Below the pieces are notes generated by a model. The model saw only the letters and a program-made list of their open reading frames with translations. It made no database searches and was not told where the DNA came from. From Candidatus Gastranaerophilales bacterium (lineage in GTDB: Bacteria; Cyanobacteriota; Vampirovibrionia; Gastranaerophilales; Gastranaerophilaceae): DNA of 64,000 nucleotides. How positions within the stretch are numbered: position 1 is the first letter of the stretch; each line of letters starts with the position of its first letter. The position numbers and the translations under genes are program-made. Below are positions 1-64,000 of this stretch, piece by piece. The stretch lies in the NCBI GenBank assembly GCA_944324845.1, contig CALUXX010000001.1, positions 124,001 to 188,000 on the forward strand, written 5' to 3'.

Positions 1-119
1 AGTTGTATTGCAAGTTCTATTACTTCTTCTGAATATTTGTCAACAAGATTTTGCGAAATAGAAACTCCGCTTGTACTGCATATATCACCTTTTAAAAATG
101 GAATGTGTGTTTTTGCCAT
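1..119 (-). CDS. Unidentified protein, N-terminal fragment
   Basis: The first 39 codons of a minus-strand gene run off the left edge. The ATG is at 119..117 and the visible protein begins MAKTHIPFLKGDICSTSG. An AGGA lies 3 nt before the ATG, so the ribosome site is close but plausible. There is no stop codon before the edge. The fragment is too short to name; no signal peptide or known motif is visible. It is divergent from the TPR gene at 324. Confidence 0.55.
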   Translation of the reverse strand, partial: MAKTHIPFLKGDICSTSGVSISQNLVDKYSEEVIELAIQ

Positions 120-140
120 CTTTCCTGTTGCCCTTTTAGT

Positions 141-167
141 TAACTACTATTATTTTGTCGGTAGTTA
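141..167. promoter_or_regulatory. Inverted repeat between divergent genes
   Basis: TAACTAC (141-147) and GTAGTTA (161-167) form perfect 7-bp arms 13 nt apart in the region between the clipped minus-strand gene and the TPR gene. This could be an operator or an RNA hairpin in the leader of the minus-strand gene. No T-run follows, so it is not a typical terminator. The rest of the 120-323 gap is AT-rich and shows no gene. Confidence 0.25.
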
Positions 168-323
168 TTGCTTTATTCTTTAATTTTTTGGCTTTTTTTC
201 TTATTTATCTTTACAAAAATTAATATCTTTTTCGCTCATATTTTTCTATTTTTTGACTTTTGTACATATTTGTAATATCATCCTTATATCTTGTAATTTT
301 TATTACAATATTGGAATTGTTTT

Positions 324-1550
324 ATGAGAAGTAAATTTTCGATAGCACTTATAGTTTTAAGTTTAGTAGCAAGTTTGAGTTCTTGTTTCAGTCAGCCTTG
401 TTTTGCAGCTAAGTTGAGTAGAAAACAAAAAAAAGAACAATCTTATCTTGATGTAGCTAAAGCAAGTTTTGATGAAAAACAGTATCAGACAGCTATTGAA
501 TACTATACTAAGGCAATTAAGCTTAATCCTGATAATGCTGATTCTTACGCAAAAAGAGGTAATGCTGAATATTTACTTGGTAAATACAAAGATGCCGTTA
601 CTGATTATTCAAAAGCTATTGAACTCGATCCAAAAAGAGAAAATTTGTATTACAATCGAGGGATTGCTAAGTCTAACTTAAATGATTATGAAGATGTTGT
701 TGAAGATTATACTAAAGAAATTGAAATAAACCCTGAAAATGTTAATGCTTATCTTAACAGAGGAACTACTAATGTTTTGTTGAAAAAGTATGCAAAAGCT
801 ATTGAAGATTTTGACAAGGCTATTGAGTTGGATCCTAAAAATGAGATGGCTTATTTTAACAGGGGTATTGCTAAACGTAATCTTGGAGATTATGAAGGGG
901 CAATTAAGGATTATTCTAAACTTATAAGTTTAAATCCAAAATATATTGATGCTTATAATAATCGAGGAGTAGCCAAGTTTTATTTGAAAAAGTATAGTGA
1001 AGCTATTGAAGATTATTCAAAGGTTATAGAATTAGATAAAAATTTTAGCAGAGCTTATTACAATCGCGGAATTGCAAAATTAGGGTTGAATAAGTATGAA
1101 GATGCTATTCTTGATTTTACCAAAGAATTAGAAGTAAATCCTAAAAATGATTTGGCATATTACGAAAGGGCGATTGCTGAAGTTACTTTAGAACATTACA
1201 ATTCAGCCATTGAAGATTATACAAAAGCTATTGAATTGAATGACAAAAATCCCGATTACTATTATGCAAGAGGTTCTGTGATAAGTAAGTCAGATGGTGA
1301 TTTGAAGACGGCTGAAAAAGACTTGAATAAGGCTATTGAACTCGATAGTAAAGATGCTGAGAAGTATCTTACTCGTGCTATTATTTATTGCAAGTTAGAA
1401 ATGTATTTGCCTGCTATCGATGATTTGAATATTGTTATTAAACTTGATCCTGATAATACTCAGGCTTATGATTTGCGTTCTTACGCTATATCTTCTTTAA
1501 ATTCAGTTATAAAAAAAGAAAAAGAGAAAGAGAAAGCAAAAGTTAGATAA
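324..1550 (+). CDS. Exported TPR-repeat protein
   Basis: The 408-residue protein has a hydrophobic N-terminal export signal (residues 1-28). LSSC at 18-21 fits a lipobox, which would make it a lipoprotein; a signal peptidase I site around CFA-A near residue 28 is the alternative. The rest is about ten 34-residue tetratricopeptide repeats with the usual pattern (YxNRGxA, AIxDYxKAIELDPK), ending in a Lys/Glu-rich tail. TPR arrays are protein-binding scaffolds, so a role in assembling an envelope complex is likely, but the partner is unknown. No strong Shine-Dalgarno precedes the ATG. The gene stands alone ahead of pepA. Confidence 0.8.
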   Translation: MRSKFSIALIVLSLVASLSSCFSQPCFAAKLSRKQKKEQSYLDVAKASFDEKQYQTAIEYYTKAIKLNPDNADSYAKRGNAEYLLGKYKDAVTDYSKAIELDPKRENLYYNRGIAKSNLNDYEDVVEDYTKEIEINPENVNAYLNRGTTNVLLKKYAKAIEDFDKAIELDPKNEMAYFNRGIAKRNLGDYEGAIKDYSKLISLNPKYIDAYNNRGVAKFYLKKYSEAIEDYSKVIELDKNFSRAYYNRGIAKLGLNKYEDAILDFTKELEVNPKNDLAYYERAIAEVTLEHYNSAIEDYTKAIELNDKNPDYYYARGSVISKSDGDLKTAEKDLNKAIELDSKDAEKYLTRAIIYCKLEMYLPAIDDLNIVIKLDPDNTQAYDLRSYAISSLNSVIKKEKEKEKAKVR

Positions 1551-1617
1551 TTCAATTATTGAAACTATTTATTTTTCTTGAAAATATGTTATAATTTGCT
1601 CTGAAGGAGATTATATT

Positions 1618-3021
1618 ATGGATATCAGGATTGTAGAAAATGCAAATCAAATTGATTGCGATGTTTTAATTGTTAACAAGTTTCAAGATGAGTTGACATC
1701 AAGTGATTTGATTAATAGGTTTGCTCCGGATAGTTTTCGAGGCGATGTTGGAGAAATCTTTTTAATTCACACACGTAAGGAATTGCCTGCTAAATATGTT
1801 ATGGCAGTTGGTTTTGGTGCTGAAAATAATATAGATAATGATATTATTCGCAAGGCTATAACAATTGCTGTGAAAAGATGTATTGAAATGAAGGCTGAAA
1901 CTATTGCTTTTGATATTAGTACAAATGTTACATTTGGAATGTCAACTATTTTAGCTACTTCAATCGCAAATTATAGTTTTGATAAATATAAAACTAAGAA
2001 AAATCATAGAATTTCTACGGTATATATTTCAAAAGTTTCAAGTGATATAGAATCAGTAATTCAGGCTTTAAAAGGTTTCGATTTGGCAAGAGATCTTGCA
2101 AATGAGCCTGCAGAATTTGCTACTCCTAAAAAAATTGCAGAAATCGCACAAAAAATTGAAGGTATTGAAACTGATATATATGATGAAAAAGAAATCAAAA
2201 AAATGGGGATGAAAGCATATCTTGCTGTTGCTAAAGGTAGCGATAATCCTCCAAGATTTATTCATATGAAGTATGTTCCGCAAAATCCTGTAAAAAGAGT
2301 TGCATTAATTGGTAAAGGTTTATGTTTTGATAGTGGTGGTTTGGATTTGAAACCTGCAGCTTCAATGCTTAATATGAGAAATGATATGTCAGGTGCCGCT
2401 TGTGTTATCGGTATTATGAGTGTTATCGACAAGTTAAAACCTGACGTTGAAGTTCACGGGTTAATTGCAGCCTGCGAAAATATGCCGTCCGGCAAATCTT
2501 ACAAACCGGGTGATATTTTAACTGCCAGAAACGGTAAGACTATCGAAGTTGATAATACAGATGCAGAAGGCAGATTAACTTTAGCTGATGCTCTTTGTTA
2601 TGCTTGTGATTTGGAAGTTGATGAAGTTATTGATATCGCAACATTAACAGGTGCTTGTGTTGTTGCTCTTGGAGATACCGTTTCAGGTATTATGGGTAAT
2701 AATAAAGAACTAGTTAAATCTCTTATTAAAACTGCATCATATTCAGGTGAGAAATTCTGGCAACTTCCTATGTTTCAGGATTATAGAGATAATATGAATA
2801 GTGATGTTGCTGATATGAAAAATACAGGTTCTCGCTTTGGTGGTGCTTCTGCTGCTGGCATGTTTTTGAAAGAATTTGTTAGTGATTCTGTAAAATGGGC
2901 ACATATTGATATTGCAGGTACTGCTTTCTTAGATAAGCCTCGTAATGGCTACTGCAAAGGTGCCACGGCTGCAGGGTATTTAACATTATTGAATTATCTG
3001 ATGTTGCATCAAAACTTTTAA
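1618..3021 (+). CDS. pepA: Leucyl aminopeptidase, M17 family
   Basis: A cytosolic dizinc aminopeptidase that removes N-terminal residues from peptides. The 467-residue length fits the family. The metal and catalytic motifs are present: GKGLCFDSGGLDLKP from about residue 232 (metal-binding Lys and Asp) and the M17 signature NTDAEGRL at 313-320. The less conserved N-terminal domain covers roughly 1-150. An AAGGAG lies about 9 nt before the ATG, and a clean hairpin terminator follows the stop, so this is a single-gene unit. The assignment is secure at family level; substrate preference is not visible. Confidence 0.95.
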   Translation: MDIRIVENANQIDCDVLIVNKFQDELTSSDLINRFAPDSFRGDVGEIFLIHTRKELPAKYVMAVGFGAENNIDNDIIRKAITIAVKRCIEMKAETIAFDISTNVTFGMSTILATSIANYSFDKYKTKKNHRISTVYISKVSSDIESVIQALKGFDLARDLANEPAEFATPKKIAEIAQKIEGIETDIYDEKEIKKMGMKAYLAVAKGSDNPPRFIHMKYVPQNPVKRVALIGKGLCFDSGGLDLKPAASMLNMRNDMSGAACVIGIMSVIDKLKPDVEVHGLIAACENMPSGKSYKPGDILTARNGKTIEVDNTDAEGRLTLADALCYACDLEVDEVIDIATLTGACVVALGDTVSGIMGNNKELVKSLIKTASYSGEKFWQLPMFQDYRDNMNSDVADMKNTGSRFGGASAAGMFLKEFVSDSVKWAHIDIAGTAFLDKPRNGYCKGATAAGYLTLLNYLMLHQNF

Positions 3022-3032
3022 ATAATACATCG

Positions 3033-3065
3033 AAAAAGAGAATTCATTTGAATTCTCTTTTTTTT
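3033..3065 (+). terminator. Intrinsic terminator after pepA
   Basis: Stem AAAAAGAGAATTC / GAATTCTCTTTTT with an ATTT loop, running into a T-tract, 12 nt after the pepA stop. Confidence 0.85.
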
Positions 3066-3102
3066 CATATATTTGTATGTGTAAATTTTACGGTCTAATA
3101 AG

Positions 3103-3115
3103 TAAAATATTTTTA
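3103..3115 (+). promoter_or_regulatory. -10 element abutting a start codon (leaderless type)
   Basis: TAAAAT at 3103-3108 lies exactly 6 nt before the ATG at 3115, and no Shine-Dalgarno is present. If this is the promoter, transcription begins at the start codon. Confidence 0.45.
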
Positions 3116-3822
3116 TGAGTAATTTTATAAAAGATATAAAATATTTTTTACTTTCGTTAAAAGAAAAATCATTATTAAATAAGTTAAAAAATTCTACTAA
3201 GAAAAGTTATACAAATAATGATACTAAAAATGTTATGATCAAGGGTGCTTCGCTCACAATAAACAGTAAAACGCTTCAAACAATAGCGCAAGTGAAAGAA
3301 AATGTTACCTCAATCGTTGCAAAAACTAATTGTGAGCCGAAAGCGCTTCTGGACTATGTTAAAGCTGCTAATACGCCTGTTTATTTTTTGAATAATGCAG
3401 ATAAATTGCTTGCTGTTATAAAAGATGAAGAAGGATTGATTACTGAAAAAAAAGGTTTTGATGCTTTATATCTTTCGTTGATTCTTGGTTTGGGTTTGAA
3501 ATTTAAAACAGAACCTATGTTTGTTGTGCGAAATGGTGAAATTGAAAAGTGTTATATCTTGCATCATTTTTATTGTTGGTATTCTTTAAAGTCCGGCTTG
3601 CCAGGATTTGATTATGAATCAAGAAAAAGATTTAAGCAGTATTTAGTTGATGGCTCTGATGAATTTACTAAACGACTTTCAATGGCAGAAATACTTTCTT
3701 TGCAAGAAGCTATCGCTCGCGATCAAGAGGCTAGTGCTTATGCTCTTGAATATATTAATCAGATTGATGGTTCTAAAAATGTTATGGATAAACTTAAAAA
3801 TGATGGCGGTGCAAATATTTAG
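3115..3822 (+). CDS. Conserved-looking hypothetical protein, 235 aa
   Basis: I do not recognise this protein. It has a basic N-terminal stretch (1-45) rich in Lys, then a compact mixed alpha/beta region. Features include two Cys-containing segments (KTNCEPKALLDYV near 70; YILHHFYCWYSL near 150) and a helical C-terminus (AEILSLQEAIARDQEAS). No signal peptide or membrane span is obvious. The gene lies between two terminators, so it is its own transcription unit. A -10 hexamer sits directly before the ATG. Codon use matches the neighbours. It is likely a real gene; function unknown. Confidence 0.65.
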   Translation: MSNFIKDIKYFLLSLKEKSLLNKLKNSTKKSYTNNDTKNVMIKGASLTINSKTLQTIAQVKENVTSIVAKTNCEPKALLDYVKAANTPVYFLNNADKLLAVIKDEEGLITEKKGFDALYLSLILGLGLKFKTEPMFVVRNGEIEKCYILHHFYCWYSLKSGLPGFDYESRKRFKQYLVDGSDEFTKRLSMAEILSLQEAIARDQEASAYALEYINQIDGSKNVMDKLKNDGGANI

Positions 3823-3843
3823 GTTTTAAAATTATTAAGTTCA

Positions 3844-3877
3844 GGCGGCGTGGGTTTATCCCACGCCGCCTTCTTTT
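3844..3877 (+). terminator. GC-rich intrinsic terminator
   Basis: A perfect 11-bp stem, GGCGGCGTGGG (3844-3854) with CCCACGCCGCC (3860-3870), has a TTTAT loop and is followed by TTCTTTTTATTTTT. It is far richer in G+C than its surroundings. Confidence 0.9.
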
Positions 3878-3948
3878 TATTTTTGTAATATTTTCTTTGT
3901 TCATGGTACTATTATTTTATATAATAAGTCAATTGAGGAGAATAGAGA

Positions 3949-4230
3949 ATGATTACTGTTAAAGATGTTGAACACGTTGCAAAATTAGCAAGACTTGAAC
4001 TTACTGAAGAAGAAAAAGTTCTATATACAAAGCAATTAGGTGATGTTTTAAAATATGTTGATCAGATGAATGAAGTTGATACTTCTAACGTTAAACCTAT
4101 GACACAAGTTATTGATTTTGTTAATGTTACAAGAGAAGATGTTCCTCATCAAGAAATTTCAAAAGAAGCTTTGATGGCTAATGCTCCTGAAGAAGAAAAT
4201 GGTTTCTTTAAGGTTCCTAAAATTAATTAA
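3949..4230 (+). CDS. gatC: Asp-tRNA(Asn)/Glu-tRNA(Gln) amidotransferase subunit C
   Basis: A small 93-residue subunit that stabilises GatA-GatB in the transamidation route to Gln-tRNA(Gln) and Asn-tRNA(Asn). The family pattern is clear: ITVKDVEHVAKLARLELTEEE at the N-terminus, a middle VDTSNVKPM segment followed by REDVP, and a C-terminal FFKVPKI. The ribosome site GAGGAG lies ahead of the ATG. gatA and gatB are not nearby, which is common because gatC is often scattered. It is followed by pyrG after 57 bp, probably in one transcript. Confidence 0.93.
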   Translation: MITVKDVEHVAKLARLELTEEEKVLYTKQLGDVLKYVDQMNEVDTSNVKPMTQVIDFVNVTREDVPHQEISKEALMANAPEEENGFFKVPKIN

Positions 4231-4284
4231 TTTATTTTGTTATTAGTGGATTATTGTAATATTAAAAAGAATAGTTAGGATTGA

Positions 4285-5895
<1,611 letters not shown>

Positions 5896-5964
5896 TGTGG
5901 CTTGATTTTAGATTGTGTTTTTTTTAATATTAATAATACGGTAGTTTGTAGAAGGGGGATACTA

Positions 5965-7314
5965 ATGGATGATAATTCTGTGATGAAGAAATTTACAACC
6001 GTAAATTTTCTCAACTTTGCCTTAGGTTTTTTAGGTTTGCAATTCGCTTGGCAAATGAGAATCGCATTGGCGGAACCTGTTACATCCAGTTTAGGAGCTT
6101 CTCCTTTACTTTACAGTTTAATTTGGCTTGCTGGTCCTTTTTCAGGGATGGTTGTTCAGCCTATTATTGGTGTACTAAGTGATAATACTAAATCGCGTTT
6201 TGGAAGAAGACGTCCTTATTTACTTTTAGGTGCTTTAATTACGGCAGTTGCTTTATGGTTGTTCCCTCATTCTGCAGGTCTTTCTGATATTATTGGTAAA
6301 GTTTTACATATTAATATGCCTGTTTGGGGTGGACTTTTTGTTGCTGCTATTATGATTTGGATTATTGATGCTTGTATAAATATTGCTCAAGGTCCTTATC
6401 GTTCTTTGATTCCTGATGTTGTACCTTCTGAACAACACGCTCAAGCTAATTCTTATATTAGTCTTGCTATCGGATTAGGTTCTGTTGTGGCAATGTCTGT
6501 TGCTCCGTTTTTGAAGTTTGTTTTTAATTATCAAATGTCTATTCCTGCTCAATTCCTTATGTCAGGACTTGCTTTTGCTCTTGCTATGACTTGGACGTGT
6601 TTAACTATTAAAGAAAAAAGCTCACTTAATAGTGAAGAAGTTAAGGATGATAATCAAAAACAATCTTTTTGGGAATCTTTAAAGGACTTTTTCCTTTTAT
6701 CTCCTGAAGTTAAGAAAATTTGTACGATGCAATTTTTTACTTGGATTGGTATGATGTGTTTATTGATTTATTTCACAGCTTTTGCTATTCATACTGTTTA
6801 TGGAATTCCTGATGATACTGATTTTGTTGTTGCTCAAAGTTTGAAAGATGCAGCTCAAAATTATGCGTTGATTGGGCTTGCAATATTTAACTTGGTTTGT
6901 TTCCTTATTGCTGTTCCTATTGGAACTTTGGCTAATAAATTTGGGAATAAGAAAGTTCATATTATTTCTTTATTATCAATGATTTTAGCGTATTTGGGTT
7001 TGGCAATTTTCTGTCATCATTCGATTGCAGTTTTATGCTTTATGGCTTTGTCAGGTATAGGTTGGTCTAGTGTTTGTGCACTTCCTTTTGCTATGCTTTC
7101 TAAATATATTAAACCTGGTACTGAAGGTTCTGTTATGGGTATTTTCAATATATTTATTGCCGGTCCTCAAGTTTTTGTTTGTACTTTAGTTGGTTGGATT
7201 ATTAATATGGCTGCTATAAACGGTGGTATGAATCATCATTATGAATATTCTTTCTATATTGGTGCTTTATGTCTATTGTTGGCGGTTGCTGCTACTGCAA
7301 CTATTAAAGAATAA
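5965..7314 (+). CDS. MFS transporter, sucrose/GPH-like
   Basis: A polytopic inner-membrane transporter of about 449 residues with roughly 12 hydrophobic segments. The loop motif FGRRRPYLLLGAL after transmembrane helix 2 matches the sugar:cation symporters of the SUT/SLC45-like and GPH-related branch, so a glycoside or sugar is the likely substrate; this is inference. The reading frame is open from 5902, but the ATG at 5965 is preferred because GAAGGGGG precedes it by 7 nt and the protein then begins at MDDNSVMKKFTTVNF. A terminator follows. No sugar-metabolism enzyme is adjacent to narrow the substrate. Confidence 0.85.
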   Translation: MDDNSVMKKFTTVNFLNFALGFLGLQFAWQMRIALAEPVTSSLGASPLLYSLIWLAGPFSGMVVQPIIGVLSDNTKSRFGRRRPYLLLGALITAVALWLFPHSAGLSDIIGKVLHINMPVWGGLFVAAIMIWIIDACINIAQGPYRSLIPDVVPSEQHAQANSYISLAIGLGSVVAMSVAPFLKFVFNYQMSIPAQFLMSGLAFALAMTWTCLTIKEKSSLNSEEVKDDNQKQSFWESLKDFFLLSPEVKKICTMQFFTWIGMMCLLIYFTAFAIHTVYGIPDDTDFVVAQSLKDAAQNYALIGLAIFNLVCFLIAVPIGTLANKFGNKKVHIISLLSMILAYLGLAIFCHHSIAVLCFMALSGIGWSSVCALPFAMLSKYIKPGTEGSVMGIFNIFIAGPQVFVCTLVGWIINMAAINGGMNHHYEYSFYIGALCLLLAVAATATIKE

Positions 7315-7335
7315 TTACGAAATAAAGCAATATAT

Positions 7336-7367
7336 AAAAAAGATCTTACGTGTTAAGGTCTTTTTTT
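7336..7367 (+). terminator. Intrinsic terminator after MFS transporter
   Basis: AAAAAGATCTTA pairs with TAAGGTCTTTTT (one G-U pair) around a short loop and ends in seven T residues, just after the stop at 7314. Confidence 0.8.
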
Positions 7368-7479
7368 GTTGCAAAATGTTAAATTTCCGCTTCAAGTAGC
7401 AAAAAATGTAAAAAATATGTTTTAGTAAGAATACAGTGTCGAAATATAGTGTAGTGTCAAGAAAAAAGGAGTGTGTGTT

Positions 7480-7743
7480 ATGTTAGATGTATCAGGATTA
7501 AATCCAACCGCAGTAAATGGATCATTTGCCCCAACAAAAAGAAAAAATGATACTCCATTAGATGTTATTATTAAAAAAGTAGAAGCTCAAAGAGCTCTTG
7601 ATGAATGGAAAGAAATTGAGGCAATCAAGCAAAAACCAAAAGAAGAACGGACTTTTGCAGAAAAAGCAAGACTTGCAAATTATCAAGCAGAAAAAACATT
7701 AGCTGCTTTAGAGAAACTTCCAACAGTTGTTTATGTCGCTTAG
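7480..7743 (+). CDS. Small charged hypothetical protein, 87 aa
   Basis: A soluble, highly charged small protein, MLDVSGLNPTAVNG onward, with a long Lys/Glu/Ala-rich helical middle (IIKKVEAQRALDEWKEIE; ERTFAEKARLANYQAEKTL) likely to form a coiled helix. The frame is open from a GTG at 7471, but AAGGAG at 7466-7471 is spaced 8 nt from the ATG at 7480, which decides the start. A terminator closes the gene. The strong ribosome site suggests good expression. Function unknown. Confidence 0.7.
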   Translation: MLDVSGLNPTAVNGSFAPTKRKNDTPLDVIIKKVEAQRALDEWKEIEAIKQKPKEERTFAEKARLANYQAEKTLAALEKLPTVVYVA

Positions 7744-7754
7744 ATATTGTCGCA

Positions 7755-7787
7755 CAGGTAGGAGATGTTTTCTCTTACCTGTTTTTT
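7755..7787 (+). terminator. Terminator between small protein and recF
   Basis: CAGGTAGGAGA and TCTCTTACCTG form an 11-bp stem with one G-U pair and a T-rich loop, followed by TTTTTT. It lies between convergent genes. Confidence 0.8.
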
Positions 7788-7792
7788 AGGCT

Positions 7793-8905
7793 TTATATGC
7801 AGGTGCCTTTATCTATTTTGTATATTTGAACATCTTTTAAAAATTCATCTTCAAAAAGAATTGTGTCAACGGATGTTATTATTGTTTGTGTTTGTGGATT
7901 TATAGATTTCAACAGGTAATTTTGTCTTATATCATCAAGTTCTGCTAATACATCATCCAGTAATAATATTGGTTCTTCGCCTGTTTTATTTGTTATGATA
8001 TCAAGTTCTGATAATTTAAGTGATAGAACAATGGTTCTTTGTTGTCCTTGGGATGCAAATTTTGTTGCTTCTTGGTTGTTTATGTAAAAAATAATATCAT
8101 CTCTGTGAGGTCCGACACAAGATTGACAACGCCTGATTTCTTCTTGCATTCTCTCTTTTAAGGCGGCATCAAATTTTGATTTTATTTGTTCGATTTCTTC
8201 GATTTCTGAATTTACTCCAAGAAAATTACAATCATATTTGAGTGAAAGTTCTTCCGTTTCACTTATTGTTTTGTGTTTTGTTAGGGCTATTTTTTCTATT
8301 TCTTTCAGGTATTTTTTTCTTATGTAGATAATGTTACTACCTGAGATTGAAAGTTGTTCGTTGAAAACTTCTAATAATGATTCATCCATTGTGCCTGCTT
8401 TTGCACAGGCTTTTAGAAAGTTGTTTTTTTGAATACGTATTTTTTCATATTTTGATAATCTATCATCATATGCCGGATAAATTTGTGATATTGCCCTATC
8501 TAACCAATCTCTTCTGTCTTGTGGTGTTCCTCTTAGAAGTAGTAAGTCGGAAGACGCAAATAGTACGGTTTTTAATACGGCTTTGAAATCTTTTATTGTT
8601 GATTTTACATTGTTAAGTTTAATTTCACGTTTTTTTTCTCTATTATACCCGTAAGACATGGATATATCTGTGTTCGATTTGATAATGTCAGATTCTATTC
8701 TAAAATAATCTTTATCAAAGTTTATAAGTTCTGTTGTGTTTGATGTTCGTGGGGTTTTTAATGTCGAAAGATAGTAAATGCTTTCAAGAATATTAGTTTT
8801 TCCTTGCGCATTCTTACCTATTATCAGAACTTTCATTTTGTCGAAGTTTAAAAATAATTCATTACAGTTTCTGTAATTTGTTAATTTTAAATTGATTAAT
8901 TTCAT
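7793..8905 (-). CDS. recF: DNA replication and repair protein RecF
   Basis: An SMC-like ABC ATPase that loads RecA at gaps with RecO and RecR. With the ATG at 8905 the protein begins MKLINLKLTNYRN, the standard RecF start, and is 370 residues long. Walker A GKNAQGKT is at residues 30-37, the ABC signature region is SQGQQRTIVLSLKLSEL, and Walker B with D-loop is LLLDDVLAELD. The frame extends to a TTG at 8923, but TATAAT lies 6 nt before the ATG, so the longer form would not be fully transcribed. The gene is not linked to dnaA or dnaN, as is usual in cyanobacterial relatives. Confidence 0.95.
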   Translation of the reverse strand: MKLINLKLTNYRNCNELFLNFDKMKVLIIGKNAQGKTNILESIYYLSTLKTPRTSNTTELINFDKDYFRIESDIIKSNTDISMSYGYNREKKREIKLNNVKSTIKDFKAVLKTVLFASSDLLLLRGTPQDRRDWLDRAISQIYPAYDDRLSKYEKIRIQKNNFLKACAKAGTMDESLLEVFNEQLSISGSNIIYIRKKYLKEIEKIALTKHKTISETEELSLKYDCNFLGVNSEIEEIEQIKSKFDAALKERMQEEIRRCQSCVGPHRDDIIFYINNQEATKFASQGQQRTIVLSLKLSELDIITNKTGEEPILLLDDVLAELDDIRQNYLLKSINPQTQTIITSVDTILFEDEFLKDVQIYKIDKGTCI

Positions 8906-8917
8906 AAAAAAATTATA
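8906..8917 (-). promoter_or_regulatory. -10 box of recF, leaderless type
   Basis: Read on the minus strand, TATAAT (8917-8912) is followed by six T residues and then the ATG. There is no room for a Shine-Dalgarno. No clear -35 is seen at 17 nt. Confidence 0.55.
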
Positions 8918-8945
8918 CTGCAAACATAGGATTTTTACTGAAATA

Positions 8946-8974
8946 TAGACATAAAGCGAAATTTAGTGTATAAT
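8946..8974 (+). promoter_or_regulatory. Promoter of the pilT operon
   Basis: TAGACA (8946-8951), a 17-nt spacer and TATAAT (8969-8974) fit a housekeeping sigma promoter. This leaves about 35 nt of leader before the ATG at 9016, with AGGAAGGG as ribosome site. Confidence 0.65.
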
Positions 8975-9015
8975 CAAGATAATAAGAAGGTAGAATAGGA
9001 AGGGCTTTATTTAAT

Positions 9016-9267
9016 ATGTTACCAGTTATAACAGAAGATATTGCTACAACAGCATTTGCTGAAATTTTTGAAGATATGCCTGCATGGCGTAAGAAAATGA
9101 TTCATTATATAAAGGATGAAAATCCTGAAATTAATACTGCTATTATTGAAGCAGCCAATAAAACAAGCCTTGATCCTAAAGCAGTTGCGTTGGGAGCTTA
9201 TATGGTTTATCTGTTGATTGAAATGGCTGCTAATGATAGCGATGCAATTATGAAATATTCAGAATAA
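9016..9267 (+). CDS. Small hypothetical protein upstream of pilT
   Basis: An 83-residue acidic helical protein (MLPVITEDIATTAFAEIFED onward, with WRKKMIHYIKDENPEI and ALGAYMVYLLIEMAAN). No signal peptide; one mildly hydrophobic helix near the C-terminus is not long enough to be a sure membrane span. It has its own promoter and ribosome site and lies 17 bp before pilT, so the two are probably co-transcribed. A role with the twitching motor is a guess from context only. Confidence 0.65.
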   Translation: MLPVITEDIATTAFAEIFEDMPAWRKKMIHYIKDENPEINTAIIEAANKTSLDPKAVALGAYMVYLLIEMAANDSDAIMKYSE

Positions 9268-9284
9268 GGTTGGAGATTTAAAAT

Positions 9285-10352
9285 ATGGTTATTGAAGATT
9301 TATTAAATGAGTTGAAAGAAAGAGGCGGTTCCGACTTGCATATTTCAAGCGCGTTGCCACCTGTAGGTCGTATAGATGGTAAGTTGGTTCGTTTTGATTA
9401 TGAGCCGTTGACTGCAGAAGATGTTGAGCAGTTGTTGTTCCCTATGTTATCAAACGAACAAAGACGTCACCTTGAACAAGATTGGGAATTAGACTTTTCT
9501 TATGGTGTTGAAGGTATTGGTCGTTTCAGGGTTAACTTTTATAAAGATAAAGGTGCTTATGCTGCTGCATTCAGAACTATTGCTACTACAGCTCCTCAAT
9601 TAGAAGAGTTAGGCATGCCGCCAATTGTTACAACTATTGCAGAAAAGCCAAGAGGCCTTATTCTTGTTACCGGTCCTACAGGTTCCGGTAAATCTACTAC
9701 CTTAGCTGCTATGATTGACTATATTAACAGAACTCGTGCAGAACATATTTTGACAATCGAAGACCCTGTCGAATTTGTTCATACGTCTAAAAACTCTATT
9801 ATTCACCAAAGAGAATTGGGTATGGATACTAGATCTTTTGCGAATGCGCTTAAATCTGCTCTTCGTGAAGACCCTGATATTATTCTGGTAGGTGAAATGC
9901 GTGACCACGAAACAATTTCATTGGCTTTGACCGCTGCTGAAACAGGTCACCTTGTTTTTGGTACTTTGCACACCTCTTCTGCTGCGCAAACGATTGACCG
10001 TATTATCGACGTTTTCCCAGAAGGTCAACAACAACAAATTCGTGTACAGCTTGCAAACTCTCTTGTTGCTGTATTTTCTCAAACCTTGTTGCCAAAACGT
10101 CAACCTGATGGTTCTAAGAAAGGTCGTGTTATGGCTCAGGAAATCATGGTTGTTACTCCTGCGATTGCTAACCTTATCAGAGAAGCAAAAGCAGCTCAAA
10201 TTTATTCAACTATTCAAACTAGTTCAGGTTCTGGTATGCAAACTTTGGAATCTGCTCTTGCTGAATTGTTTAAAAAAGGTTTAGTTACTATTGAAGATGC
10301 AGTTTCTAAATCTTCTAAGCCGGCTGAATTAAAAAGATTAATTCAAGGCTAA
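9285..10352 (+). CDS. pilT: Twitching motility ATPase PilT
   Basis: A hexameric secretion-type ATPase that retracts type IV pili from the inner-membrane base. At 355 residues it has the PilT length. Walker A GPTGSGKST is at 130-138, the Asp box follows (EDPVEF), and the Walker B region has DPDIILVGEMRD. The His box is GHLVFGTLHT and the PilT-type C-terminal IANLIREAKA stands in for the usual AIRNLIRE. Together with the prepilin-like gene at 43826 it indicates that this organism builds type IV pilus-like machinery. It sits second in a small operon, with a membrane protein gene 32 bp downstream. Confidence 0.95.
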   Translation: MVIEDLLNELKERGGSDLHISSALPPVGRIDGKLVRFDYEPLTAEDVEQLLFPMLSNEQRRHLEQDWELDFSYGVEGIGRFRVNFYKDKGAYAAAFRTIATTAPQLEELGMPPIVTTIAEKPRGLILVTGPTGSGKSTTLAAMIDYINRTRAEHILTIEDPVEFVHTSKNSIIHQRELGMDTRSFANALKSALREDPDIILVGEMRDHETISLALTAAETGHLVFGTLHTSSAAQTIDRIIDVFPEGQQQQIRVQLANSLVAVFSQTLLPKRQPDGSKKGRVMAQEIMVVTPAIANLIREAKAAQIYSTIQTSSGSGMQTLESALAELFKKGLVTIEDAVSKSSKPAELKRLIQG

Positions 10353-10384
10353 ATTTTGTCAGGTAGATTATATAAGGAGGTTTT

Positions 10385-11203
10385 ATGGCTTCGATGATAG
10401 ATGCGTTCCGTGACGCATTTAGTGAAAAATTCGCTTATATCAAATTCGTTATATTTGCGATTCCTGTTTATTTTGTTGCTCATTTCTTTATGATTGGACA
10501 AATGGCTATGTTTAATACCTTTGCTCCTATTTTGGGTATCCTTATATTCGGGCTTTTCACACAAGCTATTTACAATGTGCGTACTAACAGACAAGAGGTT
10601 TTGACTCTTAATCCAATTGCTTTTATTGTTGGAATGCTTAAAACTATGGTTGTTTTGTTGCCAAATGGTTTGATTTTTGGTGCTATTGGGTATTATATTA
10701 CAAGATATAATTTCCCTGTAAAGGATGTTCCGCATTTTAATACCATTTTCCATGCTGTGGTTTGGCTTATTTGCGGTTCGATAATTTTAACTTCTTATTT
10801 AGCTTTTGCTAAATTCCAATCTATCAAACAGGGTTTTAATTATAAAATTATTTTTGAATCTTGTACTGATGTATTGATACATTTGATTTTCGTTATTCCA
10901 CAATGGGCTATTGTTAACTTATTATTAGTCGGTCCGGTTGCTTATTTATATTTCTTCTTTAAGGTTCCATTTGATCACTGGACTTTTGTAGCTTATTGTT
11001 CTTGTATTTTTGTAGTTAACGTTTCTATTCTTGGTAATTACTTCGCTCAAGCTTCTACAGAGTTTGTTAAGGGTGATGATTCTGAATATCAATTCAACAC
11101 TTCATTCAGTGATGTTACTGGTGATTCTGTTAAAGTTGAATTTAAACGTGATCTTATTAATACAATTATGTATAATGTTAAAAATAAAAACAATAAAAAA
11201 TAA
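10385..11203 (+). CDS. Polytopic membrane protein, unknown function
   Basis: A 272-residue integral membrane protein with about six hydrophobic segments (roughly 18-40, 46-64, 77-104, 122-144, 161-192, 198-220) and a hydrophilic basic C-terminal tail ending in NKNNKK. The ribosome site TAAGGAGG is excellent. The overall style resembles the membrane protein at 13498 on the other side of uvrB, without clear sequence identity. Position after pilT suggests co-transcription, but a pilus role is unproven. Function unknown. Confidence 0.75.
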   Translation: MASMIDAFRDAFSEKFAYIKFVIFAIPVYFVAHFFMIGQMAMFNTFAPILGILIFGLFTQAIYNVRTNRQEVLTLNPIAFIVGMLKTMVVLLPNGLIFGAIGYYITRYNFPVKDVPHFNTIFHAVVWLICGSIILTSYLAFAKFQSIKQGFNYKIIFESCTDVLIHLIFVIPQWAIVNLLLVGPVAYLYFFFKVPFDHWTFVAYCSCIFVVNVSILGNYFAQASTEFVKGDDSEYQFNTSFSDVTGDSVKVEFKRDLINTIMYNVKNKNNKK

Positions 11204-11220
11204 TTATTAAATTTATAAAA

Positions 11221-11254
11221 AGAGGTTCTATTTTTGAATAGAACCTCTTTTTTT
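11221..11254. terminator. Bidirectional terminator between convergent genes
   Basis: AGAGGTTCTAT (11221-11231) and ATAGAACCTCT (11238-11248) form a perfect 11-bp stem flanked by A residues on the left and T residues on the right. It can therefore stop both the plus-strand membrane gene and uvrB on the minus strand. Confidence 0.88.
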
Positions 11255-13241
11255 ACTCTTTCATTTCTCTTAGTTTTTTTAGTTGATCTCTAATTTGGGC
11301 TGCTCGTTCAAAATCAAGAATTTTTGCAGCTTTGTGCATGTCTTTTTCAAGTTTATCTATAAGTTTTGGTAAGTCTTTTTTCTCTATGCCTAGATCAACC
11401 ATTTCTTCTGCAACTATGTCTTCTAAATCTCTGTAGCTAGCGACAAGTGATAGAAGATTATTTTCAATAGGTTTTTTGATTGTTTGTGGTGTAATGTTGT
11501 GTTTCGTGTTGTATTCGATTTGGAGTTTTCTTCTACGTTCGGTTTCTTTTATTGCTTTTGCCATTGAATCTGTTATTTTATCGGCGTACATAATAACTTC
11601 ACCACAAGCATTTCTTGCTGCTCTTCCTATTGTTTGGATTAAGCTTGTGTCTGAGCGTAAAAAGCCTTCCTTATCAGCATCCATTATTGCAACAAGTGAA
11701 ACTTCAGGGATATCAAGACCTTCTCTTAGCAAGTTAACGCCTATTAAAACATCAAACTCTCCAAGGCGTAAATCTCTTAGGATTTCTACTCTTTCTATTG
11801 ATTTTATTTCGCTATGGAGATATCGAACTCTTATTCCTTCTTGGATAAAGAAATCAGTTAGGTCTTCTGCCATTCGTTTTGTTAGTGTTGTAATTAAGAT
11901 ACGTTCATCTCTTTGCGCACGCTTTTTAATTTCGTTTTTCAAGTCAGGAATTTGAGAATCTATTGGTCTAACCGAAATCTTTGGATCAAGAAGTCCTGTT
12001 GGTCTTATAATTTGTTCAACAATTTGAGTTGAAGTTTTTTGTTCAAATTCAGCAGGTGTCGCTGAGATATAAATTTTTTGCCCAACACGTTTGAAAAATT
12101 CTTCATTTGTTAAAGGTCGGTTATCTTTTGCGCATGGTAATCTGAAACCATAATCTACAAGAACCTTTTTCCTTGCAGCATCTCCGTGGCTCATCCCTTT
12201 AATTTGAGGCAATGTTACGTGTGATTCATCAATTACTGTTAGAAAATCTTTCGGGAAATAATCAAGTAATGTCGCAGGTGGTGAGCCTGGAGGGCGTCTT
12301 TCTATTATTCTTGAATAGTTTTCTATTCCTGTGCAATAGCCCATTTCTTTTAGCATTTCTATATCATATTTTACTCTTTGTTCAAGACGTTGTGCTTCTA
12401 AAAGTTTGTTTTCATTATTTAGTTCAACAAGTCTTTGTTGTAGTTCTTGTTTTATCAAGTTTATTGTTTCGTCTGAATTCTCATCATAAGATAGATAATG
12501 GACTGCCGGGTATATTACGACTGATTTTGGGGTTTCTATTATTTCTCCTGATACGTTATCTATTTTTACTATTTTTTCTATTTCATCTCCCCAGAAATAA
12601 AATCTTGTTATTATTTTTTCGTAAGCTGGCATAATTTCTACAATATCGCCTCTTGCTCTAAAGGTCGAACACTTTAGTTCTAAGTCGTTTCTTTCATATC
12701 TTACGCTTACAAAATATTTTAGCAGGTCATCTCTATCTATTGTATCGCCCACTTTTATTTCTGTTGAGCCTTTGAAGTAGTTTTCAGGTAGTCCCAAACC
12801 ATATATGCAGCTTACTGATGATACAACTATTACATCGTTTCTTTCATATAGGCTCCTTGTTGTGTTGTGGCGAAGTCTGTCGATTTCTTCGTTAATTGAA
12901 GATGATTTTTCGATGTAGGTGTCTGTTCTAGGTATATAGGCTTCAGGTTGATAATAATCGTAGTAACTTATGAAATATTCAACAGCATTATCCGGAAAAA
13001 GTTCTTTAAATTCATTATATAATTGTGCGGCAAGTGTTTTGTTGTGTGCAATTATTAGGGTTGGTTTTTGAACTTTTTCTATTACGTTTGCTATAGTAAA
13101 GGTCTTTCCTGAACCTGTTATACCAAGCAATGTTTGAGTGTCGAAACCTTCCTTTATTCCTTGCGATAATTGTTCTATTGCTTTTGGTTGATCACCTGCA
13201 GGTTTATATTTTGAATTGATTTTGAATTTGTGATATTCCAT
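11253..13241 (-). CDS. uvrB: Excinuclease ABC subunit B
   Basis: The damage-verifying helicase-like subunit of nucleotide excision repair; it works with UvrA and UvrC. The 662 residues cover the whole family length. Walker A GITGSGKT is near residue 40, the beta-hairpin region reads [20 protein letters not shown], helicase motifs VIDESHVT and [20 protein letters not shown] are intact, and a C-terminal UVR motif ([12 protein letters not shown]) is present for UvrC binding. TAAAAT lies 7 nt before the ATG with no ribosome site, consistent with a leaderless start. uvrA and uvrC are not in the window. Confidence 0.97.
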
Positions 13242-13254
13242 ATTCTTTATTTTA
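13242..13254 (-). promoter_or_regulatory. -10 element of uvrB, leaderless type
   Basis: On the minus strand TAAAAT (13254-13249) is separated from the uvrB ATG by AAAGAAT, 7 nt. No Shine-Dalgarno is present. No LexA-type site was recognised here. Confidence 0.45.
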
Positions 13255-13395
13255 GTACAAAATTGGATTTCCTTGTATAACTTTTGTTATTGTCTTTTGT
13301 AACCTTTTGTAAATTATAGGTGGATATATTTAAAGTTTTTTGTATATAAGTCGATATGTGTTTTGTATTAGATTTATTTCACGAGGTGTAGTCTT

Positions 13396-13467
13396 ATGAA
13401 TATTATTAAATTTATTAGATTGATTTTTGGTTTCCCAAAATTTGTCAAAGAATACGTTAGATATTAA
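13396..13467 (+). CDS. Possible 23-residue small protein
   Basis: A short frame reads MNIIKFIRLIFGFPKFVKEY plus VRY and stops at 13465-13467. GAGGTG is about 7 nt before the ATG, a good ribosome site. The peptide is amphipathic and basic, with a hydrophobic face. It ends 30 bp before the membrane protein gene at 13498, so it could be a real small membrane-associated peptide or a leader frame. Evidence is limited to the ribosome site and context. Confidence 0.4.
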   Translation: MNIIKFIRLIFGFPKFVKEYVRY

Positions 13468-13497
13468 GTTATAGAACATTTTTAGAAAGGATATGTT

Positions 13498-14484
13498 ATG
13501 GAGAAAGTATTAGAAAAGTTTAAAGCCCTTTATCAGGGGGAAGACCGTTTGAAGCGTCATGGAATGCTATTGGTTGTTTTATTCCTGCCTTCTATTCTTT
13601 GTTGTATTAACTATGTTATTGATAAAGAAACCCCTAAAGAAATTGTATTCCCTGCATTAATTGTTCTTGCAGTATTGATGGTATTATCTATTATCCCATT
13701 ATTCTTCTTGTCAGGGTTTTTTGTCGATTTTTATAGAAGTAGAATAAAATCTAAGATAGGTTTGCCTGAAATAAATCTTCAAACTTTTGTAAAAGGGGTA
13801 AAGGTCTTTCCTTTGCAGTTTGTTTGGGGTCTGTATGCAATGATTATTGCTTTTGTTGGGTTTATTCTTCCTATAATTCTTATTGTATCTTATTTTGTTT
13901 CTTCTCATAATAAAGCAGAGATGGTTGGAGTGATTATACTTTTTGTTATTGTTTTTGCCGTATTGAATTTAATTTTGTCAGTACTTTTTATGGTCGTTAC
14001 TCCTTTTTATAACTATATTTATTTATCTTTCATTGAAGATTTTGTGTATAGACCTGAGTATTTCAATCCGTTAACTCTTGTTTATTATATTAAAAAAGTG
14101 TTTAAAGATACTATGATTACAATGTTGAAATTCATGTTAGCTTCAATCGTTGTCAATATGGTTGTTCAGACAGTTTTGACTATTATTTTAGTCGTAGTAT
14201 TTATCTTTGCAGGCATTGGAACAGCAGCGACAACATCATCTGAACCTGCGCTTGCTAATTATTTAGTATTTTTATTGTTAGTGTTACCGATTTGTACATT
14301 AGCCGGACTTACTCAAAATTATGTTAATACTATGGTTGCTTGTGCTGTTGGTGATGCTTATACAGATATTTACAAAGAGCAATTAAGAATTCCTGATCCA
14401 CTTGAAAACGTTTCGGAAAATAAAGAAGCTGATGAAAACATTGAAAATAACGAAAATAATGATAATAATGAAACACTAGAATAA
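13498..14484 (+). CDS. Polytopic membrane protein, DUF4013-like
   Basis: A 328-residue membrane protein with six or seven long hydrophobic segments (about 22-43, 50-75, 100-137, 142-175, 205-245, 255-280), separated by short loops such as PEYFNPLTLVYYIKKVFKD. The tail after residue 300 is acidic and Asn-rich, with repeated ENxENNEN units. The Gly/Ala/Val-rich helices and length resemble DUF4013-type proteins; this is a resemblance, not a confirmed match. An AAAGGA precedes the start. Function unknown. Confidence 0.72.
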   Translation: MEKVLEKFKALYQGEDRLKRHGMLLVVLFLPSILCCINYVIDKETPKEIVFPALIVLAVLMVLSIIPLFFLSGFFVDFYRSRIKSKIGLPEINLQTFVKGVKVFPLQFVWGLYAMIIAFVGFILPIILIVSYFVSSHNKAEMVGVIILFVIVFAVLNLILSVLFMVVTPFYNYIYLSFIEDFVYRPEYFNPLTLVYYIKKVFKDTMITMLKFMLASIVVNMVVQTVLTIILVVVFIFAGIGTAATTSSEPALANYLVFLLLVLPICTLAGLTQNYVNTMVACAVGDAYTDIYKEQLRIPDPLENVSENKEADENIENNENNDNNETLE

Positions 14485-14514
14485 TAAAAATATTTTCCCC
14501 TTAAAAATGTTTTG

Positions 14515-14540
14515 CCCGAAAACTTTTAAAGTCTTCGGGT
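14515..14540 (+). terminator. Terminator after DUF4013-like gene
   Basis: CCCGAAAAC pairs with GTCTTCGGG with one internal mismatch, followed by seven T residues. It lies between convergent genes. Confidence 0.75.
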
Positions 14541-14551
14541 TTTTTTATTCT

Positions 14552-14968
14552 TTATCTGTTATTTGCAAGTGCTAATACTGTGTTTATAAATACTTGTTTA
14601 TCTCTGGTTGAATATTCTACGGAATTGTATTTGGATGATTTTGTTTTAACATTGAAATATTTTTCTATCATATTTGTTTGTTGTTCTTTTGTATATTCTT
14701 CCCAGTATGGAGTTTTTCTTATTTTTTCTATAATTTCTGTTTCTAAGTTTTCAAGAAGTTCTCTTTTTTCACTTTTAGTTTCCGGTTCTGATAATATATT
14801 CGGTATTTTTACTGGTGTTTGTATTGCAATATTTTTAGGTGCAATTTTATCTTCGATTGGTTTGGAAATGAATTTTATGTCGTTTTCTTCCAATTTTTGT
14901 TCGATTACTGTTTTTTTATAGATATCTTTGTTTTCAAGTTTGTTTTTAAATCTCTCCGCAAGTCCCAT
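14552..14968 (-). CDS. Small charged protein downstream of the CpaE-like gene
   Basis: A soluble 138-residue protein rich in Lys and Glu, with a helical N-terminus (MGLAERFKNKLENKDIYKK), a Pro-containing linker (PVKIPNILSEPETK) and a helical C-terminal half containing TPYWEEYTKEQQTNMIEKYF. GGGGG precedes the ATG as ribosome site. It begins 28 bp after the ATPase gene and is surely co-transcribed with it, so it may be a partner or localisation factor. I do not recognise the family. Confidence 0.65.
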   Translation of the reverse strand: MGLAERFKNKLENKDIYKKTVIEQKLEENDIKFISKPIEDKIAPKNIAIQTPVKIPNILSEPETKSEKRELLENLETEIIEKIRKTPYWEEYTKEQQTNMIEKYFNVKTKSSKYNSVEYSTRDKQVFINTVLALANNR

Positions 14969-14996
14969 TTTACCCCCAAATATTATATTTTTATTT

Positions 14997-16172
14997 CTAT
15001 TGTTTTAATATGTTTTCAAATTTTAGTATCATATTCTGTTTGTATAAATTATCAGAAATTTTTTGTGCTAAGTCTTTATAACTTTGTGCAACGTTTGTTG
15101 AACTGTTTAGAATACTTACCGGTATTCCTTTGTTTATTGCTGTCATTATTGCAAAGTAATTGTTTGGAATTTTCCAGTATATATTTTTAGAGAGAACTTT
15201 TTCTATATCAGCTTCTTTAATTTCATCGTTTTCCATATAACGATTTACGACAATTTGAGTTTTTTCTTTGTCGTAACCTAATTTTTCAAATAATTCAAGG
15301 CACCTTTGTGTATTTCTTAATGCCGGTAAGTTTGCAACAGTTACCAGTAATATCATATCTGAATTATCCAATGTTGCAATGTTTTTAGCATTGAAACTTG
15401 ATTCTGCATCAACTATTATGTATGAGAATGTATCTTTTAGTGTGTTGAATAGTTTGGTTATTTGTTTTGCTTGAATATTGTCTGCTTGTTTAAAATATGG
15501 CGGATCTGCCAATATGTATAAATTTGTGTTTTTGTATTTTTCAAGTGTGCTGAGTAAAAATGTTTCGTTAATTTTGTCAATATTTTCAAGCATATAGGAA
15601 ATATTGAAAGATGGTTTTAAATCCAAAAAGGTTGTTATATCTCCCATTTGGAAATTCATATCAATAAGTGCAACATTTTCTTTGGTTATTTTTGATAACT
15701 CAAGTGCTAAATTTGTTGCTAAAGATGTTTTGCCAATTCCGCCTTTATTTGAAAATACAGAAAGTATTTTGCATTTGTTTATTTTTTTTGTTTCTTCAAA
15801 TTGTGAGATTGTTTTGTTTATTGCTTCGAAAAATTCGTTTTTTATAATTGGAACAGGGATAAATTCTCTTGCTCCTGCTCTCATTATTTGTATAATCAAA
15901 TCTACAGAAGGGTTATCCGCAAGCGCTAATACCTTACAATTCGGACATCTTGAAGTAACTTTTAATATTAAATCCAGTTTTTCTTGTTTGTTTAAAGATA
16001 AATCAACAATAAAAATTGTTTTGTCCGGGGTGTTAGAAAGAATTTCCATAATTTCTGAATAATTATTTGAAGATTCAATCAATTCAAGATTATCAAATTC
16101 ACTTACAAATAACTTCAGAACTTGTTCTGTTGCATATTCATCAGAAAGAATTAGTGTGGAAATTTTTTGCAT
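14997..16172 (-). CDS. CpaE/TadZ-like ATPase with pseudo-receiver domain
   Basis: A 391-residue fusion. Residues 1-120 resemble a response-regulator receiver with Asp57 in IFIVDLSL, but the usual Lys is replaced in FIPVPI, so it is probably not phosphorylated. Residues 135-391 are a MinD/ParA-type ATPase with deviant Walker A KGGIGKTS at 143-150, ALIDMNFQMGDI and later FSYIIVDAES. This order is typical of CpaE/TadZ, which position type IV or Tad pilus machines at the pole. The window also holds pilT and a prepilin-like gene, but no tad secretion gene is adjacent. AGGTAGG is the ribosome site. Confidence 0.82.
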   Translation of the reverse strand: MQKISTLILSDEYATEQVLKLFVSEFDNLELIESSNNYSEIMEILSNTPDKTIFIVDLSLNKQEKLDLILKVTSRCPNCKVLALADNPSVDLIIQIMRAGAREFIPVPIIKNEFFEAINKTISQFEETKKINKCKILSVFSNKGGIGKTSLATNLALELSKITKENVALIDMNFQMGDITTFLDLKPSFNISYMLENIDKINETFLLSTLEKYKNTNLYILADPPYFKQADNIQAKQITKLFNTLKDTFSYIIVDAESSFNAKNIATLDNSDMILLVTVANLPALRNTQRCLELFEKLGYDKEKTQIVVNRYMENDEIKEADIEKVLSKNIYWKIPNNYFAIMTAINKGIPVSILNSSTNVAQSYKDLAQKISDNLYKQNMILKFENILKQ

Positions 16173-16234
16173 AAATACCTACCTATAATGTGATTATAGC
16201 ATATTATTTGGGGTTTAGCAAACTGTTAAAAAAT

Positions 16235-16410
16235 AAAAAGCCCGATACAGGTGGATTTTGTTACCTGCTGAACTCGCAGGTGGGTGAGAACCCTGACTAA
16301 TCCGTTTCCCGCTGGCGATATATTTATCGGCGGGTATACTTCAATGCCAATGGAGTTAACTCTCCCTATTTATGTAAATGTAGGAACAAAATTAACACCC
16401 ATACGGACTT
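16235..16410 (-). ncRNA. Structured small RNA, possibly 6S-like
   Basis: This intergenic stretch is much richer in G+C than its flanks. On the minus strand the 5' end AAGTCCG (from 16410) pairs with CGGGCTT at the 3' end, and the helix continues through GGTG/CACC and ATTTTGTT/AACAAAAT. Inside are hairpins ACCTGC..GCAGGT, GGGTTCTCACCC and a CCCGC..GCGGG stem with an inner CGATA/TATCG. A U-run follows the closing helix (16239-16235). TTGCAA-17-TAAACT-6 upstream places the 5' end exactly at 16410. The roughly 176-nt length and long closing helix suit 6S RNA, but a rod-like terminal arm is not clear, so the family remains open. Confidence 0.6.
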
Positions 16411-16445
16411 ATATATAGTTTAACATACTTTTTATTCGTTTGCAA
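16411..16445 (-). promoter_or_regulatory. Promoter of the small RNA
   Basis: On the minus strand, TTGCAA (16445-16440), a 17-nt spacer, TAAACT (16422-16417) and 6 nt lead to the first base of the paired RNA at 16410. The -35 overlaps the end region of the upstream minus-strand gene. Confidence 0.5.
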
Positions 16446-18572
16446 TTACCTTAATGACGCCATTGTTTCATTGATAAATTTTTCTGTCATATCAGCTTCT
16501 GCTAATGCTTGGTTTGCTGCTGTCATATCAGGTCCTGTTATTTTTGCAGCTTCCGGGGATGGAATGTATGTTCTTGTTGGGGCTTGTTTTTTGAACTTGT
16601 TATTTTCATCCGGTTGTACTTTGCAGTCTGGGGATGGAATATATGTTCTTACATTCGGTTTTTGTCCGTTTGCTGCCATTTTTATTAAATTTGTATCGCT
16701 TTGATATTCATTTGGGTTTTTAAATCTGCGTGGTTGTTGAACTTGTTGTTGATTATTTGCTGTTTGTGTTTGTTGTCCTTTGAAACTTTGTTCTGTTTGA
16801 TTTTGAGCTTTTTGTTCTTCTTTTGGTTCTTCGTCTTCATCCAATACGGAGTGTGTTGGACGTCCAAAGATTTTATGAGTTAATGATGTTGTTAGTTTTA
16901 CCAAGAATGGTGTTACTACACCCATTGCGATGAAAAGTCTTAGTGGTACCCCAATAATGTTTTTGTTCGCCATTTTTCTCAACCAGTTTAGATTGTATTT
17001 GCTTTTTGAGATATATGTTGCATTCATTTCATTACCCCAGTTTACAAAACTTCCGATTTTTTGAAGTAATTTTGTTATTGGGTTCTTGATATTTTCAAGA
17101 CCAAGATGCTTTTTATTTAATTCTTTTAGAGCCGCTTTCCATTCTTTTTTGCTGTTAAATTCTTTTGCTAAGGTTTTTGCATCCAGTGCTTCTTTTGCTG
17201 CTCTATATGCTTCAACTGCTTTGGCATCTTTTAGACCTGCATATTTGAATCCGCCAATTTTGTGGATTGCAAATATACCTGCTGTCATTCCGATAAAGTA
17301 TGTGAAGTCGTTTACGCATCTTTCGGCAAATGTTTTTACGCGTTCACCTTTTGCTTTTATCGTGTTATATAAAATGTCTGCTAAAATCCCTGCTTGAAGT
17401 GCTACACCTAATTTTCCGCCAGCAAATCTGTTTGTACCGCCTTCAAGTACCCAACTTAGTGCTTTTGGTAACATTTTTCCTATTGTTGAGGTGTTACCTT
17501 TGCCTAGTGATACTTTGAATTTGTTTAAATATTCGCTGAATCGTACTCTTCTGCCTAGTAAATGTGATTTTACTTTGCCAAATAGTGTTGTATTGTTTCT
17601 CCATATAGATACGTGTTGTAAGTTTTTGTCTTTTGCTGCATTTTCAAACATTGACATCAACTTTTTAGGATGATCTAGGAATTTGCCTTTTAATGCTTCA
17701 AATTCTGCAACACTGCTTAAGCCAAGTTTTTTAACTTTCATTTCTTTGGCCATTTCTTTTAGTTGTTTTAAGTCAGTGATGTTTTCTATTTGTTGAAGTA
17801 TTGTTTTATCTGCACCTAATAATTCAATTTCTTTTCTTTGAATTTTTAGTGCTCTATTTAGTTTAGTTTCTCCTTTTAATGATGATTTAAAGGCATTGAT
17901 GTCGTTTTGTGACATGCCGTATTGTTCAAGTTTTTGGATATAATCTACTTTTCCGCCAAATCCTATTCCTAATACATTAAATCTGTGGTTATCTACAATC
18001 GGATTTATAAATTCGTCTAATACTTGTTCTGCATCTGTACATAAAAATCCTAGTGGACCTTTTCCTGGTGTTTTGGCAAATTGCCATTCCGGACTTGTTG
18101 AATGGTGCATTAATGAGTTTACGATTTTACTTTTTGTAGATAGTTTTTCTAATTTTGCTACTGTCCAATTTATTGCACTTTGAAGTTTTCTTCCTACCCA
18201 AGTTTTTTCACTGAACTTATCGCCTAGGTTGCCAAGTTTACCATAGATGGTTTTTGAATAATCTCCACCACTGTTATAGTTCAGTTTTTCCATTCCTTGT
18301 GCAATACCATACCAAGTTGCTGCTCCAAGTCCTGCTACTGCTAATTGGTTATTATCTTGTGAAGCTCTTGCTCTGTTTGCAATATATGAATTGTCAACGG
18401 ATTGTTTTATTGCTTGTTTATCAACGCTTCCTTGCATTGTTGTCGAGTTTGGATAACCTTGCATTGATGTTTGGTTTTGGTATTGAGTGTTTGCTCCGTT
18501 TTGTTGAAAATATATATTTTTCTTATTTTCTAAGACCGGTATATTTACCCCATTAATAGATTGACTAGACAT
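16446..18572 (-). CDS. Large hypothetical protein with repeated RTYIPSP tail motif
   Basis: 708 residues, not recognised. The N-terminal 80 residues are Gln/Asn/Ser-rich and look disordered. The middle (about 90-600) is helical and basic with several hydrophobic stretches (LAVAGLGAATWYGIAQGM; FFIGMTAG-like segment near 425; GVPLRLFIAMGVVTPFLVKL near 565) that could be membrane segments. The C-terminal 120 residues are Gln-rich and contain two copies of the heptapeptide RTYIPSP about 30 residues apart. Codon use is like the neighbours. It may be a lineage-specific structural or host-interaction protein; no function can be assigned. Confidence 0.7.
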   Translation of the reverse strand: MSSQSINGVNIPVLENKKNIYFQQNGANTQYQNQTSMQGYPNSTTMQGSVDKQAIKQSVDNSYIANRARASQDNNQLAVAGLGAATWYGIAQGMEKLNYNSGGDYSKTIYGKLGNLGDKFSEKTWVGRKLQSAINWTVAKLEKLSTKSKIVNSLMHHSTSPEWQFAKTPGKGPLGFLCTDAEQVLDEFINPIVDNHRFNVLGIGFGGKVDYIQKLEQYGMSQNDINAFKSSLKGETKLNRALKIQRKEIELLGADKTILQQIENITDLKQLKEMAKEMKVKKLGLSSVAEFEALKGKFLDHPKKLMSMFENAAKDKNLQHVSIWRNNTTLFGKVKSHLLGRRVRFSEYLNKFKVSLGKGNTSTIGKMLPKALSWVLEGGTNRFAGGKLGVALQAGILADILYNTIKAKGERVKTFAERCVNDFTYFIGMTAGIFAIHKIGGFKYAGLKDAKAVEAYRAAKEALDAKTLAKEFNSKKEWKAALKELNKKHLGLENIKNPITKLLQKIGSFVNWGNEMNATYISKSKYNLNWLRKMANKNIIGVPLRLFIAMGVVTPFLVKLTTSLTHKIFGRPTHSVLDEDEEPKEEQKAQNQTEQSFKGQQTQTANNQQQVQQPRRFKNPNEYQSDTNLIKMAANGQKPNVRTYIPSPDCKVQPDENNKFKKQAPTRTYIPSPEAAKITGPDMTAANQALAEADMTEKFINETMASLR

Positions 18573-18682
18573 AAACTTTTCCTTTTTCCTACATTATTAT
18601 AAAAACATGTAAAATTGAAAAGTTGCTAAATGTTAATAAATATTAACTAAAATGTAGTCTTTTAGGATAGTTCAAGCTAAAC

Positions 18683-18711
18683 TTGACCTTGGTTAATAAT
18701 GGTGTCATAAT
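18683..18711 (+). promoter_or_regulatory. Promoter of the ABC permease pair, leaderless type
   Basis: TTGACC (18683-18688), a 17-nt spacer, CATAAT (18706-18711), then 6 nt to the ATG at 18718. This is a near-consensus promoter whose start point falls on the start codon; no ribosome site is present. Confidence 0.65.
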
Positions 18712-18717
18712 CGGTTT

Positions 18718-19590
18718 ATGTTTAAGTATTATGGAAAATGGGCACCTCATTTATTTCTGCTTCCGGCAGGGGTAATTTTGTTAATCTTTTTCTTTATTCC
18801 GTTTTTTCAAACTATTGTTTTAAGTTTTCAAGATTATTCTAATAATATTTATAATCCCAGTTGGATTGGGATTGGAAATTATTTAGGTATTTTCAAAAAT
18901 CCTGTTTTTTATAAGGTTATGCTGAATACTTTTATTTATCTTATTGTTGCGGTTCCTGTTTTGGCTATTGTTCCGCTTTTTCTTGCGATTTTGATTAGTC
19001 AAAAAATTAGAGGTATTACAGTTTATAAAATTTTGATTTATTTGCCGGTTATTATTTCGATTGTTGTTGCGGCGATTGCTTTTAAGTGGTTATATGCTGA
19101 TCAGGGTATTTTGAATTATTTGTTAAATGTTTTGCATATAAATTCTGTCGGGTGGTTAACGGATTCCAAATATGCAATTTATTCGGTTATTATATTAACT
19201 ATTTGGAAGGGAATTGGGTATTATATGATGATATATTTGGCAGCTTTGATGAGTGTGCCAAAAGAATTGTATGAGGCTTGCGATATTGACGGTGCTAGTT
19301 TTTTACAAAAACACCTTACTGTTACTATTCCTCATATTATGCCGACAATAGCTCTTGTTACAACTATTAGTTCTATATCTGCTATGAAAATTTTTGCAGA
19401 AATCTATGTTATGACTAAAGGTGGCCCGCTAAATTCTACTAAAACTATTGTTTATTATATTTATGAAAAAGCTTTTGAAAATTTAGATTTGGGATATGCT
19501 TCTGCTATGGCTGTCATTTTGCTTGTTGTTGTAATGATATTTTCTTTGATTAATATATGTTGCTTTGAAAGGAATAAATATCAAATATGA
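18718..19590 (+). CDS. Sugar ABC transporter permease, MalF type
   Basis: A 290-residue inner-membrane permease with six transmembrane segments. The cytoplasmic EAA loop reads YEACDIDGASFLQKHLTVTIP, the CUT1-family contact to the ATPase. It pairs with the next gene, whose ATG overlaps this stop by 4 bp (ATGA), so the two halves form one channel. No solute-binding protein or ATPase is adjacent, so the substrate cannot be read from context; a mono- or oligosaccharide or glycerol phosphate is the family expectation. Confidence 0.92.
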   Translation: MFKYYGKWAPHLFLLPAGVILLIFFFIPFFQTIVLSFQDYSNNIYNPSWIGIGNYLGIFKNPVFYKVMLNTFIYLIVAVPVLAIVPLFLAILISQKIRGITVYKILIYLPVIISIVVAAIAFKWLYADQGILNYLLNVLHINSVGWLTDSKYAIYSVIILTIWKGIGYYMMIYLAALMSVPKELYEACDIDGASFLQKHLTVTIPHIMPTIALVTTISSISAMKIFAEIYVMTKGGPLNSTKTIVYYIYEKAFENLDLGYASAMAVILLVVVMIFSLINICCFERNKYQI

Positions 19591-20432
19591 TGAAAAAAAT
19601 TTTGAAAAGTTTTTCTATTCATTCTGTGTTGATTTTTACTTCGTTATTATCAATATTTCCTTTTATATGGCTTTTATCAACATCATTGAAAGGTAATAGC
19701 GAAAATATATTTGCTTATCCGCCTGCTTTAATACCTAAAGAATTTACTTTTGCCAATTATGTCGGTGTTTGGCATAGGGTTGATTTGATGAGGTATTTTA
19801 TTAACAGTATGGTTGTGGCAGGTGGTACTGTTATTTTGAATTTGATTTTATCATCTTTAGCCGGGTATCCTCTTGCAAGGATGGAATTTAAGGGGAAAAA
19901 GATTGCATTTTTTGCAATTCTTGCAACTATTATGGTTCCGTTTCAGGCTATTATGCTGCCTGTTTATTTGATTACGTTAAAACTTCATCTTGTTGATAGT
20001 GTAAATGATGTTGCAGGGTTTATTGGACTTGTTATGCCTTTTGCTGTTAGTGCTTTTGGAATATTTTTGATGCGTCAGGCATTTTTGGCTATTCCTCGAG
20101 AAATGGAAGAGGCTGCTATTGTTGATGGATGTAATGTTTTTCAAGTGTTTTGGAAAGTTCTGTTACCTATGGTTAAGCCTTCTTTAGCGGTACTTGCGAT
20201 TTTTACATTTATTGGTTCGTGGGGCGAATTTTTGTGGCCTAGTATTGTTTTAACTAAAGAATCTATGTTTACTTTGCCTGTTGGGATTAATAATTTGCAA
20301 GGGATGTTTTCTTCTAATTGGAGATATATCGCAGCAGGTTCTATAATTTCCACAATTCCGATTATTATATTTTTCCTTGCTATGCAAAAATATTTTATTG
20401 CTGGGGAAAATGAAGGTGCCGTTAAAGGCTAA
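19587..20432 (+). CDS. Sugar ABC transporter permease, MalG type
   Basis: A 281-residue second permease half, with the EAA loop EEAAIVDGCNVFQVFWKVLLP and the typical MalG C-terminus ending in KYFIAGENEGAVKG. It is translationally coupled to the MalF-type gene by a 4-bp overlap. A shared ATPase of the MsmK/UgpC kind encoded elsewhere would be needed to energise it; none is present in the window. Confidence 0.92.
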   Translation: MMKKILKSFSIHSVLIFTSLLSIFPFIWLLSTSLKGNSENIFAYPPALIPKEFTFANYVGVWHRVDLMRYFINSMVVAGGTVILNLILSSLAGYPLARMEFKGKKIAFFAILATIMVPFQAIMLPVYLITLKLHLVDSVNDVAGFIGLVMPFAVSAFGIFLMRQAFLAIPREMEEAAIVDGCNVFQVFWKVLLPMVKPSLAVLAIFTFIGSWGEFLWPSIVLTKESMFTLPVGINNLQGMFSSNWRYIAAGSIISTIPIIIFFLAMQKYFIAGENEGAVKG

Positions 20433-20507
20433 TTATAGAAAAATACTCTATTTAACGGATAGATATTTGGATTATCTCTGTTAATATTTTGATATAAGGG
20501 GAGAAGT

Positions 20508-21539
20508 ATGACCACATTAACTATTCGTGAAAAATTAGAAAAAAGAGAATTAGAATACCTAAGTGAATTTGCGACTAAGTCTGTAAATTCTGTTGGTAGA
20601 AAAATTAAAGAAGAACCGTCTGATTTAAGAACTGATTTTCAGCGTGACAGAGATAGAATTTTACATTCTAAAGCTTTTAGAAGACTTAAGCATAAAACTC
20701 AAGTTTTTTTATCTCCGTTTGATGATCATTTTAGAACTCGTTTAACTCATACTCTTGAAGTTTCTCAAATTGCAAGATCTATATCAAGAGCTTTGGATTT
20801 GAATGAGGATTTAACAGAAGCAATTTCGCTTGGGCACGATTTGGGACATACTCCTTTTGGGCATTGTGGGGAAAGTGTTCTTAATGAATTGAATGAAAAT
20901 GGTTTTCATCATAATCTTCAAAGTGTCAGAGTGGTTGAAGATTTGGAAAAATTAAATTTATGCCAAGAAACTATTGATGGTATCAGAACTCATTCTTGGG
21001 GGTATACTCCTAATACACCTGAGGCTAAAGTCGTTCAGCTTGCTGATAAGATTGCTTATATAAATCATGATATTGAAGATTCAATAAGGGCAGGTGTTAT
21101 TTCGCAAAGTGATTTGCCAAAAGATTGTATTGAATATTTTTCTGATACTCAAAGCAAACGGTTAAACAAAATGATTACCGAAATTGTTAAAAATTCAATA
21201 GGAAAATCTGAAATTTCCATGAGTGAAGAGGCTTGGGGTTATACCACAAAACTTAGAACCTGGATGTTTGAAAATGTTTATAGTGAAAAATCAACGGCTA
21301 AAGTCGAAGAGAAAAAAGCAAAACGTGTAATTAAAGAATTGTTCTTTTTGTACTATAACACTTTAAAACCTATTTGTTCTGAAGAAAAAACTGTAAGAAT
21401 CGTTACTGATTATATTTCAGGTATGACAGATAGGTATGCTATTGAAAGGTTTAAACAAAATTTTGTTCCGGTTGGTTTGAAATGCGGTGTCGGCGAAGAT
21501 AATTTGTTTAAATTAGTCAACGAAACTCCTTATTGTTAA
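20508..21539 (+). CDS. dgt: dGTPase-like HD-domain triphosphohydrolase
   Basis: Hydrolyses dNTPs to deoxynucleosides and triphosphate, trimming the dNTP pool. The protein has 343 residues and the HD metal site: His81 in THTLEVSQ, His110-Asp111 in LGHDLGHTPFGH, and a further Asp in DKIAYINHDIED. The N-terminal RTDFQRDRDRILHSKAFRRLKHKTQV is diagnostic of the dGTPase type 2 branch. GGGGAG is the ribosome site. A tyrosine recombinase follows after 28 bp. Confidence 0.9.
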   Translation: MTTLTIREKLEKRELEYLSEFATKSVNSVGRKIKEEPSDLRTDFQRDRDRILHSKAFRRLKHKTQVFLSPFDDHFRTRLTHTLEVSQIARSISRALDLNEDLTEAISLGHDLGHTPFGHCGESVLNELNENGFHHNLQSVRVVEDLEKLNLCQETIDGIRTHSWGYTPNTPEAKVVQLADKIAYINHDIEDSIRAGVISQSDLPKDCIEYFSDTQSKRLNKMITEIVKNSIGKSEISMSEEAWGYTTKLRTWMFENVYSEKSTAKVEEKKAKRVIKELFFLYYNTLKPICSEEKTVRIVTDYISGMTDRYAIERFKQNFVPVGLKCGVGEDNLFKLVNETPYC

Positions 21540-21554
21540 TCTTTTTAAAAAGAG

Positions 21555-21567
21555 TATAATCTGGTTT
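21555..21567 (+). promoter_or_regulatory. -10 box of the recombinase gene, leaderless type
   Basis: TATAAT (21555-21560) is 7 nt before the ATG at 21568, with a weak TTGTTA at 21533-21538 (16-nt spacer). No Shine-Dalgarno is seen. Confidence 0.5.
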
Positions 21568-22443
21568 ATGAATATTCAATTTGTTTCTGAATACTTGGAA
21601 TATCTTGAAATTGAAAAAGGGCTTAGCCAAAATACTTTGGATGCTTATAGAAGAGATTTGACTTTTTTTATTGATTTTTGTACTCAAAATAGTGAAAATG
21701 AAATTACTGATATAAAAAGAAGTGATATTACTTCTTATATAATGAAGTTAAAGCAAGAGAAATATACCCCCTCAAGTGTTGTTAGAAAATTGGCATCTAT
21801 TAGAGGCTTTTTTAAGTGGTTTTGTGCAAATGAATATGGTTCTAAAAATCCTGTTCAAACACTTGAACAACCAAAATTACCAAAGCATTTGCCTAAAGTT
21901 ATGACGATAGAAGAGTTGAATAGTATTATTAATTCTAATCTTAATACCCTTCAATCTTTGATTGTTGAATTGCTTTATGGCTGTGGGTTAAGAGTTTCGG
22001 AGTTGGTCAATCTTAACTTGAATGATATTGATATAAAATCTAAATATGTGAAATGCTATGGTAAAGGTTCAAAAGAAAGAATTGTTCCATTTGGTGAAAA
22101 AGCTAAAAATGCGTTGAAAAAATATTTTAAGGAACGTGAGTTTATTGTTCTAAATAATAAACTTGAAAAAAATAAAAAACTTCTTTTGAAAAATAACGGA
22201 AAAAATGTTACAAGACAAGATGTTTATAATTTTATTCGCTCTCAGGGTGAGAAAATTCACAAACATATTTCTCCGCATACCTTAAGACATAGTTTTGCTA
22301 CTCATTTGCTTGAAAATGGCGCAGATTTAAGGGTTGTTCAAGAACTTTTAGGGCACAGTGATGTATCTACTACTCAGTTATATACTCACATAACTAAAAA
22401 ACGCCTTAAAGAAGTATATTTTGCAATAAATAAAGACTCGTGA
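21568..22443 (+). CDS. xerC: Tyrosine recombinase XerC/XerD
   Basis: A site-specific recombinase, most likely the one resolving chromosome dimers at dif. At 291 residues it has a SAM-like N-terminal DNA-binding domain (1-100) and the full catalytic set: Arg142 (GCGLRVSEL), Lys166 (YGKGSKERIVP), His237 and Arg240 (SPHTLRHSFATHLL), His263 (LLGHSDVSTTQ) and Tyr272 (LYTH). Whether it is called XerC or XerD cannot be settled from one copy. The complete active site and lack of flanking repeats argue for a housekeeping role rather than an integron or phage integrase. Confidence 0.9.
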   Translation: MNIQFVSEYLEYLEIEKGLSQNTLDAYRRDLTFFIDFCTQNSENEITDIKRSDITSYIMKLKQEKYTPSSVVRKLASIRGFFKWFCANEYGSKNPVQTLEQPKLPKHLPKVMTIEELNSIINSNLNTLQSLIVELLYGCGLRVSELVNLNLNDIDIKSKYVKCYGKGSKERIVPFGEKAKNALKKYFKEREFIVLNNKLEKNKKLLLKNNGKNVTRQDVYNFIRSQGEKIHKHISPHTLRHSFATHLLENGADLRVVQELLGHSDVSTTQLYTHITKKRLKEVYFAINKDS

Positions 22444-22455
22444 TAATATGAAATT

Positions 22456-23175
22456 ATGCTAAAGGTTTTTATATCAGGACTCGAAAGACAAACAGGTAAA
22501 ACTATTGTTGGAGCAGGTCTTGCTGCAACAATGCAAAGTTTGTCGTATTCAACCTCTGTTTACAAACCTATTCAAACAAATGCAACGGTTTTGCATGGGT
22601 TCAAAACATCCCCTGATTTAACCGTAATTAAAAAATTTGATCCTAATATTTCAACGGATTCTACTTATGTTTTGAAAAGTTCTGCACCTCCTTTTATTAG
22701 TTCTTATGAAGATGGGGTAAAAATTGATATAAATACAATTTATAATGATTTTTTAACTGTTGATAAAAATTGTGATTGCCTTATTGTGGAAGGTTCTAAT
22801 AGTATTGCAACTCCTATTGCGGAGCATTTTACAGAATTAGATTTGGTTAAATCACTTAACCTTCCTTTAATTCTTGTTATCAATCCTAAGGTTACTCCTG
22901 TTGAAAGAGCTTTGACCGGAATAAATTATATCCAAAATAACCATTGTAGATTTTTGGGGGTTATTTTGAATAGATTTGATGAAGATTCTGATGTGTTGGA
23001 AGAAAAATATTATCCGCAGATTTTAAAGGAATTTGTTTCCGTTAAAGTTTTGGGCACTATTCCTGATTATGATAAAATCCAAACTTTTGCCCCTGAACTT
23101 TTGATTGCTGATACTTTAAACCATGTTAATATTGAAGAAATTTTTGGGCTTAAGATAGCGAAATTGAACGATTAA
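22456..23175 (+). CDS. bioD: Dethiobiotin synthetase-like P-loop protein
   Basis: A 239-residue AAA_26/BioD-fold ATPase. It starts MLKVFISGLERQTGKT, with the P-loop at 8-16 where BioD usually has GTDTGVGKT. Other matching parts are VYKPIQT (BioD VxKPVQ), LIVEGSNSIATPI (BioD VEGAGG-like), LILVINPK and GVILNRFD. The altered P-loop and missing double Gly mean a related function is possible, such as the BioD-like domain of phosphotransacetylase. No other biotin gene is near. It starts 12 bp after xerC and is probably co-transcribed or has a very close promoter (TAATAT 6 nt before ATG). Confidence 0.65.
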   Translation: MLKVFISGLERQTGKTIVGAGLAATMQSLSYSTSVYKPIQTNATVLHGFKTSPDLTVIKKFDPNISTDSTYVLKSSAPPFISSYEDGVKIDINTIYNDFLTVDKNCDCLIVEGSNSIATPIAEHFTELDLVKSLNLPLILVINPKVTPVERALTGINYIQNNHCRFLGVILNRFDEDSDVLEEKYYPQILKEFVSVKVLGTIPDYDKIQTFAPELLIADTLNHVNIEEIFGLKIAKLND

Positions 23176-23303
23176 TCCATAATCTCACTTTTTGGTATGA
23201 GGTTACTTTAATCATTTTAAGTTATTTTCATCTTTTTAAATGATGTCTATTTCCTAGGATATTATAAAATTATAATGTGAAAGGAAACTGATGGGGCAGG
23301 TAA

Positions 23304-24128
23304 ATGGAAGAAAATTTCAGTTTTACGTCGTATAGTAATATTAAAAGACTTTCTGAATCCGAGTTATCTCAATTATGGGAAAGATATTTGGCTGATAAGT
23401 CTAATAAAAAATTTAGAGATGAAATTATTGTTCAGTATATTTACCTTGTTCGTTATGCTGTTAGCAGAATTAAAGTTTCTTTGCCTGTGACTATTTCTAT
23501 TGAAGATATTACAGGTTATGGGGTTGAAGGTTTAATTAATGCTGTAGAAAGATTTTCACCTTTAAAAAATGCAAGATTTGAAACTTATGCCCTAATCAGA
23601 ATTAGGGGTTCTATTCTTGATAAAATTCGCTCTCAAGACTTTTTACCAAGAAGTGTAAGAAAGAAAATTAAAGAAATTAAGCAAGCTGCTGAACTTTTGA
23701 AACAACAATTTGGTAGGACTCCTACTTCAGGTGAGATTGCCGAATATCTTGATATGGAAGTTGATAAGGTAAATGCTATTATTTCTGAAGATGTTACAAT
23801 TACATCTATTTATGATAAAAAAGGTTCTTCTGATGATAGTATGGAAATTATTGATACCATTGAAGATTCTAATAAGTTAACACCTCAAGAAATGATGGAA
23901 GAAAAAAATGTTAAAACTGATCTTCAGCGAGCATTACAAAGACTTCCTGAACGTGAGAGAGTTTTGATGGTTCTTTATTATCAAGAAAATATGACGATGA
24001 AAGAAATTGGTGAAACTTTAAATATGTCAGAATCCAGAGTTTGCCAGCTTCATGCTCAAGCTATTATGAAATTGAAAAATATTCTTAATGAAAATAGAAC
24101 TTCAAGACTTCAACAAGCTATTGTCTAA
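23304..24128 (+). CDS. Alternative sigma factor, FliA/WhiG type
   Basis: 274 residues with sigma region 2 (FRDEIIVQYIYLVRYAVSRI; YGVEGLINAVERFSP; FETYALIRIRGSILDKIRS), region 3 (RSVRKKIKEIKQAAELLKQ) and region 4 (LPERERVLMVLYYQENMTMKEIGETL, then SESRVCQLHAQAIMKLK). The RGSILDKIRSQDFLPRSVR segment is the hallmark of sigma-28 (FliA, SigD, WhiG). It may drive flagellar, pilus or envelope genes; an OmpA-like gene lies convergent at its 3' end. A start one codon cluster upstream is out of frame, so ATG 23304, after GGGGCAGG, is kept. Confidence 0.88.
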   Translation: MEENFSFTSYSNIKRLSESELSQLWERYLADKSNKKFRDEIIVQYIYLVRYAVSRIKVSLPVTISIEDITGYGVEGLINAVERFSPLKNARFETYALIRIRGSILDKIRSQDFLPRSVRKKIKEIKQAAELLKQQFGRTPTSGEIAEYLDMEVDKVNAIISEDVTITSIYDKKGSSDDSMEIIDTIEDSNKLTPQEMMEEKNVKTDLQRALQRLPERERVLMVLYYQENMTMKEIGETLNMSESRVCQLHAQAIMKLKNILNENRTSRLQQAIV

Positions 24129-24684
24129 AATTATCTTCATAGTTAAAGATTACAAAATCTATTCTCTCTTGCATTGAGTTATTGTTTTCATTATAAAACG
24201 GTATAATTTCTCCAAAACCGTTTGCTCTGAGTTTTTTCGGTGGAATTTCTTTTGATATTAAATAGCTTACTATATCATTAGCTCTAACTATTGATAATTC
24301 CCAGTTTGACATGTAATCTGAATTTTCAAAGGAAGTTGCAGTTGTGTTGCTTTCTATCAGACAAGGTTTATCAAGATTTTTTATTAACCTTGCCATAATA
24401 TCTAATATACCAAAAGCATTTTCTTTCAATTTGTCTTTCCCTTCATCGTAAAACATATATCCGTTTATGCTTACTACAACTCCCATTGGTATTATTGTGT
24501 AAACTATATTGTCAAAACTGCTCAAGTTTTCTCTAAATAATTTTTCTATTTCTGCATTTGATTTGTAGTTGTAATCTGATAAACTGGCTTTTATTTTCAA
24601 ATTTTGCGGATACAGTTCTGTTGCATTACCTTGTGGTAATTGTGCTAATAGTATTATTAAAACTGCTAATAAGTATTTAATCAA
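24118..24684 (-). CDS. OmpA/MotB-like peptidoglycan-binding protein
   Basis: With the TTG start at 24684 the protein is 188 residues and opens with a clean signal peptide (IKYLLAVLIILLAQLPQGNA). AAGAGG lies 8 nt before this TTG, while the longer frame from ATG 24714 would put that ribosome site inside the gene. The C-terminal part has the OmpA-family layout: a beta strand (VVVSINGYMFYDEGKDKLK), ELSIVRANDIVSYLI, then LRANGFGEIIPFYNEN and RIDFVIF. Such domains hold the cell wall and occur in MotB and OmpA-type proteins. It overlaps the sigma gene by 11 bp, tail to tail. Confidence 0.72.
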   Translation of the reverse strand: MIKYLLAVLIILLAQLPQGNATELYPQNLKIKASLSDYNYKSNAEIEKLFRENLSSFDNIVYTIIPMGVVVSINGYMFYDEGKDKLKENAFGILDIMARLIKNLDKPCLIESNTTATSFENSDYMSNWELSIVRANDIVSYLISKEIPPKKLRANGFGEIIPFYNENNNSMQERIDFVIFNYEDNFRQ

Positions 24685-24687
24685 AAT

Positions 24688-24714
24688 GACAATCCTCTTA
24701 AAAAGAATTGTCAT
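24688..24714. promoter_or_regulatory. Inverted repeat at the OmpA-like gene start
   Basis: TGACAAT and ATTGTCA, 7-bp perfect arms with a 13-nt spacer containing the complement of the ribosome site AAGAGG. In RNA it would form a hairpin presenting the Shine-Dalgarno in its loop; as DNA it may be an operator. Confidence 0.35.
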
Positions 24715-24747
24715 TTAAAAATTGATAACTAACTATTAGACAACAAG

Positions 24748-25965
24748 TTATGGTTTAGTGATTACAAGAACATATTTGTCATCTACAAAATATTTTTTAG
24801 CACATTCCAAAATCTGTTCTGCTGTAACTTCTTTTACCATTTCTTTAATTTTGTCAGTATAATCAAAATCAAAACCTATTACACCATATTTAGCATAAGA
24901 GCATGCTTGCTGTAGATTTGTTTCTTCCAGGAACGCGCATTTCCCAATTAGATTGTTCTTTGCATCAGCAAGTTCTTTTTCTGATACAGGGTAAGTTTTA
25001 ATTTTATTGATTTCTTCATTAAATCCTTGTAGCGATACATTAATATTTTTCGCTTCTGTTGCTATGTAAATCATGAAGTTTCCAGCAAGTTTGTATGTTT
25101 CGTAAGAACTTCTAACAACGTATGCAAGACCTTTTTTATCTCTTAATTCAAGGAATAATCTTGAAGATAGCCCGCTTGCACCAAGAATTATATTTAATAA
25201 AATTAGCGCAGGATAATCTTTTTCTCCGTATGTTGGAACTTGCCAACCTTTAATTATATGTGCTTGATTTAAATCAGCTTTAACATTTTCTGCTTGTTTT
25301 GTTTCTGTTAATATTGGCTGTTCAATATTGTAATCATTATCTATTGATTTTGGAAGTTCACCTAAAGTGTTTTCGATTTGTGGAAGAATTTCATCTTTAG
25401 ATGTTGCGCCTACTATTGCCAATACTTTTTTGCTGTTATTTAAAATGGATTGATAAGCTTCAATTACGTCTTGTTTTGTTATTTTGTCAATATTTTCCAA
25501 GATTTTTGTCATTGAATTTCCGTAATAATGATTTTCAAACATTGTTCGGCAATACAAATCCATTGTTGCTGTTTTTGGAGAATCAAGTTCTGCGGAAATT
25601 TCGCCTATCAATTTGGTTTTTTCTTTTTCAAATTCTTCAAATGTAGAATTTGTTATAACTTCGTTTAATAATTCAACGGCTTTTGAAAAATCTTCGTTTA
25701 AGCATACAAATTTGAATCTCAAGTAATTTGGGAATAATTCGCAAGATAAATCTATTGCATATTTTTCAAATTCATTTGCTAATTGTTCTGAATTATAGTT
25801 TTTAGTGCCTTGTAGAAGTAATCTTGCTACAAGTGAATATATACCGGGAATTTTTTCGGCATTATTTACTGATAAATTGAAACATAATGCCATTCTAGGT
25901 GTGTTTTTATTATTTTTGTATATGTAATTTATATTATTTTTTAATTTTGAAATTTCTCTATCCAT
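24748..25965 (-). CDS. M16-family peptidase-like protein without zinc motif
   Basis: About 405 residues with the M16 (insulinase/mitochondrial processing peptidase) two-domain layout. Where active members have HxxEH, this one reads GIYSLVARLLLQGTKNYNSEQ, so both His and the Glu are lost. The second-domain substrate motif is kept: SSRLFLELRDKKGLAYVVRSSYE. This pattern is typical of the non-catalytic beta-type subunit that pairs with an active M16 protein. No partner is adjacent. The frame also has a GTG at 25983; ATG 25965 is used, though GGAG is rather far from it. Divergent from comM. Confidence 0.8.
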   Translation of the reverse strand: MDREISKLKNNINYIYKNNKNTPRMALCFNLSVNNAEKIPGIYSLVARLLLQGTKNYNSEQLANEFEKYAIDLSCELFPNYLRFKFVCLNEDFSKAVELLNEVITNSTFEEFEKEKTKLIGEISAELDSPKTATMDLYCRTMFENHYYGNSMTKILENIDKITKQDVIEAYQSILNNSKKVLAIVGATSKDEILPQIENTLGELPKSIDNDYNIEQPILTETKQAENVKADLNQAHIIKGWQVPTYGEKDYPALILLNIILGASGLSSRLFLELRDKKGLAYVVRSSYETYKLAGNFMIYIATEAKNINVSLQGFNEEINKIKTYPVSEKELADAKNNLIGKCAFLEETNLQQACSYAKYGVIGFDFDYTDKIKEMVKEVTAEQILECAKKYFVDDKYVLVITKP

Positions 25966-26034
25966 CTTTTTTATACTCTCCACTGGATAATTTTACCATA
26001 ATGTTATTGAAAAGACAAATAAACTTGCTTATGT

Positions 26035-26046
26035 TATACTGGCCGT
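26035..26046 (+). promoter_or_regulatory. -10 box of comM, leaderless type
   Basis: TATACT (26035-26040) followed by GGCCGT and the ATG at 26047. No Shine-Dalgarno and no clear -35. Confidence 0.45.
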
Positions 26047-27591
26047 ATGGTTAACACAGTAAAAACAACGACAGTAATAGGGCTTAATGCTTATGTAGTT
26101 TCTGTTGAAACGGATGTAGTAAATTCTCTTCCTGGAATTTCTATTGTGGGTTTGCCTGATGCATCTGTAAACGAGGCTCGTGACAGAGTTAAGTCAGCGA
26201 TTAAAAATTCAGGATATACTTTTCCTTCTAAAAAAGTTGTTATAAATCTTGCGCCTGCGGATTTAAAAAAAGTAGGAACAAGTTTTGATTTGCCTATTGC
26301 TGTTGGAATTTTGACTGAAGAAGAAGTTTTAGAAAGTGAAAAACTTAAGGATTACGCATTTATTGGTGAATTGTCTTTAGATGGTTCTATTCGTGGGGTA
26401 AACGGAGTTTTGCCTCTTGTTTTAGGACTTATGGAAGCTGGTGTTAAAAATGTTATTGTTCCGCAAGCAAATGTTAATGAGGCAGCACTTTGTGTTGGGA
26501 TTAATGTTTATGGGGCGCAGCATTTGACGCAAGTTGTTAATCATTTTGTTGATTGTCCAATAAAAAAGACATTTATTGATGTTAATGAATATCTTAAAAA
26601 TAATATTGAGCAAAATTATACGTATGATTTTAAAGATGTAAAAGGACAAAAGAAGGCTAAAAAAGCTTTAGAAATTGCAGCAGCAGGCGGGCATAATATT
26701 CTTATGATAGGTTCTCCGGGGTCTGGCAAAACTCTTATGGCAAAATGCTTTGCTTCAATTTTGCCACCATTAGAGTTGTCAGAAGCACTTGAGCTTACTA
26801 AAATTTATAGTGTATGCGGACTTTTATCTGATGATGAACCATTAATGGTTAAGCGACCTTTTAGAGCTGTCCATCATACAGCCTCTGCCAATGGTATTAT
26901 TGGTGGTGGCAGCACTCCAAAGCCGGGTGAAATTACTCTTGCTAATCGTGGGGTTTTGTTTTTGGATGAAATGGTAGAATTCCCTCGTCAAGTTTTGGAA
27001 GTTTTAAGACAGCCATTAGAAGATGGTGAGATTGTCATTTCAAGGGCAAAACATTCTATAAAATATCCGGCGAAATTCATTTTGCTGGGTGCAATGAACC
27101 CTTGTCCTTGCGGGTTTTTAGGTGATAAAGAAAAACATTGTACTTGTTCTGATTATCAAATAAGCAGATATCTTGCCAAATTGTCAGGACCTTTGCTTGA
27201 TAGAATTGATATTCAAGTTGATGTTCCAAGATTAACAACAGAAGAACTTCTTAATTCTACTGATAATGAAGAAGATTCTAATACTATCAGAAATCGTGTT
27301 GTAAAAGCAAGAATGATGCAAATTGAAAGATATAAAAATGAAAATATTTTGACTAATTCTGAATTAAATTCTGAATTGATAAAAAAATATTGTAAAATTG
27401 ATGAAAAATCTCAGGAACTTTTAAAAGTTGCGATAGTAAAATATCAACTTTCCGGCAGAAGATATGATAGAATTTTAAAACTTGCAAGAACTATTGCTGA
27501 TCTTGATAATAGTGTTGATATTAAACAAATTCACCTGATGCAGGCACTTCAATTCAAGGTTTTTAATGCAGAAACTTATGGGAAGGTTTAA
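26047..27591 (+). CDS. comM: ComM/YifB AAA+ ATPase (Mg-chelatase-like)
   Basis: A 514-residue protein with an N-terminal Lon-protease-like fold (GLPDASVNEARDRVKSAIKN), a central AAA+ module with Walker A GSPGSGKT at 222-229, and a C-terminal Mg-chelatase-like region (NPCPCGFLGD, then LSGPLLDRIDIQVDVP, LSGRRYDRILKLARTIADL). ComM is a hexameric helicase promoting branch migration during natural transformation. Together with pilT and prepilin-like genes this hints at DNA uptake, though the competence channel is not in this window. Confidence 0.92.
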   Translation: MVNTVKTTTVIGLNAYVVSVETDVVNSLPGISIVGLPDASVNEARDRVKSAIKNSGYTFPSKKVVINLAPADLKKVGTSFDLPIAVGILTEEEVLESEKLKDYAFIGELSLDGSIRGVNGVLPLVLGLMEAGVKNVIVPQANVNEAALCVGINVYGAQHLTQVVNHFVDCPIKKTFIDVNEYLKNNIEQNYTYDFKDVKGQKKAKKALEIAAAGGHNILMIGSPGSGKTLMAKCFASILPPLELSEALELTKIYSVCGLLSDDEPLMVKRPFRAVHHTASANGIIGGGSTPKPGEITLANRGVLFLDEMVEFPRQVLEVLRQPLEDGEIVISRAKHSIKYPAKFILLGAMNPCPCGFLGDKEKHCTCSDYQISRYLAKLSGPLLDRIDIQVDVPRLTTEELLNSTDNEEDSNTIRNRVVKARMMQIERYKNENILTNSELNSELIKKYCKIDEKSQELLKVAIVKYQLSGRRYDRILKLARTIADLDNSVDIKQIHLMQALQFKVFNAETYGKV

Positions 27592-27595
27592 TTTA

Positions 27596-28927
27596 TCACA
27601 TTTTTGAAATGTCTAAATTTATTTTGTGCTGAGACAGTTCATATATTGTGTTTTTAAAATCCCTGATATATCTTGGACTTAAGCCTATTCTATAAAATAC
27701 TCCCTGTTTATAAAGTTCAATCAATCTATCAACATATTGTTGGCAATACATTGGTGTGAGTGGTTTTCTTTTAAGTTGTTTTATAAACGGCAGACTTTTT
27801 CTGTCAGAATTTTCGATGGTGCATGCACCTGCAAAATTTGCCATAATATCTGCTCCGCCACAAGAGCGTGGTAGCAGGTGTTCTACTGATGCAAGTGATG
27901 GCCAAATCAGACGATGTCCGATTTTTCCCGGCGGTTCTGATAAAAGTTTCATAAAGTATGCAGAGGTGCTATCTTTTGATGTTGGCAGCTTTTCTGCTGT
28001 TTGAAGAACTTTTTCTTGTATGTTTTTGTCCGGAATATCTTCTATTATTTTTAGAAGATCATATATAAAGTTCTTTCTTGAAAATGATACTACAATTTCA
28101 TCTTTATTTAACCTTGATTGTGCAGTTTCCAATAATTCATTCAGTCGTGTATCGTGTTTTAGTACGGATTTCCGTAGAATTAATTTTAAAAATTGCAAAA
28201 CTTCCTTTTGTCTATCAAGAGTGCTGGCACTTGTTGTATTGGCAAACTTTTTTGATTCTTTCAATAATTTGCGCATTGTTTTTTTCTCTTTTATGTTTGG
28301 ACTATTTAGGTAGTCTTGTCCGATTTTTTCAAGTTTATATTTGAATTCATAAGATGAAAATGGAATTATTACAGGGCGTTCGTTTAATTTCTTTTCTGTG
28401 TTTTCCATTAAGATTTTAAATTTATTATTGTATTGCTCTGGTAATTGTTGAAATATTTCGCTAAGTTCATGAAATATTGGCGCTTGCTTCTTTCTTAATC
28501 GTCTGCAATAAACAGGTTTTAGTTCTTCCATTATTTGTTTTATTGTCCAATCAGGATGTATTTGCGAGCGTTCTTTTATTATAGTGTATATTTTTTCTTC
28601 CATAGGTTTTAAACTTTTTTCGTATGGTTCAATCGCTTTTATAACATCAGACGAAGGCTTTAAAAATAAATTGTTTTTCATCCATCTGTTTAAAACTTTT
28701 GGATCAATCATTATTGTTCCGCTATATATGCAAGGTAATCCATAGGTAAATAATGCCCTTAATTTTGAGGAGTTTTGTATTCCTAAGAAATTAATAGGAT
28801 AGTAATGCGGTATGCTATTCAAATTAACTAAAGTTTTTGCCATTGGAATTTCACCTCTGTTTTTTTCTTTTTGAGGGGCGGGTAAATTTGGATAATAATT
28901 TAAGTTTTTATATGGTTCTATTTTCAT
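27596..28927 (-). CDS. HNH-like endonuclease-fold protein
   Basis: 443 residues. The C-terminal third has an HNH-type core: SVEHLLPRSCGGADIMANF (His350, Pro, Gly-Gly, Asp, Asn), then AGACTIENSDRKSLPF where the usual CNxxK appears as ENSDRK. The third motif residue is thus uncertain. The N-terminus has CIYSGTIMIDPK, reminiscent of a degenerate CPYCG-type treble clef. Between lie long charged helices (KPMEEKIYTIIKERSQIHPD onward). No restriction or phage gene is nearby, so the target is unknown. It overlaps nothing and ends 4 bp from the comM stop (convergent). Confidence 0.6.
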   Translation of the reverse strand: MKIEPYKNLNYYPNLPAPQKEKNRGEIPMAKTLVNLNSIPHYYPINFLGIQNSSKLRALFTYGLPCIYSGTIMIDPKVLNRWMKNNLFLKPSSDVIKAIEPYEKSLKPMEEKIYTIIKERSQIHPDWTIKQIMEELKPVYCRRLRKKQAPIFHELSEIFQQLPEQYNNKFKILMENTEKKLNERPVIIPFSSYEFKYKLEKIGQDYLNSPNIKEKKTMRKLLKESKKFANTTSASTLDRQKEVLQFLKLILRKSVLKHDTRLNELLETAQSRLNKDEIVVSFSRKNFIYDLLKIIEDIPDKNIQEKVLQTAEKLPTSKDSTSAYFMKLLSEPPGKIGHRLIWPSLASVEHLLPRSCGGADIMANFAGACTIENSDRKSLPFIKQLKRKPLTPMYCQQYVDRLIELYKQGVFYRIGLSPRYIRDFKNTIYELSQHKINLDISKM

Positions 28928-28987
28928 ACTTCTATTAATATTTTAACTGATTTTTTTATAATATTAAAGGGGGGGATGTTTTTTTGT

Positions 28988-29021
28988 ATAAAAAAATCCA
29001 CCTAAAATGGTGGATTTTTAT
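28988..29021 (-). terminator. Terminator after ftsH
   Basis: AAAATCCACC and GGTGGATTTT with a 6-nt loop; on the minus strand a T-run follows. It separates ftsH from the HNH-like gene. Confidence 0.82.
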
Positions 29022-29047
29022 TTTCTGTAGAAAAATTTTGTAATTAT

Positions 29048-30955
29048 TTATGCTTGTCTTTCTTGTCTTACTGATTCCATAATTTGTTCAAATTCTTTGT
29101 CATCAATAGTTTCTTTTTCAAGAAGTTCTTTTGATATTTTTTCAAGCATATCTCTATTTTCTGTAAGCAAACGTTTTGCAAGTTCATATCTTTCATCTAC
29201 GATAGATTTGATTTCTTGGTCAATTTCGTATGCTACTTGTTCGGAGTAATCTCTTTGGTGTCCGAAATCTCTGCCCATAAATACGTTTTCTTGGTTTTTA
29301 CCGTATGCCATTGTTCCTAGTTTTTCTGACATACCCCAAGCTGTAACCATTTTTCTTGCCATATCTGTTACATTTATCAAGTCTTGAGAAGCTCCTGTAC
29401 TTACGTTATCTTTTCCGTAAACGATTTCTTCTGCTGCTCGTCCGCCTAGTGATACTGTAATTTTGGCAAGTAATTTTGCTTTGCTTACATGAACAGTTTC
29501 ATCTTTTGGTCTTGTCCAAGTTACACCAAGTGCCATTCCTCTAGGAATTATTGAAACCTTGTGCAATTCATTTGCATCTGGTAGAAGTTTATCTATTAGT
29601 GCGTGGCCTACTTCGTGATATGATGTTAATTCTTTATCTGCATCTGTTAGAACTTTGCTGCGTTTTTCAACACCAGCGATTACTCTGTCGATTGATTTAT
29701 CAATATCATCCATTGTGATTAGTGATTCGCCGTTTCTTGCAGCCAGTAATGCTGATTCATTAAGCAAGTTTTGAAGATCTGCACCAGTAAACCCTGGAGT
29801 TCTTTTTGCCAATACTTTTAAATCAACATCTTTATCAAGTTTTTTGTTTTTAGCGTGAACTTCAAGAATTTGTTCTCTACCTTTTACATCTGGTGCGTTG
29901 ATATAAATTTGTCTATCAAATCTACCAGGTCTTAATAGTGCGTTATCCAAAATGTCAGGTCTGTTTGTTGCAGCAATTACTATTATGTTTGTATTAACAT
30001 CAAAACCATCCATTTCTACAAGTAATTGGTTAAGAGTTTGTTCTCTTTCATCGTGACCGCCGCCTAGCCCGGCTCCTCTTTGACGTCCAACCGCATCAAT
30101 TTCATCTATAAAGATTATACAAGGTTGGTGTTTTTTAGCTTGTTCAAATAAATCTCTTACACGACTTGCACCAACACCTACAAACATTTCAACAAAATCT
30201 GAACCTGAAATTGAGAAAAACGGTACATTTGCCTCTCCTGCAACTGCTTTTGCCATCAAGGTTTTACCTGTTCCTGGAGGGCCTACCAATAATACTCCTT
30301 TTGGAATTTTTGCTCCCAATTTCATATATTTTTCGCCGTTTTTCAAGAAATCAACGATTTCTTCAAGTTCTTTTTTCTCTTCATCAATACCTGCTACATC
30401 ATTGAATGTCGTTTTTACTTTGCTATCAAGAAGCATTTTTGCTTTACTTTTTCCAAATGACATTGCTTGTGAACCGCCCGCTTGAATGGCTTTTATCATC
30501 ATTCCTAATGTTATAATACCGAATAGTATTATTAAGAATGTTCCGATATTTCCTGCCATTTGGTTCGTTTCGGCTGCTTTTTTTACTGAAACATCTGCGC
30601 CTGATTCATTTAATTTTGTCATTAATTCGTTATCATTTGCAGGTATTTGAACTTTATATTGTTTTATCGGATATTGAGAATTACCTTCCGGTGTTAAAAA
30701 CGGAGAAACTGTATTTTTTTGTTCTTGTTTTTCCGGTAATTTTAATTGTCCCGGTTGTTCTTTTGGTATTGCGATAATTTTATCTTCGTATTTTTCAATC
30801 TTTGAAAACTCTTTATTTTCTAGCTTTTGTAGAAAATTTGTATAGGATATTTCTGATGTATCCGTTGTTGGTCCGCTCATAAATATCGTTGATAAAAAGA
30901 CCATTACAACGATTGCTAATATTACATACATACCCATTGATTGACTTTTTTTCAT
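29048..30955 (-). CDS. ftsH: ATP-dependent zinc metalloprotease FtsH
   Basis: A membrane-anchored AAA+ protease that degrades misfolded membrane proteins and regulators. In 635 residues it has two N-terminal membrane spans (about 8-26 and 135-155) enclosing a periplasmic domain, Walker A GPPGTGKT at 225-232, SRH motif [21 protein letters not shown], and the zinc site HEVGH at 447-451 with a later Asp-containing helix. GAAAGG is the ribosome site. It is monocistronic, ending in its own terminator. Confidence 0.97.
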
Positions 30956-31049
30956 ATTAAATAACCTTTCAAAATAAATAATATAGTTGTCTCTCGTTCG
31001 TATATAAATTATAACTTAAACACTTTAAAAAGTGAACAGTTTAAATATT

Positions 31050-32357
31050 TTATTTGAAAATAATAACCGCTAAAATAGCCGATAGTACAATTGGAATATT
31101 GTAATGTAAAAATGTCGGAACACAGGTATCCCAAATGTGATTGTGTTGGTTATCAGCGTTTAATCCTGCAGTTGGTCCAAGTGTTGTGTCAGAAGCCGGA
31201 GAGCCTGCATCGCCTAATGCAGCAGCTGCTGCCAGTATTACAACCATTGATGGTATGCTAAATCCTAATTTTATACATATTGGAATATATAAAACCGCAA
31301 GAATAGGAATTGTACCAAATGAAGTTCCTATTCCCATTGTTATAAACAGACCGACAAAAAGCATTAAGCAAGCTGCTAAAATTTTGTTTGTCATAAATGG
31401 CGTAACCATTGAGATAAGCGAATCAACTCCTCCTGTTGCTTTCATTACGCTTGCAAATCCTGCGGCTACTAACATTACAAAGGCAACATACCCCATCAAG
31501 CCGACACCTTCATTTATCAATTTGTCCATCTTGTCGTGATCTATTGCTCTAAATCCAAAAATTACGGTTAAACCAACCAACGCACCAAGCGGTAGTGAAT
31601 TTGTCCATAATTGTACAACAAGAGTTAACACTGCTGCTGTTATTGTTATGTAATGATTTTTATTCAGGTGTAATTCTTCTTTTTCTTCCTTCTGATTTAA
31701 TTCAATGTTTTTATATTCTCTTGGTTTTCTGTATGATACAAATATTGAAATTAAATATCCGATAAACATTCCAAGTCCGATAATCCACGTGTATTTCCAA
31801 ATATCACTTTTTAGTATGTTAACTCCATTTAATACAAAGTTTTCGGCAATCAATCCTTGAAATATTAATCCAAATCCTGCAGGAATTACTATATAAGGAG
31901 CTTTTAGTCCGAATGCAAGTGCACTTGCTACTGCTCGTCTATCGATTTTTAATTCATTCATAACAGCAAGTAATGGTGGTATTAAGATAGGAATAAATGC
32001 GATGTGTACCGGTATCAAGTTTTGAGAAAGTATTGCAATTCCTGTTAATATAAAAATTAGCAAGTATTTTTTTGATTTTATGGTACATGCAATTTTTTTT
32101 GATAATAATTGAGCAAGTCCCGTATGAGTCATTGAAGCTGCAAATGCTCCTAATAAAATATAACTAAGTGCAGTTTCAGAGTTCCCGCCCATTCCGTTTA
32201 TAAATACATTCATTACTTCATTTATATTCATATGTCCTACAAGTCCGCCGATTACGGAGGATACTATCAGGGCTAAAAGTACATTTACTCTGCATAAACA
32301 TAAGATACAAAGTAATGTTACTGATATTATTATTGGGTTTGTTATAAATGAAATCAT
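31050..32357 (-). CDS. NhaC-superfamily transporter, YuiF-like
   Basis: A 435-residue integral membrane protein with 11-12 hydrophobic helices. The C-terminal signature GDAGSPASDTTLGPTAGLNA followed by HNHIWDTCVPTFLHYN matches the YuiF/COG2056 branch of the ion transporter superfamily, annotated variously as Na+/H+ antiporter or histidine transporter. The hydrophilic central loop (residues about 207-235, REYKNIELNQKEEKEELHL) lies between two halves. AGGA is 6 nt before the ATG. It follows a single-span protein gene by 19 bp, so co-transcription is likely. Confidence 0.82.
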   Translation of the reverse strand: MISFITNPIIISVTLLCILCLCRVNVLLALIVSSVIGGLVGHMNINEVMNVFINGMGGNSETALSYILLGAFAASMTHTGLAQLLSKKIACTIKSKKYLLIFILTGIAILSQNLIPVHIAFIPILIPPLLAVMNELKIDRRAVASALAFGLKAPYIVIPAGFGLIFQGLIAENFVLNGVNILKSDIWKYTWIIGLGMFIGYLISIFVSYRKPREYKNIELNQKEEKEELHLNKNHYITITAAVLTLVVQLWTNSLPLGALVGLTVIFGFRAIDHDKMDKLINEGVGLMGYVAFVMLVAAGFASVMKATGGVDSLISMVTPFMTNKILAACLMLFVGLFITMGIGTSFGTIPILAVLYIPICIKLGFSIPSMVVILAAAAALGDAGSPASDTTLGPTAGLNADNQHNHIWDTCVPTFLHYNIPIVLSAILAVIIFK

Positions 32358-32376
32358 ATATTTTCCTATTGTAAGT

Positions 32377-33090
32377 TTATTTTATGTGAATGTTATAACA
32401 AGGGAATGTTTTGCTGCAACCCTCTATTCTTTGTAATGTTATATCTACCGGTGCTAGTACCTTGAATTGGTTTGAATAATCTTCGATTTGCATTTTTTTA
32501 CTGTCGTTTGGAATTATGTAATATTTATAAAACATTTCTCCAAGGTCGTTTATCACCATGTATTTGTTATTCTTTTTTGAGAAATTAAGTGTAACGTCAC
32601 CTTTTTTTAAATCTGAAACTTTTATTATTGTATAATCTTTGAATAGTTTTTGAATTTCATCAATAGTTAACATTCTTGAACCGAAGTTTGCTCCGTTGAA
32701 TGATACCTGGTAAATTTCAAAAACTTTTGGAAAATATGAATATAAATTTTTATCAATTATAAATTCTTGACTGCCTTCACCTAACCAAAAATCATCTTTT
32801 TTTACTTGCGCGTTTTCAGTTGTCAGGTGGTAAACTGTGTAGCCTCCGTTCCCTTCCGGGTAACCTAATTGCAATATAATATCTTCTTTTGTTTCTAATT
32901 CATCAGTTTTTTGAGAGTATTCATGCCACTCTCTTTTGTTCATATTGTATGTCCACAAGTATTGACCAATTCTTGGCATGTTTGATTTACTTGATATTTC
33001 ATCACTTTTGTCACTGCCAAAAAATAAGCTGCAGAAAAATACTATTGTTATTAATACTGCCAGAACAGCAAAAATGTATCTTTTTTTCAT
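32377..33090 (-). CDS. Membrane-anchored hypothetical protein
   Basis: With ATG 33090 (GAGGT 7 nt upstream) the protein is 237 residues and starts MKKRYIFAVLAVLITIVFFC, a signal-anchor or signal peptide. The rest is extracytoplasmic, with YxxLTTENAQVKKDDFWL-like stretches and a C-terminal GCSKTFPCYNIHIK whose two Cys could form a disulfide. The frame is open upstream to 33138, but those 16 residues lack a ribosome site. I do not recognise the family. It is probably in one unit with the YuiF-like transporter downstream. Confidence 0.68.
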   Translation of the reverse strand: MKKRYIFAVLAVLITIVFFCSLFFGSDKSDEISSKSNMPRIGQYLWTYNMNKREWHEYSQKTDELETKEDIILQLGYPEGNGGYTVYHLTTENAQVKKDDFWLGEGSQEFIIDKNLYSYFPKVFEIYQVSFNGANFGSRMLTIDEIQKLFKDYTIIKVSDLKKGDVTLNFSKKNNKYMVINDLGEMFYKYYIIPNDSKKMQIEDYSNQFKVLAPVDITLQRIEGCSKTFPCYNIHIK

Positions 33091-33143
33091 GTATTTTACC
33101 TCATTCAATCCCTTATCTTTATTTATACAATAACACAATAGGC

Positions 33144-33298
33144 TATAATTTGTAAATTTTTAAGAGGGTATTTTCTTTCAAAAAACTTAGCCATTCAGTT
33201 AATAGTATTTTATTGTTGATGGAGTTTAATATAATTAATCTTTTTCATACTTCCAGCTATTCTTAATTCCAACGAGTCTCATTTGAGACTCTTTTTTT
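33144..33298 (+). other. Possible small transcript ending ahead of dnaA
   Basis: No gene is visible in the 33139-33341 gap on the plus strand, yet a terminator stands at 33274-33298. TATAAT at 33144-33149 could begin a roughly 140-nt RNA ending there. The -35 is weak, so this is only a candidate. No convincing DnaA-box cluster was found in the gap. Confidence 0.3.
33274..33298 (+). terminator. Intrinsic terminator upstream of dnaA
   Basis: GAGTCTC and GAGACTC with an ATTT loop followed by seven T residues. It is oriented on the plus strand, although the only annotated gene before it runs on the minus strand. Confidence 0.75.
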
Positions 33299-33356
33299 AG
33301 TTTATATTTGTTTATATATAATTTATTTCCTAATTTGTTTAATGTATTATAAATAC

Positions 33357-34784
33357 ATGGATATTATAGATGTTAATGTTATTTGGGATAAGGTTAAGGC
33401 TGAATTAGAGGAGAATTTGCCGGAACACGTTTATAACAACTGGGTTACCCCTCTTGCCGCTGTTGATTGTGAAAATGATACTTTGGTGTTGTATTCCCCT
33501 CATTCTATGGCTGTTGATATTTTGAAAAAAAGTTGGTACAATATTATCAAAGCTTGTGTTAAAAAGGTTTTGGGCGAAAATGCAACTTGTTCTCTTAGTT
33601 ATGACCCTGAGTATGCAAAATCTTATATTAAAACTCAAAAAGAAGAACTTAAAAAACAAAAAGCCGGTCAAACAAAAGAAGAACGCAGTGTGGAAGATGC
33701 TAAAGCTGCACTTGCTAAAATGCAGTCCAGTGCTAATTTGAATTTGAACTTAAAGTTCGAAAACTTTGTTGTCGGTGATAATTCAAAATTTGCTTATAAT
33801 ATTGCTTATACTGTTGCTAATAATCCGTCTAAGCAATTTAACCCGCTTTTTATATATGGTTCATCAGGACTTGGTAAAACTCATTTACTTCAAGCTATCG
33901 GTCATTATATTATTTTTAACAGACCTGATTTGACTGTTCGTTATGTCAGGATGGAAGAATATTTTAATGAAATGATGCGCTGTTATAAGTTAAACGAGAC
34001 TCCGGGTGCGAAGAAAAAGCAGTATTGTGATAATGCGGCTATGAGAAAATTCCATCAAAAATTTAGTAATGTTGATATTCTTTTGATGGATGATATTCAG
34101 TTTTTAGAATCAAAATTAAAGACTATGGAAGATTTCTTCTCTACTTTTGAGGCTTTATATACTAATAACAAGCAAATAGTTATTGCTTCAGATAGAGAGC
34201 CAAAGGATATTCCAAAGCTTGATAAAAGGCTTCGTACTCGTTTTGAGATGGGTATTGTTGTTGATATTTTACCGCCTGATTTCAAAACTCGATATGAAAT
34301 TGTTAAGGCTTATGCTAAAGAATTGGATATTGAAGCTGAGGATGATGTTTTTAAACTCATCGCCGAAAATTTTGATAACAATGTCAGAGAATTGAAAGGT
34401 GCGTTTAATAAAGTCAGTGCTTTTGCAAGTTTTTCTGATATTGGGCTTATTACTGTCGATTTGGCTCGTCAGGTTTTGAAAAATTCTATCAAGAAAAACG
34501 AATTAACTATTGATATTGTTGCAGGCGTTGTTTCTGATTATTTTGGTGTCACTGTTAAGGATTTGAAAAGTACGGCAAGACAACAGAAAATTTCTAATGC
34601 AAGACAGGTTACTGCATATTTATCAAGAGAGGTTCTTTCTTTAAGTTATGAGGCTATTGCTGATTATTTAGAAAAAAAACATACTACAATTTTGTATTCT
34701 TGTGAAACTGTTGGCGAAAAAATTAAGGTTAATTCTGATTTTGCTAATACTATTCAGGATATAAGAGCAAAGATTAAAAAGTAA
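33357..34784 (+). CDS. dnaA: Chromosomal replication initiator DnaA
   Basis: Binds DnaA boxes and opens the origin. With ATG 33357 it has 475 residues and begins MDIIDVNVIWDKVKAELEEN, a proper domain I. The AAA+ domain has Walker A GSSGLGKT, the Walker B segment DILLMDDIQFLE and sensor GAFNKVSAF. Domain IV has SNARQVTAYLSREV and KKHTTILYSCE for DNA binding. An ATG at 33342 is also in frame, but TATTAT lies 6 nt before 33357, favouring the shorter form. dnaN is not adjacent; ruvA follows. Confidence 0.95.
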   Translation: MDIIDVNVIWDKVKAELEENLPEHVYNNWVTPLAAVDCENDTLVLYSPHSMAVDILKKSWYNIIKACVKKVLGENATCSLSYDPEYAKSYIKTQKEELKKQKAGQTKEERSVEDAKAALAKMQSSANLNLNLKFENFVVGDNSKFAYNIAYTVANNPSKQFNPLFIYGSSGLGKTHLLQAIGHYIIFNRPDLTVRYVRMEEYFNEMMRCYKLNETPGAKKKQYCDNAAMRKFHQKFSNVDILLMDDIQFLESKLKTMEDFFSTFEALYTNNKQIVIASDREPKDIPKLDKRLRTRFEMGIVVDILPPDFKTRYEIVKAYAKELDIEAEDDVFKLIAENFDNNVRELKGAFNKVSAFASFSDIGLITVDLARQVLKNSIKKNELTIDIVAGVVSDYFGVTVKDLKSTARQQKISNARQVTAYLSREVLSLSYEAIADYLEKKHTTILYSCETVGEKIKVNSDFANTIQDIRAKIKK

Positions 34785-34798
34785 GGGTTTAGTTTGTT

Positions 34799-35425
34799 AT
34801 GTATGATTATATAAAAGGTGTTTTAGCTTGTTCAAGTGCTAATCAAAAAGGTTATTTTGCAACTGTTGAAACATATGGTATCGGTTATCTTATAGAAATT
34901 ATAGGAAGAGATTTTGCAAAGTTGCCTGATGTGAATTCGGAAATAAAGATTTATACAGTTTTAAATCATAAAGAAGATAAAATGTCTTTATGCGGATTTT
35001 TGAAGCGTGAAGATAGGGATATTTTTAATATTCTAACATCTGTTTCCGGAGTTGGTTTGAAAATGGCTTTAACCCTTATAAATTCTTTCGATGTTTCAAC
35101 ACTTGTCGGGCTTGTTTTAGAGGGGAATTTTAAAGAACTTACAAGGGCTAAGGGGGTTGGTCCAAAGTTAGCTCAAAAAATTATTCTTGAATTGAAAGAT
35201 AAATTGACTAATTATGGTCAAGTTGATAATGTTTCTGCTTCCAGTCAGGTTGTTCAAGTGAATTGTTTATCTCAAAATGTGGAAGATGCTTTGCAGGTTT
35301 TGTATTCATTGGGGTATAGTAAGGATGAAGTTTCCGGTGTTATTGGCAAAGTTCTTCAAGCAACAGGGGCTGATGCTCCGGCTGAAGATGTTTTAAAAGA
35401 AGCTTTGAGAATTTTGTCTTTATAG
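34799..35425 (+). CDS. ruvA: Holliday junction helicase subunit RuvA
   Basis: Binds four-way DNA junctions and recruits the RuvB motor. The 208-residue length fits. The N-terminal OB fold starts MYDYIKGVL, two helix-hairpin-helix motifs are visible (LTSVSGVGLKMALTLIN and LTRAKGVGPKLAQKIILEL), and the C-terminal RuvB-binding domain is VEDALQVLYSLGYSKDEV. The ribosome site AAGGG lies in the short gap after dnaA, so the pair is likely co-transcribed. ruvB and ruvC are absent from the window. Confidence 0.95.
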   Translation: MYDYIKGVLACSSANQKGYFATVETYGIGYLIEIIGRDFAKLPDVNSEIKIYTVLNHKEDKMSLCGFLKREDRDIFNILTSVSGVGLKMALTLINSFDVSTLVGLVLEGNFKELTRAKGVGPKLAQKIILELKDKLTNYGQVDNVSASSQVVQVNCLSQNVEDALQVLYSLGYSKDEVSGVIGKVLQATGADAPAEDVLKEALRILSL

Positions 35426-35436
35426 GTTAATATTGT

Positions 35437-36078
35437 TTAGTTATCTGTTTTAGGACAAAGTTTTGAATATTCACAAAATTTACAGTTTGATGGATTGCAT
35501 TTGTATATTGTGTCATTTGTGATTTCATTACAAATATTAGTGAGGCGTTTTGAATATTCTTTTTTTAATTTTTCGTTGTATTCGATAACGTAGTTTTTTG
35601 TGTTTTTTACATCTATATATACAAATGAGATTGGAAATTTATTTTTTAGATTTTCTTCAAGGCATAACAGATAAATCATTGTTTGGTAGTCATATTCGGG
35701 GTTTTTAGGAATTGAGCCTGTTTTGTAATCAAGGATGTAATATTTTTCATCATCTTTTACTACAGCATCAAGTCTTCCGCCTACCCAGTAATTATTTATT
35801 TTACAAGTTAGGGAGTATTCTGATTTGTAGCAGTTTTTTTGAAAAAAAGGATTGTTTAATAGAGAATGCCATAATTCAGTTTCGTTTTCATTTAGAGCTG
35901 TTTCTATTCTTGAAATATTTATTTTTTGCAGGTAGTAGTTTGCAAGGGCGTGAATTTTTTTACCTTGTTCAAATTTTAGAAATGATGTCGGTACATTTAT
36001 TTGTTCTATAAATTTGTAGTAGAACTTTTTGGGACATGTTTGATATGTTTTTAGCATATTTGGTGAAAAACTATTCAT
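35437..36078 (-). CDS. Fe-S PD-(D/E)XK nuclease, AddB/Cas4-like
   Basis: A single-domain nuclease of 213 residues. It carries the RecB-nuclease set: His43 in GKKIHALA, Asp104 in GGRLDAVV, Asp117 and Lys119 in ILDYKTG, and the following Gln in YDYQTMIYLL. Cys15 together with Cys199, Cys202 and Cys208 gives the C...CX2CX5C pattern that holds a 4Fe-4S cluster in AddB. Its start overlaps the end of the giant helicase gene by 8 bp, so the two are translated together and very probably act together on DNA ends. Cas4 is the other similar family, but no CRISPR genes are present. Confidence 0.85.
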   Translation of the reverse strand: MNSFSPNMLKTYQTCPKKFYYKFIEQINVPTSFLKFEQGKKIHALANYYLQKINISRIETALNENETELWHSLLNNPFFQKNCYKSEYSLTCKINNYWVGGRLDAVVKDDEKYYILDYKTGSIPKNPEYDYQTMIYLLCLEENLKNKFPISFVYIDVKNTKNYVIEYNEKLKKEYSKRLTNICNEITNDTIYKCNPSNCKFCEYSKLCPKTDN

Positions 36079-39000
36079 TGTCTGCAATTACCCCCAATAA
36101 ATTTCTGAAAATACAACTTGCTTCTTGTTTTTGTTCTTTATTAAATTTGTTTTTTATTGATGAAGATGTTGTTATGTATAATTTGTTTTTTGCTCTTGTT
36201 ATGGCTACATATAAAAGTCTTAGGTTTTCGGATAAGATTTCTTGTTTTAGTTCATATTGTGATTTCGGTTTATAGTTTGGATTTAGGTTTTTTATCGATT
36301 CTATAAATTCTGAAGATTTAAGATTGATTGTGTTTATTGACAATGGAAGATTTCTTTCGGTCATTTCCGGCATGAATACAAGGTTAAATTCATCCCCTTT
36401 TGATTTGTGCATTGTCATTATTTGAATTTTTCCCGCAAGATATTTTTTATCATCTTCGTCTTCTTCTGAGAAAAATTTAAATCCGCTAAGGTTTGGTTTT
36501 TTAGACAATTCTGTTAGTCTGTTTAGTGCATATTCAAGTGAGTTATTTTTTATGCAAATTCTTTTGGTTAAGGTTGAGATTAAGTAGATGTTTGATTTTT
36601 CGATTTCACTTTTGAAATAATTCATCCCGATTTTTAGTACCAGTTCATCAGGTGTCAGGTAGCATAATGTTACGAAATAGTTTAATTCCCAATAAAATCG
36701 TTCAAGTTCAAAATCGTTAATTGTGTCTGAATTTATGCAGATAAAAGGCGAATCATATTTTCTGATTTCTATATCTAAGCCTCTTTTATAAAATCCTGCA
36801 TCAGCTAATGTTTCGTAGCAGCCTGCAACAATTTCATTGTTAAAAGGTTCTAGTATCATTTTCATAACCGCAAAAACTACTTTGAATACGGATTTTTGTT
36901 CAAGACATTGGTTTCTTGTGATTACTTTTAGTCCGCTGTTTTCTATCAAATTTTGCCATGCTGCAACTTGATAATTGTTTCTCAAAAGTATTCCCACAGT
37001 GTAGTCAGGATGTTTTGTCAGGGTTGATTTTATGGTATTAAGAACAAAGTTTTTTTCATCAAGTCCTGTTTTGAAAATTTCACCGATAACAGAATGTGTA
37101 TTGTCTGTTGGTTCAGGGTTTTTACCTAAAACAGGGTGCATGTACATTTCAAAAAATGAGTTTTTAGATTCCGGGTTTGATAGTGTGTTTTTGACCAATT
37201 TGTTTGCAAATTCCCAGACATCTTTTGTACAGCGTTGAGAACAATTCATGCTTACGTTGTAGTTTTCTGTAATAAATTTTCTAAAACCTTCTACATCAGC
37301 GTTAGAAAATGTTGCTGTAATTGATTGGTTTACATCCCCGCATCTTATGACATTATTAAATTTCCCTGATAGCAGAGTGATTAGTTCTTGTTGTACTTTT
37401 GAGGAATCTTGTGCTTCATCTTCTATTATGTATTCACAAATTCCTTGGTAATAACTTAGTATATCAGGATTTTCTTTTAGAAGTCTTACTGAACCTGTCA
37501 GCATATCATCATAATCAATCAGGTTAAATTCTTTTAGGCTGTCTTGATATAGTTTATAAAACATTTCAAAGTTTTTTATTCGCTTGTCTGTAATTACTTG
37601 TGAAAAATTTCCGCCTCCTATTTTGAATACTGAAACTCCTCTATCAAATTCTTCGGCAGTTTTTTGTTCAAGGTGTAGTTTAGTTGCAATTTCTTTTAGA
37701 ATACGGCTTCTTTGTGAGTCGTCACAAATTTCAAAATCTCCTGATAATCCGAGGCGTTCGTAGTTCCCGTTTTCTTTTAGTATTCTTAGTGCAAGTCCGT
37801 GAATTGTGCTTATGTTTGGTAATTTGGAAGAGTTTTTGCGAACATTTTTTATTCGTTCTCTGAAGTTTCTTGCAGCTGAATCCATGTAAGTTAGTACAAA
37901 TATTCTTTCAGGATTAGTTCCGCATTCAAGAAGTTTTATGATTAGGGCAAGCAATATTGTTGTTTTGCCTGCTCCCGGAACGGCTGAAATTCCCATATAG
38001 CCTTTTCTATAATCAAGTACAGGTTTTTGATCTTCTCTTGGAGTTATTTTGAATTGTTTTTCATTATTTTCTTCTTGTTCACTATCTTCTTTTACTACAA
38101 TGTAGTTTTCAATTCCGCCGTAGTTTTCAACTCCGTTTGAGTCAAACAAACTTGAATAACAAAAATTTTTTTCTTCTGTACCTAGTGCGAGTTTTCTTAA
38201 TACTCTTGCGTTTTTATCTGTCGAAAGATTTATGTTATCTTCTATTGTGTATTCTTTTTTATCCCAATCTTTTTGAAATACCCAGGCATTATATAATGGT
38301 CCAGTATCGCTTTTTATCCAACCGGAATTTGAAATATCAAGCCAAAAACGGTATTTTGATTTTATGTGGTTGTCTATTATTTTTTGCGGGGTTGAAACGA
38401 TTATGTCATTTGGGTTTATGTTCAATATAGAATATGGATTTTCTGCAATTATGGAATTTTCTATTTGCAGAATAATATCAACTTTTCGGCTGTTAAATTC
38501 TTTGCCAAATACATTTTCAAAATCTGTCAGTTGTTTTATGAAGAAATTAAATTTGTTTAATTCTTCTTTTGTATAATTTCGTTGTGATAGAACTTCGTTA
38601 TAAATCATTATGACAAGTTCGGAAATTTTAAATTCGGTTTCGGAGATTAAGTTTAGGACTTCAAGTAGATTTTTGTATCGGTTGTTGTATTCTTCATCTT
38701 CAAATTCGTGATTTGGAAGTTGTTTATTATCATCAAAATATTCAGAGATTTTTTCGCAATATTTTATTGGAATTTGCAAAATCTCAGAGAGTATTATTTT
38801 TATATCTGAGGCAGTTAATGTTTTTTTTAGTTCGGTATTAAGTTTGAGAATTGTTATTGTTGCTTGAACCAATTTGTTTTGGATTAGTTTTTCGCTTCCT
38901 GACAGGTATAAAAGGTTTATGTTTTTTTTAAGGTTTTCTTTTAGCGAAAATTTTAGCATGTCATCTATTACCGGTGAAACTATTGAAATTTGACATGGTT

Positions 39001-39958
39001 TTACTTTTTTTTGTAAAAGCTCTGTGATTTTGTTTGTAACTTCATCTATCATTGATGAACGTTTTGCATAAGATTTATGGGAGAAGTTTTTTAGTATGTT
39101 TGATTCTCCGTTATTGACATTTTTGAATAATTCGTTTGCCGTTAGTGATATTTCTATAGGTTCTTTTGCTGTTATAACATTGTTTCCAAAGACGTTTTTC
39201 AGTTTTCGGTAGTTGTTTTTATCAGCACTTAAATATCCGCATCTTGATGAACCTAATTTATCAATCGCGATATAATAATCTTTTAATTGTTTTGACAAAT
39301 GCAAAATAAAATCTAAACAAATAGGAGTACATTCATCTGCATCATCAAGGATTAAATATTTTATATCCTTAAAATAGTCAGTATTTTTGTATATATAATT
39401 AAATAAAAGACACTGTCTAAGATAGTCAAAATCTCTAAGTTCAAGCGTTTTTTTGAGTAGTTTTTTTATTGCAAGGTTTGCATCATCAGAAAAGCCTTCT
39501 TTTAGAATTTTAGCTCTTTCATCAACTTCCGCTTGGGATAAATTATTTTGTATAATAAGTGAGTATCTTCTAAAAATCTGATGAAGCAGTGATAATCTTG
39601 AATTGTACCCTTTGAATTTAACCTCTTTTAAAATATCTTTTAATATGAATTGCGAAACTTCTAATCCTGCAAGATTAGGCAGAATAACAGGATTATCAAA
39701 AATGTTTCTGTCTTCTAAAAAAGCCCAATTATCGGAAATAGTGTTGAATACAAGTGAATAAAACGAATGAACCTGTAATTTTTCAAATCCTGTAATAGTT
39801 AATTTTTCAAGGGTTTTCTCAATGAAATGTTGTTTAAGAGTGGAGTTTTGTACAAGAACAAGAATTTCAGATGAATTAACCCCATGATTTAAGAGGCCAG
39901 CATATTTATCAATAAGAAAATCTGTTTTGTCAGAAGCAATGCTACCTTCAATAAACAA
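36071..39958 (-). CDS. Double UvrD-type helicase with dead N-terminal half (AddAB-like)
   Basis: About 1295 residues. Numbering from the frame's upstream ATG at 39991: the N-terminal half (to ~640) follows a superfamily 1 helicase plan, but its Walker A is degenerate (EGSIASDKT, 15-23) and Walker B reads LDDADE, as in the inactive helicase of AddB. The C-terminal half has AVPGAGKT at 670-677, IEDEAQDSS, GDVNQSIT, TMHKSKGDEF and LYVAITRAKNKLY, so it should be an active motor. TGGTATAAT lies 1 nt before ATG 39991, so that ATG would not be transcribed; GAAGGAG then points to TTG 39958. Likely a DNA double-strand-end resection enzyme with the downstream nuclease. Confidence 0.82.
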   Translation of the reverse strand: MFIEGSIASDKTDFLIDKYAGLLNHGVNSSEILVLVQNSTLKQHFIEKTLEKLTITGFEKLQVHSFYSLVFNTISDNWAFLEDRNIFDNPVILPNLAGLEVSQFILKDILKEVKFKGYNSRLSLLHQIFRRYSLIIQNNLSQAEVDERAKILKEGFSDDANLAIKKLLKKTLELRDFDYLRQCLLFNYIYKNTDYFKDIKYLILDDADECTPICLDFILHLSKQLKDYYIAIDKLGSSRCGYLSADKNNYRKLKNVFGNNVITAKEPIEISLTANELFKNVNNGESNILKNFSHKSYAKRSSMIDEVTNKITELLQKKVKPCQISIVSPVIDDMLKFSLKENLKKNINLLYLSGSEKLIQNKLVQATITILKLNTELKKTLTASDIKIILSEILQIPIKYCEKISEYFDDNKQLPNHEFEDEEYNNRYKNLLEVLNLISETEFKISELVIMIYNEVLSQRNYTKEELNKFNFFIKQLTDFENVFGKEFNSRKVDIILQIENSIIAENPYSILNINPNDIIVSTPQKIIDNHIKSKYRFWLDISNSGWIKSDTGPLYNAWVFQKDWDKKEYTIEDNINLSTDKNARVLRKLALGTEEKNFCYSSLFDSNGVENYGGIENYIVVKEDSEQEENNEKQFKITPREDQKPVLDYRKGYMGISAVPGAGKTTILLALIIKLLECGTNPERIFVLTYMDSAARNFRERIKNVRKNSSKLPNISTIHGLALRILKENGNYERLGLSGDFEICDDSQRSRILKEIATKLHLEQKTAEEFDRGVSVFKIGGGNFSQVITDKRIKNFEMFYKLYQDSLKEFNLIDYDDMLTGSVRLLKENPDILSYYQGICEYIIEDEAQDSSKVQQELITLLSGKFNNVIRCGDVNQSITATFSNADVEGFRKFITENYNVSMNCSQRCTKDVWEFANKLVKNTLSNPESKNSFFEMYMHPVLGKNPEPTDNTHSVIGEIFKTGLDEKNFVLNTIKSTLTKHPDYTVGILLRNNYQVAAWQNLIENSGLKVITRNQCLEQKSVFKVVFAVMKMILEPFNNEIVAGCYETLADAGFYKRGLDIEIRKYDSPFICINSDTINDFELERFYWELNYFVTLCYLTPDELVLKIGMNYFKSEIEKSNIYLISTLTKRICIKNNSLEYALNRLTELSKKPNLSGFKFFSEEDEDDKKYLAGKIQIMTMHKSKGDEFNLVFMPEMTERNLPLSINTINLKSSEFIESIKNLNPNYKPKSQYELKQEILSENLRLLYVAITRAKNKLYITTSSSIKNKFNKEQKQEASCIFRNLLGVIADNE

Positions 39959-39992
39959 TTTCAATACTCCTTCTATACTATATTTTAGCATA

Positions 39993-40001
39993 ATTATACC
40001 A
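39993..40001 (-). promoter_or_regulatory. Extended -10 promoter of the helicase-nuclease unit
   Basis: On the minus strand TGGTATAAT, an extended -10 element, places the start of transcription near 39986, leaving about 27 nt of leader with GAAGGAG before the TTG start. Confidence 0.5.
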
Positions 40002-40102
40002 AAATCTACAATTTGAATATGATTTAAAATTTGAAAAAATGCAGTAGTATCAAAGTATCGAAAAGGTGTAGTACGTACAATTATTAAAAAGGAGAGATCA
40101 CT

Positions 40103-40330
40103 ATGGCAACATCAAGAAAACCAGCATTATCATTGGAAGAACAAATCGGATTTTCAGCAGGAGAAATTTACAACTATCTTAGCGAAAACGGAACAACTAC
40201 ATTTGCTAAAATGAAAAAAGAATTGGACTTAAAAGGTAATTTTGCAGACTTAGGCTTAGGATGGCTAGCAAGAGAAAACAAAGTAGAAATTTCACAAAAA
40301 GGACCTGCAGTTAGAGTAAGCTTAAGATAA
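40103..40330 (+). CDS. Winged-helix protein, DUF2582 type
   Basis: A 75-residue protein. LSLEEQIGFSAGEIYNYLSE followed by TTFAKMKKELDLK and LGLGWLARENKVEI is the compact winged helix of the DUF2582 family, whose members are small putative DNA-binding proteins. AAAGGAGAG is a strong ribosome site 8 nt before the ATG. It is monocistronic with a strong terminator, which suggests high expression. Its target is unknown. Confidence 0.8.
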   Translation: MATSRKPALSLEEQIGFSAGEIYNYLSENGTTTFAKMKKELDLKGNFADLGLGWLARENKVEISQKGPAVRVSLR

Positions 40331-40350
40331 TTATAATTTTATATATAGTA

Positions 40351-40389
40351 AAAAAGATATATTACATTTTTGTAATATATCTTTTTTTT
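40351..40389 (+). terminator. Strong intrinsic terminator
   Basis: AAAAAGATATATTACA and TGTAATATATCTTTTT form a 16-bp stem with a 4-nt loop, followed by more T residues. Confidence 0.88.
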
Positions 40390-40461
40390 GTGTCAATTTT
40401 CGCGTTTAAAAATTTTTTTAAAAATTATAGGGGATATTTATTTCAAATAGGAGAATTTAGA

Positions 40462-41883
40462 ATGGGAATTTTATCGAAAGCAATATCTTTTACCGCAAAA
40501 ACAATGCGAAGTGCTTTTAAATGTAAACCTAAAGTGAAAGTTAAATTGGATGGTAAATATATACCATTTTCTGACGCAAAGAATATGGTTGATTTCGGAA
40601 AAGTAAAAGTTAAGTATAATGTCAAACCTGATATTTCAATGCCGGTTTCTCCAACAACATTAAACGGTTCAAAACCTGCATTACGTATTAGAAAAAATAA
40701 TTTGACAGGTGAATTAGATGATGCTGTAGAAAAGGAATTAGGAAACGTTTCAATAAGACTTTCTAAAGGTTATGAAGATGCACTTCCAAGGGCAAAACAA
40801 GAAATTGAAGGGATTTTTGCAGGACAAGATATTTCTGTTAGAGCAAAGGGTGCAAATTCAGTTTATTCAAAATTGAAAAAGAAAGTTCTTGATAAAGGAA
40901 TTGTAATCAGATCGGATTCTGCCGCAAGTAAAATTGTAAAAGATGCGATAGGCGGAAGAGTAACAATGAAAAATCTTACACAAGCTGATATTGTTGATAC
41001 TTTAAAAACAATAAAAATAGATAATAAAGCATTAACAACAGAAGAACAAAATATTATTATGAAATTCTTCAAGCAAGAGTCTTTGACTCAGGCTGAATTG
41101 AAAATTGCACAAAAATATTCACGCCCTGTAAAACTTGCACTTGCCGAAAAACAATCAGCACCTGTGTTTAATCAAGTTATGCTTTCTTCTTTAAAACATT
41201 CTGTTGAAACTGGTGCAACAACTATCGAAAAACTTGAAAAAAGTGGAGTAAGCCCAGATATTATAAAGGAATTGAAAGCTAATTATAATAAAATTAAGCC
41301 AATGAAAATTACAGAACTTGAAAACTATACAGGTCATCAAGGTATTCCTTATTTTTCAGACAAACAAATCGCACAATTTAGAGAAATGCAGTTAGCAACA
41401 GGCAATACTTTTGATATTGTAACTTGTTCAGAAGCAAAAAGATTTAGCAAATCATTAACACCATTGGAAGAACAAGCTATGAAGGATTCTGGTTATACAA
41501 CCGCTCAGTTTAACGTTGAACTTTCAAATGGCTCATTGGCAGAAATTCAAGTTAGAGGAAAAGGTCCTTTTGGAGAGGTTGAACATATTGCTTATGATTC
41601 AAGACGAAATAAAAACACTTTAGGTCCTGTGTATGACGAATATCAGGCAGCAGCAAAAGGTTTATCTGCGGATGATTATAAGGAATATAATAAATACCTG
41701 AGTGCATGTTATGATTATTACAGAGATATTGAACTTGGTATCAAGTCAACAAAACCAAAACTTCCTTCAAAATTCAATCCGATATTGAGCGAAGATAATA
41801 TGATAAGATTACACGCAATAGATGATGCCGAACAGGCTGCCAAAAAAGTCGGTTTTGTTCCGCATATCGATATCGCAGCATAG
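40462..41883 (+). CDS. Divergent RelA/SpoT-fold protein
   Basis: With ATG 40462 (AGGAG 9 nt upstream) the protein has 473 residues. It carries in order the alarmone synthetase motifs: SVRAKGANSVYSKLKKK (126-141; compare GRxKSxYSIxxKxxxK), KDAIGGRV (160-167; DxxGxRV), GYTTAQF (344-350; G-loop Tyr345), AEIQVR (360-365; ExQxR with Glu361) and GEVEHIAYD (371-379). About 178 residues separate DxxGxR from the Gly-Tyr loop, far more than in small alarmone synthetases. No HD hydrolase domain is present. It may make (p)ppGpp-like nucleotides or modify another target; a toxin role is possible. A small gene follows after 22 bp. Confidence 0.68.
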   Translation: MGILSKAISFTAKTMRSAFKCKPKVKVKLDGKYIPFSDAKNMVDFGKVKVKYNVKPDISMPVSPTTLNGSKPALRIRKNNLTGELDDAVEKELGNVSIRLSKGYEDALPRAKQEIEGIFAGQDISVRAKGANSVYSKLKKKVLDKGIVIRSDSAASKIVKDAIGGRVTMKNLTQADIVDTLKTIKIDNKALTTEEQNIIMKFFKQESLTQAELKIAQKYSRPVKLALAEKQSAPVFNQVMLSSLKHSVETGATTIEKLEKSGVSPDIIKELKANYNKIKPMKITELENYTGHQGIPYFSDKQIAQFREMQLATGNTFDIVTCSEAKRFSKSLTPLEEQAMKDSGYTTAQFNVELSNGSLAEIQVRGKGPFGEVEHIAYDSRRNKNTLGPVYDEYQAAAKGLSADDYKEYNKYLSACYDYYRDIELGIKSTKPKLPSKFNPILSEDNMIRLHAIDDAEQAAKKVGFVPHIDIAA

Positions 41884-41905
41884 TAATAGATTAATAGAGG
41901 TAATT

Positions 41906-42313
41906 ATGATAAAATTAGAACGTAATGAATTTATGAAAGTTATAAGAACTCAGGAAAAACCAAAAGTGGATATTAACGAATCAATTACAAAATTAGTAAA
42001 TAATATTAAAAAAAATGCACAAAATTATGTTTCTGATACTCAATACTATAGACCTGTAGATGAAAGTATGAGAAATGAATCCGATAAATTATTTTGTAAA
42101 GCATATAGTTTATCAGTTGAGCAAACTCCTGACAATACAGGCAGACATTTCTTGTCATTAAATATGCTTCATCCGAAAATGCGTATTCAAACATCAAGAA
42201 CACTTGCGGCAGGGAATAAACAAGAAATTCTTGAGTTTTTGAACAAAGAAGATATTAACAAATTGATAAAAACAAATCTTTCTGAAATGAGTGAAAATCT
42301 GCAAGAAAAATAA
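41906..42313 (+). CDS. Small partner of the RelA/SpoT-fold gene
   Basis: 135 residues starting MIKLERNEFMKVIRTQEKPK; AGAGG is 5 nt before the ATG. The frame extends upstream into the previous gene, but without a ribosome site. The protein is soluble, mixed-charge, with a central DTQYYRPVDESMRNESDKLF and a helical C-terminus rich in Glu, Lys and Asn. I do not recognise it. Tight linkage to the RelA/SpoT-fold gene makes an antitoxin, immunity or regulatory role the natural hypothesis, untested here. Confidence 0.6.
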   Translation: MIKLERNEFMKVIRTQEKPKVDINESITKLVNNIKKNAQNYVSDTQYYRPVDESMRNESDKLFCKAYSLSVEQTPDNTGRHFLSLNMLHPKMRIQTSRTLAAGNKQEILEFLNKEDINKLIKTNLSEMSENLQEK

Positions 42314-42393
42314 AGTTTATATTCATTAAAAAATAATTAAAATTTCGAACAATTCCAAAGTTTTATATTATCATAATTGTAGGAGATACTATT

Positions 42394-43443
42394 ATGAAAT
42401 ATAAAGATTATTATGAAACATTGGGAGTAAAACGCGAAGCAACAGAAGCAGAAATAAAATCTGCCTATAGAAAACTTGCAAGAAAATACCATCCGGATGT
42501 AAATAAAACAAAAGAAGCAGAAGAAAAGTTCAAGGAAATAAATGAAGCCTATGAAGTTTTAGGTGATAAGCAAAAACGTCAAAGATATGATAGTCTTGGT
42601 TCAAATTGGCAAGGAGGAGCAGATTATACTCCGCCTCCAGGGTTTGAAAACTTTAATTTTGGCGGTGGAAATTATCAATCATTTAATTTTAACGGTCAAG
42701 ATATGGGCGGTTTTTCCGACTTTTTCAGCTCTTTGTTCGGTGATATGATGGGAGCAGGTGCTTCAGCTGGAGCAAGAGGAGGATTTTCAGGTTTTGACTT
42801 TGGCTCAGGTATGGGCTCTCAAGGTTATACAAGTTCAAACTTTAATACAGGCAGACGCACCCAAAGAACAAAGTCTGAAGATTTGGATGTAACAAAAACC
42901 CTAAATGTTACGGCTCAAGATTTGTTCTCTGATTCTCCAATTACAGTCAAATTCAAAGATATGAGAAAATGTACTCAATGTCCTGGTGGTGGCGGATATT
43001 GCTCTGCTTGTGGCGGTACAGGTATTATCAATGAAACAAAATCTCTAAAAGTTAAACTTCCAAAAGAAGTTAAGGAAGGGCAAAAAATCCGTCTTAAAGG
43101 TGAAGGAAAAACCGATGCCTATGGACAAAAAGGTGATTTGTATTTGATAATTACCCCTGTAGATAGTGAATATCAAATCTCAGGTTCTGACTTAACCAAA
43201 GATGTAGAAATAACTCCGCCGGAAGCAGTTTTAGGGTGTCAAAAAGAAATAAAAACACTTCACGGTACAATTTCTATAAAAATCCCTAAAATGACTTCTA
43301 CCGGTAAAATGCTGAGATTGAAAAATTTAGGTTTACCTAAAAAATCAGGTGGTTATGGAAATCTTAATGCCCGAGTAAAAATAGTTTTACCTGAAAAACT
43401 TTCTCAAAAAGAAATTGATTTATATAAACAGCTTGCTAAATAA
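42394..43443 (+). CDS. dnaJ: DnaJ-family co-chaperone with reduced zinc finger
   Basis: 349 residues that stimulate DnaK ATPase. The J domain (1-65) has HPD at 33-35. A long Gly/Phe-rich linker (about 70-155) follows, then two beta-sandwich substrate domains and a C-terminal [15 protein letters not shown]. The zinc-binding region is shrunken to [18 protein letters not shown], two close Cys pairs rather than the four CxxCxGxG repeats of DnaJ. It is thus between full DnaJ and CbpA types. dnaK and grpE are not adjacent. GTAGGAGA is the ribosome site. Confidence 0.88.
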
Positions 43444-43448
43444 GTAAT

Positions 43449-43475
43449 AAAAGGGACTTATTAAAGTCCCTTTTT
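43449..43475 (+). terminator. Terminator after dnaJ homologue
   Basis: AAAAGGGACTT and AAGTCCCTTTT with an ATTA loop and trailing T residues. It lies between convergent genes and may work both ways. Confidence 0.85.
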
Positions 43476-43479
43476 GTTT

Positions 43480-43716
43480 TTAGTTTTCTATCAAGTCAAA
43501 TTTGTATCCTAAAATTTCAAAGATTAATAAGGCCTCATTAAATTTAACTCTGTTATTTTCAAGTTTTGCCCTTAGATTAAATCTTGTATATTGAACGTCT
43601 GAAAGCTCAGACATTCTTCTTGCAAGTTCAGCTATTGTTATTTTGTTTCGATACAATAACAATCGAACAACTTCATTTAAATTAGTTTTTGAGTCAATAT
43701 CTATGTTTATTCCCAT
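43480..43716 (-). CDS. Small helix-turn-helix protein
   Basis: 78 residues with an XRE-like layout: LNEVVRLLLYRNKITIAELARRMSE (helices 1-2) then YTRFNLRAKLENNRVKFNEAL (recognition helix and support). It is probably a small DNA-binding regulator or a phage-repressor-like domain. TAATAT sits 6 nt before the ATG and there is no ribosome site, again a leaderless arrangement. It is divergent from the prepilin-like gene, whose expression it could control; this is a guess from position. Confidence 0.72.
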   Translation of the reverse strand: MGINIDIDSKTNLNEVVRLLLYRNKITIAELARRMSELSDVQYTRFNLRAKLENNRVKFNEALLIFEILGYKFDLIEN

Positions 43717-43825
43717 ATTTATATATTAGTTTATTTTTAACTGGTTTGACACCATGTAAGATTTATGTTAATTGTGAATATAAAATTAACAAAATAACAC
43801 GTGACTATATTTATTATTAAATATT

Positions 43826-44509
43826 ATGAAGAAGATTGAGAACGAAAAGAAATTTGGATTTAGTTTAGCAGAAGTTTTGATAACAATAGGTGTTATTGGT
43901 GTAGTTTCAGCAATGGCAATACCTACATTAATTCAAAATATCCGTGAAAGAGAAACTGTTGCAAAACTGCAGGCAACACATTCAATTTTGACGCAGGCTG
44001 TGCGATTAGCCGAACAAGAAAGCGGAGGAGCTTCAGGGTGGGTTTCTGGATATACAACAAGCCAAGATGCGCTTAGTATTGCAGAATATTTAAAACCTCA
44101 TCTGAAAATTTTACAAGATTGCGGAATTCGTGATACAGATCAAGTTTGTATCAGACGTGAGTATAAAAGAAGAAATGGTGCAGCTCATAATATAAAATAT
44201 GCTACAGATACAAGGTATTATAAAATTGTTTTAATGAACGGTACTGCTGTCTGGTGGAAATCTACCGATCAGGCGGAACGTCAAAAAGGTTCTTATATAC
44301 ACTTTTTTATAGACACAAACGGAGAAAAATTACCAAATCAGTGGGGTAGTGATTTATTTGTTTTTAATTATCAGGATGAAACTTTAAAACCATTAGGTTC
44401 TCTAAATTCAGTTTATCCTTATACGACTGATTGTATTCCTAAAACCTCAACAGGTTATGGTTGTGCGTATTATGTAATTCAAAATGGAAATTTAGATTAT
44501 TTACACTAA
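43826..44509 (+). CDS. Prepilin-like protein with type IV N-terminus
   Basis: 227 residues. The N-terminus has a basic leader ending in Gly, then FSLAEVLITIGVIGVVSAMAIP, the class III signal cut by PilD with Glu at position +5, and a hydrophobic spine. The remainder is a secreted globular domain with several Cys (KILQDCG, DQVCIRRE, TDCIPKTS, GCAYYV), probably disulfide-bonded. It is a pseudopilin or minor pilin; its machinery genes are elsewhere, except for pilT at 9285. No Shine-Dalgarno is evident. Confidence 0.85.
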   Translation: MKKIENEKKFGFSLAEVLITIGVIGVVSAMAIPTLIQNIRERETVAKLQATHSILTQAVRLAEQESGGASGWVSGYTTSQDALSIAEYLKPHLKILQDCGIRDTDQVCIRREYKRRNGAAHNIKYATDTRYYKIVLMNGTAVWWKSTDQAERQKGSYIHFFIDTNGEKLPNQWGSDLFVFNYQDETLKPLGSLNSVYPYTTDCIPKTSTGYGCAYYVIQNGNLDYLH

Positions 44510-44536
44510 TAAGTATTAACTTATATAAATAAAATA

Positions 44537-44565
44537 TTGACAATAAGTGCGATTACGTGCAGAAT
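44537..44565 (+). promoter_or_regulatory. Promoter of the glycine cleavage genes
   Basis: TTGACA (44537-44542), a 17-nt spacer, then CAGAAT, a weak -10. The leader to ATG 44589 is about 20 nt, too short for a glycine riboswitch. GAGGGGG is the ribosome site. Confidence 0.45.
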
Positions 44566-44588
44566 GGTTATAGTTTGAGGGGGATATT

Positions 44589-45692
44589 ATGGTAAAGGAA
44601 ACATATTTACACGACAAGCACGTAGCACTTGGTGCTAAAATGGTTGATTTTGCAGGATGGCACATGCCTGTACAGTATTCATCTATTATAGAAGAGCATA
44701 AGACTGTTAGAGAAAATGTCGGGTTATTTGATGTTTCCCACATGGGAGAAGTTTTTGTTTCAGGTAAGGATGCAACAGCTTTTTTAAATAAGGTTGTTCC
44801 TCAAGATATCGAAAAGTTGGATTATGAAAAGGCTGTCTATTGTCAACTTCCGAATAAAAACGGTGGTTTAATAGATGATTTAATAATATACAAACTTGGT
44901 ATTGAATATTATTTAGTAATATGTAATGCTTCAAGGATTGACGAAGATTTGAACTGGCTTGTTCGAAACAAGAGAGGAATGAATGTAAAGATTGATAACC
45001 AGTCACATAATTATTCACTTCTTGCGATACAAGGGCCAAGAGCAATAGATTTGGTCAGAAAAATGGGATATAGTATTCCATCACAACAATCATTTACAAT
45101 AAAACCTGCAGTTATTGAAGGAATAAAACTTTTGGCTTCAAGAACAGGTTATACAGGTGAAGACGGTTTTGAACTTCTTGTAGAAAATGAATATTCTGAA
45201 TTTTTATGGGATAAAATTTTAGAAGAAGGAAAAGAGTATGGAATAAAGCCGATTGGACTTGGTGCAAGAGATACTTTGAGGTTAGAAGCCGCACTTCACT
45301 TATACGGAAATGATTTGGATGAAAGTACAACGCCAGTTGAGGCTGGTTTATCTTGGTCTATACCAAAAGATAAAAGAACAGATTATAATGGCAAAGAAAT
45401 CATAATGAGTCAAATTGCAAATGGTGTATCTAAGAAGTTAATTGGTTTAACAATGTTAGATAAAAATATTGCAAGACATGGTTATGAGGTTTATTATAAT
45501 GGCGAAAAGGTCGGACATATTACAAGCGGATGTGTTTCTCCTAGCACGGGTAAGAATATTGCACTTGCATATGTAAAAAATATCAAAGAAATTTGCCCTG
45601 ATGCAGTAATTCAGGTTATGATAAGAGAAAAACTACACGATGCAAAGGTTACAAAACGACCGTTCATCCAAAAAAGAAATAGAGTAAAATAG
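44589..45692 (+). CDS. gcvT: Glycine cleavage system T protein (aminomethyltransferase)
   Basis: Transfers the methylene group from the lipoyl arm of GcvH to tetrahydrofolate and releases ammonia. 367 residues; family segments MVDFAGWHMPVQYSS, VGLFDVSHMGE, the folate-site region RTGYTGEDGFELL and GARDTLRLEAALHLYG are intact. First gene of the gcvT-gcvH-gcvPA set, with gcvH 32 bp downstream. Confidence 0.96.
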   Translation: MVKETYLHDKHVALGAKMVDFAGWHMPVQYSSIIEEHKTVRENVGLFDVSHMGEVFVSGKDATAFLNKVVPQDIEKLDYEKAVYCQLPNKNGGLIDDLIIYKLGIEYYLVICNASRIDEDLNWLVRNKRGMNVKIDNQSHNYSLLAIQGPRAIDLVRKMGYSIPSQQSFTIKPAVIEGIKLLASRTGYTGEDGFELLVENEYSEFLWDKILEEGKEYGIKPIGLGARDTLRLEAALHLYGNDLDESTTPVEAGLSWSIPKDKRTDYNGKEIIMSQIANGVSKKLIGLTMLDKNIARHGYEVYYNGEKVGHITSGCVSPSTGKNIALAYVKNIKEICPDAVIQVMIREKLHDAKVTKRPFIQKRNRVK

Positions 45693-45723
45693 TAAAATAT
45701 AAGATGAAAAGGAGATTGAACAG

Positions 45724-46101
45724 ATGAATTTCTCAGATGATATTTTATGTACTAAATCTCACGAATATATATTGAAAGGTGATTTATGTACAGTTGGTTT
45801 AACTGATTATGCAATAGAACAATTAGGAGATATTGTATTTTTAGAATTACCTGAAGTTGGTGATGAATTTGCTAAGGGTGAAGCTTTTGCAAATATAGAA
45901 TCAGTAAAAGCTGCTTCTGAAATTTATATGCCTGTAAGTGGTAAGGTAGTAGAAGTTAATACTGATTTAATAGAAGCGCCTGAAAAATTGAATGAAGATT
46001 CTTATGAAAACGGCTGGCTTGTAAAAATCGAAACTACAGGTGATGAAGAAGAATTTTCTGATTTGTTATCTTATTCAGAATATAAAGAAGAATTGGAGTA
46101 A
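45724..46101 (+). CDS. gcvH: Glycine cleavage system H protein
   Basis: The lipoyl-carrying shuttle of the glycine cleavage complex. 125 residues; the lipoyl-lysine is Lys62 in NIESVKAASE, flanked by the standard LGDIVFLELPEVGDE and PVSGKVVEVN. AAGGAG is the ribosome site. The stop lies directly before the gcvPA start (ATG at 46103), so translation is likely coupled. Confidence 0.96.
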   Translation: MNFSDDILCTKSHEYILKGDLCTVGLTDYAIEQLGDIVFLELPEVGDEFAKGEAFANIESVKAASEIYMPVSGKVVEVNTDLIEAPEKLNEDSYENGWLVKIETTGDEEEFSDLLSYSEYKEELE

Positions 46102-46102
46102 T

Positions 46103-47347
46103 ATGAATAATTTTTTAGTACATAACGAAGACACTACAAAAGAGATGTGCCAAGTGGCAGGTGTTGAAAAAGTAGAAGATTTATTTAAACAGATTTCTAA
46201 GTCTGTCAGAATGCCAGAATTGAAATTAGGTGAAGGCTTGAGTGAATTAGAAACTCAAAAATCGATTAAGGCATTGGCAAAGAAAAATAAATCAGATTAT
46301 GCAGTTTTTGCAGGTGGCGGAATTTATAACAAATTTGTTCCTGCATGTATTTCTCAAGTTGCAGGAAGATTTGAGTTTACAACTGCATACACCCCTTATC
46401 AACCTGAAATTTCGCAAGGTACATTACAGGTTATGTACGAATTCCAAACAATGATTTGCAGATTAACAGGCATGGATGTTGCAAATGCTACCGTTTATGA
46501 TGCGGGAACTGCTTGTGCTGAAGCTATTTTGATGGCTTGCAGAATTTCAAAAAAAGATAAGGTTTGTGTTCTTAATTCGCTTAACCCTGAATACAAGCAA
46601 ATTATTAAGACTTATACTTATTCTCAATCAATAGAAGTTGATTGGGTTGATGAAATTCCGGCGCAAACTGCGGATTATGCTTGTGTGTTGGTTCAATCAC
46701 CTGATTATTATGGTGAAATTTTGAAATTTAATCCTGTAGATTGTTTGTTAGTTGTTTGTTGTGATATCTCAACATTAGCAGTTTTAAATCCACCTGGTGA
46801 GTATGGTGCTGATATTGTAGTTGGAGATGTTCAAACATTGGGTATTCCGATGAATTTTGGTGGGCCTAGTGCAGGGTTTATGGCTTGTCGCGAAAAATTT
46901 ATGAGGCAACTACCGGGAAGATTAGCGGGTAGAACTGTTGATGCTGATGGTAAGCAGGCTTTCTGTTTGACTATTCAAACTAGAGAACAACATATTAAAA
47001 GAGAAAAAGCAACAAGTAATATTTGTTCTAATCAGGCTTTGATTGGGCTTTGTGCAACTTTGTATTTATCAGTTATGGGTGAAAAAGGCTTTAAACAAGC
47101 TAGTGAACTGTCTGCTGTCGGAGCTCATAAATTGGCTGATAAATTAAGTGCAAAAGGAATTAAAATATTAAATAAAAATTTCTTCAATGAATTTACGATA
47201 GAAGTTGCTAATAGTGATGAATTCCTTTCAAAATTAAAAGAAAATAAAATTGTTGGCGGCATAAAACTTGATGAACATAGAGTTCTTGTTGCTGTAACCG
47301 AGATGAATTCTGATGAAGAAATAGAAAATTATGTAAGTTGCATATAA
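46103..47347 (+). CDS. gcvPA: Glycine dehydrogenase (decarboxylating) subunit 1
   Basis: The first half of the split P protein, 414 residues from ATG 46103 (TTGGAG upstream); the frame is open further back inside gcvH but lacks a ribosome site. Segments such as GGGIYNKFVPACISQV, TAYTPYQPEISQGTLQ, and DVQTLGIPMNFGGPSAGFMA are typical. The pyridoxal-phosphate lysine is in the second subunit, GcvPB, which is not found downstream here, so it must be elsewhere for a working complex. Confidence 0.95.
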   Translation: MNNFLVHNEDTTKEMCQVAGVEKVEDLFKQISKSVRMPELKLGEGLSELETQKSIKALAKKNKSDYAVFAGGGIYNKFVPACISQVAGRFEFTTAYTPYQPEISQGTLQVMYEFQTMICRLTGMDVANATVYDAGTACAEAILMACRISKKDKVCVLNSLNPEYKQIIKTYTYSQSIEVDWVDEIPAQTADYACVLVQSPDYYGEILKFNPVDCLLVVCCDISTLAVLNPPGEYGADIVVGDVQTLGIPMNFGGPSAGFMACREKFMRQLPGRLAGRTVDADGKQAFCLTIQTREQHIKREKATSNICSNQALIGLCATLYLSVMGEKGFKQASELSAVGAHKLADKLSAKGIKILNKNFFNEFTIEVANSDEFLSKLKENKIVGGIKLDEHRVLVAVTEMNSDEEIENYVSCI

Positions 47348-47379
47348 CAAATTATGCGTAATTAAAATTTGGGAAAAAG

Positions 47380-48285
47380 ATGGAAGATATAGATAATTTA
47401 CTTGAACAATTTAAACAAAAAGCAGAAGCTGCTTTAGAAAAAAAGGTAGAAGATTATCCAAGTTTTAAAGATTTGGAAAAAGAATATTTTGATTTGATTA
47501 ATGAAGGTAATTTAATAAGTAAAAAAATATTGGAAAATCCTGAAAATTGTGATAATTCTACATATTTAATTTTAACAAAGCGTGTTGCTTATAATTTTGT
47601 TGATAAAATCCGCGGTAGATATAGTGCATTGCAACTTGTTCCTGATATAACAAAGAAATTATTTTCAATTTATAGAGAACGGATGAAAAAATTAAAAGAG
47701 GAAGAAAATTATCCTGAATTGATCAGATTGAACGAGCAAATGTATCAATTTTCGAAAAAGTATGTCTATCGAAAAAATATTGCTGATATTCTGTATCAAA
47801 AATATCAAAACTTTAAACAGGCAATGGAAATTTATCAAGAAATTGAGCCTGAAAAACCTAAAGACCCCGAATATTGGTCTAATTATGCAGAATTGTGCCA
47901 AGAGTATGATGAGTTTGAAAAACGTGATTATTGTCTTAAACAAAAAGAAATTTGCGAATTAAAAAAGTCTGTTCAAAAATTAATTGATGACAAAGATTAT
48001 GATGAAGCTATTAAATTAGATGAGAGATTGTTTGATTTAACTGAGGATTACCAATATAAATTGAATATTGCAAATATTATTGCTGTTTGTAAATTGCAGC
48101 CGGATAAGGCAATAAAAATGTATAAAGAATATCAACCTAAAAAAGGTGATGATAAAAATTATTGGTATCAATTATCAGATATTTATCTTCAAAAAAAGAA
48201 TTATTACAAACAGGTTTTGTGTTTGCAAAAAGCAATTAATATAGAGTTAAGTGAGCCTGAAGAAAAATCAGAGGCAGGTGTATAA
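47380..48285 (+). CDS. TPR-like helical protein
   Basis: 301 residues, all helical and highly charged, without signal peptide. Repeated pairs such as YPELIRLNEQMYQFSKKYVY and DEAIKLDERLFDLTEDYQYK, separated by blocks like ALEIYQEIEPEKPKDPEYW-type segments, indicate divergent tetratricopeptide repeats. Its stop overlaps the glycosyltransferase start by one base (TAATG), so the two are translationally coupled; a scaffold for glycan synthesis is a reasonable inference. Confidence 0.7.
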   Translation: MEDIDNLLEQFKQKAEAALEKKVEDYPSFKDLEKEYFDLINEGNLISKKILENPENCDNSTYLILTKRVAYNFVDKIRGRYSALQLVPDITKKLFSIYRERMKKLKEEENYPELIRLNEQMYQFSKKYVYRKNIADILYQKYQNFKQAMEIYQEIEPEKPKDPEYWSNYAELCQEYDEFEKRDYCLKQKEICELKKSVQKLIDDKDYDEAIKLDERLFDLTEDYQYKLNIANIIAVCKLQPDKAIKMYKEYQPKKGDDKNYWYQLSDIYLQKKNYYKQVLCLQKAINIELSEPEEKSEAGV

Positions 48286-49190
48286 TGGCAGTTTTTTCAA
48301 TAATTATTCCGGTTTATAATGTAGAAAAAGAAATTAGAGATTGTTTAGATAGTATTAAAAACCAAACATTTCAAGATTTCGAGGTGCTTTGTGTAGATGA
48401 TAGAGGTAGTGATTCATCTATTGATATTGTTAAAGAATATGTAAATGCAGATTCAAGGTTCAAAATATTAACTCATGAAAAAAATAGTGGAGTATCTGCA
48501 GCCAGAAATACAGGTTTGGATGCAGCGACCGGCGATAATATTATGTTTGTCGATTCTGATGATTGGCTTGATTTGAATGCATTGGAAGTTTTAAATAATA
48601 AGTTGAATAAAACTAAATGCGAAATTGTTATGTTTAATAATTATAATGTTAAACCTGACGGTTCTAAAAAACTTCAAGATGAAGATAAAGAAGGCGATAG
48701 AACAATAAAAATTAATGACGATGAATTGACTTTATTTGTCGGAGTTTGTTGGAATAGAGTTTATAGAAAATCTTTGTTAGATAGATTGAAAGTTCGATTT
48801 CCTGTTGGACTTATTGTTGAAGATTCTGACTTTACATTCAAGGTTTGTTCTCAAGTTGATAGCGTTTTGATAATAGATGAACCATTATATTTTTATAGAA
48901 TTCAAAGGGAAGGTTCTTATACTACTGCAGATAACGTTCAAGAACGTATTGTTGATGAGTTGGAAGTTTTGAAAAATACTTATAGATATGCTCGAGATAA
49001 TGGGTATGACAAAAAATATAGAAAATATTTTTTACACTTAATAGGGACTACTGCAAGAAAGATTGTTTCTATTACCCATAGAAGAAGATATATTATTCAG
49101 CAAATCCATGATTTATTGATTGAAATGAAGTTTCCTGAAGATTTTAAAGAGTTCGAATCTAAATTGTTAACTTTCTGGATGGGTAAGTAA
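48285..49190 (+). CDS. Family 2 glycosyltransferase
   Basis: A cytoplasmic GT-A enzyme of 301 residues transferring a sugar from a nucleotide donor, probably for surface polysaccharide. FSIIIPVYNVEKEIRDCLDSI at the N-terminus, VLCVDDRGSDSS, SGVSAARNTGLDAATG and the DxD-type FVDSDDWLD metal site are visible. Acceptor-side residues are in the C-terminal half. No other polysaccharide gene is adjacent apart from the coupled TPR gene. Confidence 0.9.
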   Translation: MAVFSIIIPVYNVEKEIRDCLDSIKNQTFQDFEVLCVDDRGSDSSIDIVKEYVNADSRFKILTHEKNSGVSAARNTGLDAATGDNIMFVDSDDWLDLNALEVLNNKLNKTKCEIVMFNNYNVKPDGSKKLQDEDKEGDRTIKINDDELTLFVGVCWNRVYRKSLLDRLKVRFPVGLIVEDSDFTFKVCSQVDSVLIIDEPLYFYRIQREGSYTTADNVQERIVDELEVLKNTYRYARDNGYDKKYRKYFLHLIGTTARKIVSITHRRRYIIQQIHDLLIEMKFPEDFKEFESKLLTFWMGK

Positions 49191-49212
49191 AGTAATATTT
49201 GTTCAAATTTTA

Positions 49213-49240
49213 TTGTAAAAGACTTTGCTTCGTGTAAAAT
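49213..49240 (+). promoter_or_regulatory. Promoter of dnaE, leaderless type
   Basis: TTGTAA (49213-49218), 16-nt spacer, TAAAAT (49235-49240), then 6 nt to the ATG at 49247. No Shine-Dalgarno is present. Confidence 0.55.
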
Positions 49241-49246
49241 GTTTCT

Positions 49247-52200
49247 ATGGATAGTGTAGTGAAATATGTACCTTTACATTTGCACACTGAGTATTCACTT
49301 CTTGATGGGGCAATAAAGATAAAGGATTTAATAGAATTTTGCAAAGAAAACAACATGCCTGCAGTTGCAGTAACCGATCACGGGGTAATGTATGGTGATA
49401 TGGAATTGCAGGAATTGGCTGAAAATACTGAAGTAAAGCCGATCATGGGTTGCGAATTTTATGTTCATAATGGCGATATCACAGAGCGTGATAAGAATAA
49501 TAACCCTTGTTATCACTTGGTTTTACTTGTAAAAAACAAAACAGGTTATGCAAATCTTATTAAACTTGTTTCTATTGCTTGGTGTAAGGGTAGATATGTT
49601 CACCCTCGTATAAATTGGGAGTTACTTCAACAACATCATGAAGGACTTGTTTGTTGTTCTGCTTGTTTAGGTGGAGAAGTTTTGCAAACGCTTATGAAAT
49701 CCGGTTATGAGGAGGCTAAAGCTGTTGCAAAAAGATATAAAGAATTATTTGGTGAAGATTATTATATAGAATTACAAGATCATGGTTTGGATGATCAAAA
49801 AAGAACTAATCCTGATTTGATAAAAATAGCTAACGAGCTTGGGATTGAAATGGTTATTACCAATGACTCTCATTATTTAAGGATGGAAGATGCAGATATG
49901 CATGACACTTTGTTGTGTATGAATACAAATAGTGATAAGGATGATCCAAACAGGTTTCATTTTGCAAATAACGAATTTTATGTAAAAACGGTATCACAAT
50001 TAAGAGATGCGTTTAAGTGGATGGATAGTGAAACATTTGAACGCTGCATTTCTAATACGGTAAAAATTGCCGAAAAGTGTGAAAAATTATGTATGGGAAA
50101 AAGTCCTTTACCTAATTATCCTGTTCCTGAGGGTTATACTAATGAAACATATCTTGCATATTTAGTCCATTGCGGTATGAAAAAAAGATATGGCGAATTG
50201 ACAAAAGATTTAAAAGAACGTATGGAGTATGAACTTAGTGTAATCAATCAAATGGGATTTGCTGCATATTTTCTTTTGACGTGGGACTTTATTCATTATG
50301 CCAAAACGAATGGAATACCTGTAGGACCTGGTAGGGGTTCTGCTGCTGGGTCTGTTGTTGCGTATGCTCTTGAGATTACTGATTTGGATCCTATAAAGCA
50401 TAAACTCTTGTTTGAAAGATTTTTGAATCCTGAGCGTTTTACAATGCCCGATATTGATATCGACTTTTGTATTGAACGTAGGGGCGAAGTTATTGATTAT
50501 GTTTCTAAAAAGTATGGGGAAGATAAGGTTTGTCAGATTATTACTTTTGGAACATATGCGGCTAAAGCTGCATTTAAAGGTGTTGCAAGAATTATGCGAG
50601 TTCCGTTTTCTGAAAGTAACAGACTTGCAGCATTGATTGATCCTGCAATAGAATTTGCTCTTTCTCAAAATGATAAAGCCAAAACTCTTAAAATGGCTAT
50701 GCAATATGAAGGTTCTGAATTAAGAGCGTTATACGATAAAGATGAGCAAATAGTTATTGATCCTATTGAAGGTAAAACTATCGGTATAAAGCGTTTAATT
50801 GATTTGGCTATAGGAATTGAGGGGATTAAAAATAACACAGGTACTCACGCAGCTGGTGTAATCATTGCTCCAAAACCGTTAGATGAAATTATTCCTGTTC
50901 AACCTTCAAAAGATGGTATCATTCAAACAGGTTATCCGCCTCATGCTGTTACTGAAGTTTTAAGTCTTTTGAAAATGGACTTTTTAGGACTTCGAAACCT
51001 TACTACTATTTATAAGACGGTTGCATCAATTAAGAAACGTCAAGGTATTGATCTTAAAATAAATGATATACCTTTAGATGATAAACCTGTATATGAGATG
51101 TTAATGTCTGGTGATACTGATGGGGTATTCCAGTTGGAATCTCAGGGTATGAAGAATCTTGTAAAACGCTTAAGACCTGACGTGTTTGAAGATTTGGGCG
51201 CTCTTGTTGCTTTATTTAGACCAGGTCCTTTGGATTCTGGAATGGTGGATGTCTTTGTTAAAAGAAAACATGGTGAAGAAGAGATTTCTTATGCTCACCC
51301 TTTGTTAGAACCTGTGTTGAAAGATACATACGGTACGATTGTTTATCAAGAGCAGATTATGCAGGTGTTCCAAATTCTTGCGGATTATACGTTGGGTCAA
51401 GCGGATATGGTTCGCCGTATGATGGGTAAGAAAAAAGTCGATGAAATGGAAAAACAAAAAGGTAAATTCATCGAGCGTTCTGCAAAGCATGGTATGTCAT
51501 CAGAAGATGCTACAACATTATTTAATCAGATTTTAAGTTTTGCGTCATACTGTTTCAACAGATCGCATTCAGCAGCTTATGCTTTTGTTGCTTATCAAAC
51601 TGCATATTTAAAATGTCATTATCCTGTTGAATATTTATCTGAATTGTTATCAAGTGTTGCGGGTGAACAAGAAAAAACGCAATTATATATAGAAGAATGT
51701 TTGAAAAAAGGTATAAAAGTTTTGCCGCCTGATATAAACCATTCTCTTGCATCTTTCACTCCTGACGGTGATAATATCAGGTTTGGGCTTGCTTCTATTA
51801 AGCAAGTTGGGGAAGCTGTTTGCGAAGAAATTATTAAAGAACGTGAAGCAAATGGTGAATTTAAGTCGATTTATGATTATATAAAAAGAGTTGATATTAA
51901 ATGTTCAAACAAAAGAGCGTTAGAAGGTTTGATTAAGGCAGGAGCTTTTTCTTCTATTGAAAAAAGTCGTAAGCAATTATTGGAAAATATTGAATATATA
52001 ACAGCAACTGCTGCTAAAGAAGCTAAGCAAAAAGAGTCAGGACAAGGAAGTCTTTTTGATATGCTTGGTGATGCAAATTCTATTGATAATGCAAAATTTA
52101 GTCTTGCAGGTTCTGATGAAGAGTTTGATCCTCGTCAAATTCAAATTTTTGAAAAAGAATTTTTAGGTTTTTACGTAACAAGTCATCCGCTTTCTACTAT

Positions 52201-52807
52201 TCGTGAAAAATTACCGTTTTTGATGACACATAAAATTACTGATTTAGCTGAATTGCCTAATGATAAAATAGTTACTATTTGTGGTTTAGTTACTGGAATT
52301 AAGCAAATTCCGACAAAAAATGATCCGTCTAAATTTATCAGATTTGTTACTATTGAAGATCTATCAGGTAGAATTGATGCTATTGCATTTAATTCTAAAA
52401 TTGCAGAGTATAATGATTTTCTTCAACCTGAACAGCGTATTATTGTTTCTGGAAAAGTTAGCCGTAGAAATGAAAATGATCCTCCGGCAATCCTGATTGA
52501 TACTGTTAAAACTGTCGATAATTCTAATATTTTTACTATAAATGTTAAACAAGATCTTTCGTTTGAAGAATTTTTCCAAATAAAACAATTATTATGCAAA
52601 AATTCTGGCTCTGACCCTGTAATGTTTAAACTTCCTGATTTAACAGGTCCTGTTAGAATTCTTACATCATCTATCTTTTGGGTGAATTCTTCTAATGATT
52701 TGGTTAATCTGTTAAAGAAAAATTTTGGTAATAAAATTGAGCTTTCTATTCGTTCTATGGATAGAGATTTTGCTGAGGATGATGAAAAAGAATTGGTTTG
52801 TAGTTAG
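49247..52807 (+). CDS. dnaE: DNA polymerase III alpha subunit
   Basis: The replicative polymerase, 1186 residues in one piece, so not the split form of many cyanobacteria. The N-terminal PHP domain starts LHLHTEYSLLDGAIKI; the palm has GPGRGSAAGSVVAY and PDIDIDF with its catalytic Asp pair, and a third acidic site in later palm sequence (FGTYAAKAAFKGVARIMRVP). Further parts are the beta-binding region, tandem HhH motifs and a C-terminal OB fold (VTICGLVTGIKQIPT). The gene ends at a terminator. Confidence 0.97.
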   Translation: MDSVVKYVPLHLHTEYSLLDGAIKIKDLIEFCKENNMPAVAVTDHGVMYGDMELQELAENTEVKPIMGCEFYVHNGDITERDKNNNPCYHLVLLVKNKTGYANLIKLVSIAWCKGRYVHPRINWELLQQHHEGLVCCSACLGGEVLQTLMKSGYEEAKAVAKRYKELFGEDYYIELQDHGLDDQKRTNPDLIKIANELGIEMVITNDSHYLRMEDADMHDTLLCMNTNSDKDDPNRFHFANNEFYVKTVSQLRDAFKWMDSETFERCISNTVKIAEKCEKLCMGKSPLPNYPVPEGYTNETYLAYLVHCGMKKRYGELTKDLKERMEYELSVINQMGFAAYFLLTWDFIHYAKTNGIPVGPGRGSAAGSVVAYALEITDLDPIKHKLLFERFLNPERFTMPDIDIDFCIERRGEVIDYVSKKYGEDKVCQIITFGTYAAKAAFKGVARIMRVPFSESNRLAALIDPAIEFALSQNDKAKTLKMAMQYEGSELRALYDKDEQIVIDPIEGKTIGIKRLIDLAIGIEGIKNNTGTHAAGVIIAPKPLDEIIPVQPSKDGIIQTGYPPHAVTEVLSLLKMDFLGLRNLTTIYKTVASIKKRQGIDLKINDIPLDDKPVYEMLMSGDTDGVFQLESQGMKNLVKRLRPDVFEDLGALVALFRPGPLDSGMVDVFVKRKHGEEEISYAHPLLEPVLKDTYGTIVYQEQIMQVFQILADYTLGQADMVRRMMGKKKVDEMEKQKGKFIERSAKHGMSSEDATTLFNQILSFASYCFNRSHSAAYAFVAYQTAYLKCHYPVEYLSELLSSVAGEQEKTQLYIEECLKKGIKVLPPDINHSLASFTPDGDNIRFGLASIKQVGEAVCEEIIKEREANGEFKSIYDYIKRVDIKCSNKRALEGLIKAGAFSSIEKSRKQLLENIEYITATAAKEAKQKESGQGSLFDMLGDANSIDNAKFSLAGSDEEFDPRQIQIFEKEFLGFYVTSHPLSTIREKLPFLMTHKITDLAELPNDKIVTICGLVTGIKQIPTKNDPSKFIRFVTIEDLSGRIDAIAFNSKIAEYNDFLQPEQRIIVSGKVSRRNENDPPAILIDTVKTVDNSNIFTINVKQDLSFEEFFQIKQLLCKNSGSDPVMFKLPDLTGPVRILTSSIFWVNSSNDLVNLLKKNFGNKIELSIRSMDRDFAEDDEKELVCS

Positions 52808-52826
52808 TTGAATAGTTTTTATATAA

Positions 52827-52872
52827 AAAAATATTCTTGCATTGATTTGGTTCTTTGCAAGAATATTTTTGT
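52827..52872 (+). terminator. Intrinsic terminator after dnaE
   Basis: AAAAATATTCTTGCA (52827-52841) and TGCAAGAATATTTTT (52856-52870) form a 15-bp stem with a 14-nt loop. Confidence 0.82.
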
Positions 52873-52894
52873 GCAATTTCAAATATTTATTTTT

Positions 52895-54628
52895 TTAGTT
52901 ATGTTTTCCTAAAAGTTTATCTGCAAGTTCAGTTTCTAATGTTCCGTTAAGAGCTTTTGAAACTTTTTGTAATTTTTTGGCAATAAGTTCCATGTTATCA
53001 GTCCATACAAAGTTATCAAGAACATATTTTTCAGCTTTATTAAAATCTCCGTCAATTTGTATTCTGACAATTTCTGATAACATTTCTTTTGCTATAGGAA
53101 CTACTTTATCTATATTTACTTTAATTTTACCATCTTTGGTGATTTCATAACCGCCTCGTTCAGCAAAATATTTGTTTTGCATTACTGTACGAACTCTGTG
53201 AGCTTGTGATAAGACAGGTTTTGATTTTAGGAAGTTATCAGCCATTGTTGTTACTATTATTTGAAGTCTTTGTTCAGGAGTGTACATTCCAAGTTCTGTC
53301 AGCAAATCGACAAATGCTAATGAGCCCATATCAGCTTTGTTTTCTTCTATAATGTTTCTGTATTTGCCTAGTTTTTCGCTGCCTTCTTTTGGTCCAAGTG
53401 AATGTGCGTTTTCATGTCCTATTGTAAACCAGTGATCTGCTTCATCAAGATAATATTTGTGTTGTTCTTTATCTAAAATAGCGTCTAATCTTTCTTGAAG
53501 TTTTTTCTTATCGCTGATAAATCTTATCTGTCTATGATATACATTTCTTCTTCCTCCGCCTATTGTTAGTGATAGTTTGTCTGAGTTTGGAAGATTTTCA
53601 GCCAATGTAATTCCACCTCTGTATTCTCCAACATCTCCTGATGCCATTACCATATCAACATCTACCATTGTTTGTTGTGCATCTGAATCTGCTGAAATTG
53701 TTTGGGTGTATTCATCTTTGTATGGCATATTATCTGCTAAAGTTGGAAGATATTTCTTTATTGCCATTAAGGCTTCTGTTCCTTCTTTATTTATAATTCC
53801 TACACGTCCGCCTAAAAAATCTTTTGGAATTGGAGTTATGCCGTGTTTTTTTAATTCTGCGGATAATTCTTCGTTTTCAACTATGGTTCCTGTCATTTCG
53901 TCTTCATAGTTTTCTCTGGTAATTGTAAATTCTAATGGTGTATCTTGTAATGTTGCCCATTTTTTATCTGCGTAAGCATCTAACATTGGATCTGCTGTTC
54001 TTAGCGCTTTTGCTTGTAATTTTAAATATTCATTGAAATCTGCATTAGTTGATGTTTTTGCAGCTTGTTCAAGTTCATCTGCCATTTTTGCAAAATCTTC
54101 ACTAAAGTAATCTACATAGTCAATTCCTGCTAAATCTTCGGCTGCTCTTACGACCATTGAACGTTGAGTTAAGATTTCTCTTACTTCATCAATCTTGCCA
54201 TCTTTTAGCATCCTTAATAATACTGAATGAAATTCTTCTTTTGATAAATCTTCAGGATAAACTCCTTTTCCAGGTTTTGCATCTATTCCTTTTATTAAAG
54301 ATATAGGATTAGACATTGTATCTACAGCATTTATTCCCTTTTGAGCATCAAAAAGAATTTTTGTTAATTTTGCTTGTTTGTTGCCTTTTTTGATTTCTTC
54401 TTCAAGAAAGGTTTTAACCGGTAAATTATGTTTGCAATCTATTTGCATATTGATTTTTTCAAGAATATCTGCGGCTTTGCATAAGTGGCGTAATGCGATT
54501 TTATCTCCTTCTGCCAATGATAAATATTCAGGAGCATCTGCTTTTAGAAATTTTTTGGTAATTAAATAATCTTTATGTGTTCTCTTTTCTAATTCTTGTA
54601 ATGATAAGTTTAATTCGTAATTTGGCAT
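52895..54628 (-). CDS. M49-like zinc peptidase (DPP III-related)
   Basis: 577 residues, no signal peptide, so probably cytosolic. The zinc motif HENAH (405-409) is followed by SLGP and, about 20 residues later, EENKAD (428-433), matching the HExxH...EExxAD order of bacterial relatives of dipeptidyl peptidase III. Eukaryotic DPP III has a longer HExxGH motif. The rest (GGRVGIINKEGTEALMAIK, GGGRRNVYHRQIRF) also resembles this family. Likely releases dipeptides or acts as an isomerase-like hydrolase; substrate unknown. AAGGAGAG is the ribosome site. Confidence 0.72.
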   Translation of the reverse strand: MPNYELNLSLQELEKRTHKDYLITKKFLKADAPEYLSLAEGDKIALRHLCKAADILEKINMQIDCKHNLPVKTFLEEEIKKGNKQAKLTKILFDAQKGINAVDTMSNPISLIKGIDAKPGKGVYPEDLSKEEFHSVLLRMLKDGKIDEVREILTQRSMVVRAAEDLAGIDYVDYFSEDFAKMADELEQAAKTSTNADFNEYLKLQAKALRTADPMLDAYADKKWATLQDTPLEFTITRENYEDEMTGTIVENEELSAELKKHGITPIPKDFLGGRVGIINKEGTEALMAIKKYLPTLADNMPYKDEYTQTISADSDAQQTMVDVDMVMASGDVGEYRGGITLAENLPNSDKLSLTIGGGRRNVYHRQIRFISDKKKLQERLDAILDKEQHKYYLDEADHWFTIGHENAHSLGPKEGSEKLGKYRNIIEENKADMGSLAFVDLLTELGMYTPEQRLQIIVTTMADNFLKSKPVLSQAHRVRTVMQNKYFAERGGYEITKDGKIKVNIDKVVPIAKEMLSEIVRIQIDGDFNKAEKYVLDNFVWTDNMELIAKKLQKVSKALNGTLETELADKLLGKHN

Positions 54629-54719
54629 ATAAAACTCTCCTTATAATATTTGCAAAATTTATATAAGGATTATATCATTCTTGATTTTAATAAACAAGCA
54701 CCGCAAAATTTTTAAATTC

Positions 54720-55037
54720 TTAAATAAATAAATCGACTACTGTATATAACATACAAGCATAGCCTAAATCACCCCATACAGAAACCCAAAACGGTAAATT
54801 ATGTTTTTGCTCGATATCCCCATCTCTCACTGCTTGAACCGCTGCATATAAGCAATATGCACAATAAACAAAACCTGCAAAGAGCAAGATAGAAAAAACA
54901 ATAATTATGTACCATCCGGAAACATCTTTAAGTCCAAGAGTAAAGTATTTTACTAAAGTATAAATTGCGTAACTTACCAGATATACTAAACCACCGATTA
55001 AATACATTTTGTTTTCTCTTAAATCTTGAAAGTTCAT
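54720..55037 (-). CDS. Small three-span membrane protein
   Basis: 105 residues with three hydrophobic segments (about 11-31, 43-66, 84-103) and a charged loop (RDGDIEQKHNLP). GAGG precedes the ATG. The gene is preceded by a gap to the rlmH end and is probably its own unit. Function unknown. Confidence 0.62.
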   Translation of the reverse strand: MNFQDLRENKMYLIGGLVYLVSYAIYTLVKYFTLGLKDVSGWYIIIVFSILLFAGFVYCAYCLYAAVQAVRDGDIEQKHNLPFWVSVWGDLGYACMLYTVVDLFI

Positions 55038-55100
55038 AGTTCCATCCTCGAGTAATTCTATTATACATTTTTTTTATGATTTATCAATAATATAACGATT

Positions 55101-55571
55101 TTATTTATGATAAGGTTCATTTTTAGCAATTTTGAATGCTCTATAGATTTGCTCAATTAGAATTAACCTTGCAAATTGATGCAGAAATGTCATTTTTGAC
55201 ATACTCATTTTAAAGTTTGCTCGTTTTGAAACATTTTCACCTATTCCACAGGATGAGCCTATCACAAATACAATTTCACTTATGCCTTCATTTGTTATTT
55301 CTGTAATTTTTTTTGAAAATTCTTCACTGGATAATTGTTTCCCTTGAATTTCCATTGTTATTACAAAATCGCTCGGTTTAATTTGTGAAAGAATTTTTTC
55401 GCCTTCTTCTATTAAAATTTTATTAGTTAGATTTTCGTCTTTTATTTCTATTGGGGTTAATTCAATTACTGATACGTCAGCATAAGGCGTTAAGCGTTTT
55501 AAAAACTCATCAATGCCGTTTTTTAGAAATTGTTCTTTTATTTTTCCTAATGCTATAATTTTAATTTTCAA
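55101..55571 (-). CDS. rlmH: 23S rRNA pseudouridine(1915) N3-methyltransferase
   Basis: A SPOUT-class methyltransferase acting on the assembled ribosome. The normal RlmH start KIKIIALGK follows a TTG at 55571, giving 156 residues, the usual length; a GTG 5 codons upstream is the alternative. The SAM-binding knot is FVIGSSCGIGENVSKRAN and the C-terminus IEQIYRAFKIAKNEPYHK is diagnostic. It overlaps the end of mscS by 11 bp, so translation is coupled. Confidence 0.95.
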   Translation of the reverse strand: MKIKIIALGKIKEQFLKNGIDEFLKRLTPYADVSVIELTPIEIKDENLTNKILIEEGEKILSQIKPSDFVITMEIQGKQLSSEEFSKKITEITNEGISEIVFVIGSSCGIGENVSKRANFKMSMSKMTFLHQFARLILIEQIYRAFKIAKNEPYHK

Positions 55572-56382
55572 TTTTACTGTTATCACTTTCTATATAAACT
55601 GAACGGGATGGGAATGCAAAGTCTATTCCTGCTTTTCTGTATTCAGCGATAATTTCTGCTAAAAATTCTCCACGAACTTTTAAAAATTTATCGTATGAGC
55701 CTGATTTTACATAGCCTCTAAATCTTATGTTTATTGAGCTTTCTCCAAGATCATGAATACTTACCGTAAATTCATTATGAATTTCTTTATGATTTATTGC
55801 TGTGTTTTTAAGAATTTCTTGTGCTAATTTTAGGTGTTCATTATCTGTTGAATAAGTTACACCAAAGGTCAAGTTTAAAAATCTTTTCCTTGCATTTGAA
55901 ACATTTACGACAATTGCATTTGCCGCAACGTTGTTTGGTATGCTGGTTAGGTAATGATCAAGATCTCTTATTTTTGTTGAACGCATATTTATATCTTCAA
56001 CATAACCTTCGAGTCCGTTGATTTTTACATAATCCCCGATTTTATAAATTCTATCAGACAAAATGCCAATGGTTCCAAATATATTTGCTAAGGCATCTTT
56101 TGCTGCCATACCAACAGCAATACCTCCTATTCCGAAACCTGCAAGTATTGATGAAATTGAATAGCCTTGACTTTGTAGTAAACCTGTTGCTGCTATAAAT
56201 AATATTGTTGCCTTGATTATTTTTGTTATTATTGGCAGAAATCTTAATAATGGAGAATCAATGTCTTTTTCTTGTAATTTTTTTATTATTTTTTGATCTG
56301 CTATATCTATAATTTTGAATAAAATTATAACTAATACTAAATTTATTCCTAATGCAATCAATCCAGCTTCCCATTTAGGCAT
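55561..56382 (-). CDS. mscS: Small-conductance mechanosensitive channel
   Basis: A heptameric tension-gated channel that vents solutes on osmotic downshock. 273 residues with three N-terminal spans. The pore helix has the Gly/Ala pattern LAGFGIGGIAVGMAAKDAL, followed by the beta domain start FGTIGILSDRIYKIGDYVKI and the cytoplasmic vestibule. AAGGAG is the ribosome site. It forms an operon with rlmH. Confidence 0.93.
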   Translation of the reverse strand: MPKWEAGLIALGINLVLVIILFKIIDIADQKIIKKLQEKDIDSPLLRFLPIITKIIKATILFIAATGLLQSQGYSISSILAGFGIGGIAVGMAAKDALANIFGTIGILSDRIYKIGDYVKINGLEGYVEDINMRSTKIRDLDHYLTSIPNNVAANAIVVNVSNARKRFLNLTFGVTYSTDNEHLKLAQEILKNTAINHKEIHNEFTVSIHDLGESSINIRFRGYVKSGSYDKFLKVRGEFLAEIIAEYRKAGIDFAFPSRSVYIESDNSKIEN

Positions 56383-56482
56383 CTTAATTCTCCTTATTTT
56401 GTTTAATTATAAAATAGAAATAATATACTTTAAATATTATGTAAATATTTTATAAAAATTTTTCTTTAGTTTAAAACTTTGT

Positions 56483-56494
56483 TAAAATATAAGC
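56483..56494 (+). promoter_or_regulatory. -10 box of the lytic transglycosylase, leaderless type
   Basis: TAAAAT (56483-56488) and ATAAGC separate it by 6 nt from the ATG at 56495. No Shine-Dalgarno. Confidence 0.45.
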
Positions 56495-58459
56495 ATGTTT
56501 AGTTCCAGAAATATAGTTGCGGGGATATTTATATTATTGTTATTTCTTGGATTAGGTGTAACTTTTTCAAAATTATACCAGCCGGAAGCAAAAAATATCA
56601 AAAACTATAAACTCGCTTTATCCGATTATGATAATGAAAATTATTCCAATTCATATTTTTTATTTTCTCAAGTAAGTGCAATTTCTGCGCTTAAGCCTGC
56701 AGCACTTTACAGGCAGGCAATGTGTGCAAGAAAATTGGGAGATAATAAATCTGAATTAAATAGCTATCAGCAGTTAATCATGTATTATCCAAGGAGTAGA
56801 TTTGCCGCTGAAGCTCGTTATTATGCCGGTCAATTTTTGATGGACGAAAATCCGAACTTAGCTTATCGTTATTTTGATAACGTTGTAAAGGCTAATATTG
56901 ATGAGGATTTTACTATCGCTTCCGAGTATTTTAAGGCAAGAATTACTGCGACTAAAATTCGTTATTCTGGGAAAAAGCCTTCTGAAAAGAAAAAAGAAAA
57001 GGTTGAGCAAGCGTTTAGAAATTACCTTGAAAAATATCCTGATGGCAGGCTTGCTGTTAATGTCGCAAATACGTGGAGAAAGTTTAACCAAAATCTTTCA
57101 CCTTCCGATGCTTATTTGGTTGCTAGGGCTTATGTTTATGCAAAGTCCTATGCTGAAGCTAAAAATATTATATCTAAGCTAAAAGAAGAAGATATTTGGG
57201 TTCTTAAGGATTTAATGCTTTATAGGACAAGAGATTATAACAATGCTAATGCTCTATTATTGAAACATATAAAAGAAGATAATAAAAATATTAGAAAAGA
57301 AGATTATAACCTTGTTATTGATGAATATACTGATATTTGGGATTCTGATAAGTCTAAGTATCACAAGTTAGCGGCTCTTTTAAATTCTACAAAAAGCAGC
57401 AAGCGTGATTATATTTGGAATTTGAAATGTTCATATTCTCCAAAAGAGGAAAAACAGTCTTGTTATAGTGGTTTATATTCTGCATTCCCTAACGGTGAGT
57501 ATGCAAGAATTGCTTTGTTCCAAAATTTTGTATTAGCGCTCGAATCTAAAAATTATCAAAAAACTCGTCAATTAAGTGTTGAATATTTGAATAAATATAA
57601 AGATTCAAAAGAAACCCCTATGGTTATGTTTTGGGCAGCTAAAATAGATCATAGCAGTAAGATGCTTAATGAAATAGTTTACAGATATCCTGATTCTTTT
57701 TATGCGTATCGTGCTTTTTGGATTTTGCATAATATAAATGGTGCTACTATTAATTCTCCATTGAAATTTAAACAGGTTGTTTATCCATATAAACTTCCGG
57801 ATAGAAAAAGTCCTTTGTATTCATTGTTGTTAGTTAAAGATTACGAAATGATTAAAAAATATACTAACGATAAGTTTATCGAAAGTTGGGTTGAATATGA
57901 AAAAGGGAATTATGCAACTTCAATGATTATTGCAAGAGATGCAATGGCTGATTTAGATGTTAAACCTACTAAGTCTGATTTGAGATGGCGTTTGGTTTAT
58001 CCTCAAAATTACTTTAAGCAAGTAAGAAAATATGCAAATGAATATTATAATAATGAAGCATTAATAATGGCTATATTAAGAGAAGAAAGTTCGTTTAATA
58101 CTCAGTCGCAAAGTAACGTTGGCGCAATGGGGTTAATGCAGTTGATGCCAACTACAGCTAAAGAAATTGCTTCTCGTAATAATTTGCCGTTTGAAATTCT
58201 ATATCTTCTAAATCCTGATATTAATATTAGGCTCGGTAATCTTTATTATTCCAGTTTAAAAGAACAGTTGTCCAATAACGAAGTTATGGCAATCGCTGCG
58301 TATAATGGAGGTATCGGTTCTGTTATAAATTGGAAGAATAAATTGTCTTATTCTGATATTGATGAATTTATTATTCAAATACCTTATGAGGAAACTCAAT
58401 ATTATATTGAAAAGATTTTGGGAAGTTATTGGAATTATACAAGAATTTATCAAAAGTAA
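56495..58459 (+). CDS. Soluble-type lytic murein transglycosylase
   Basis: 654 residues. One N-terminal hydrophobic segment (about 5-27) anchors or exports the protein. The middle (30-500) is a helical TPR-like superhelix, as in Slt70. The C-terminal SLT domain has the catalytic Glu531 in REESSFN, followed by GAMGLMQLMPTTA and IAAYNGG. It cleaves peptidoglycan to 1,6-anhydromuropeptides. The next gene, SpoIID, also acts on the wall, pointing to a small wall-remodelling cluster. Confidence 0.92.
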   Translation: MFSSRNIVAGIFILLLFLGLGVTFSKLYQPEAKNIKNYKLALSDYDNENYSNSYFLFSQVSAISALKPAALYRQAMCARKLGDNKSELNSYQQLIMYYPRSRFAAEARYYAGQFLMDENPNLAYRYFDNVVKANIDEDFTIASEYFKARITATKIRYSGKKPSEKKKEKVEQAFRNYLEKYPDGRLAVNVANTWRKFNQNLSPSDAYLVARAYVYAKSYAEAKNIISKLKEEDIWVLKDLMLYRTRDYNNANALLLKHIKEDNKNIRKEDYNLVIDEYTDIWDSDKSKYHKLAALLNSTKSSKRDYIWNLKCSYSPKEEKQSCYSGLYSAFPNGEYARIALFQNFVLALESKNYQKTRQLSVEYLNKYKDSKETPMVMFWAAKIDHSSKMLNEIVYRYPDSFYAYRAFWILHNINGATINSPLKFKQVVYPYKLPDRKSPLYSLLLVKDYEMIKKYTNDKFIESWVEYEKGNYATSMIIARDAMADLDVKPTKSDLRWRLVYPQNYFKQVRKYANEYYNNEALIMAILREESSFNTQSQSNVGAMGLMQLMPTTAKEIASRNNLPFEILYLLNPDINIRLGNLYYSSLKEQLSNNEVMAIAAYNGGIGSVINWKNKLSYSDIDEFIIQIPYEETQYYIEKILGSYWNYTRIYQK

Positions 58460-58505
58460 TAAAAATTTCGTCTAAATGAATTATTCAAAGAAAGGTTGAA
58501 TAGGG

Positions 58506-58517
58506 TAAAATAAAAAT
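58506..58517 (+). promoter_or_regulatory. -10 box of the SpoIID gene, leaderless type
   Basis: TAAAAT (58506-58511), then AAAAAT and the ATG at 58518. The nearest purine-rich stretch (AGGG) is too far for a good ribosome site. Confidence 0.4.
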
Positions 58518-59384
58518 ATGAAAAAGATTATATTAATACTAGCAATAATTATATTAAATATGATAGCAACCAATCCGAGTTATGCAATAAAAATCGGATT
58601 ACTAACACAAGTAGATGAAGCAGGTGTTGGTGTTAACGTAAATGGTAGAATGATTGATGTTAATACCAATAAAACAGTATGTACCGCAGATGCAATGAGA
58701 GGATATGTTTTAGTCCCTTATAAAAACGAAATTGCAGTAAAAGCTGGTGGCAAAACTTATACCTTGGGTACAGGTGCTATTGTTCTTAGAACAGATACTG
58801 ACGGTTATGTCAGTACAAAAGGTAAATGGTATCATGGTAAGTTACTTATTAAAAATATGGGCGGGAAACTTACTGTTATAAATGATATAGATTTGGAAAA
58901 TTATATAAAAGGTGTTGTTCCATCTGAAATGCCGGCATCTTGGGAATATGAAGCATTAAAAGCTCAGGCGATTGCTGCAAGAAGTTTTGCTTTGGCTAAT
59001 TTAGGTAAACAATCTAAAAATGGATATGATTTGAAAGATAATACTGAAGATCAAGCCTATGGTGGTGCGTCAGCCGAAACTAATATAACAAATAAAGCCG
59101 TTGACGAAACTCATGGACTTGTTTTAACTTATGATATGAAAATTATTTCAGCTTATTATTCAGCTTCAGCCGGTGGTATGACTTCTGATTCAGTTTGGGG
59201 CGGGTATGCTCCTTATCTTCATTCAGTACCTTCTTTTGATGATGCTGTTGGTAAAAAAGGTCATGGTGTTGGCATGTCTCAACATGGTGCTAATAATTTG
59301 GCTAAACAAGGTTATAATGCTTATCAAATTTTGCAGTATTTCTACTCAAATATCAAATTTGCTAAGTTGAATAAAGATACTTAA
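58518..59384 (+). CDS. SpoIID/LytB-domain amidase enhancer-like protein
   Basis: 288 residues with a signal peptide (MKKIILILAIIILNMIATNP). The SpoIID domain is full: DLENYIKGVVPSEMPASWEY, ALKAQAIAARSFALAN, EDQAYGG, YYSASAGGMT and KGHGVGMSQHGANNLAKQGY. In Bacillus SpoIID is a transglycosylase in engulfment; cyanobacteria and their relatives carry SpoIID-like proteins outside sporulation, acting on denuded glycan strands. No sporulation gene is present. Confidence 0.9.
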   Translation: MKKIILILAIIILNMIATNPSYAIKIGLLTQVDEAGVGVNVNGRMIDVNTNKTVCTADAMRGYVLVPYKNEIAVKAGGKTYTLGTGAIVLRTDTDGYVSTKGKWYHGKLLIKNMGGKLTVINDIDLENYIKGVVPSEMPASWEYEALKAQAIAARSFALANLGKQSKNGYDLKDNTEDQAYGGASAETNITNKAVDETHGLVLTYDMKIISAYYSASAGGMTSDSVWGGYAPYLHSVPSFDDAVGKKGHGVGMSQHGANNLAKQGYNAYQILQYFYSNIKFAKLNKDT

Positions 59385-59410
59385 TCCTTGTTATTACTGT
59401 TTTAGCAGTT

Positions 59411-59428
59411 GATATACTTCGGTATATC
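59411..59428 (+). other. Stable UUCG hairpin after the SpoIID gene
   Basis: GATATAC-TTCG-GTATATC, a perfect 7-bp stem closed by C(UUCG)G, one of the most stable RNA tetraloops. No T-run follows directly, so it may be a 3'-end stabiliser rather than a classical terminator. Confidence 0.55.
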
Positions 59429-59471
59429 CTTGCTATTATTTAAATTTAGCCGAATTAATTCGCTAAACCCC

Positions 59472-59500
59472 TTGACAGTATTGCCTTAAATGGTTATAAT
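59472..59500 (+). promoter_or_regulatory. Perfect consensus promoter of HU
   Basis: TTGACA (59472-59477), exactly 17 nt, TATAAT (59495-59500). Start expected near 59507, giving a leader of about 65 nt with AGGAGG at 59561-59566. This is the strongest promoter in the window. Confidence 0.9.
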
Positions 59501-59572
59501 AATTTTGTCGATACAAGGAATTCTGCGGAATTGGTTATGTATTCGTAGTTTTAAGGAAGAAGGAGGTTCATG

Positions 59573-59845
59573 ATGAACAAAGAAGAATTAGTAAAAGAAG
59601 TGTCAAAAAAATCAAAAGTTTCTCAAAAAACTGCAGCTGATATTTTATCTGCAACTCTAGAAACTATCCAAAAAACAGTTTCTAAAGGTAAAAAAGTTAC
59701 TCTAGTTGGTTTTGGTACTTTCGAAGCTCGCAAAAGAGCAGCTAGAACCGGTAGAAACCCTCAAACTGGTGCAACTTTGAAAATCGCTGCTAAAACAGTT
59801 CCTGCATTCACTGCTGGTAAAAAATTCAAAGAAATTGTAAAATAG
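59573..59845 (+). CDS. hup: DNA-binding protein HU
   Basis: A nucleoid-bending dimer. 90 residues from the second ATG (59573), which is 6 nt from AGGAGG; ATG 59570 is too close. The family features NKEELVKEVSKKSKVSQKTA, the basic arm GRNPQTGATLKIAAKTVPAF and the C-terminal FKEIVK are all there. Monocistronic, consensus promoter and terminator: a highly expressed gene. Confidence 0.96.
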   Translation: MNKEELVKEVSKKSKVSQKTAADILSATLETIQKTVSKGKKVTLVGFGTFEARKRAARTGRNPQTGATLKIAAKTVPAFTAGKKFKEIVK

Positions 59846-59865
59846 TTTTTATTTTATAAATTTTC

Positions 59866-59901
59866 GAAAGCCGGTAATCTTATATGATTATCGGCTTTTT
59901 A
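59866..59901 (+). terminator. Terminator after HU
   Basis: AAGCCGGTAATC and GATTATCGGCTT with one G-U/A-type irregularity and a TTATAT loop, followed by TTTTT. Confidence 0.87.
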
Positions 59902-59977
59902 CGTTGCTTAAAATTTCTTGAATGTGGTATTTATTCGTGGTATTATTATCCTACAGTAAAAGTTTAAGAGGTGTTAA

Positions 59978-60670
59978 ATGAAAAGTTCAACAATAAGAAG
60001 ATCTACATTGTCTAGAGAAACCATGGAAGTTATTGAAAATTTGTCAAAAGAACAAGAAGAAAGCGGACTTCCTAGTGAGTATGTAAGACCTGATGAATTA
60101 GATGATAGTGTAGGCATCAATAATGGCAGTATGTCCCAAGAAATTGATTTGTTGTGGCAAAATTTTAAAACAAATCAATTTAATACTAATTCTCCTGTTG
60201 TTCATCTTTTTATTGGTATTGTTATCGGTGTTGTTTTAACTTCTTCAATTTTTGTTATTCATTCGATAGCTACAAAAGACAATTCAGACTCTAGTAAGGC
60301 TGCTGTTGGTGGTATTGAAAAACTGTTCAGCGGTAAAGAAAAAGTTCAAGAACCTACTCTTGAAGAACAAGCAAGTATTCAACAAGTTATTCCTTCAGAT
60401 AGTGAAAGTTCTGTTTCTGATAGTAGTAGTGTAAATACAACTGAAGAAACTCAACAGGCTAGTACAAATGCAACACAAGAAGTCGCTTCAGGTAGTGTTG
60501 ATACTTCTTCAATGACAAAATATAAGGTAAAAAGTGGTGATACCATCGAAAGTATTATAAAACAACATTATGGTACTTATTCTCCTGATAAGGCTGAACA
60601 AATTATGCAGGTTAATAATATGAAATCGCTTGATCATATTAATATTGACCAAGAAATTTTACTTCCTTAG
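59978..60670 (+). CDS. Membrane-anchored LysM protein
   Basis: 230 residues. Residues 1-75 are cytoplasmic, one span follows (about 77-98, VVHLFIGIVIGVVLTSSIFV), then a Ser/Gln/Thr-rich linker (100-180) and a C-terminal LysM domain, YKVKSGDTIESIIKQHYG with NNMKSLDHINIDQEILLP, which binds N-acetylglucosamine chains of peptidoglycan. It begins 26 bp before the amylase gene and is likely in one operon. AAGAGG is the ribosome site. Confidence 0.85.
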   Translation: MKSSTIRRSTLSRETMEVIENLSKEQEESGLPSEYVRPDELDDSVGINNGSMSQEIDLLWQNFKTNQFNTNSPVVHLFIGIVIGVVLTSSIFVIHSIATKDNSDSSKAAVGGIEKLFSGKEKVQEPTLEEQASIQQVIPSDSESSVSDSSSVNTTEETQQASTNATQEVASGSVDTSSMTKYKVKSGDTIESIIKQHYGTYSPDKAEQIMQVNNMKSLDHINIDQEILLP

Positions 60671-60696
60671 TTTTTGTTAGTTATAAGGTTTAATTT

Positions 60697-62250
60697 ATGT
60701 TTAAAAAATATGTAAAATTTTTATTTACTATCTTTGTGTTGTTTTCATTAACCAGCGTGAGTGTTTTGGCTGATGAAGTTAGAACTGATAATGATTTGCG
60801 TTCCAAATTTTTGAATAACAGTACAGTTATTATGGAAGTTAATATCCGCTCATTCAATTCAAAAGATTTGGATGGTGATGGGTTTATTAGAGAAGATATT
60901 GGAGAAGTTCGCGGGAATTTTCTAAATGCTATTGATAGATTAGATGAAATTAAAAATCTCGGTGTAAATACACTTCATGTCTTGCCGATTACGCCTGTTG
61001 GTAAATTAAAAGCATTGGGTACTGCCGGCAGTTTGTATGCAGCATCTGATTTTCAATCGATTAATCCTGATTTAATTGATAAAAATTCTCAGTTATCACC
61101 GGAGGATCAAGTTAAAAAATTTATTGAGGAAGCTCATAAAAGAAAAATTCGAGTTATTGTGGATGTTCCTGCGTGTGCTTCTTATGATTTGTATTTACAG
61201 CGACCTGATTTGTTCGTACAACAGGCTTCAGGTGAACCTGTTATGCCTGCTGATTGGACTGATGTAAGGCTCCTTGCAACAGGTACTGAAGATAAGGTTG
61301 ATGTTAATGTTTATAGCTTATACAAAGACTTTGTTAAGTATGTTATGAGTTTGGGTGTTGACGGTATAAGGGCTGATGTTGCTCATTGTAAAACTCCGTT
61401 ATTTTGGAAAGAGTTAATCGAATTTTCAAGAAGTAAAGATCCTGAATTCTTATGGTTGGCGGAAACTTCTGATTCTTGGAATGAGGCAATTTCTCCTCAA
61501 GCTGTTTTTACTCCTTATAATAAACTTTTGGAAGCCGGTTTTGATGGTTATTATGGTTCATTTTTTAATTTAAAAGATTGGAAAAATGCTAAAGAATTAA
61601 ATAAGCAGGTATCTTTTACTTTGACAGATAATAAAAAATATAAAGAACCTAAAAGTGTTATTGGTAGTTTTACCACTCATGATGAAGTCAGTCCTATTTT
61701 GTTAAAAGGACCTGCTCTTAGTGATATGATGATTTGGCTTAGTGCAACTTTGCCTGTTAATACTTATTTTCCTGACGGATTTCAGACGGGGGATGATTAT
61801 ATTTATAAAATGGGCAACAGACTTGCTCCTTCTTCAAATACTGATGATAATACTTATTTCGTCCATCGTGGAAAAATTGATATTTTTAATTTCTCAAGGC
61901 AACCGGGGGGCGATAACAATACTTTAAGAAATGATTTGTTACTTAGTAATAATGTTAAACAAAGCCTTTTACCAGTTTTGAATGAGGGAACTTTTACTCC
62001 TTTGAAAACTAATAATCAAAAAATATTTGCTTATATGTTTGCAAATAATATAAAAAAAGTTATTACAATAGGTAATCTTGATTTTGATAATCCTGTAAAA
62101 GCTGTTGTGAAAGTTCCAAAATTTAATCCGAAACATCAAAACGTTTTGCCTATAAAAATAAGTACGATGCCTGATGTTAAAAAAGGAAAGGTTATAGTAA
62201 ATTTAAAACCAGGTGAAGTTGTTGTAATTATTATTCATGAATTGCTGTAG
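60697..62250 (+). CDS. Secreted GH13 alpha-amylase-family enzyme
   Basis: 517 residues with a signal peptide (FKKYVKFLFTIFVLFSLTSV, cut after VLA). The TIM-barrel motifs are found: nucleophile Asp227 in DGIRADVAHCK, acid/base Glu256 in LWLAETSDS and Asp329 in FTTHDEVSP. An N-terminal DLDGDGFIRED loop may bind calcium. The exact GH13 subfamily is not clear, so substrate could be starch, maltodextrin or another alpha-glucan. Export together with a wall-anchored LysM protein suggests the cell digests external or periplasmic glucans. Confidence 0.87.
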   Translation: MFKKYVKFLFTIFVLFSLTSVSVLADEVRTDNDLRSKFLNNSTVIMEVNIRSFNSKDLDGDGFIREDIGEVRGNFLNAIDRLDEIKNLGVNTLHVLPITPVGKLKALGTAGSLYAASDFQSINPDLIDKNSQLSPEDQVKKFIEEAHKRKIRVIVDVPACASYDLYLQRPDLFVQQASGEPVMPADWTDVRLLATGTEDKVDVNVYSLYKDFVKYVMSLGVDGIRADVAHCKTPLFWKELIEFSRSKDPEFLWLAETSDSWNEAISPQAVFTPYNKLLEAGFDGYYGSFFNLKDWKNAKELNKQVSFTLTDNKKYKEPKSVIGSFTTHDEVSPILLKGPALSDMMIWLSATLPVNTYFPDGFQTGDDYIYKMGNRLAPSSNTDDNTYFVHRGKIDIFNFSRQPGGDNNTLRNDLLLSNNVKQSLLPVLNEGTFTPLKTNNQKIFAYMFANNIKKVITIGNLDFDNPVKAVVKVPKFNPKHQNVLPIKISTMPDVKKGKVIVNLKPGEVVVIIIHELL

Positions 62251-62252
62251 TG

Positions 62253-63179
62253 TTAAACTAATTTTTCGGCTAATTTTATAGCTGCAATCATTCCGGTATA
62301 ATCTGCAATATTTTTTCCTGCAATATCAAAGGCTGTTCCATGTCCCGGGGATGTTCTTATGATATCAAGTCCGATTGTTGTATTTACTGTATTCATGCCG
62401 GCAACTGTTTTTATAGGTATTAGTCCTTGATCGTGGTAGGTTGCAATATAGCAATCATATTCATCTTTTGTTTTGTTATAATAATGTTTTGCAGCTTCTA
62501 CAAATAATGTATCTGCCGGTAGTGGTTTTGTAATATTTATACCTTCTTCATTTAGTTCTTTTACAGCAGGAATTAGTATTTCAAGTTCTTCTTTACCTAA
62601 GATTCCGTTTTCTCCTGCGTGAGGATTTAGACCACATAGTGCAAATTTTGGATTTTTTATTTTTAATTTATTTTCGAAAACATGAAATGTATTTTTTATT
62701 TTTGTTTTTACCAAATCTTTTGTTAGATTTATTTCTTTTAAAGGACAATGTCTTGTAAGTAACAGAACTCTAAAATTTTCTGCAATGAATAACATTTCGG
62801 CTTGTTGATTTTTGTTTGCCAAATAATGTTGTAATACTTCAGTCTGTCCATTAAAAATGTGACCAGCCATATGCATTGCTTCTTTAGCGGTTGGAGCTGT
62901 TACTATTGCTTGTGGCATAATTTCACATACTTTTTTCAAACTTTGGAATGCAAATTCACCGGCTTCTTTTGTTATTTTCCCTGGTTTTATATTGTCTTTA
63001 GAATATGGAATTTCTATTATCTCGTAGGCATCGTTTAATTTTTCATAATAATTTAAGATTTCTTTATTCGAGATTATTACAATTTTATCTTTGTTAATAT
63101 TTAGATTATTTAGGGCGTTTATGGTAATTTCTGCGCCAATTCCGTTTGGATCACCTGTTGTTATTGCAATTTTATCCAT
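62253..63179 (-). CDS. pdxA: PdxA-family 4-phospho-hydroxyacid dehydrogenase
   Basis: 308 residues with the family landmarks AITTGDPNGIGAEITI at the N-terminus, TAPTAKEAMHMAGH, LNPHAGENG and the metal-site segment YHDQGLIPIKT. Classical PdxA makes a vitamin B6 precursor. Here the ATG overlaps the stop (TAATG) of a DUF1537 four-carbon sugar-acid kinase, the arrangement known for PdxA2, which oxidises 4-phospho-D-threonate or -erythronate in sugar-acid breakdown. Either role is possible; context favours PdxA2. It is convergent with the amylase gene (2 bp gap). Confidence 0.93.
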   Translation of the reverse strand: MDKIAITTGDPNGIGAEITINALNNLNINKDKIVIISNKEILNYYEKLNDAYEIIEIPYSKDNIKPGKITKEAGEFAFQSLKKVCEIMPQAIVTAPTAKEAMHMAGHIFNGQTEVLQHYLANKNQQAEMLFIAENFRVLLLTRHCPLKEINLTKDLVKTKIKNTFHVFENKLKIKNPKFALCGLNPHAGENGILGKEELEILIPAVKELNEEGINITKPLPADTLFVEAAKHYYNKTKDEYDCYIATYHDQGLIPIKTVAGMNTVNTTIGLDIIRTSPGHGTAFDIAGKNIADYTGMIAAIKLAEKLV

Positions 63180-64000
63180 TATAATTGTTCTTCGTGTTTT
63201 TTAAAATAGTTTAATATTTCAATAAGTGTATTTACGCCACCAAGATTACCTGATTTTGTAACAAGCCATTGATCAGATGTTGCATTTTTGCTTAGTGCAA
63301 TTGCCGGTAATACTTCATCTATAAGTTTTAGTTGATTTGCATCAATAGCATTACAACATTTGTAAGAGGTTTCTCCACCTAAAGTTATTAGTACAGCCTT
63401 GCACTTGCTAAGAACTTGTTTTGTTAATTCTGCCAGAAAATCTGTAACAGCTCCTGCAAGTCCTGATTTTGTTAAGTCAGCTTTCATTGTATCTTCAGAA
63501 AAACCGTCAAAGTTGTTTAGTAATTTTGATGTGTGAATAAGTACAACATTTGAACCTACAAGATTTGATACAATTCTGTTAACCAAATCTTCTTTCACAC
63601 CACCTAAAATTGTGTCCATCCCTAGTTCTATAACTAAACTGTTTTCTTCAAAATCTTCTGATTGTTCGTATTTATCAATTTGATTTAGTGTAATTTGTGT
63701 AGCACTTCCCGATACAATAAATTTTGGTAATTTAGGAAGTTTTATCGGTAATACTTCTGAATATTCATCTTTTGGAATCCATTCATTACTTAGAACTTTT
63801 CCTGCTGCTGCATTACCTACAGGTAAGATTTTATAATTTGATTTTTGCATTGCCAGCGCAAGTTGTTCTAAATCCGTTATTGAAACAGCATCAGCAACAA
63901 TTATTTTTACTCCGTTTTCAACAAGTTTATTGATTGCTTGTAATATAGGTCCTGCTCCATCTAATATCGTTTTTAATTCAATAGAGCCGACAATGTTTTT
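63179..64000 (-). CDS. DUF1537 four-carbon acid sugar kinase, C-terminal part
   Basis: The frame is open to the right edge, adding 50 codons (KNIVGSIELKTILDGAGPIL onward) to the 223 residues after the internal ATG at 63850, so the gene is clipped at the edge. The visible part spans the inter-domain region and the nucleotide-binding domain: IIVADAVSITDLEQLALAM, PVGNAAAGKVL, FIVSGSATQITLNQI, VLITLGGETSYKCCNAI and the C-terminal KSGNLGGVNTLIEIL. This is the OtnK/DtnK kinase family acting on D-erythronate or D-threonate. It is coupled to pdxA. Confidence 0.82.
   Translation of the reverse strand, partial: KNIVGSIELKTILDGAGPILQAINKLVENGVKIIVADAVSITDLEQLALAMQKSNYKILPVGNAAAGKVLSNEWIPKDEYSEVLPIKLPKLPKFIVSGSATQITLNQIDKYEQSEDFEENSLVIELGMDTILGGVKEDLVNRIVSNLVGSNVVLIHTSKLLNNFDGFSEDTMKADLTKSGLAGAVTDFLAELTKQVLSKCKAVLITLGGETSYKCCNAIDANQLKLIDEVLPAIALSKNATSDQWLVTKSGNLGGVNTLIEILNYFKKHEEQL

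Follow-up and report, generated by a model that had tools for sequence, protein, structure and literature searches.

A predicted 6S RNA gene just under the usual annotation cut-off in a genome of the Gastranaerophilales

What is encoded by a G+C-richer island in an AT-rich gap of a Gastranaerophilales genome, between the gene for a 708-amino-acid protein with no Pfam match (16446-18572, minus strand) and a downstream ATPase gene on the same strand, which is MinD/CpaE-like? Coordinates are those of the window, that is, the whole stretch of 64,000 nucleotides that was analysed. A preliminary description had placed a structured RNA of about 176 nt on the minus strand of this gap. It guessed at 6S RNA, doubted the guess on account of internal hairpins that do not give the simple rod of 6S, and offered a lineage-specific RNA family as a fallback. 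We are close to certain that the locus is the genome's single gene for a 176-nt, rod-shaped 6S RNA (ssrS/ssaA-type), which has its own sigma-70-type promoter and would sequester the polymerase carrying the primary sigma factor. This reading is directly supported by a match to the family over its full length, by compensatory evolution in the rod, and by conservation of the promoter and of the pRNA template.

Family match and transcription unit

A covariance scan against Rfam had been proposed as a check, and a permissive scan matched the 6S family (RF00013) at 16411..16236 on the minus strand over the full length of the model (positions 1-187 of 187), with 41.5 bits and an E-value of 9.3e-7 for the 1.1 kb searched and 3.9e-7 genome-wide. 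The curated cut-off of RF00013, a curation threshold rather than a biological feature, is 46.4 bits, and because the window copy scores below it, a standard Rfam scan gave no match in the window. No other family was significant at the locus, the next best match in the permissive scan having an E-value of 1. The whole genome, which is 99% complete, contained this single RF00013 match, corresponding to one 6S copy. The 6S RNA here is ordinary in kind, and its copy lies just under the usual annotation cut-off. The features of the locus, all on the minus strand, are as follows.

16440..16445, minus: -35 element TTGCAA, 17 nt upstream of the -10 element
16417..16425, minus: extended -10 element TG-T-TAAACT
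16236..16411, minus: 6S RNA gene; predicted transcript of ~176 nt, 5' end expected at 16410 or 16411
16396..16410, minus: 5' arm of the closing stem (helices 1 and 2)
16380..16393, minus: predicted pRNA template; synthesis would start opposite C at 16380 and yield GUAGGAACAAAAUU
16385..16392, minus: 5' strand of P2, the downstream helix (helix 3), AUUUUGUU
16367..16384, minus: 5' strand of the central bubble, unpaired in the consensus
16282..16366, minus: apical arm with the GUAnACC...GGAAAC motif (helices 4-8)
16263..16281, minus: 3' strand of the central bubble, with the preformed hairpin CCUGC...GCAGG (helix 9)
16255..16262, minus: 3' strand of P2 (helix 3), AACAAAAU
16238..16253, minus: 3' arm of the closing stem, pairing with the 5' arm
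16228..16239, minus: U-tract UUUUUAUUUUUU, directly 3' of the closing stem; likely 3' end and termination site

From 16445 to 16228, the minus strand thus reads as a compact transcription unit consisting of a -35 element, an extended -10 element, the RNA of ~176 nt and a U-tract. TTGCAA or a similar sequence was found in genus-level relatives, and TGNTANNNT stood at the same place in 31 of the 34 genus members bearing the RNA. The -10 hexamer TAAACT occupies 16422..16417, with the TG one base upstream of it, and the seventh base 3' of the -10 element is 16410, the first paired base of the RNA, which agrees with the start predicted in the preliminary description. A simple consensus scan, which required 9 of the 12 consensus bases, did not list this promoter, in which 8 agree. 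The minus-strand U-tract noted earlier is present at 16239..16228, and 50 of 53 6S loci had at least six T within 8 nt close to the 3' end. The terminator scan found none, and the 3' end of the RNA forms a weak local hairpin only; termination therefore probably occurs through the closing stem together with the U-tract. Open reading frames of at least 80 amino acids overlapping the RNA were absent, and stop-to-stop frames across 16181-16460 reached 48 codons at most. With 176 nt and its own predicted promoter and U-tract, the unit falls within the ~160-200 nt of an independently transcribed 6S RNA.

Fold and covariation

The minimum free energy (MFE) of the RNA was -58.7 kcal/mol, with a z-score of -5.17, and none of 200 shuffles of the same composition folded equally well. 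The pairings given in the preliminary description (AAGUCCG with CGGGCUU, GGUG with CACC, and AUUUUGUU with AACAAAAU) all occur in the minus-strand sequence and in the MFE fold. However, the MFE fold of the window sequence contains two local hairpins in place of helices 4 and 5 of the rod, and it was this single-sequence result that gave rise to the doubt about 6S.

Covariation among homologues, which had also been proposed as a check, was examined in an alignment of 53 distinct sequences that were aligned by sequence only, with one duplicate and the window copy itself omitted. The RNAalifold consensus contained 43 pairs in 9 helices, and 23 of these pairs showed compensated double changes. Paired cells amounted to 95.8%, compared with 81.4% in column shuffles, double-change cells to 309, compared with 91, and the covariation score to 0.469, compared with 0.209; in none of 500 shuffles was any of these values as high, a control that is inflated by the relatedness of the sequences. 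Slid controls, which retain relatedness, gave covariation scores of 0.051-0.123, with the proviso that the consensus was derived from the same alignment, which favours the real over the slid versions. The number of double-change pairs was less decisive (23 versus 20.0 in shuffles, 18 of 500).

In the consensus, the closing stem comprised 12 pairs, 8 of which showed double changes; P2 had 7 pairs, formed in 100% of cells and doubly changed in 2 cases; the apical arm had 20 pairs, 11 of them with double changes; and in the short hairpin on the 3' side of the bubble 97.2% of cells were paired and two pairs were doubly changed. By analogy with E. coli, the GUAnACC...GGAAAC region of the apical arm may represent the -35-like region. 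Of the internal hairpins described earlier, the apical and 3'-bubble hairpins were retained, and the remaining ones were MFE alternatives without compensatory change. The two extra MFE hairpins were rejected as functional elements, with no double changes in 53 sequences, as against 58 double-change cells in helices 4 and 5 of the rod, whose covariation score was 0.345 compared with 0.120 in shuffles.

Enforcing the consensus fold gave -49.5 kcal/mol, a cost of ~9 kcal/mol in the energy model, and this is the chief argument against reading the RNA as a simple rod. We gave evolution more weight than the energy model and preferred the rod over the local hairpins, which may possibly form an alternative conformation of the free 6S RNA. 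The covarying structure is that of the 6S rod, and the doubt raised by the internal hairpins was not sustained. The most serious alternative, a structured RNA that is specific to the lineage and does not belong to the 6S family, draws on this MFE fold and on the score below the RF00013 cut-off, but the full-length alignment to RF00013 with closing stem, bubble and apical stem, congeners that exceed the cut-off, the covarying rod and motifs common to 6S loci elsewhere in the phylum all argue against it, and we regard it as very improbable. The guess of 6S RNA was thus the right one, on the strength of the full-length match and the covarying 6S rod.

Like RF00013, which it matches over the whole model, the window copy has a closing stem, a central bubble and an apical stem; its size, its single copy and its conserved pRNA template also agree. 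It differs from RF00013 in its score and in a shorter closing stem, with ~10 positions of each outer arm deleted in the alignment. The bubble core, GGGA, GUAnACC, GGAAAC and CCCACCU are common to the 6S loci elsewhere in the phylum. With the cyanobacterial 6Sa, also called SsaA or Yfr7 (described in PMC1242208 and PMC6202907), it shares the bubble and the GGGA, GUAnACC, GGAAAC and CCCACCUG motifs, as judged by comparison with 20 6S loci elsewhere in the phylum, whereas its closing stem differs.

pRNA template and proposed release

UUUUGNUCCUNCA was found in 53 of 53 aligned sequences, and its variable P2 base changed only jointly with its partner (34 UA and 19 AU). GNAGGA(A/U)CAAAA was likewise present in all 53, with U as the second base in 52. 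The predicted pRNA GUAGGAACAAAAUU carries GG at positions 4/5 and AA at positions 9/10, and an adenine lies beyond its start; the hallmarks of pRNAs are GG at 4/5 or 5/6, AA at 9/10 and an adjacent adenine (PMC8414754, section 12); since the start site was chosen to fit these hallmarks, the agreement indicates consistency and is no independent test. A concrete predicted pRNA sequence is thereby provided for small-RNA data of these bacteria.

The 3'-bubble hairpin was present in the MFE folds of 46 of the 53 sequences and was predicted to be retained in 47 when the template was blocked, and under the same blocked folding the extended E. coli-type 3' hairpin appeared in 0 of 53. With the template blocked, a central bubble collapse helix was predicted in six of 53 lineage members only, and the window copy was not among them. 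In B. subtilis 6S-1 RNA, as described in PMC8876501, a small 3'-central-bubble hairpin is likewise preformed in the free RNA and the initiating nucleotide is GTP, in line with the G at which the predicted pRNA of the window copy starts; the rarity of the collapse helix is a difference from that RNA. The preformed 3'-bubble hairpin and the missing extended alternative hairpin suggest that release may be of the Bacillus type rather than the E. coli type.

6S RNA acts as a mimic of an open promoter, engages the polymerase carrying the primary sigma factor, and is freed by pRNA synthesis (PMC8876501 and PMC5721685). From membership in the 6S family, polymerase binding, a growth-phase role, pRNA synthesis and release would be expected here as well. 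The 176-nt rod RNA would be transcribed from its own sigma-70-type promoter, mimic an open promoter and occupy the RNA polymerase holoenzyme carrying the primary sigma factor, so that housekeeping transcription would be lowered, probably under nutrient shortage. Upon a rise in NTPs, the 5' strand of the central bubble would serve the polymerase as template for a short pRNA with the predicted start GUAGGAACAAAA, and pRNA synthesis would open helix P2 and release the enzyme. A tentative extension, which we think is rather less than an even bet, is that the non-photosynthetic sister class of cyanobacteria has a 6S subtype in which the pRNA GUAGGA(A/U)CAAAA is fixed, with A/U varying only jointly with the P2 partner, the 3'-bubble hairpin is permanent and an alternative hairpin for release is lacking. 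With the hairpin permanent and the release hairpin absent, release would occur by P2 opening alone, and such an RNA might discriminate among the several RpoD-like sigma factors encoded in the window genome.

A primary sigma factor of the RpoD type is present in the genome, which has one RpoD match above the curated cut-off and three other strong RpoD-like ones. Eight places in the genome were sigma-70-like, four of them with more than 220 bits. A sigma-70-like region (TIGR02393, 100 bits, below the cut-off) lies inside the window at 23451-24092 on the plus strand (G000:C1:147451-148092).

Gene neighbourhood and distribution

The two neighbouring genes were looked for in 1.5-4 kb of flanking sequence, or in less where a contig ended. 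By our own count, a relative of the 708-amino-acid protein precedes the 6S RNA in 21 of the 34 RNA-bearing genus members, and in 23 of the 34 the ATPase gene comes next, on the same strand; neither adjoined the 6S RNA at any of 19 loci outside the genus. An interpretation of the RNA as an element in the 3' UTR of the 708-amino-acid protein's gene or as a riboswitch-like leader of the ATPase gene, suggested by the common strand of all three, is at odds with this absence of both neighbours outside the genus, with the conserved promoter between the upstream stop codon and the RNA, with the U-tract at the RNA end, with a promoter-like site that separates the RNA from the downstream gene, and with the lack of significant matches to other Rfam families. 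We consider it less probable still than the lineage-specific RNA. The cyanobacterial gene, unlike the window gene, lies downstream of purK (PMC1242208), and gene order is therefore not kept.

RF00013 was matched in 53 of 59 genomes of relatives, the window genome included, and in 34 of the 59 above the cut-off. A lineage covariance model, R1, which scored 172.9 bits at the same place as RF00013 but has the window sequence among its inputs, clearly rescued only one of the six unmatched relatives, with a partial match (G050). Of 289 class genomes, R1 matched 231 at E-values up to 0.01, including some that had supplied model sequences, and left 58 unmatched; its best score on 80 unrelated named loci, used as a negative control, was 16.5 bits. 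When re-searched with R1, 24 genomes of the same class outside the order gave 34 to 72 bits, and RF00013 independently matched four of nine such loci, all four at the R1 position. R1 also matched two of three tested 6S loci from other phylum members. A fortuitous fold, of the functionless stable kind that a G+C island in an AT-rich gap could favour, has a negligible probability, as it conflicts with the z-score against same-composition shuffles and is already refuted by covariation far above the shuffled and slid controls and by conservation across the class.

In a sample of the phylum, RF00013 was matched in 179 of 194 genomes, 102 of them above the cut-off. Among same-family genomes in this sample, 78 of 90 matched and six of 90 exceeded the cut-off (counted from the result rows), so that annotation at the standard cut-off would miss most copies in the family of the window genome, which the lineage model remedies. 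PF00124, the photosystem core family, was absent in eight of eight class genomes tested, including the window genome, and present in six of eight other phylum members; together with genome size and AT-richness, this points to a non-photosynthetic bacterium of the Melainabacteria/Vampirovibrionia type, probably one of the Gastranaerophilales. Since the phylum sample includes PsbA-bearing phototrophs, the host lies outside the Actinobacteria; an Ms1-type RNA, which binds the polymerase core and is described from actinobacteria, was set aside. A literature search, in which most subscription papers were outside coverage, found no report of 6S RNA with Melainabacteria, Vampirovibrio, Gastranaerophilales or Vampirovibrionia. 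Most sampled members of this little-studied class retain a global transcription regulator, a result that is useful for annotation and otherwise of modest interest.

For genomes without a match, the RF00013 search was repeated with a smaller batch and relaxed filters, and five of 30 gave hits at E-values up to 1, one of them only at 0.84. A core-pattern search of five positive and 23 unmatched genomes matched seven of the 28. Among the positives, three (G000, G083 and G092) matched at their own 6S RNA, one (G059) elsewhere only and one (G068) nowhere; the 23 unmatched genomes yielded no convincing new 6S RNA. In one family of the class (f10: G060, G066, G072, G078, G084 and G089; 88-96% complete), R1, RF00013 and the core pattern found no 6S RNA in six of six genomes, which reflects either loss or strong divergence. 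In the family of the window genome, G160, G197, G252 and G305 had no 6S match despite 95-99% completeness, and nearly all sister genomes were positive; either assembly gaps or real loss would account for this.

Most other 6S matches in the lineage spanned ~150-204 nt, and two were longer owing to large insertions, namely 254 nt in G269 (L227, 1496-1749) and 234 nt in G059 (L232, 1501-1734). G002, an assembly with 8% contamination, carries the 6S RNA twice (L052 and L053); the copies and their near flanks are identical, and they likely represent strain duplication rather than paralogues.

Follow-up and report, generated by a model that had tools for sequence, protein, structure and literature searches.

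We describe a pair of overlapping genes in a Candidatus Gastranaerophilales bacterium (class Vampirovibrionia), one of the gut-dwelling relatives of cyanobacteria. The pair is best interpreted as a helicase-nuclease lineage of its own whose anatomy resembles that of AddAB and AdnAB and whose two helicase subunits have become joined in Vampirovibrionia. The combination of a dead helicase and a live one with an Fe-S nuclease is a hallmark of bacterial double-strand-break resection, and the same design seems either to have arisen here on a different motor lineage or to have split off very early. We favor, with some reserve, the view that the pair is a DNA-end-processing helicase-nuclease whose lineage is separate from RecBCD, AddAB and AdnAB. 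The window, as we call the whole stretch of 64,000 nucleotides that was analyzed, belongs to a genome of 1.96 Mb that is 99% complete and whose contig 1 holds the pair (genome G000).

Both genes lie on the reverse strand, as do all window coordinates given below. The helicase gene (36071-39991) encodes 1306 amino acids from its ATG and, on the evidence of its ORF, Pfam matches and full-length conservation, specifies a tandem SF1 protein with a degenerate N-terminal half (N-half) and a predicted active C-terminal half (C-half). The nuclease gene (35437-36078; ORF, Pfam, NCBIfam) encodes an Fe-S nuclease of the Cas4/RecB family, 213 amino acids long from an ATG at 36078; an alternative TTG start at 36087, 9 nt upstream of the ATG, would give 216 amino acids (35437-36087). 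The helicase stop and nuclease ATG share the overlap ATGAATAG (36071-36078), an arrangement that suggests coupled translation, and a GGGGG stretch stands ~11 nt upstream of the nuclease ATG. Pfam places UvrD-helicase at residues 654-907 (2.6e-45) and UvrD_C at residues 1176-1277 of the larger protein and detects no PDDEXK domain in it, the chain ending shortly past motif VI. This long gene is kept from end to end in further genera of the order and also in three additional families of the class, which argues that it is not a chance reading frame. The first-pass annotation had described just such a tandem of dead and live helicase and a free, overlapping nuclease, and both descriptions hold.

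The flanking ORFs read as housekeeping genes (FtsH, DnaA, RuvA, DnaJ, GcvT/H), and no cas genes are found among the ORFs at 29-46 kb of the window. Because dnaA and ruvA adjoin the pair only in the nearest relative and the neighbors are otherwise not conserved, we rejected dnaA-ruvA synteny as a functional clue; with neighbors this variable, gene context offers no support except for recJ in Salinibacter, described below. As a separate observation, helicases at three loci of the window's genus (L057, L058, L059) carry in-frame insertions at residues ~267-448 that hold DUF559/Vsr-like endonuclease sequence, identified by reading the sequence alone, with peptides encoded by palindromic repeats (PLKGG...ALQGQRG) on either side. 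Two more loci, L060 and L072, are listed with these, L060 having the repeat only, and the nuclease genes of L029, L057 and L073 contain further in-frame inserts. The inserts in both genes appear to resemble Rickettsia palindromic elements or a homing-type insertion.

The C-half (residues 645-1306; 36074-38059) is predicted to be a complete 3'-5' motor of the SF1A (UvrD) type, with matches to PF00580 and UvrD_C. Its Walker A motif AVPGAGKT (residues 670-677; 37961-37984) and motif II EDEAQD (857-862; 37406-37423) are invariant, the alignment places motif III GDVNQS at residues 885-890 (37322-37339) and motif VI VAITRAKNKLY at 1262-1272 (36176-36208), and the key motifs do not vary across 18 aligned proteins. 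A profile of this half matches PcrA at 1.6e-75, AddA at 7.1e-47, AdnB at 2.5e-35 and AdnA at 3.6e-13; against the addA equivalog it scores 91 bits where the cut-off is 707.65, and it misses every AddA/RecB equivalog cut-off widely. A phylogeny of 33 helicases (LG+C20), from which AdnAB is absent and in which branches are long, joins the C-halves and the Salinibacter helicase in a clade of their own (100/99) outside AddA/RecB. Separate clades unite PcrA/UvrD (98/97), UvrD-Cas4 fusions (100/100) and AddA with RecB (84/81), and the clade nearest to the C-half, with weak support, is that of the UvrD-Cas4 fusions.

The N-half of the window protein (residues 1-632; 38096-39991) gives nothing over cut-off in Pfam or NCBIfam; among 16 aligned members, PF00580 matches this half in 10 (best 2.2e-11). 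An AlphaFold2 model built from 78 sequences (pLDDT 85.2, pTM 0.83), compared by Foldseek, indicates a degenerate SF1A/UvrD-like core, and in this model the half folds as a complete UvrD-type helicase. The best Foldseek matches are all SF1A: UvrD, PcrA and Rep lead by E-value, and the best overall superpositions are on AddB (TMq 0.63-0.67, rmsd 7.2-7.5; 0.67 and 7.2 for 4cei_B), with AdnB at 0.58-0.66 (0.66 for 9np6_B) and AdnB and AdnA together spanning 0.57-0.66. A viral fold library returned only UvrD/RecD-like viral helicases. Profile-profile comparison aligns the core with that of the C-half (98.6%, 7.9e-16), and hhalign matches the N-half to UvrD (98.3%, 1.2e-14), to AddB (94.5%, 7.4e-8; about 93-94% across two runs) and to RecC at 0.1%. 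A first hhalign run had marked the N-half as specifically AddB-like, a reading that we dropped because, with a better UvrD set, AddB proved a closer match to UvrD than the N-half was. From the fold and profile results, the first-pass expectation of an SF1 fold is borne out and the term dead helicase stands; AddB is an analogy rather than a demonstrated kinship.

Across the entire family it is motifs II-VI that are degenerate. Motif II of the window protein is LDDADE (residues 215-220; 39332-39349), of which D219 and E220 are invariant in the order; judged by eye in the alignment, motif II is DDxDE-like, STPQK...LDV replaces motif V and RKL...E replaces motif VI. The decayed Walker A noted in the first pass is present as EGSIASDKT (residues 15-23; 39923-39949) and is a local feature: the decay is seen in the window's genus and a loss in family f6, and an intact GxxxxGK[ST] occupies the site in the majority of the order's other families and of the more distant homologues. 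Since relatives keep an intact motif, we rejected its decay as proof of a dead helicase. An N-half whose Walker A is kept in relatives recalls AddB, whose ATP site is retained and supports the Chi complex (PMC4824097), and on the strength of the model we regard the N-half as a putative DNA-holding or scanner domain.

By its sequence, the 213-residue protein is an intact PD-(D/E)XK nuclease with C...CX2CX5C cysteines. It belongs to PDDEXK_1 (PF12705, 4.9e-24 in Pfam), and H43, E87, D104, D117, K119, Q132, C15, C199, C202 and C208 are invariant in 69 nuclease sequences; nucleases of families f9 and f15 space their last three cysteines differently. It also exceeds the NCBIfam cas4 cut-off (TIGR00372, 75.3 bits against 65) with no cas genes nearby, and automatic annotation would thus probably name it Cas4. 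An AlphaFold2 model (pLDDT 91.2) is closest to ACE1, an Argonaute-associated member of the Cas4 family, and to AdnA, with a TM-score of up to 0.70 (7sjr_A); in Foldseek these are followed by Cas4, AddB's own nuclease matches more weakly, and the nuclease domains of AddA and RecB are matched as well.

Unfused homologues exist beyond the class. On plasmid pSR56 of Salinibacter ruber, adjacent genes SRM_RS00110-RS00120 (L256) encode proteins of 717, 772 and 294 amino acids, annotated as hypothetical protein, ATP-dependent helicase and PD-(D/E)XK nuclease, and are followed by recJ; they match our N-half profile over its whole length (4.7e-21), our C-half profile (8e-87) and our nuclease profile (4e-13), and the N-half homologue has an intact Walker A. 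Ilyobacter polytropus pILYOP01 (L277:6983-8956) encodes a stand-alone N-half homologue of 657 amino acids (7.6e-39 over the whole profile), annotated as a UvrD-helicase domain protein, with Walker A intact, motif II degenerate and no helicase or nuclease beside it. The N-half profile further matches ~100 genomes from other classes of the phylum (G325-G523) at genome-level scores of 1e-6 to 1e-21, and no phages; in one of these genomes (G418) the homologue does not lie within the ~1.14 of 2.50 Mb examined. The pattern is explained most simply by an original three-gene enzyme, the two helicase genes of which later joined in Vampirovibrionia; a splitting of the fused gene in Salinibacter could also account for it.

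The pair is present nearly universally in the order, a group of gut bacteria. The helicase occurs in most of the 17 genera around the window, where some copies are split by contig ends, with ~37-40% identity outside the window's genus, and as single proteins of ~1370-1480 amino acids in families f9, f14 and f15 of the class. A scan of named genomes recovered 80 helicase loci, 79 of them with the nuclease on the same locus and those that bear a name mostly from Candidatus Gastranaerophilales/Melainabacteria, and the two genes overlap in distant families too. Of 289 genomes from the class, with presence scored at E below about 1e-15, 201 have both genes and 70 have neither; 17 have the helicase alone and one the nuclease alone (G119, 81% complete). 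These counts share ancestry, as the genomes are not phylogenetically independent. Conservation of the pair, on which the first-pass annotation had staked its reading, is therefore broad. Helicase and nuclease are jointly absent from G179, G252, G254, G050 and G053, and the nuclease is retained in unlinked form in f2, f6, f14, parts of f3 and several f1 genera. The helicase stands without a detectable free nuclease in 14 genomes of genus g36, two of g32 and one of g47; nine exception genomes that were checked have PDDEXK_1 proteins only above 930 amino acids, no nuclease adjoins the helicase at the g36 loci, and two g36 proteins examined at full length have intact C-half motifs. The missing nuclease in g36 weakens strict coupling, and the genomes of the three genera led us to reject obligate pairing.

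The window's genome, the only one examined in full, is without AddAB or RecB. Its PF00580 proteins are two of PcrA/UvrD type, a UvrD-Cas4 fusion, the window gene and one weak match that is another helicase, and its PF12705 proteins are the fusion and the window nuclease only. None passes the cut-off of the addB model, and apart from the fusion none combines PF00580 with PF12705 as RecB; the canonical enzyme that the first-pass annotation had wished to see excluded is thus not there. The fusion, 1026 amino acids long with a C-terminal CX2CX5C (contig 3:120412-123491, reverse strand; L006:5412-8492) and found in several relatives at 1019-1066 amino acids, is a second helicase-nuclease of this genome, unrelated to the pair, so the pair may not be the principal enzyme of resection. 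Elsewhere in the class, family f8 has a canonical pair (L150) of AddB (1033 amino acids) and AddA (1137 amino acids), so both systems occur in the class. The g32 genomes, which keep the fused helicase and lack the free nuclease, have an AddAB-like pair of 931-936 amino acids without Walker A and 1109-1125 amino acids (L229:2265-8349, L230:2443-8542), both proteins with terminal clustered cysteines. Family f10 has a different arrangement (L161:77-6327), an 828-residue protein followed by a UvrD-type protein of 1256 residues with C-terminal CX2CX5C.

By analogy with known enzymes, we infer that the pair carries out DNA-end resection. Given its complete SF1A motifs, the C-half would be the only motor, moving 3'-5' on one strand and splitting the duplex; its fold suggests that the N-half, the other member of the tandem, probably grips or reads the exiting single strand, as the helicase-like domain of AddB or RecC does and as in the Chi scanner model of AddAB (PMC4824097). 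The free Fe-S nuclease would join this complex and, if the analogy with the AddB nuclease extends to strand choice, cut the 5'-ended strand to leave a 3' overhang for RecA. In AddAB, cutting of the 5' strand falls to the AddB nuclease, and it is the AddA nuclease that is silenced at Chi (PMC4824097). A single nuclease of AddB/Cas4 type would leave no AddA-like 3'-strand nuclease to switch off, and the enzyme may have one resection mode without Chi-type attenuation. We offer only tentatively, as possible rather than probable, the fuller proposal that this is a further family of resection enzymes whose motor is unrelated by descent to RecBCD/AddAB, built from dead helicase, live helicase and free Fe-S nuclease, with three genes in Rhodothermota and two by fusion in Vampirovibrionia, that cuts the 5' strand only and therefore has no Chi switch. 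Because a single chain holds the dead and live parts and the nuclease is a free protein, genetics can tell the functions of scanner, motor and nuclease apart, and the lack of an AddA-type nuclease provides a clean test of whether a dead helicase is kept only for reading Chi.

Could the pair be a diverged AddAB, a nuclease-less AddB fused to a nuclease-less AddA with the AddB nuclease set free? The parts inventory is identical, the N-half fold is as near AddB as anything in the PDB and has a high hhalign probability against it, the nuclease has AddB's cysteine spacing, and canonical AddAB is found in the same class, in f8. We nevertheless consider this unlikely: the C-half falls outside the AddA/RecB clade and scores far below the addA cut-off (91 versus 708 bits), the N-half is no nearer AddB than UvrD, the nuclease lies closer to ACE1/AdnA than to AddB, and the three-gene Salinibacter form is not an AddAB pair. 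The separate C-half clade and this three-gene version in another phylum lead us to abandon the first-pass idea of AddAB parts re-divided among genes and to keep its suggestion of a distinct lineage of recombination enzyme, in which the recombination role is conjectural. An AdnAB relative, with an AdnA-like dead motor fused to an AdnB-like live one and an AdnA-type nuclease separate, would suit the top TM-score of the nuclease model, the superposition of the N-half on AdnB and AdnA and the AdnB and AdnA matches of the C-half profile; that profile matches PcrA and AddA better than AdnB, and one stand-alone nuclease here contrasts with a nuclease on both AdnA and AdnB, which makes this reading quite improbable.

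The exceptions to pairing point another way, to a UvrD-like accessory or repair helicase with the Cas4-like nuclease as a frequent separate partner, for example on RecJ intermediates. The helicases of g36, g32 and g47 that lack a free nuclease, two g36 C-halves among them with intact motifs, and the unlinked genes of several families agree with it; the pair is otherwise gained and lost together, and the genes overlap in distant families, and we hold this explanation to be doubtful. Very improbable, finally, is an anti-phage or CRISPR-related system joining Cas4 and UvrD in a Gabija-like manner. PADLOC reports GajB and Cas4 matches, the nuclease exceeds the cas4 cut-off and UvrD-Cas4 fusions are tied to defence loci (PMC5704561), but the GajB matches reflect generic UvrD similarity, the presence of the pair in the order is vertical and nearly universal, and the surrounding ORFs are housekeeping-like, with no cas genes at 29-46 kb.

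A distinct lineage with a familiar anatomy thus remains our preferred reading, and its likenesses and differences can be set against known systems. Shuffling of RecBCD and AddAB has reportedly been surveyed in 2009. Like AddAB of B. subtilis (PDB 3u44, 4cei), the pair combines a live SF1A motor, an inactivated SF1 helicase-like domain and an Fe-S PD-(D/E)XK nuclease; unlike AddAB, it has both helicases on one chain, no AddA nuclease, a live half outside the AddA/RecB clade and a nuclease that is a free protein, encoded by a separate gene that in several families is unlinked. In solved structures, AdnA and AdnB each have a C-terminal nuclease and are separate chains. The pair resembles mycobacterial AdnAB (PDB 6ppu, 7sjr, 9np6) in its dead and live UvrD-like motors and in a nuclease fold near that of AdnA, and differs in having one nuclease-free motor chain and one free nuclease in place of two motor-nuclease chains. 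UvrD-Cas4 fusions, which have been described and linked to defence loci (PMC5704561), likewise join a UvrD-type motor to a Cas4-like Fe-S nuclease, but they have a single motor, a C-terminal nuclease and no dead half, whereas the window nuclease is separate and the clade distinct. An unfused operon of UvrD and Cas4-like genes, mostly from Clostridiales and in non-defence contexts (PMC5704561), shares the separate genes and, compared by description only, includes no inactive helicase half. The nuclease shares the Cas4 fold and Fe-S cysteines of CRISPR Cas4 (TIGR00372, Foldseek), unlike which it has no cas genes among the ORFs around it. The available portions of surveys of recombination (PMC1193525) and cyanobacterial repair (PMC5101192) contain no fused dead-live helicase. 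A further counterpart is the Salinibacter trio, in which N-half, C-half and nuclease are all present as three separate genes.
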